DNA of 13,727 bases. Source: an uncultured Porphyromonadaceae bacterium (GTDB taxonomy: Bacteria > Bacteroidota > Bacteroidia > Bacteroidales > Muribaculaceae). Position numbers and translations under genes: made by a program. Position 1 is the stretch's first letter. Every line of letters starts with the position of its first letter. The notes below the pieces were generated by a model. The model ran no database searches. It saw only the letters and a program-made list of their open reading frames with translations, and was not told where the DNA came from. Below, piece by piece: positions 1 through 13,727 of this stretch. Location of the stretch: positions 1 to 13,727 of the forward strand of contig CAMWQY010000036.1 in NCBI GenBank assembly GCA_947176355.1, written 5' to 3'.

Positions 1-121
1 ATTTCTGGTTGTTCCAAGCTAATTAACTATAAATCGAAGTTTTAACTGATTGATAAAATTTCGGGCTTCCGTCTGAGTTTTTGCTGTCTTAGGATATTTA
101 AGGTAGTTAGGTGTAATGTGT
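1..121. other. Non-coding left edge
   Basis: I see no open frame of useful length and no RNA gene here. It is AT-rich sequence lying beyond the pgk hairpin, probably part of an intergenic region cut by the window edge. I found no convincing promoter in it on either strand. Confidence 0.5.
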
Positions 122-146
122 CCGGAGTGGACAAGGTCCACTCCGG
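122..146 (-). terminator. Hairpin after pgk, probable 3' end signal
   Basis: A perfect inverted repeat of 11 bp (CCGGAGTGGAC at 122-132, its complement at 136-146) surrounds a 3-base loop. It begins 7 bases beyond the pgk stop codon. On the pgk strand no run of U follows the stem, so it is not a textbook intrinsic terminator. It may work with another factor or protect the 3' end of the message. The stem itself is clear; its function is inferred. Confidence 0.65.
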
Positions 147-153
147 TTATAAA

Positions 154-1407
154 TTATTCTCCTTTTATGGCTGCGATTCCGGGGAGAACTTTTCCTTCAA
201 TGGCTTCAAGAAGGGCTCCTCCGCCTGTAGATACGTAGCTCACAGAGTCTGCAAGGCCGAACTTGTTGACGCATGCCACTGAGTCGCCACCTCCTACGAG
301 TGAGAATGCACCGTTGTCGGTTGCTTCTACGATTGCCTCAGCTATCGCACGGCTACCTACTGTGAATTTTTCCATCTCGAATACACCGGCAGGACCATTC
401 CAGAGGATTGTCTTTGCGGGGATGATTGCCTCGCGGAATGCTGCGATGCTGTCCGGACCTGCATCAAGTCCTTCCCATCCCTCCGGAATGTTCATAACTG
501 AGCATATCTGAGTGTTGGCGTCGTTGCTGAATGCGTCTGCTGCTACACAGTCAGTGCCAAGAACGAGATTGACTCCTTTTTCCTTTGCTTTCTTAATGAT
601 GTCGAGAGCAAGGTCGAGTTTGTCGTTTTCGCAGATGGAGTTGCCTACATTGCCCCCTTGTGCCTTTGCGAATGTATATGTCATGCCACCGCAAAGGATA
701 AGGTTGTCAACTTTGTCCATCAGATTTTCGATGATGCCAATCTTAGTAGACACCTTAGATCCACCCATGATAGCTGTAAACGGACGCTTGATGTCTTTCA
801 AGATATTGTCTACTGCCTTCACTTCCTTTTCCATCAGGTAACCAAGCATTTTGTCGTTGGCATCAAAATAGTCGGCGATGACTGCTGTGGAAGCATGTTT
901 GCGGTGAGCTGTGCCGAATGCGTCGTTGACATAGACATCTGCATAGCTTGCAAGTGTCTTTGCAAATTCTTTCTGGCTCTTCTTCATCTCTTTCTTAGCC
1001 TCTTCGTATGCAGGATCGTTTTTGTCGATGCCTACAGGCTTGCCTTCCTCTTCTGGATAGAAGCGAAGGTTTTCAAGAAGAAGCACTTCTCCGGGCTTGA
1101 GGTCTTTTGCAGCTTCCTGAGCCTTTGCACAGTCGGGTGCAAACTTTACATCCGTACCGAGTGCCTTTGACACAGCCTCGCGGATCTGTGAAAGGCTGAG
1201 CTTTTCATTGACTTTTCCTTTTGGTTTGCCCATGTGGCTCATTAATATGAGCGATCCTCCATCTGCAAGGATTTTCTTGAGTGTAGGAAGGGCACCACGG
1301 ATGCGGGTATCATCGCTGATTGTGCCGTCTTCATTGAGAGGCACATTGAAGTCTACTCGCACTATCGCCTTCTTGTTGGCGAAATTGTAATTGTCGATTG
1401 TTGCCAT
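154..1407 (-). CDS. pgk: Phosphoglycerate kinase
   Basis: This cytoplasmic glycolytic enzyme interconverts 1,3-bisphosphoglycerate + ADP and 3-phosphoglycerate + ATP. At 417 residues it is full length for bacterial PGK. Substrate-site segments are present in the N-terminal half: RVDFNVP at 17-23, SHMGKPKG at 57-64, LENLRF at 111-116 and NDAFGTAHR at 161-169. The nucleotide-binding half carries GGSKVSTK at 215-222, WNGPAGVFE at 336-344, GGGDS at 372-376 and TGGGA at 394-398. The start ATG gives the usual short N-terminus ahead of the first strand, and no better start lies upstream. It is a single-gene unit, divergent from the salvage kinase gene, with a recognisable promoter about 110 bases upstream and a hairpin just past its stop. 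Identification is secure. Confidence 0.98.
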
Positions 1408-1515
1408 GTCTAAACTACGAGTTAATTTATGTATTTCTGTTTATTCCTATTGAGATATAACCTGCATATTCGCGACTCTTGTCTTTATTTGCATCGCCAA
1501 AACAGGATTATCACA

Positions 1516-1547
1516 CAAAATTAGAAAATTCTCGCAATTATTCCAAA
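1516..1547 (-). promoter_or_regulatory. Promoter of pgk (Bacteroidales type)
   Basis: Read on the minus strand there is a -33 element TTTG (1547-1544), a 20-base spacer, and a -7 element TAATTTTG (1523-1516). This is an exact match to the Bacteroidales primary-sigma consensus. Transcription would start near 1509 and give a leader of roughly 100 bases before the pgk ATG. Confidence 0.75.
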
Positions 1548-1551
1548 TCTT

Positions 1552-1585
1552 TTTGCGAAAATTCATACATTTTTCATTAATTTTG
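1552..1585 (+). promoter_or_regulatory. Promoter of the kinase-RapZ / nucleotidyltransferase unit
   Basis: The -7 element TAATTTTG (1578-1585) matches the Bacteroidales consensus exactly. A TTTG at 1552-1555 could be the -33 element, but the 22-base spacer is slightly longer than the usual 19-21. The expected start of transcription is near 1592, giving a leader of about 48 bases. Its -33 lies only 4 bases from that of the pgk promoter. Confidence 0.6.
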
Positions 1586-1639
1586 TGTTCGATTTAACAC
1601 ATCTATGGCGTTCAGGCTATAAAAATTCATATTATCATC

Positions 1640-3049
1640 ATGACTGATTCCATTGTATTCAATGCCGAGATTGCTCTTAAAAATCTATTTGAAGAGTATT
1701 ATAATGAATCTGTGATAAAGATGGTGCCAATCACGGGGAGTGGATCCGACCGTCTTTATTTCAGGATGCATGGAGAGGCATTTTCATGCATAGGCACTTT
1801 TGTCAGAGATTCTGCCGAGGGAAGATGCTTTGTGAGGCTTGCTCAAGATTTTTTGAGCCTCGGACGCGCTGTCCCCAAGGTATTTGCTGTCTCTGACGAC
1901 TTCCATTCTTATTTGCAGGAGGATTTGGGCGACAAGTCACTTTTTTCTTCACTAAATGATGAAGATGTCGAGTCTCTTGTTAAGGAAACGCTGACAAGGC
2001 TTGTCTCTTTGCAGAAGACCCCGGTTGATGTATGGAAATATGATACGATGAATAAAGATTTCTGCATAAGGCAAATTCTGTGGGATCTAAACTATTTCAA
2101 ATATGAATATCTGAAGCCTAAGGAAGTGGTCTATGATGAGGATCGTCTGGAAGATGATTTCGAACGCTTGGCTCTTTCTCTTGCCTCCGTATCGGATGAA
2201 TTTTGCGGGTTTATGATGCGCGACTGTCAAAGTCGTAATGTGATGCTGACGGCAAATGGTCCGATTTTCATTGACTTTCAAGGAGGCAGAAAAGGACCTT
2301 CGATTTATGATGCTGTCTCTTTCCTCTGGCAGGCAAGGGCCGGTTTTAGTGACGATTTCAAGATGTCAATGCTCGATTTTTATAGTTCTGCTTATTGCGA
2401 TAATGATTCCGAGAAAAAAGAGCGAATGCTTTCTGATTTGCATGAAATGGTTCTTTTCCGGACTCTTCAAGTCTTGGGTGCATACGGATTTCGCGGTCTT
2501 GTACAAAAGAAGTCACATTTTCTGCTCTCTATTCCTAACGCTCTTGATAATCTGTCCGATCTAATATATAAAGGTATATTAGACAGCTACCCGGAATTAA
2601 AAAAGGTTGCAATAGCCATAGTAGCCGACAAGTCTTTAATAAATGAGAAATCAGATGGCAGACTTGTAGTAGAAATCTTTTCTTTTTCTTATAAAAAAGA
2701 ATATCCTCAAGATTTGAGTGGCAATGGAGGTGGATTCATATTTGATTGTAGGGCGCTTCATAATCCCGGTAGATACAAAGAATACAAGCAACTGACGGGA
2801 AAAGATCCTGAAGTTATTGAATTTCTCGAGAGAAGGGGAGAAGTTAGAGCTTTTCTGAAAGGTGCCTGGTCACTGACTGATCCTGCCATCGAACGCTATA
2901 TAACCCGTGGATTTACCCATATTCTAATAGGTTTCGGTTGTACTGGAGGGCAGCACCGATCTGTCTACAGTGCCGAGCAAACCGCTACTCATATTCGCCA
3001 ACTATTCCCTGAAGCAGATGTCCGACTCTCTCATATCGAACATCCTTAG
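1640..3049 (+). CDS. AmgK-like sugar kinase fused to RapZ C-terminal domain
   Basis: This 469-residue cytoplasmic protein has two parts. Residues 1-330 are an aminoglycoside-phosphotransferase-fold kinase resembling AmgK, which phosphorylates MurNAc (and GlcNAc) at the anomeric position in peptidoglycan recycling. They contain a SDRLYFR segment at 36-42, an EDLGD segment at 94-98, the catalytic loop RDCQSRN at 194-200 (Asp195, Asn200) and the metal-binding IDFQGG at 211-216 (Asp212). Residues 341-469 match the RapZ C-terminal domain: FDCRALHNPGRY at 368-379, TGKDPEV at 386-392 and GCTGGQHRSV at 433-442. In E. coli that domain binds glucosamine-6-phosphate. The Walker-type N-terminal domain of true RapZ is absent. 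The MurU-like gene follows after 27 bases. Domain identities are seen; the MurNAc substrate and sensing role are inferred, and another sugar or nucleoside substrate is possible. Confidence 0.85.
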   Translation: MTDSIVFNAEIALKNLFEEYYNESVIKMVPITGSGSDRLYFRMHGEAFSCIGTFVRDSAEGRCFVRLAQDFLSLGRAVPKVFAVSDDFHSYLQEDLGDKSLFSSLNDEDVESLVKETLTRLVSLQKTPVDVWKYDTMNKDFCIRQILWDLNYFKYEYLKPKEVVYDEDRLEDDFERLALSLASVSDEFCGFMMRDCQSRNVMLTANGPIFIDFQGGRKGPSIYDAVSFLWQARAGFSDDFKMSMLDFYSSAYCDNDSEKKERMLSDLHEMVLFRTLQVLGAYGFRGLVQKKSHFLLSIPNALDNLSDLIYKGILDSYPELKKVAIAIVADKSLINEKSDGRLVVEIFSFSYKKEYPQDLSGNGGGFIFDCRALHNPGRYKEYKQLTGKDPEVIEFLERRGEVRAFLKGAWSLTDPAIERYITRGFTHILIGFGCTGGQHRSVYSAEQTATHIRQLFPEADVRLSHIEHP

Positions 3050-3076
3050 ATTAATTTTACTAAAACTATCTGACAA

Positions 3077-3811
3077 TTGAAAACCATGATCATGTGTGCC
3101 GGATTAGGCACAAGACTCAAACCTTGGACTGATAAGCATCCGAAAGCCTTAGTTCCTGTAGGTGGTGTCCCTATGCTGCGGCGTGTCATAGAGCGTCTGG
3201 CAGATCAAGGATTTGACGAAGTGACAATTAATGTGCATCATTTCGCCGACCAAATTATAGAATTTATTCAAAAGGAAGAACTTCCTGTCGAGAATATAAA
3301 TGTTTCGCATGAGTCGGAGGAATTACTTGACACAGGAGGGGGAATTCTAAATGCAGAGTCTTTCCTCGCCGAAGACTCTCGTCCATTTCTCGTGCATAAT
3401 GTTGATATCTTGTCAAACGCAGATCTAAAAAAGCTATATGACGTTTTCGAGACTTCCGGCGCTCACATCATTCTCCTCGTGTCTGATAGAAATTCAGACC
3501 GAAGACTGGTGTTCGACAATGATCTTAATCTTAAAGGCTGGATCAATCTTAAGACAGGTCACATTCGTCCGGATAACCTCACTATTAATAAAGAAGACAA
3601 GATATTAGCATTCAGCGGCATTTATATGATGTCGCCTAAAGTTTTCCCGATAATGAAAAATAATGGTTTTTCCGGAGCTTTTCCAATTATGGATTTTTTC
3701 TTGTCAGACATCCCGGACCTCAAGATCAAGGGTATGCTCCAGGATGGTCTGGAAATTATCGACATAGGAAAGCCCGATACTTTGCATCGGGCTAACTTAA
3801 AAATTCAATAA
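3077..3811 (+). CDS. MurU-like sugar-1-phosphate nucleotidyltransferase
   Basis: This 244-residue protein of the NTP_transferase family would transfer a uridylyl group from UTP to a sugar-1-phosphate. Beside an AmgK-like kinase the likely product is UDP-MurNAc, as for MurU. Signature segments are GLGTRLKP at 9-16, PKALVPVGG at 22-30, LDTGGG at 84-89 (as in MurU), HNVD at 107-110 (metal-binding Asp) and DIGKPDTL at 229-236. The start is unusual. TTG at 3077 gives MKTMI, which lines up with the MKAMI start typical of the family, while the first ATG (3086) would remove three residues. I prefer TTG. The gene lies 27 bases after the kinase gene and is almost certainly co-transcribed with it. It overlaps the convergent small membrane gene by 7 bases. 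Substrate specificity is inferred; glucose- or mannose-1-phosphate enzymes share the fold. Confidence 0.85.
   Translation: MKTMIMCAGLGTRLKPWTDKHPKALVPVGGVPMLRRVIERLADQGFDEVTINVHHFADQIIEFIQKEELPVENINVSHESEELLDTGGGILNAESFLAEDSRPFLVHNVDILSNADLKKLYDVFETSGAHIILLVSDRNSDRRLVFDNDLNLKGWINLKTGHIRPDNLTINKEDKILAFSGIYMMSPKVFPIMKNNGFSGAFPIMDFFLSDIPDLKIKGMLQDGLEIIDIGKPDTLHRANLKIQ
3771..3793 (-). terminator. Hairpin inside the end of the nucleotidyltransferase gene
   Basis: AGCCCGAT (3771-3778) and its exact complement (3786-3793) flank a 7-base loop. Read on the minus strand the stem ends in GGGCTTTCC, a weak U-rich tail. It lies 11 bases beyond the stop of the 60-residue membrane protein gene and could end that transcript, although it sits within codons of the opposite gene. 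Function is uncertain. Confidence 0.35.
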
Positions 3812-3987
3812 TATCTATTGTGATGTTGTGATTCCTTCACCACATTGAATTGGAATATACATCCTCCGATTAGGAAGGCTACTGCAATTCCTCCGAGCCA
3901 CCATGTCAAGGAGATGCTTACAGTGAAACAAGAGATCATTAGGAGTATGCATCCTATAGCGTAGCTGATGATAGATAATGTTTTCAT
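3805..3987 (-). CDS. Small two-helix membrane protein, unknown function
   Basis: A 60-residue open frame starting MKTLSIISYA. Residues about 4-27 form one hydrophobic segment and about 30-46 a second, joined by a short turn containing WWLGG; a polar tail ends in HHNRYY. I do not recognise the family. Features favouring a real gene are its place in an otherwise empty gap, a lysine-led hydrophobic start, and two well-formed membrane helices. Against this, it is short, overlaps the 3' end of the nucleotidyltransferase gene by 7 bases tail to tail, and I could not find a clear promoter. The terminator at 4091-4135 separates it from the peptidase gene upstream, so it probably has its own promoter within 3988-4090. 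Its role cannot be stated. Confidence 0.6.
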   Translation of the reverse strand: MKTLSIISYAIGCILLMISCFTVSISLTWWLGGIAVAFLIGGCIFQFNVVKESQHHNRYY

Positions 3988-4090
3988 AGTTAAATCTTTT
4001 TTATAAGGTTTCAGTCTTTGTTCTTTGTCAGTATAACGTGACCGGTATAAATAAGGTTTACGTGTAAATTTTATTTAATAAAAAAGCAAC

Positions 4091-4135
4091 AAAATAAGGA
4101 GCGCAAGCGAATGATTCGCAAGCACTCCTTATTTT
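4091..4135 (-). terminator. Intrinsic terminator of the ndk / peptidase unit
   Basis: Arms of 21 bases (4091-4111 and 4115-4135) pair around a 3-base loop, with one G-U pair on the minus strand and a small A/A internal mismatch. On the minus strand the stem is followed by GTTGCTTTTTTATT, a good U-rich tail. It begins 18 bases after the stop codon of the M23 gene. The A/T-rich base of the stem means it could also work in the other direction. Confidence 0.85.
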
Positions 4136-4153
4136 TTACTTATTGTTTATTGT

Positions 4154-5095
4154 TTATTTCAATCTAAGTTCCTGCCCAATCTTGATGGCATCTGAAGTTT
4201 CCAGTCCATTAAGTTTTCTTAGTGAAGTGGCCGACATGCCGTGTGCTCTTGCAATCTTGTTGATTGTATCCCCTTTTTTCACTGTGTAGGATGCAATCTG
4301 GCTATTGCCTGACTTATATGTGTTGGCATCATCAGCTGCAAGTTCACGTTTGCTTTTGCTGGGGGCAAAGTTGCGAGCCTTCGTGTAAGTCGCCTTTGAG
4401 AATGTATATTCGTCTGTGTGTGTTGTCTTGTTGGCGAAGTCAACGATTGCGGCAGGGTTGATTGCATAGCCCATAAAGCGAGTCTCAAAGTGAAGGTGAG
4501 GACCGGTGCTTCTGCCTGTGCTGCCTCCAAGTCCGATCGGATCGCCTGCACGGACTACATCTCCCGGTTTTACAAGGTGCTTGTTTAGGTGTCCATACAC
4601 TGTCTCAAGTCCGTTTGAATGGCGTACGATTATATAGTTGCCATATCCACCACCTTCGTATGCTGTGAGACGGACTTTTCCTTCAAATGCTGCGCATATT
4701 GTGTCATTGCTCTTGATGCCTATGTCTACACCCTTATGCATGCGCCCGAATCTTTTGCGATATCCGTATGGGGAAGTCAAAGGACCATTGTGTGGCATGG
4801 TGAAACCTCTCACGTCAATGACTTGTGTGTTGGGGACATCTTTTTCGTTGAATGGATTTACGCTTTTTGAGTTCCATCCTTCTGTATAAATGTCAAGCTC
4901 CGGCTCAAGGTCATCATCAATAAGGTCGATGAATGTATTCTGTTCTATAAGCTTGATCTTGTCTTTTGATGAGGCTGCGTTGGCAAGAAGTTGCTTGTGT
5001 GCTGCTGCGTGGGATGCCCCTTTCTTCTGTGCTGTCATTGCGAATGGCACGATTGACAGGAGTGCGCAACATATTATAGTATTGAGCTTTTTCAT
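4154..5095 (-). CDS. Secreted M23 metallopeptidase with C-terminal LysM
   Basis: This 313-residue exported protein probably cleaves peptide cross-links or stems of peptidoglycan. Residues 1-22 look like a signal peptide (two lysines, hydrophobic core, AMTA before Gln23). The M23 (LytM) domain spans about 103-215. Zinc ligands fit His120 and Asp124 in HKGVD and His202 in HLH (200-202), with catalytic His169 in VYGHL and His200. All expected residues are present, so it should be active rather than a degenerate regulator. A single LysM domain (269-312, YTVKKGDTINKIA) at the C-terminus would bind glycan; many relatives carry LysM on the N-terminal side. About 70 residues between signal and catalytic domain have no recognisable fold. 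The start lies 12 bases after the ndk stop, implying co-transcription with ndk. The terminator at 4091-4135 follows. Confidence 0.93.
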   Translation of the reverse strand: MKKLNTIICCALLSIVPFAMTAQKKGASHAAAHKQLLANAASSKDKIKLIEQNTFIDLIDDDLEPELDIYTEGWNSKSVNPFNEKDVPNTQVIDVRGFTMPHNGPLTSPYGYRKRFGRMHKGVDIGIKSNDTICAAFEGKVRLTAYEGGGYGNYIIVRHSNGLETVYGHLNKHLVKPGDVVRAGDPIGLGGSTGRSTGPHLHFETRFMGYAINPAAIVDFANKTTHTDEYTFSKATYTKARNFAPSKSKRELAADDANTYKSGNSQIASYTVKKGDTINKIARAHGMSATSLRKLNGLETSDAIKIGQELRLK

Positions 5096-5107
5096 CTTCT
5101 TTTATAA

Positions 5108-5569
5108 TTAAATTTCATCATCAGCATAAAGGAACTTCACATTCGATGGAGTGTAGTCAAGCACTTCCGCAGGCTTGAAGAATCTGTTGATCTCGATCTT
5201 TGCATTCTCAACGCTGTCTGAAGCATGGACTATGTTGGCTTGTCCGCTCATGCAGTAATCTCCGCGAAGAGTCCCCGGTTCTGCTTTTCTTCCGTTGGTG
5301 ACGCCCGTCATCTTGCGGAACACTTCCACTGCGTCAACTCCTTTAAGCACCATGCAGATCACTGGAGATGCTGTCATTGACTCTACGATAGAGGGGAAGA
5401 ATGGTCTGTCTACAAGGTGTGCATAATGCTCACGAAGTATTTTTTCGTCAAGCTGCATCATCTTCATGCCTGTGATGATAAGACCTTTATTCTGTATGCG
5501 TGTGAGGATTTCTCCTACAAGTCCGCGTTCTATCGCTGAGGGTTTAAGTATGACGAGTGTCTGTTCCAT
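5108..5569 (-). CDS. ndk: Nucleoside diphosphate kinase
   Basis: The enzyme moves the gamma-phosphate of ATP to nucleoside diphosphates through a phospho-histidine. Its 153 residues are close to the usual 140-155. Family segments are present: TLVILKP at 4-10 near the start, HYAHL at 48-52, PFFP at 56-59, NGRKAEPGTLRGDY at 92-105 and NIVHASDSVENA at 112-123, in which His115 is the phosphorylated residue. Cys106 to Gln110 (CMSGQ) sits where proteobacterial enzymes have a different sequence; I believe that is ordinary for Bacteroidales. The ATG is the first in-frame start and matches the family N-terminus. The gene leads a two-gene unit with the M23 peptidase, 12 bases apart, and has a perfect -7 promoter element about 40 bases upstream. 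Confidence 0.97.
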   Translation of the reverse strand: MEQTLVILKPSAIERGLVGEILTRIQNKGLIITGMKMMQLDEKILREHYAHLVDRPFFPSIVESMTASPVICMVLKGVDAVEVFRKMTGVTNGRKAEPGTLRGDYCMSGQANIVHASDSVENAKIEINRFFKPAEVLDYTPSNVKFLYADDEI

Positions 5570-5864
5570 ATATGCTGGTAAATTCGTGTTTTTTATTTTT
5601 CAATGTTCAAAGTTACAAAAATATTTCATGCAAACCTAATAATGTCTCTAAAAATACTTGAAATTAGTGTTAAAAAAAATTAATATTGTAGTAAGTATTT
5701 GAAAATCAAAAATATGCAATTTGTTACATATATGTAATATTCGGAGATGTATTTGCACATTGATTTCCTTGTTGTGCATAAATTATTACGTGTAGGTAGG
5801 TGCTATTGAACCGTTTTCTTTACAATTTGTTACACTCATATATAATTATTAACACGATTCCTTT
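5570..5864. promoter_or_regulatory. AT-rich divergent gap between ndk and mscS with a palindrome and a repeat
   Basis: This gap of about 295 bases holds no convincing gene. It contains a perfect 14-base palindrome, TTACATATATGTAA, at 5724-5737. A 12-base direct repeat, CAATTTGTTACA, occurs at 5717-5728 and 5823-5834; the first copy runs into the palindrome. These could be regulator-binding sites for either neighbour. I could not find a full -33/-7 pair for the mscS gene: TGTATTTG (5748-5755) is one base off the -7 consensus with a poor spacer. Confidence 0.45.
5608..5615 (-). promoter_or_regulatory. Likely -7 element of the ndk promoter
   Basis: On the minus strand this reads TAACTTTG, an exact TAnnTTTG match, 38 bases before the ndk ATG. 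A TTTG lies further upstream at 5634-5631, but the spacer is only 15 bases, shorter than the usual 19-21, so the -33 element is doubtful. The same TAACTTTG octamer is used at two other promoters in this window. Confidence 0.5.
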
Positions 5865-7286
5865 ATGAACGCACACGCATTTCTTTGCTTGATCCCTAAT
5901 GAAGTGGCGGAAAAACTTCCGAGAGTAACTATGTTAGGTACCGAAGATGGCACATACGCCATCGCACGCTTGATTATGAATATCGTAGATTGGATTTTCA
6001 ATCTTTTCGGTCTTGCCCATCATCCTACACTTGAACTGTGGGTGTATTCTATTCTGGTATTTGCAATTTCTTGGGGAATTGGATACATTACTCAATTGGT
6101 GGTGCTCTTTATAGTCAACCAAATTGGCAAAAGATGGAGTAATCCTATTTATTCCGATCTGAGAAACGCCGGTTTCTTCCATAAGATTTCAAGAATTATT
6201 CCGGCTCTCTATTTCCTTATTTTTATCCAGTTTACAATGCAGTCTCATTCTGCACTCAGCAGCTGGCTATCTCGATTCACTTGGATTTTCCTTTCATTTA
6301 TAGTGGCACGATGTCTGACCATCATCACTTATATTATTTGGAATCACGTCGACAAACGAGAAAATAAAAAGCACCTCCCCCTCAAAGGTCTCGTCCAGCT
6401 TATTTGTGGACTGATATGGATACTCTTCGCTATTGTAGCAGTCTCAATAATCCTCGACAAATCTCCGGGTACGCTGCTTGCCGGTTTAGGTGTCTTTGCA
6501 TCTGTATTGATGTTGATTTTCAAAGATTCTATTCTCGGTCTTGTCGCCGGTGTCCAGCTTTCAGAGAATGACTCAGTTCATGTCGGCGACTGGATTGCTG
6601 TAGATGGAACTAATGCCAATGGTACGGTCCTTGAGGTTTCTCTTACCGAGGTGAAGATTCAGAATTGGGATAAGACTGTCACTTCTGTACCTCCTTACAA
6701 CCTTATAAGCGGTTCGTTCACCACCTATCTTCCAATGCAAGAGAGCAATACACGCCGCATTGCAAGGACATATCTTATCGACTGCGAAAGTGTGGTTGAA
6801 GCTACTCCCGATCTAATCGCTAAAATTGCTGAGATACCTCTGATGAAAGACTGGATTGAAAAGAAGCAGGCTCAGAAGGCGGCAGGGAAAGAGTATTGCG
6901 TGAATAATCCTGAAGGTCTCGCTGATGGTACAATCGACACTAATCTCGGTATGTTCCGTGCATATATGAAGATGTGGCTGATGAATAATCCTAATATCTC
7001 TAATGTCGACGATCTCTTCGTAAATACACTCCAGCAGACCCAGCATGGCATTCCATTCCAAGTATATTGCTTCACAAGCACTTCTGCTTGGATTCCATAC
7101 GAAGGAATTCAGTCTGCCGTATTCGAACACGTGGCTGTGATGCTTACTAAGTTCAATCTATTCGTATTCGAAAATGAGTCAAGTCGTGCTACGATCCTTG
7201 AAGGTGTAATGAGCCGTCAGCTCCCGGCAGGAGAAAGCGTATTTGGTCTGCCGACACCTATGATCATCGATAATCCTAAATCTTGA
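5865..7286 (+). CDS. MscS-family mechanosensitive channel, YbdG-like
   Basis: This 473-residue inner-membrane channel should open under membrane tension to release solutes after a drop in osmolarity. Hydrophobic segments lie around 57-86, 109-125, 136-160, 173-197 and 202-230; the last includes the pore-lining segment with LLAGLGVFASVLMLIFKD (204-221). The MscS beta-domain follows, with HVGDWI (239-244), GTVLEV (253-258), KIQNWDKT (264-271) and VPPYNLIS (275-282). These match the E. coli YbdG type closely, including the extended cytoplasmic C-terminus. It is somewhat longer than YbdG (about 415) because of extra residues at both ends. The first ATG is taken as the start; the next (residue 23) is a possible alternative. 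It is transcribed alone, divergent from ndk, and its last 11 bases overlap the end of rsmE on the other strand. Confidence 0.92.
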   Translation: MNAHAFLCLIPNEVAEKLPRVTMLGTEDGTYAIARLIMNIVDWIFNLFGLAHHPTLELWVYSILVFAISWGIGYITQLVVLFIVNQIGKRWSNPIYSDLRNAGFFHKISRIIPALYFLIFIQFTMQSHSALSSWLSRFTWIFLSFIVARCLTIITYIIWNHVDKRENKKHLPLKGLVQLICGLIWILFAIVAVSIILDKSPGTLLAGLGVFASVLMLIFKDSILGLVAGVQLSENDSVHVGDWIAVDGTNANGTVLEVSLTEVKIQNWDKTVTSVPPYNLISGSFTTYLPMQESNTRRIARTYLIDCESVVEATPDLIAKIAEIPLMKDWIEKKQAQKAAGKEYCVNNPEGLADGTIDTNLGMFRAYMKMWLMNNPNISNVDDLFVNTLQQTQHGIPFQVYCFTSTSAWIPYEGIQSAVFEHVAVMLTKFNLFVFENESSRATILEGVMSRQLPAGESVFGLPTPMIIDNPKS

Positions 7287-7986
7287 TATTGTCGCCTACT
7301 ACATGGGCTGCAACGCATGCATAGAGGGCAGCTGTCTCCAATCGGAGGCGGCTGCCCCCAAACGTCACAGGCACATAGCCATTTTCTACAGCCATGCTTA
7401 CTTCTTCCGGACTGAAGTCTCCCTCCGGACCTATCAATATTCTGACATTCCCTCCTTTGTATTCGTTTGCAAAACTGAGGAGGGGATAGGTGTCATCGCA
7501 ATAGCCAAGGCATCGGAAACCCTCGAATCCATCTGTGACAATCTTTTTAAAATCTATCGGCCCGATGATTTCCGGCTTATTCCCCTTGAGCGACTGATTC
7601 ATAGCAGAGATTGCTATCTTTTCGAGGCGGTCAGTTCGGAGTGTCTTGCGTTCACTCCTGTTGCATTTCATAAGTATGATTCTGTCAACTCCTATTTCTA
7701 CAGCCTTTTCTACAAGCCATTCGATCCTGTCGGCATTTTTCGATGGAGCTACGCATAATTCAAGTTGAAATCCCCACCACGGATGGATTTCTTCCATGGT
7801 GAGAATTTCTACTGCTGTATGTTTCGGATGTGCGTCAAGGATGACACATTCATATCGGTGTCCCTTCCCGTCAGTCACTATTATCTTGTCTCCCTCTTTC
7901 ATCCTGAGCACACGGCAACAATGCCCCGATTCTGTTTCGGGGAGCACTCCGGTGCTCTCTATCTCAGGAGCATAAAATTGAATCAT
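7276..7986 (-). CDS. rsmE: 16S rRNA m3U1498 methyltransferase
   Basis: RsmE methylates N3 of U1498 in 16S rRNA using S-adenosylmethionine, acting on assembled 30S subunits. The 236 residues are normal length. The N-terminal PUA-like part includes HCCRVLRMKEGD (22-33). The SPOUT part includes KNADRIEWLVEKAVEIGV (83-100), RSE (110-112), the segment AMNQS (128-132) and the knot motifs IGPEGDFSPEE (185-195) and SRLRLETAAL (212-221), which form the cofactor site. The start ATG is only 2 bases downstream of the transporter's stop, so it is the last gene of a four-gene unit. Its stop lies inside the mscS gene, and I see no hairpin terminator between the two convergent genes. Confidence 0.96.
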   Translation of the reverse strand: MIQFYAPEIESTGVLPETESGHCCRVLRMKEGDKIIVTDGKGHRYECVILDAHPKHTAVEILTMEEIHPWWGFQLELCVAPSKNADRIEWLVEKAVEIGVDRIILMKCNRSERKTLRTDRLEKIAISAMNQSLKGNKPEIIGPIDFKKIVTDGFEGFRCLGYCDDTYPLLSFANEYKGGNVRILIGPEGDFSPEEVSMAVENGYVPVTFGGSRLRLETAALYACVAAHVVGDNIKI

Positions 7987-7988
7987 GG

Positions 7989-9332
7989 TCAGATCTGGTC
8001 TTTGTCGTCAATAATTCCTCCGGCTGCAAGCCCATTCTTGTCTGCTGCCTGACTCTTACTGATATTTTCTTTTCTATTTTCCTTGAAAATGATAGCGAAT
8101 AACACTCCTACCACCAAAGCGTAGGCTGCAAAGATGAGCCAGCTCGTGTGCCATCCGTCTATCTGTGGAATCCCTGCCGGTTGTGTGAAGACCAGTTTCT
8201 CAAGGATTGCTCCGGCACTTAATGTCCCTATGGTGGCTCCCAAACCATTGGTCATGATCATAAACAGACCTTGGGCTGAACTCCTTATAGATGGGTCTGT
8301 CTCTTGGTCTACATAGAGTGACCCTGAGACATTGAAGAAGTCGAAGGCTATGCCGTATACTATCATGGAGAGTATGAATAGCCAAACAAGCTCACCGGGA
8401 TTGCCGATTCCGAAGAATCCGAAGCGTCCTACCCATGCAAACATCGACATCAGCATCATTCCCTTGATTCCAATACGCTTCAGGAAAAAAGGTATCAGAA
8501 GTATGCAAAGTGTTTCTGACATCTGCGACAATGATATCAATGCGTTGGCATTCTGGGCGCCCCATGTGTTGGCAAATTCTGCCACATCTTTGAATGATGT
8601 GATGAAGACGTTGCCATATCCATTGGTAATTTGGAGGCTCACTCCTAAAAGCATGGAGAAGATGAAGAATGTAGCCATTTTCTTTTGCTTGAAGAGTGAG
8701 AATGCTTTTAGCCCAAGCATATCGGATATCGAATTGGATGCAGCCTTGTTGGTTGGGCAATCGGGAAGCGTCAAAGCATAGATGCATAGCACTCCGCTGA
8801 GTATCGCCGATGTGATGAGCTGGCAATAGTTGGTCTGATATTGAGTGAAGTTGACAAAGAGCATTGCACAGATAAATCCGACCGTGCCGAATACCCTGAT
8901 GGGAGGAAATTCTTTGACTGTGTCAAGTCCGGCCTTTGTCAATGCTGAGTATGCCACGGAGTTGCTCAAGCCAATGGTGGGCATAAAGAATGCAACCGAT
9001 ACGGCGTAAAACCAGAATATTGTGTGGAACTCTACATTTTCACCTGCCATCATGCCGTAGATGCCGGCAGCTCCCATGAAAATGCCGGCTATAAGGTGGC
9101 AAATGCTGAGCATTCGTTGTGCATGAATCCATCTGTCGGCAACTATGCCTACAATGGCTGGCATGAAAATTGACACTATTCCTTGGATGGCATAAAACCA
9201 TTTGATGTCGTTGGCAAGTCCCACGCGTCCAAGATAATTACCCAAAGACGTGAGATAGGCTCCCCACACGGCAAATTCAAGAAAACTCATTATGGCGAGT
9301 CTGACCTTGAGAGGAAAATTTCCGTTGTTCAT
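7989..9332 (-). CDS. nupG: NupG/XapB-type nucleoside:H+ symporter (MFS)
   Basis: This 447-residue inner-membrane transporter with about 12 hydrophobic segments belongs to the nucleoside:H+ symporter family of the major facilitator superfamily. It should import nucleosides with protons. Extended similarity to E. coli NupG is visible: MSFLEFAVWGAYLTSLG (15-31), MPAIVGIVADRW (57-68), FPPIRVFGTVGFI (142-154), IFSMLLGVSLQITN (224-237), SQMSETL (269-275), SMIVYGIAFDFFNVSGS (322-338) and SSAQGLFMIMTNG (351-363). A polar tail from about 418 to the end is longer than in NupG and looks cytoplasmic and unstructured. The gene starts 15 bases after the murB-hydrolase stop and ends 2 bases before rsmE. Exact substrate (general nucleosides or xanthosine-like) cannot be told from sequence. 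Confidence 0.93.
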   Translation of the reverse strand: MNNGNFPLKVRLAIMSFLEFAVWGAYLTSLGNYLGRVGLANDIKWFYAIQGIVSIFMPAIVGIVADRWIHAQRMLSICHLIAGIFMGAAGIYGMMAGENVEFHTIFWFYAVSVAFFMPTIGLSNSVAYSALTKAGLDTVKEFPPIRVFGTVGFICAMLFVNFTQYQTNYCQLITSAILSGVLCIYALTLPDCPTNKAASNSISDMLGLKAFSLFKQKKMATFFIFSMLLGVSLQITNGYGNVFITSFKDVAEFANTWGAQNANALISLSQMSETLCILLIPFFLKRIGIKGMMLMSMFAWVGRFGFFGIGNPGELVWLFILSMIVYGIAFDFFNVSGSLYVDQETDPSIRSSAQGLFMIMTNGLGATIGTLSAGAILEKLVFTQPAGIPQIDGWHTSWLIFAAYALVVGVLFAIIFKENRKENISKSQAADKNGLAAGGIIDDKDQI

Positions 9333-9347
9333 GATGTATGAGATTTA

Positions 9348-11138
9348 TTAGTTAATCGTTATCACTTCTCCGTCGTAAGCAAATTCTACTCCGGGAGGTA
9401 AAATTGAGGCTATTTCTTCATGCTTGCCGAGATTATGGCATGCGTGAGTCAAATAGCAACGTTTTGGCTTGAGTTCCTCTATGAGGGCTAACGCCTCCGG
9501 AAGTATCAAGTGGGCAAAGTGCTCGTGGGTCACTCTAAGACAACTTAGGATAAGCACTTCGAGATTCTTGAGCTTCTCCTTTTCTTCATCAGATATTGTC
9601 TTTATATCTGTGATATATGCAAAGTCTCCAATCCTATATCCGTATATTGGAAGACTTCCGTGCATCACTTCAATCGGCTCAATCTTTAAGCCTTTGATCA
9701 TAAATGGATGGAGTCCGACCTCCTGCAGATCGAGTTTTGGAACGCCCGGATATGGGTGCTCTCTGAAGCAATAGTCTAAGCGCCTTCTTAGATCTTTTGC
9801 CGTCTGAGGATTGGTATAAATTGGAAGATCGTTTTCTATGCAGAAAGGGCGTACATCATCTATCCCTCCGACATGGTCATAGTGCTGATGTGTGAGTAGG
9901 ATGGTATCGATTTGACTCAGTCCGATGCGAAGTGCTTGCTGGCGAAGGTCGGGCGATGCATCTATCAATATTTTCATTCCGTGGGTTTCGACAAGTATGG
10001 ACGCTCTCAGCCTCTTGTCTTTCGGGTCCTCCGACATACAGGTAGGACAAGTGCATCCTATTTCCGGGACGCCTTTAGATGTACCGCTACCAAGAACGGT
10101 GACTTTAATTCTTGAGTCAATGTAGTTCACCTCCGGACGAAGCTCTATGCCATATTTGATCTTTACTGTCTTTATGATAAGATCAGCAAGTTGCGCTACG
10201 TCTTCGCCTGTAGCATTACCGGTATTTGCTATTACAAGAGCTTGTTTTGGCCATACCTCAGCCCCTCCTATTTTGTATCCTTTTAGTCCGGCATGATCTA
10301 TGAGCCATCCGCCGGAAAGCTTTACTTTCCCTTCTTGATCAGAAGGGTATTCCGGCATTTCAATGCCACGTGGCTTTATTTCCTGCTCAAAAAAATATTT
10401 ATTTACCTCAGGATTTTTGAAAAATGAGCCCGCGCTCCCTATTAGTGCAGGATTGGGCAATTTGCTGTCGCGAAGTCTGATCACTTCATCTGCAACTTCG
10501 CGTGTAGATGGAATCCTCCCTAATGTCTCTGCAAATTTCTTAAGCGGTGCATATTCAAGATTGTTTGCTCTTGTGTCGTATCTCAGTCTGTAGCTTACCT
10601 GCATCACAATGAGCTTCCCTTTTGCTTTATTTTTGAAAATGGAATCCCGATATCCAAACCTGCAATCCGCTTGCTTTAGTGTCACAGTTTTCCTCGATTC
10701 TGTATCGAAACACACTACTGAATGAATGAAATCTCCGGCTTCGGCTCCGTATGCCCCGACATTCTGCACTGCAGAGGCTCCCACTTCACCGGGTATTCCA
10801 GCCATGTTTTCCAACCCGGCGATGCCGTGGCTAATGCACCAATCTACGAGATCTGTCCATTTTTCGCCCGCGCCGGCTATGACGAAGACATTTTCCCGAT
10901 CCTTTACGTATTTTTGTATCCCTTTTATCCTGGAGTGAAGCACAATCCCATTAAATGTGCTGAGGAATAGAAGATTCGAGCCACTCCCTATATGCAGGAA
11001 TTCATTGTTTATAAATTCCGGTGTGCGACTCAGTTTAAGGAGATCTTTTTCATCTTCATATTCAGCGTATATGGCTGCTTGGGCACTCACCTTAAAGGTT
11101 GTGAGGGCAGTCAGATCTTTATTATATTCTATTGTCAT
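9348..11138 (-). CDS. murB: MurB fused to a PhnP-like metallo-beta-lactamase-fold hydrolase
   Basis: One uninterrupted 596-residue frame holds two enzymes. Residues 1-341 are MurB, the FAD- and NADPH-dependent reductase that makes UDP-MurNAc. They show GSGSNLLF (51-58), the AGIPGEVGASAVQNVGAYG segment (113-131), GYRDS (162-166), GSFFKNP (237-243, catalytic Ser238) and the closing PEVNYI (335-340, Glu336). Residues 344-596 are a complete metallo-beta-lactamase-fold hydrolase of the PhnP type, with VLGSGTSKGVPEIGC (348-362), a GCTCPTC cluster (361-367), the metal motif THQHYDH (416-422), His493, Asp511 and THACH (564-568). Such proteins are often phosphodiesterases; the substrate here is unknown. 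Only about 5 residues link them. No ATG lies at the junction, though a GTG (Val337) could start a separate hydrolase. The gene overlaps the lipoprotein stop as ATGA, suggesting translational coupling. Confidence 0.92.
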   Translation of the reverse strand: MTIEYNKDLTALTTFKVSAQAAIYAEYEDEKDLLKLSRTPEFINNEFLHIGSGSNLLFLSTFNGIVLHSRIKGIQKYVKDRENVFVIAGAGEKWTDLVDWCISHGIAGLENMAGIPGEVGASAVQNVGAYGAEAGDFIHSVVCFDTESRKTVTLKQADCRFGYRDSIFKNKAKGKLIVMQVSYRLRYDTRANNLEYAPLKKFAETLGRIPSTREVADEVIRLRDSKLPNPALIGSAGSFFKNPEVNKYFFEQEIKPRGIEMPEYPSDQEGKVKLSGGWLIDHAGLKGYKIGGAEVWPKQALVIANTGNATGEDVAQLADLIIKTVKIKYGIELRPEVNYIDSRIKVTVLGSGTSKGVPEIGCTCPTCMSEDPKDKRLRASILVETHGMKILIDASPDLRQQALRIGLSQIDTILLTHQHYDHVGGIDDVRPFCIENDLPIYTNPQTAKDLRRRLDYCFREHPYPGVPKLDLQEVGLHPFMIKGLKIEPIEVMHGSLPIYGYRIGDFAYITDIKTISDEEKEKLKNLEVLILSCLRVTHEHFAHLILPEALALIEELKPKRCYLTHACHNLGKHEEIASILPPGVEFAYDGEVITIN

Positions 11139-12100
11139 TGTCTGAAATTAGTTAAAAGTCCATCTTCAAACATCAGGTATGTTCCATCATTATATTGCCA
11201 GATATCAAGCGTCTGAGAACGATTGTGCCCCGACCTGACTTCGTCAGGATTGCCAATGGAGAGTTTGCATTCCTCTTTTGTCATTCCCGGTCCTATTTTT
11301 CCCATCTGTATAAGCCTCCAGTTTTCATCTGAAATATGTTGATATTTCCCTTTAGGATCTGTCAAGAAGAAATCGGAGGCAAAGTTTCGGCTGTCATGCG
11401 CATCCGCAGTGTAGTTCATCCTTAAATAAGCTTCTTCACCATCTTCGCCTTTTATCTTGATATTAATCGGGAAATCTCCCGTGCTTGGCAATACATCTGT
11501 TATCGTCACTTTGGCATATTTCAAACCCGACAGTCGGTTGCCTTTGCTGTCATACCATAGATTGTTTTTCGTCCATACAGTCTTTCCCAATATCTTTTCT
11601 TTCCATGAGTCTATTAAGTCTAAGTCAGAGAGCAATGGAAGTTTACTGCTTTCGATCTCCTTCATCGCTTCTGAAGTCGGTTTCTTTGTCCTATAGCGGA
11701 AAGTGTTGGAGCCATCTGAAAATATTATCACACACTCTTCTTTGAGATCAGGATTGATATAGCTGTCGACTCCCGTAAAGGTCAATATTTTACCGGTTAT
11801 ATCTTCGCTTGCCGGAGAAGACATGAGCTCTGTCGGCTCAAAAATATAAATGGTTCGGTCAGACATAGCAAGAAATCTTTTCCCTTCCTCCCAGGAGGAT
11901 AGGGGAGTGCCGTGTAGGCTTTCCGCTAATGTCTGCTCAGCGCTTTTCGTCATCAATTTTACTTCCTCCTTGCTCATTTTTATCTTGGGAGTGCTTTCTA
12001 TTCCTGTGCTGCAAGATGAAAAAAATACTAATGACACACCCACGACAATCAATTGGCGCAGATATCCGACGATTTTCCTATTTTTTTGAAATGTATTCAA
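11135..12100 (-). CDS. Probable lipoprotein with C-terminal BamE/SmpA-like segment
   Basis: A 321-residue protein with a long basic N-region (Lys6, Arg8, Lys9, Arg15), a hydrophobic stretch at 17-27 and FSSC ending at Cys30, a plausible lipobox for lipidation and anchoring in the envelope. Residues 268-320 resemble the small BamE/SmpA fold: KIGPGMTKEECKLSIGNPDEV (split as 268-277 and 278-288), a WQY at 301-303 and a closing FEDGLLTNF. The middle (about 40-260) is predicted mostly beta and polar, and I recognise no family. It heads the unit that includes murB, and its stop overlaps the murB start by 4 bases. Function is unknown; the similarity to BamE is limited to one short motif region and does not mean it assembles outer-membrane proteins. 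Confidence 0.75.
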   Translation of the reverse strand: MNTFQKNRKIVGYLRQLIVVGVSLVFFSSCSTGIESTPKIKMSKEEVKLMTKSAEQTLAESLHGTPLSSWEEGKRFLAMSDRTIYIFEPTELMSSPASEDITGKILTFTGVDSYINPDLKEECVIIFSDGSNTFRYRTKKPTSEAMKEIESSKLPLLSDLDLIDSWKEKILGKTVWTKNNLWYDSKGNRLSGLKYAKVTITDVLPSTGDFPINIKIKGEDGEEAYLRMNYTADAHDSRNFASDFFLTDPKGKYQHISDENWRLIQMGKIGPGMTKEECKLSIGNPDEVRSGHNRSQTLDIWQYNDGTYLMFEDGLLTNFRQ

Positions 12101-12156
12101 TTTGTTGTGGTGTAATGAAATGTGTATTTTGATGATGTTCTTTATGAAATCACTTG

Positions 12157-12164
12157 CAAAGTTA
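12157..12164 (-). promoter_or_regulatory. Likely -7 element for the lipoprotein-murB-nupG-rsmE unit
   Basis: On the minus strand this is TAACTTTG, an exact consensus match, 56 bases before the lipoprotein ATG. The expected -33 position falls in a run of T and A with no exact TTTG, so the promoter may rely on the -7 element and the A/T tract (12170-12187). It is an inverted copy of the -7 element of the divergent tRNA promoter. Confidence 0.5.
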
Positions 12165-12198
12165 ATGAATTTTTTTTTGAAAAAAAAGAGTTGAAAAA

Positions 12199-12230
12199 TT
12201 TGGTCAGATGAAAAAAAAGCAGTAACTTTG
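12199..12230 (+). promoter_or_regulatory. Promoter of the CAU tRNA gene
   Basis: TTTG (12199-12202), a 20-base spacer, and TAACTTTG (12223-12230) match the Bacteroidales consensus exactly. Transcription should begin near 12237, leaving a leader of about 45 bases to be trimmed from the tRNA precursor. A run of eight A lies in the spacer. Confidence 0.8.
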
Positions 12231-12280
12231 CACTCGCAAAAGGGAGGATAGACCTCTTGAATGCCTCGGAAATAAAAAAT

Positions 12281-12354
12281 GGCGGGATAGCTCAGTTGGT
12301 TAGAGCGTCGGATTCATAACCCGGAGGTCTCGAGTTCAATTCTCGATCCCGCTA
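12281..12354 (+). tRNA. tRNA-Met (CAU anticodon), probably elongator
   Basis: It folds as a cloverleaf: acceptor GGCGGGA with TCCCGCT (a G1-U72 pair), D stem GCTC/GAGC, anticodon loop TTCATAA with CAT at 12315-12317, and T arm TCGAG-TTCAATT-CTCGA. The paired first base argues against initiator tRNA. Elongator Met is most likely; tRNA-Ile with a modified CAU anticodon is not excluded. The 3' CCA is not encoded (the discriminator A is followed by CAA), so it must be added after transcription. The last pair of the anticodon stem is an A31/C39 mismatch, where a U39 would be expected. Confidence 0.9.
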
Positions 12355-12355
12355 C

Positions 12356-12385
12356 AAAAAGTCGCTTAATTAAGCGACTTTTTTT
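12356..12385 (+). terminator. Intrinsic terminator of the CAU tRNA gene
   Basis: A perfect 12-bp stem (12356-12367 with 12372-12383, core GTCGCTT) around loop AATT ends in seven T (12379-12385). It starts 2 bases beyond the tRNA discriminator. The stem has A-rich and T-rich ends, so it could terminate in both directions. Confidence 0.92.
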
Positions 12386-12421
12386 GTTGTGTCATAATAT
12401 ATGATTCCCAGACCTCAAGCC

Positions 12422-12452
12422 GTGGTAAGCAGGCATTCCTGCCTGCTCCCAC
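12422..12452. terminator. Hairpin after prfA
   Basis: AGCAGGCA (12428-12435) pairs exactly with TGCCTGCT (12440-12447) around TTCC. After a small bulge, GTGG (12422-12425) pairs with CCAC (12449-12452). It lies 15 bases past the prfA stop. Read on the prfA strand no U run follows; read on the plus strand a run of seven T begins 6 bases after the stem. It may mark the 3' end of prfA mRNA or back up the tRNA terminator. Confidence 0.5.
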
Positions 12453-12467
12453 TTTGAGTTTTTTTAT

Positions 12468-13571
12468 TTATATTTCGGAAGACTTTAATTTTTCAGCATT
12501 CTCAGCTACGATTAGCTTATCTATGCATTCCTGTATATATCCATCCATAAAAGAACTTAGATTATATACCGTATAATTAATGCGGTGATCGGTCATTCGT
12601 CCCTGTGGAAAGTTGTAGGTGCGTATCTTTGCCGAGCGGTCGCCTGTGCTGACCATGGTCTTTCTCTTTGATGCGATGTCGTCGAGATATTTCTGATGCT
12701 CGCGATCGTAAATGAAAGTCCTGAGTCGAGAAAGAGCCCTTTCCTTATTCTTGGGCTGGTCGCGCGTTTCAGTACACTCAATCAATATTTCTTCCACTAC
12801 GCCGGTGTTGGGATTCTTCCAGTTGTAGCGAAGGCGTACTCCGGATTCTACCTTGTTGACGTTCTGACCGCCGGCACCTCCGGAGCGGAAGGTGTCCCAT
12901 CTGATTTCTCCCTCATGGATCTCCACATCAAACTCCTCAGCTTCGGGAAGTACGGCTACAGTGGCAGCCGATGTGTGCACACGTCCCTGGGTCTCGGTCA
13001 CCGGAACTCGCTGCACTCGATGCACTCCGCTTTCATATTTCATAGTGCCATACACCCCGTCGCCTGTGAGTGTGAATACTATCTCCTTAAATCCTCCGGC
13101 AGCCCCTTCTGAAGTATTGCTTATCGAAAGTTCCCATCCCTTGCGTTCTGCATATTTCTGATACATTCTGAAAAGGTCTCCGGCAAAGAGGGCCGCTTCA
13201 TCCCCTCCTGTTCCTCCTCTGATCTCAACGACGCAGTTTTTCGAATCGTCAGGATCCGGTGGTATCATCAGCAATTTGATTTCCTCCTCAAGCTTTGGCA
13301 GTTCGCTCTGTGACTTGTCTAATTCTTCACGAGCCATTTGCCGCATCTCCTCATCCGACTCTTCTGAAAGGATCATTTTAGCTTCCTCAATATTCGATAG
13401 GGTATTGCGGTAAAGATTCGCTGTCTTTAATATCTTTTCAAGGTCATGATACTCCTTTGTCAGCCTCACATATCTTTTTTGATCGGCTATTACCGAAGGG
13501 TCTGTTATCAGCGTGGATATCTCGTCAAATTTCGCATCCAGTCCCTCAAGACGTTCTAATATAGTTGCCAT
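12468..13571 (-). CDS. prfA: Peptide chain release factor 1
   Basis: RF1 recognises UAA and UAG stop codons in the ribosome and triggers release of the finished protein. From the chosen ATG the product has 367 residues, close to the family's 355-370. The PxT codon-reading motif is PVT at 190-192 within RVQRVPVTETQGRVHTS, and the catalytic GGQ is at 234-236 within SGGAGGQNVNK. PVT rather than SPF marks RF1, not RF2. A coiled-coil-like N-terminal region (about 30-105) and a conserved RGGTGGDEA at 118-126 are also present. The frame is open upstream to an ATG at 13631, but those 20 extra residues run into the tRNA-Glu terminator and do not resemble RF1; MATILERLEG is the normal start. It lies downstream of tRNA-Glu on the same strand. 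Confidence 0.97.
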   Translation of the reverse strand: MATILERLEGLDAKFDEISTLITDPSVIADQKRYVRLTKEYHDLEKILKTANLYRNTLSNIEEAKMILSEESDEEMRQMAREELDKSQSELPKLEEEIKLLMIPPDPDDSKNCVVEIRGGTGGDEAALFAGDLFRMYQKYAERKGWELSISNTSEGAAGGFKEIVFTLTGDGVYGTMKYESGVHRVQRVPVTETQGRVHTSAATVAVLPEAEEFDVEIHEGEIRWDTFRSGGAGGQNVNKVESGVRLRYNWKNPNTGVVEEILIECTETRDQPKNKERALSRLRTFIYDREHQKYLDDIASKRKTMVSTGDRSAKIRTYNFPQGRMTDHRINYTVYNLSSFMDGYIQECIDKLIVAENAEKLKSSEI

Positions 13572-13610
13572 GTGAATATTTTCAAATGAAGTTGTTTGAA
13601 CTACTTCAAT

Positions 13611-13649
13611 ATATAAAAATAAGACCAACACTCTTCGAGTATTGGTCTT
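13611..13649 (-). terminator. Intrinsic terminator of tRNA-Glu
   Basis: On the minus strand AAGACCAATACT (13649-13638) pairs fully with AGTGTTGGTCTT (13632-13621), counting one U-G pair, around a 5-base loop. It is followed by ATTTTTATAT. The first base of the stem is the last A of the encoded CCA, so stem and mature tRNA end touch. It lies 40 bases before the prfA start. Confidence 0.88.
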
Positions 13650-13723
13650 GGTAGCCGATCCGGGACTCGAACCCGAGTCTCCACCGTGAGAGGGTGGCGT
13701 GCTAACCGCTACACTAATCGGCC
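13649..13723 (-). tRNA. tRNA-Glu (CUC anticodon)
   Basis: Read on the minus strand it folds well: acceptor GGCCGAT with ATCGGCT (G1-U72), anticodon stem CCACC/GGTGG around loop CTCTCAC with CTC at 34-36, and T arm with GTTCGAGTC. The 3' CCA is encoded (13651-13649). The anticodon reads GAG glutamate codons; a second tRNA-Glu with UUC presumably lies elsewhere. The gene is complete, ending 4 bases before the window edge. Confidence 0.93.
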
Positions 13724-13727
13724 TTTT

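Follow-up and report, generated by a model that had tools for sequence, protein, structure and literature searches.

What does the C-terminal domain of RapZ do when it is joined to a sugar kinase? The question is raised by a 13,727-nucleotide stretch of DNA from an uncultured member of the Muribaculaceae (contig CAMWQY010000036.1 of assembly GCA_947176355.1; "the window" in what follows), in which a single reading frame encodes an AmgK-like kinase and a RapZ C-terminal domain (RapZ_C) and is followed by a MurU-like gene (Table 1). There is no doubt about the domain fusion or the operon layout. The kinase part is matched by Pfam APH (aa 30–253), NCBIfam AmgK (aa 11–282), and PDB entry 3csv (aa 28–301), and a fold search with the predicted structure of the full-length fusion returns APH-type kinases as the top matches. 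An APH-type kinase fold with the catalytic D and N, as in AmgK, is thus present by profiles, alignment, and model; we take R194-D195, N200, and D212 to be the APH catalytic residues. The C-terminal part reaches 103.3 bits with PF22740 (gathering cut-off 27; aa 343–465), and both the model and its fold match back the assignment, although the score with the NCBIfam RapZ equivalog (90.3 bits) is below its cut-off of 244. The original prediction, made from the sequence alone, of an AmgK-like kinase with a full RapZ C-terminal domain and no RapZ N-terminal P-loop domain is confirmed: Pfam finds no PF03668 in the fusion protein, and there is no match to it in the window's genome, which is 74% complete. 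Also absent is the basic cluster of the RapZ RNA-binding tail, for which the consensus RxRxKNxQxRHRTxxKRK has been given (PMC7525490). The fusion instead ends in EADVRLSHIEHP (last residues LSHIEHP), which fits the proposal that the protein works without small RNAs.

Table 1. Features of the fusion gene and its surroundings (window coordinates)
Feature	Position	Strand	Basis
Promoter-like site, Bacteroides-type (TTTG ... TAnnTTTG)	1552..1585	+	Pattern match; 54 bases upstream of ATG
AmgK-like kinase–RapZ C-terminal domain fusion, 469 aa	1640..3049	+	ORF and profile matches
Kinase part, aa 11–303, APH/AmgK-like	1670..2548	+	Pfam, NCBIfam, and PDB matches
Kinase motifs R194-D195 ... N200 and D212	2219..2275	+	Invariant in 33/33 aligned fusions
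RapZ C-terminal domain, aa 343–465	2666..3034	+	PF22740, model, fold match
N375-P376-G377; G377 at the position of E. coli RapZ H190	2762..2770	+	Alignments
C434-TGGQH-R440-S441, C-X5-R-S phosphate loop (E. coli C247 to S254)	2939..2962	+	Alignments
MurU-like sugar-1-phosphate nucleotidyltransferase, 244 aa	3077..3811	+	Profile matches

The MurU-like uridylyltransferase that had been proposed next door is indeed there, 27 bases downstream from the fusion. Its TTG start coincides with the M in aligned relatives; an ATG is also available at 3086. The pattern of the site upstream of the fusion, presumably the Bacteroides promoter consensus, occurs three times in the window when both strands are counted, compared with 0.45 expected from shuffles. 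Of 80 named loci, 49 have MurU no more than 1 kb downstream and on the same strand; in the others it is farther away (1), there is no room for it (2), or none was found by BLAST (28). Besides MurU, no neighbour is generally conserved across 21 loci, AnmK included, and PADLOC gave no match. We also read eight loci where the kinase occurs without RapZ_C (L057, L058, L185–L189, and L284): MurU is beside the kinase in L057, L058, L186, and L189, is 3 kb on in L188, and is not in the stretch read for the remaining three.

The survey of Bacteroidota that the original prediction called for shows that the fusion is widespread, and often has MurU adjacent. RapZ_C was found in 24/198 Bacteroidota genomes, all 24 of which have the kinase. 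At these loci the two parts form a single frame in 20 cases and neighbouring genes in three, with one genome (G180) having no kinase nearby; MurU falls inside the fetched stretch at 18/24. Within Bacteroidales, 124/148 genomes carry RapZ_C and all 124 carry the kinase, with both on one contig (judged by eye between match tables) in every carrier except one, G283. The RapZ_C frame is at least 466 aa long in 114 of these 123, and the 30 Bacteroidales loci that were read all carry kinase and RapZ_C (30/30), with MurU in 16/30 of the short stretches fetched. In the window's own family (118 genomes), RapZ_C is detected in 109 at E 0.001 and in 108 over the cut-off. The idea of a rare or local fusion is ruled out by these counts from Bacteroidota and Bacteroidales. 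Named carriers include Parabacteroides chinchillae, Mediterranea massiliensis, Labilibaculum filiforme, and Cnuella takakiae, and the NCBI name of a Parabacteroides relative is "RapZ C-terminal domain-containing protein". Given this wide spread and the protein name, it is established that the architecture is ordinary for Bacteroidales and visible to annotators; our search of open-licence texts found no paper on the kinase–RapZ_C fusion.

Some genomes depart from the usual arrangement. Loci L009, L023, and L024 are natural splits, in which kinase and RapZ_C are adjacent separate genes, followed by MurU. In G180 (L055 7935–8336 and L056 7214–8191), which has AnmK and no MurQ, RapZ_C is its own gene on a contig different from that of the sole AmgK-like kinase match. 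Six genomes of the window's family, all from one genus (group g248: G362, G382, G397, G410, G421, and G431), are without RapZ_C.

The residues of the domain bear on its function. Conservation was evaluated on domains extracted by tblastn without a pattern presupposing the loop (134/134 loci, 131 distinct domains). In E. coli numbering, C247, T248, G249, G250, H252, and S254 are present in 131/131 homologues and R253 in 130/131; the loop is complete in 130/131, and C-X5-R-S is the signature of cysteine phosphatases. D182, R184, N188, and P189 are likewise found in 131/131, and a glycine-rich stretch directly before the FDxR strand is invariant in the 131. The position of H190, on the other hand, is occupied by Gly in 127, as it is in the window; three homologues have Tyr there and one has His. 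The predicted structure has strand, CTGGQHRS loop, and helix in that order, and the domain has in common with PTP/DSP cysteine phosphatases a C-X5-R-S loop set between strand and helix; no PTP fold is among the fold matches listed. A loop of this sequence points to catalysis no less than to sensing.

It should be noted that the likeness of RapZ to the PTP loop is already in print and is not new here. Khan and Gorke compared the RapZ pocket with the PTP phosphatase loop and proposed hydrolysis of GlcN6P (PMC7199280). The pocket of E. coli RapZ is described as H190, T248, G249, H252, and R253 (PMC5737377), with C247 close to it (PMC5737377, PMC9841335). The C247S exchange is reported to abolish E. 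coli RapZ activity, with a possible catalytic role mentioned by the authors, and after a GlcN6P soak the pocket is said to have contained a "likely chemically transformed product" (PMC9841335). NTPase and phosphatase activities have been reported for the RapZ homologue YvcJ (PMC7525490), and the same activities appear for another homologue, HpaP, in the title of a paper that this source cites (PMC7525490, reference list). Compared with RapZ of E. coli, YvcJ, and HpaP, the fusion is without the N-terminal P-loop domain and the RNA-binding tail, has Gly for H190 and an extra glycine-rich loop, and forms one protein with a sugar kinase.

The replacement of H190 and the invariance of the Cys raised the weight that we give to the fused RapZ C-terminal domain being a sugar-phosphate hydrolase, and it is toward this reading that we lean, tentatively, in preference to sensing. 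The domain would act as a cysteine-dependent hydrolase via the C434-X5-R440-S441 loop and strip the 6-phosphate from an amino sugar, with MurNAc-6-P as the prime candidate substrate. The free sugar would then be handed from the RapZ domain to the kinase half, which would phosphorylate C1 of MurNAc. From this product the MurU-like partner would make UDP-MurNAc, bypassing MurA and MurB. One protein would in this way do the job of Pseudomonas MupP plus AmgK. The Pseudomonas route is described as needing a phosphatase for MurNAc-6-P, the separate HAD enzyme MupP (PMC5371407), whereas the RapZ domain of the window is not HAD. A broader version is more doubtful, and we consider it unlikely: that the RapZ C-terminal domain is fundamentally a sugar-phosphate phosphatase whose C-X5-R-S loop is PTP-like, that the Bacteroidota AmgK fusion is a bifunctional MurNAc-6-P phosphatase/MurNAc 1-kinase filling the MupP step, and that in E. 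coli RapZ this enzyme has become a sensor.

AnmK is the enzyme that makes MurNAc-6-P. Were RapZ_C to carry out the MupP step, it should be needed wherever a genome has both AnmK and the kinase. Using presence sets transcribed by hand from printed tables, we found RapZ_C in all genomes with kinase and AnmK (16/16 of the Bacteroidota set and 93/93 of the Bacteroidales set; 109/109 in total). Conversely, AnmK occurs in 0/43 kinase genomes without RapZ_C in the Bacteroidota set (42 of which come from one family, where RapZ_C is absent genome-wide) and in 0/6 kinase genomes without adjacent RapZ_C in Bacteroidales (five families, G283 included); for the Bacteroidales set, Fisher's test gives 0.0003, uncorrected for descent. 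AnmK-positive, MurQ-negative genomes have RapZ_C in 7/7 and 83/86 cases, and the three exceptions, all Bacteroidales with AnmK and none of MurQ, kinase, or RapZ_C, are fragmented (280, 660, and 420 contigs).

The association is not strict in the other direction. AnmK is absent from 8/24 RapZ_C genomes and from 30/123 genomes with RapZ_C beside the kinase, the window's genome being in both groups, and in the window's family AnmK occurs in 2/118 genomes compared with RapZ_C over the cut-off in 108/118. A tree of 157 kinase domains implies 5 changes in RapZ_C and 23 in AnmK. A single supported independent pair differs in RapZ_C, with AnmK differing in the same direction in about 0.7 of pairings and never in the opposite one, and of the 10 supported AnmK pairs, an average of 9.7 show no change in RapZ_C. 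(G283 was finally classed as having a kinase without RapZ_C beside it; classing it with adjacent RapZ_C instead gives 4, 23, 1, and 9.8.) The tree-aware test does not reach significance, one RapZ_C-differing pair being too few. The strict rule that RapZ_C serves only AnmK is ruled out by the non-significant tree test together with the counts from the window's family. RapZ_C persists through most AnmK losses, so its role extends beyond the product of AnmK; given the family with RapZ_C and hardly any AnmK, the MupP reading needs another source of MurNAc-6-P there. The pattern would fit such a source (e.g., a kinase of the MurK type), a different phosphosugar as substrate, or plain sensing.

Sensing was the original proposal: the RapZ domain would bind GlcN6P or another wall amino-sugar phosphate and tune the kinase to which it is fused, giving a one-protein feedback loop. 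We regard this as possible, ranking it second after hydrolysis. The C-terminal domain of E. coli RapZ is reported to bind GlcN6P on its own, with a KD of 10 nM by SPR (PMC7073468), and RapZ_C stays with the kinase regardless of AnmK or MurQ, as a regulator would. The proposal was said to depend on the pocket residues, and the pocket is partly lost because H190 is replaced by Gly in the window and most homologues; the other four, T248, G249, H252, and R253, are kept. In E. coli, H190A is reported to abolish both the RapZ-promoted cleavage of GlmZ and the repression of glmS (PMC9841335). Moreover, the invariant Cys is not obviously required for mere binding, and the three loci with natural splits carry the two parts as separate genes.

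The best new support for sensing comes from a second fusion. In genome G283, where the kinase stands alone on another contig, RapZ_C is encoded together with a GlmR/YvcK (CofD-family) domain and, again, no RapZ N-terminal domain (L283 1789–3153, minus strand; RapZ_C at aa 1–117 with 113 bits, CofD-family at aa 138–407 with 285 bits). As in the window, a headless RapZ_C is joined to a wall-precursor protein, but here the partner is GlmR-like and RapZ_C is N-terminal. Among 120 homologues listed, 30 combine RapZ_C with the CofD-family domain, nine have both RapZ domains plus the CofD-family domain, and 81 have the CofD-family domain only; some are named YvcK or gluconeogenesis factor. GlmR (YvcK) is described as stimulating GlmS, being held back by UDP-GlcNAc, and binding YvcJ (PMC7525490). 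Joining RapZ_C to such a protein favours regulation of amino-sugar supply, although it is compatible with catalysis too. The GlmR fusion therefore raised the odds of sensing and slightly lowered those of hydrolysis, which had also come down because RapZ_C is tied to the kinase in genomes without AnmK.

The two readings differ in what they would mean. If the domain is catalytic, a protein of most sampled Bacteroidales would supply the missing phosphatase of anabolic wall recycling, and would offer a simple, RNA-free system for studying how the RapZ pocket acts on its ligand. If the domain is a sensor, the fusion would be a direct allosteric form of amino-sugar feedback.

The kinase and MurU-like proteins might act not on MurNAc but on another sugar (GlcNAc or a glycan precursor), with the likeness to AmgK and MurU only at the family level, and scores are indeed far below the equivalog cut-offs: 49.2 against 550 and 19.2 against 500 for the NCBIfam AmgK models, and 108.4 against 250 and 97 against 370 for those of MurU. 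Nevertheless, no NCBIfam models fit the two parts better than those of AmgK and MurU. MurQ represents the catabolic MurNAc route, and for this reason complementarity between kinase and MurQ is a prediction of the AmgK/MurU route. Counting the kinase as present at E below 1e-30, we found it in 57/58 MurQ-negative and 10/140 MurQ-positive genomes of the 198 Bacteroidota. Of those 57 kinases, 42 are from one family and distant (about 25%–30% identity); leaving that family out, the figures are 15/15 and 10/140. The contrast is weaker within Bacteroidales (110/117 MurQ-negative vs. 19/31 MurQ-positive). As in the AmgK–MurU recycling of Pseudomonas and Caulobacter, proposed also for Tannerella forsythia, an APH-type kinase is beside a MurU-like nucleotidyltransferase and is far commoner in genomes without MurQ; the differences are the RapZ C-terminal domain on the kinase and the low equivalog scores of both genes. 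The MurQ complementarity, together with MurU at so many of the named loci, supports the pairing and the salvage role originally proposed, and we judge it probable that the pair serves MurNAc salvage, and improbable that it uses another sugar.

A need of the branch for UDP-MurNAc is not implied, which is a point in favour of another sugar. MurA-less genomes forced onto the kinase (MurNAc auxotrophs) were sought among Bacteroidales, and MurA was found in 145/148; the three misses are the window's incomplete genome, one with 700 contigs, and one that is 92% complete. Tannerella forsythia is described as an auxotroph without MurA and MurB (PMC5790795) and is said to use AmgK and MurU (PMC7670621). 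It does not appear by name among the 80 named loci, and its name is also missing from the 120 homologues listed for the Parabacteroides protein, the majority of which are unnamed.

Least probable of all is that the RapZ domain is only a dimer or scaffold element or an RNA binder, as the E. coli domain is reported to dimerise on its own and to bind GlmY (PMC7073468, PMC7199280), but the fusion is without the RNA-binding tail, and if the domain were no more than a scaffold, conservation of the loop residues C, H, R, and S would not be expected.

Elsewhere in the window, a 321-aa frame (11135–12100, minus strand) has no Pfam match at E 0.1 and, by eye, a lipoprotein-like start. Beside it, a 596-aa single frame (9348–11138, minus strand) encodes MurB, with its FAD-binding and MurB_C domains, together with a domain of metallo-beta-lactamase fold (Lactamase_B_2, aa 389–565), and is the second fused wall-enzyme gene of the window.
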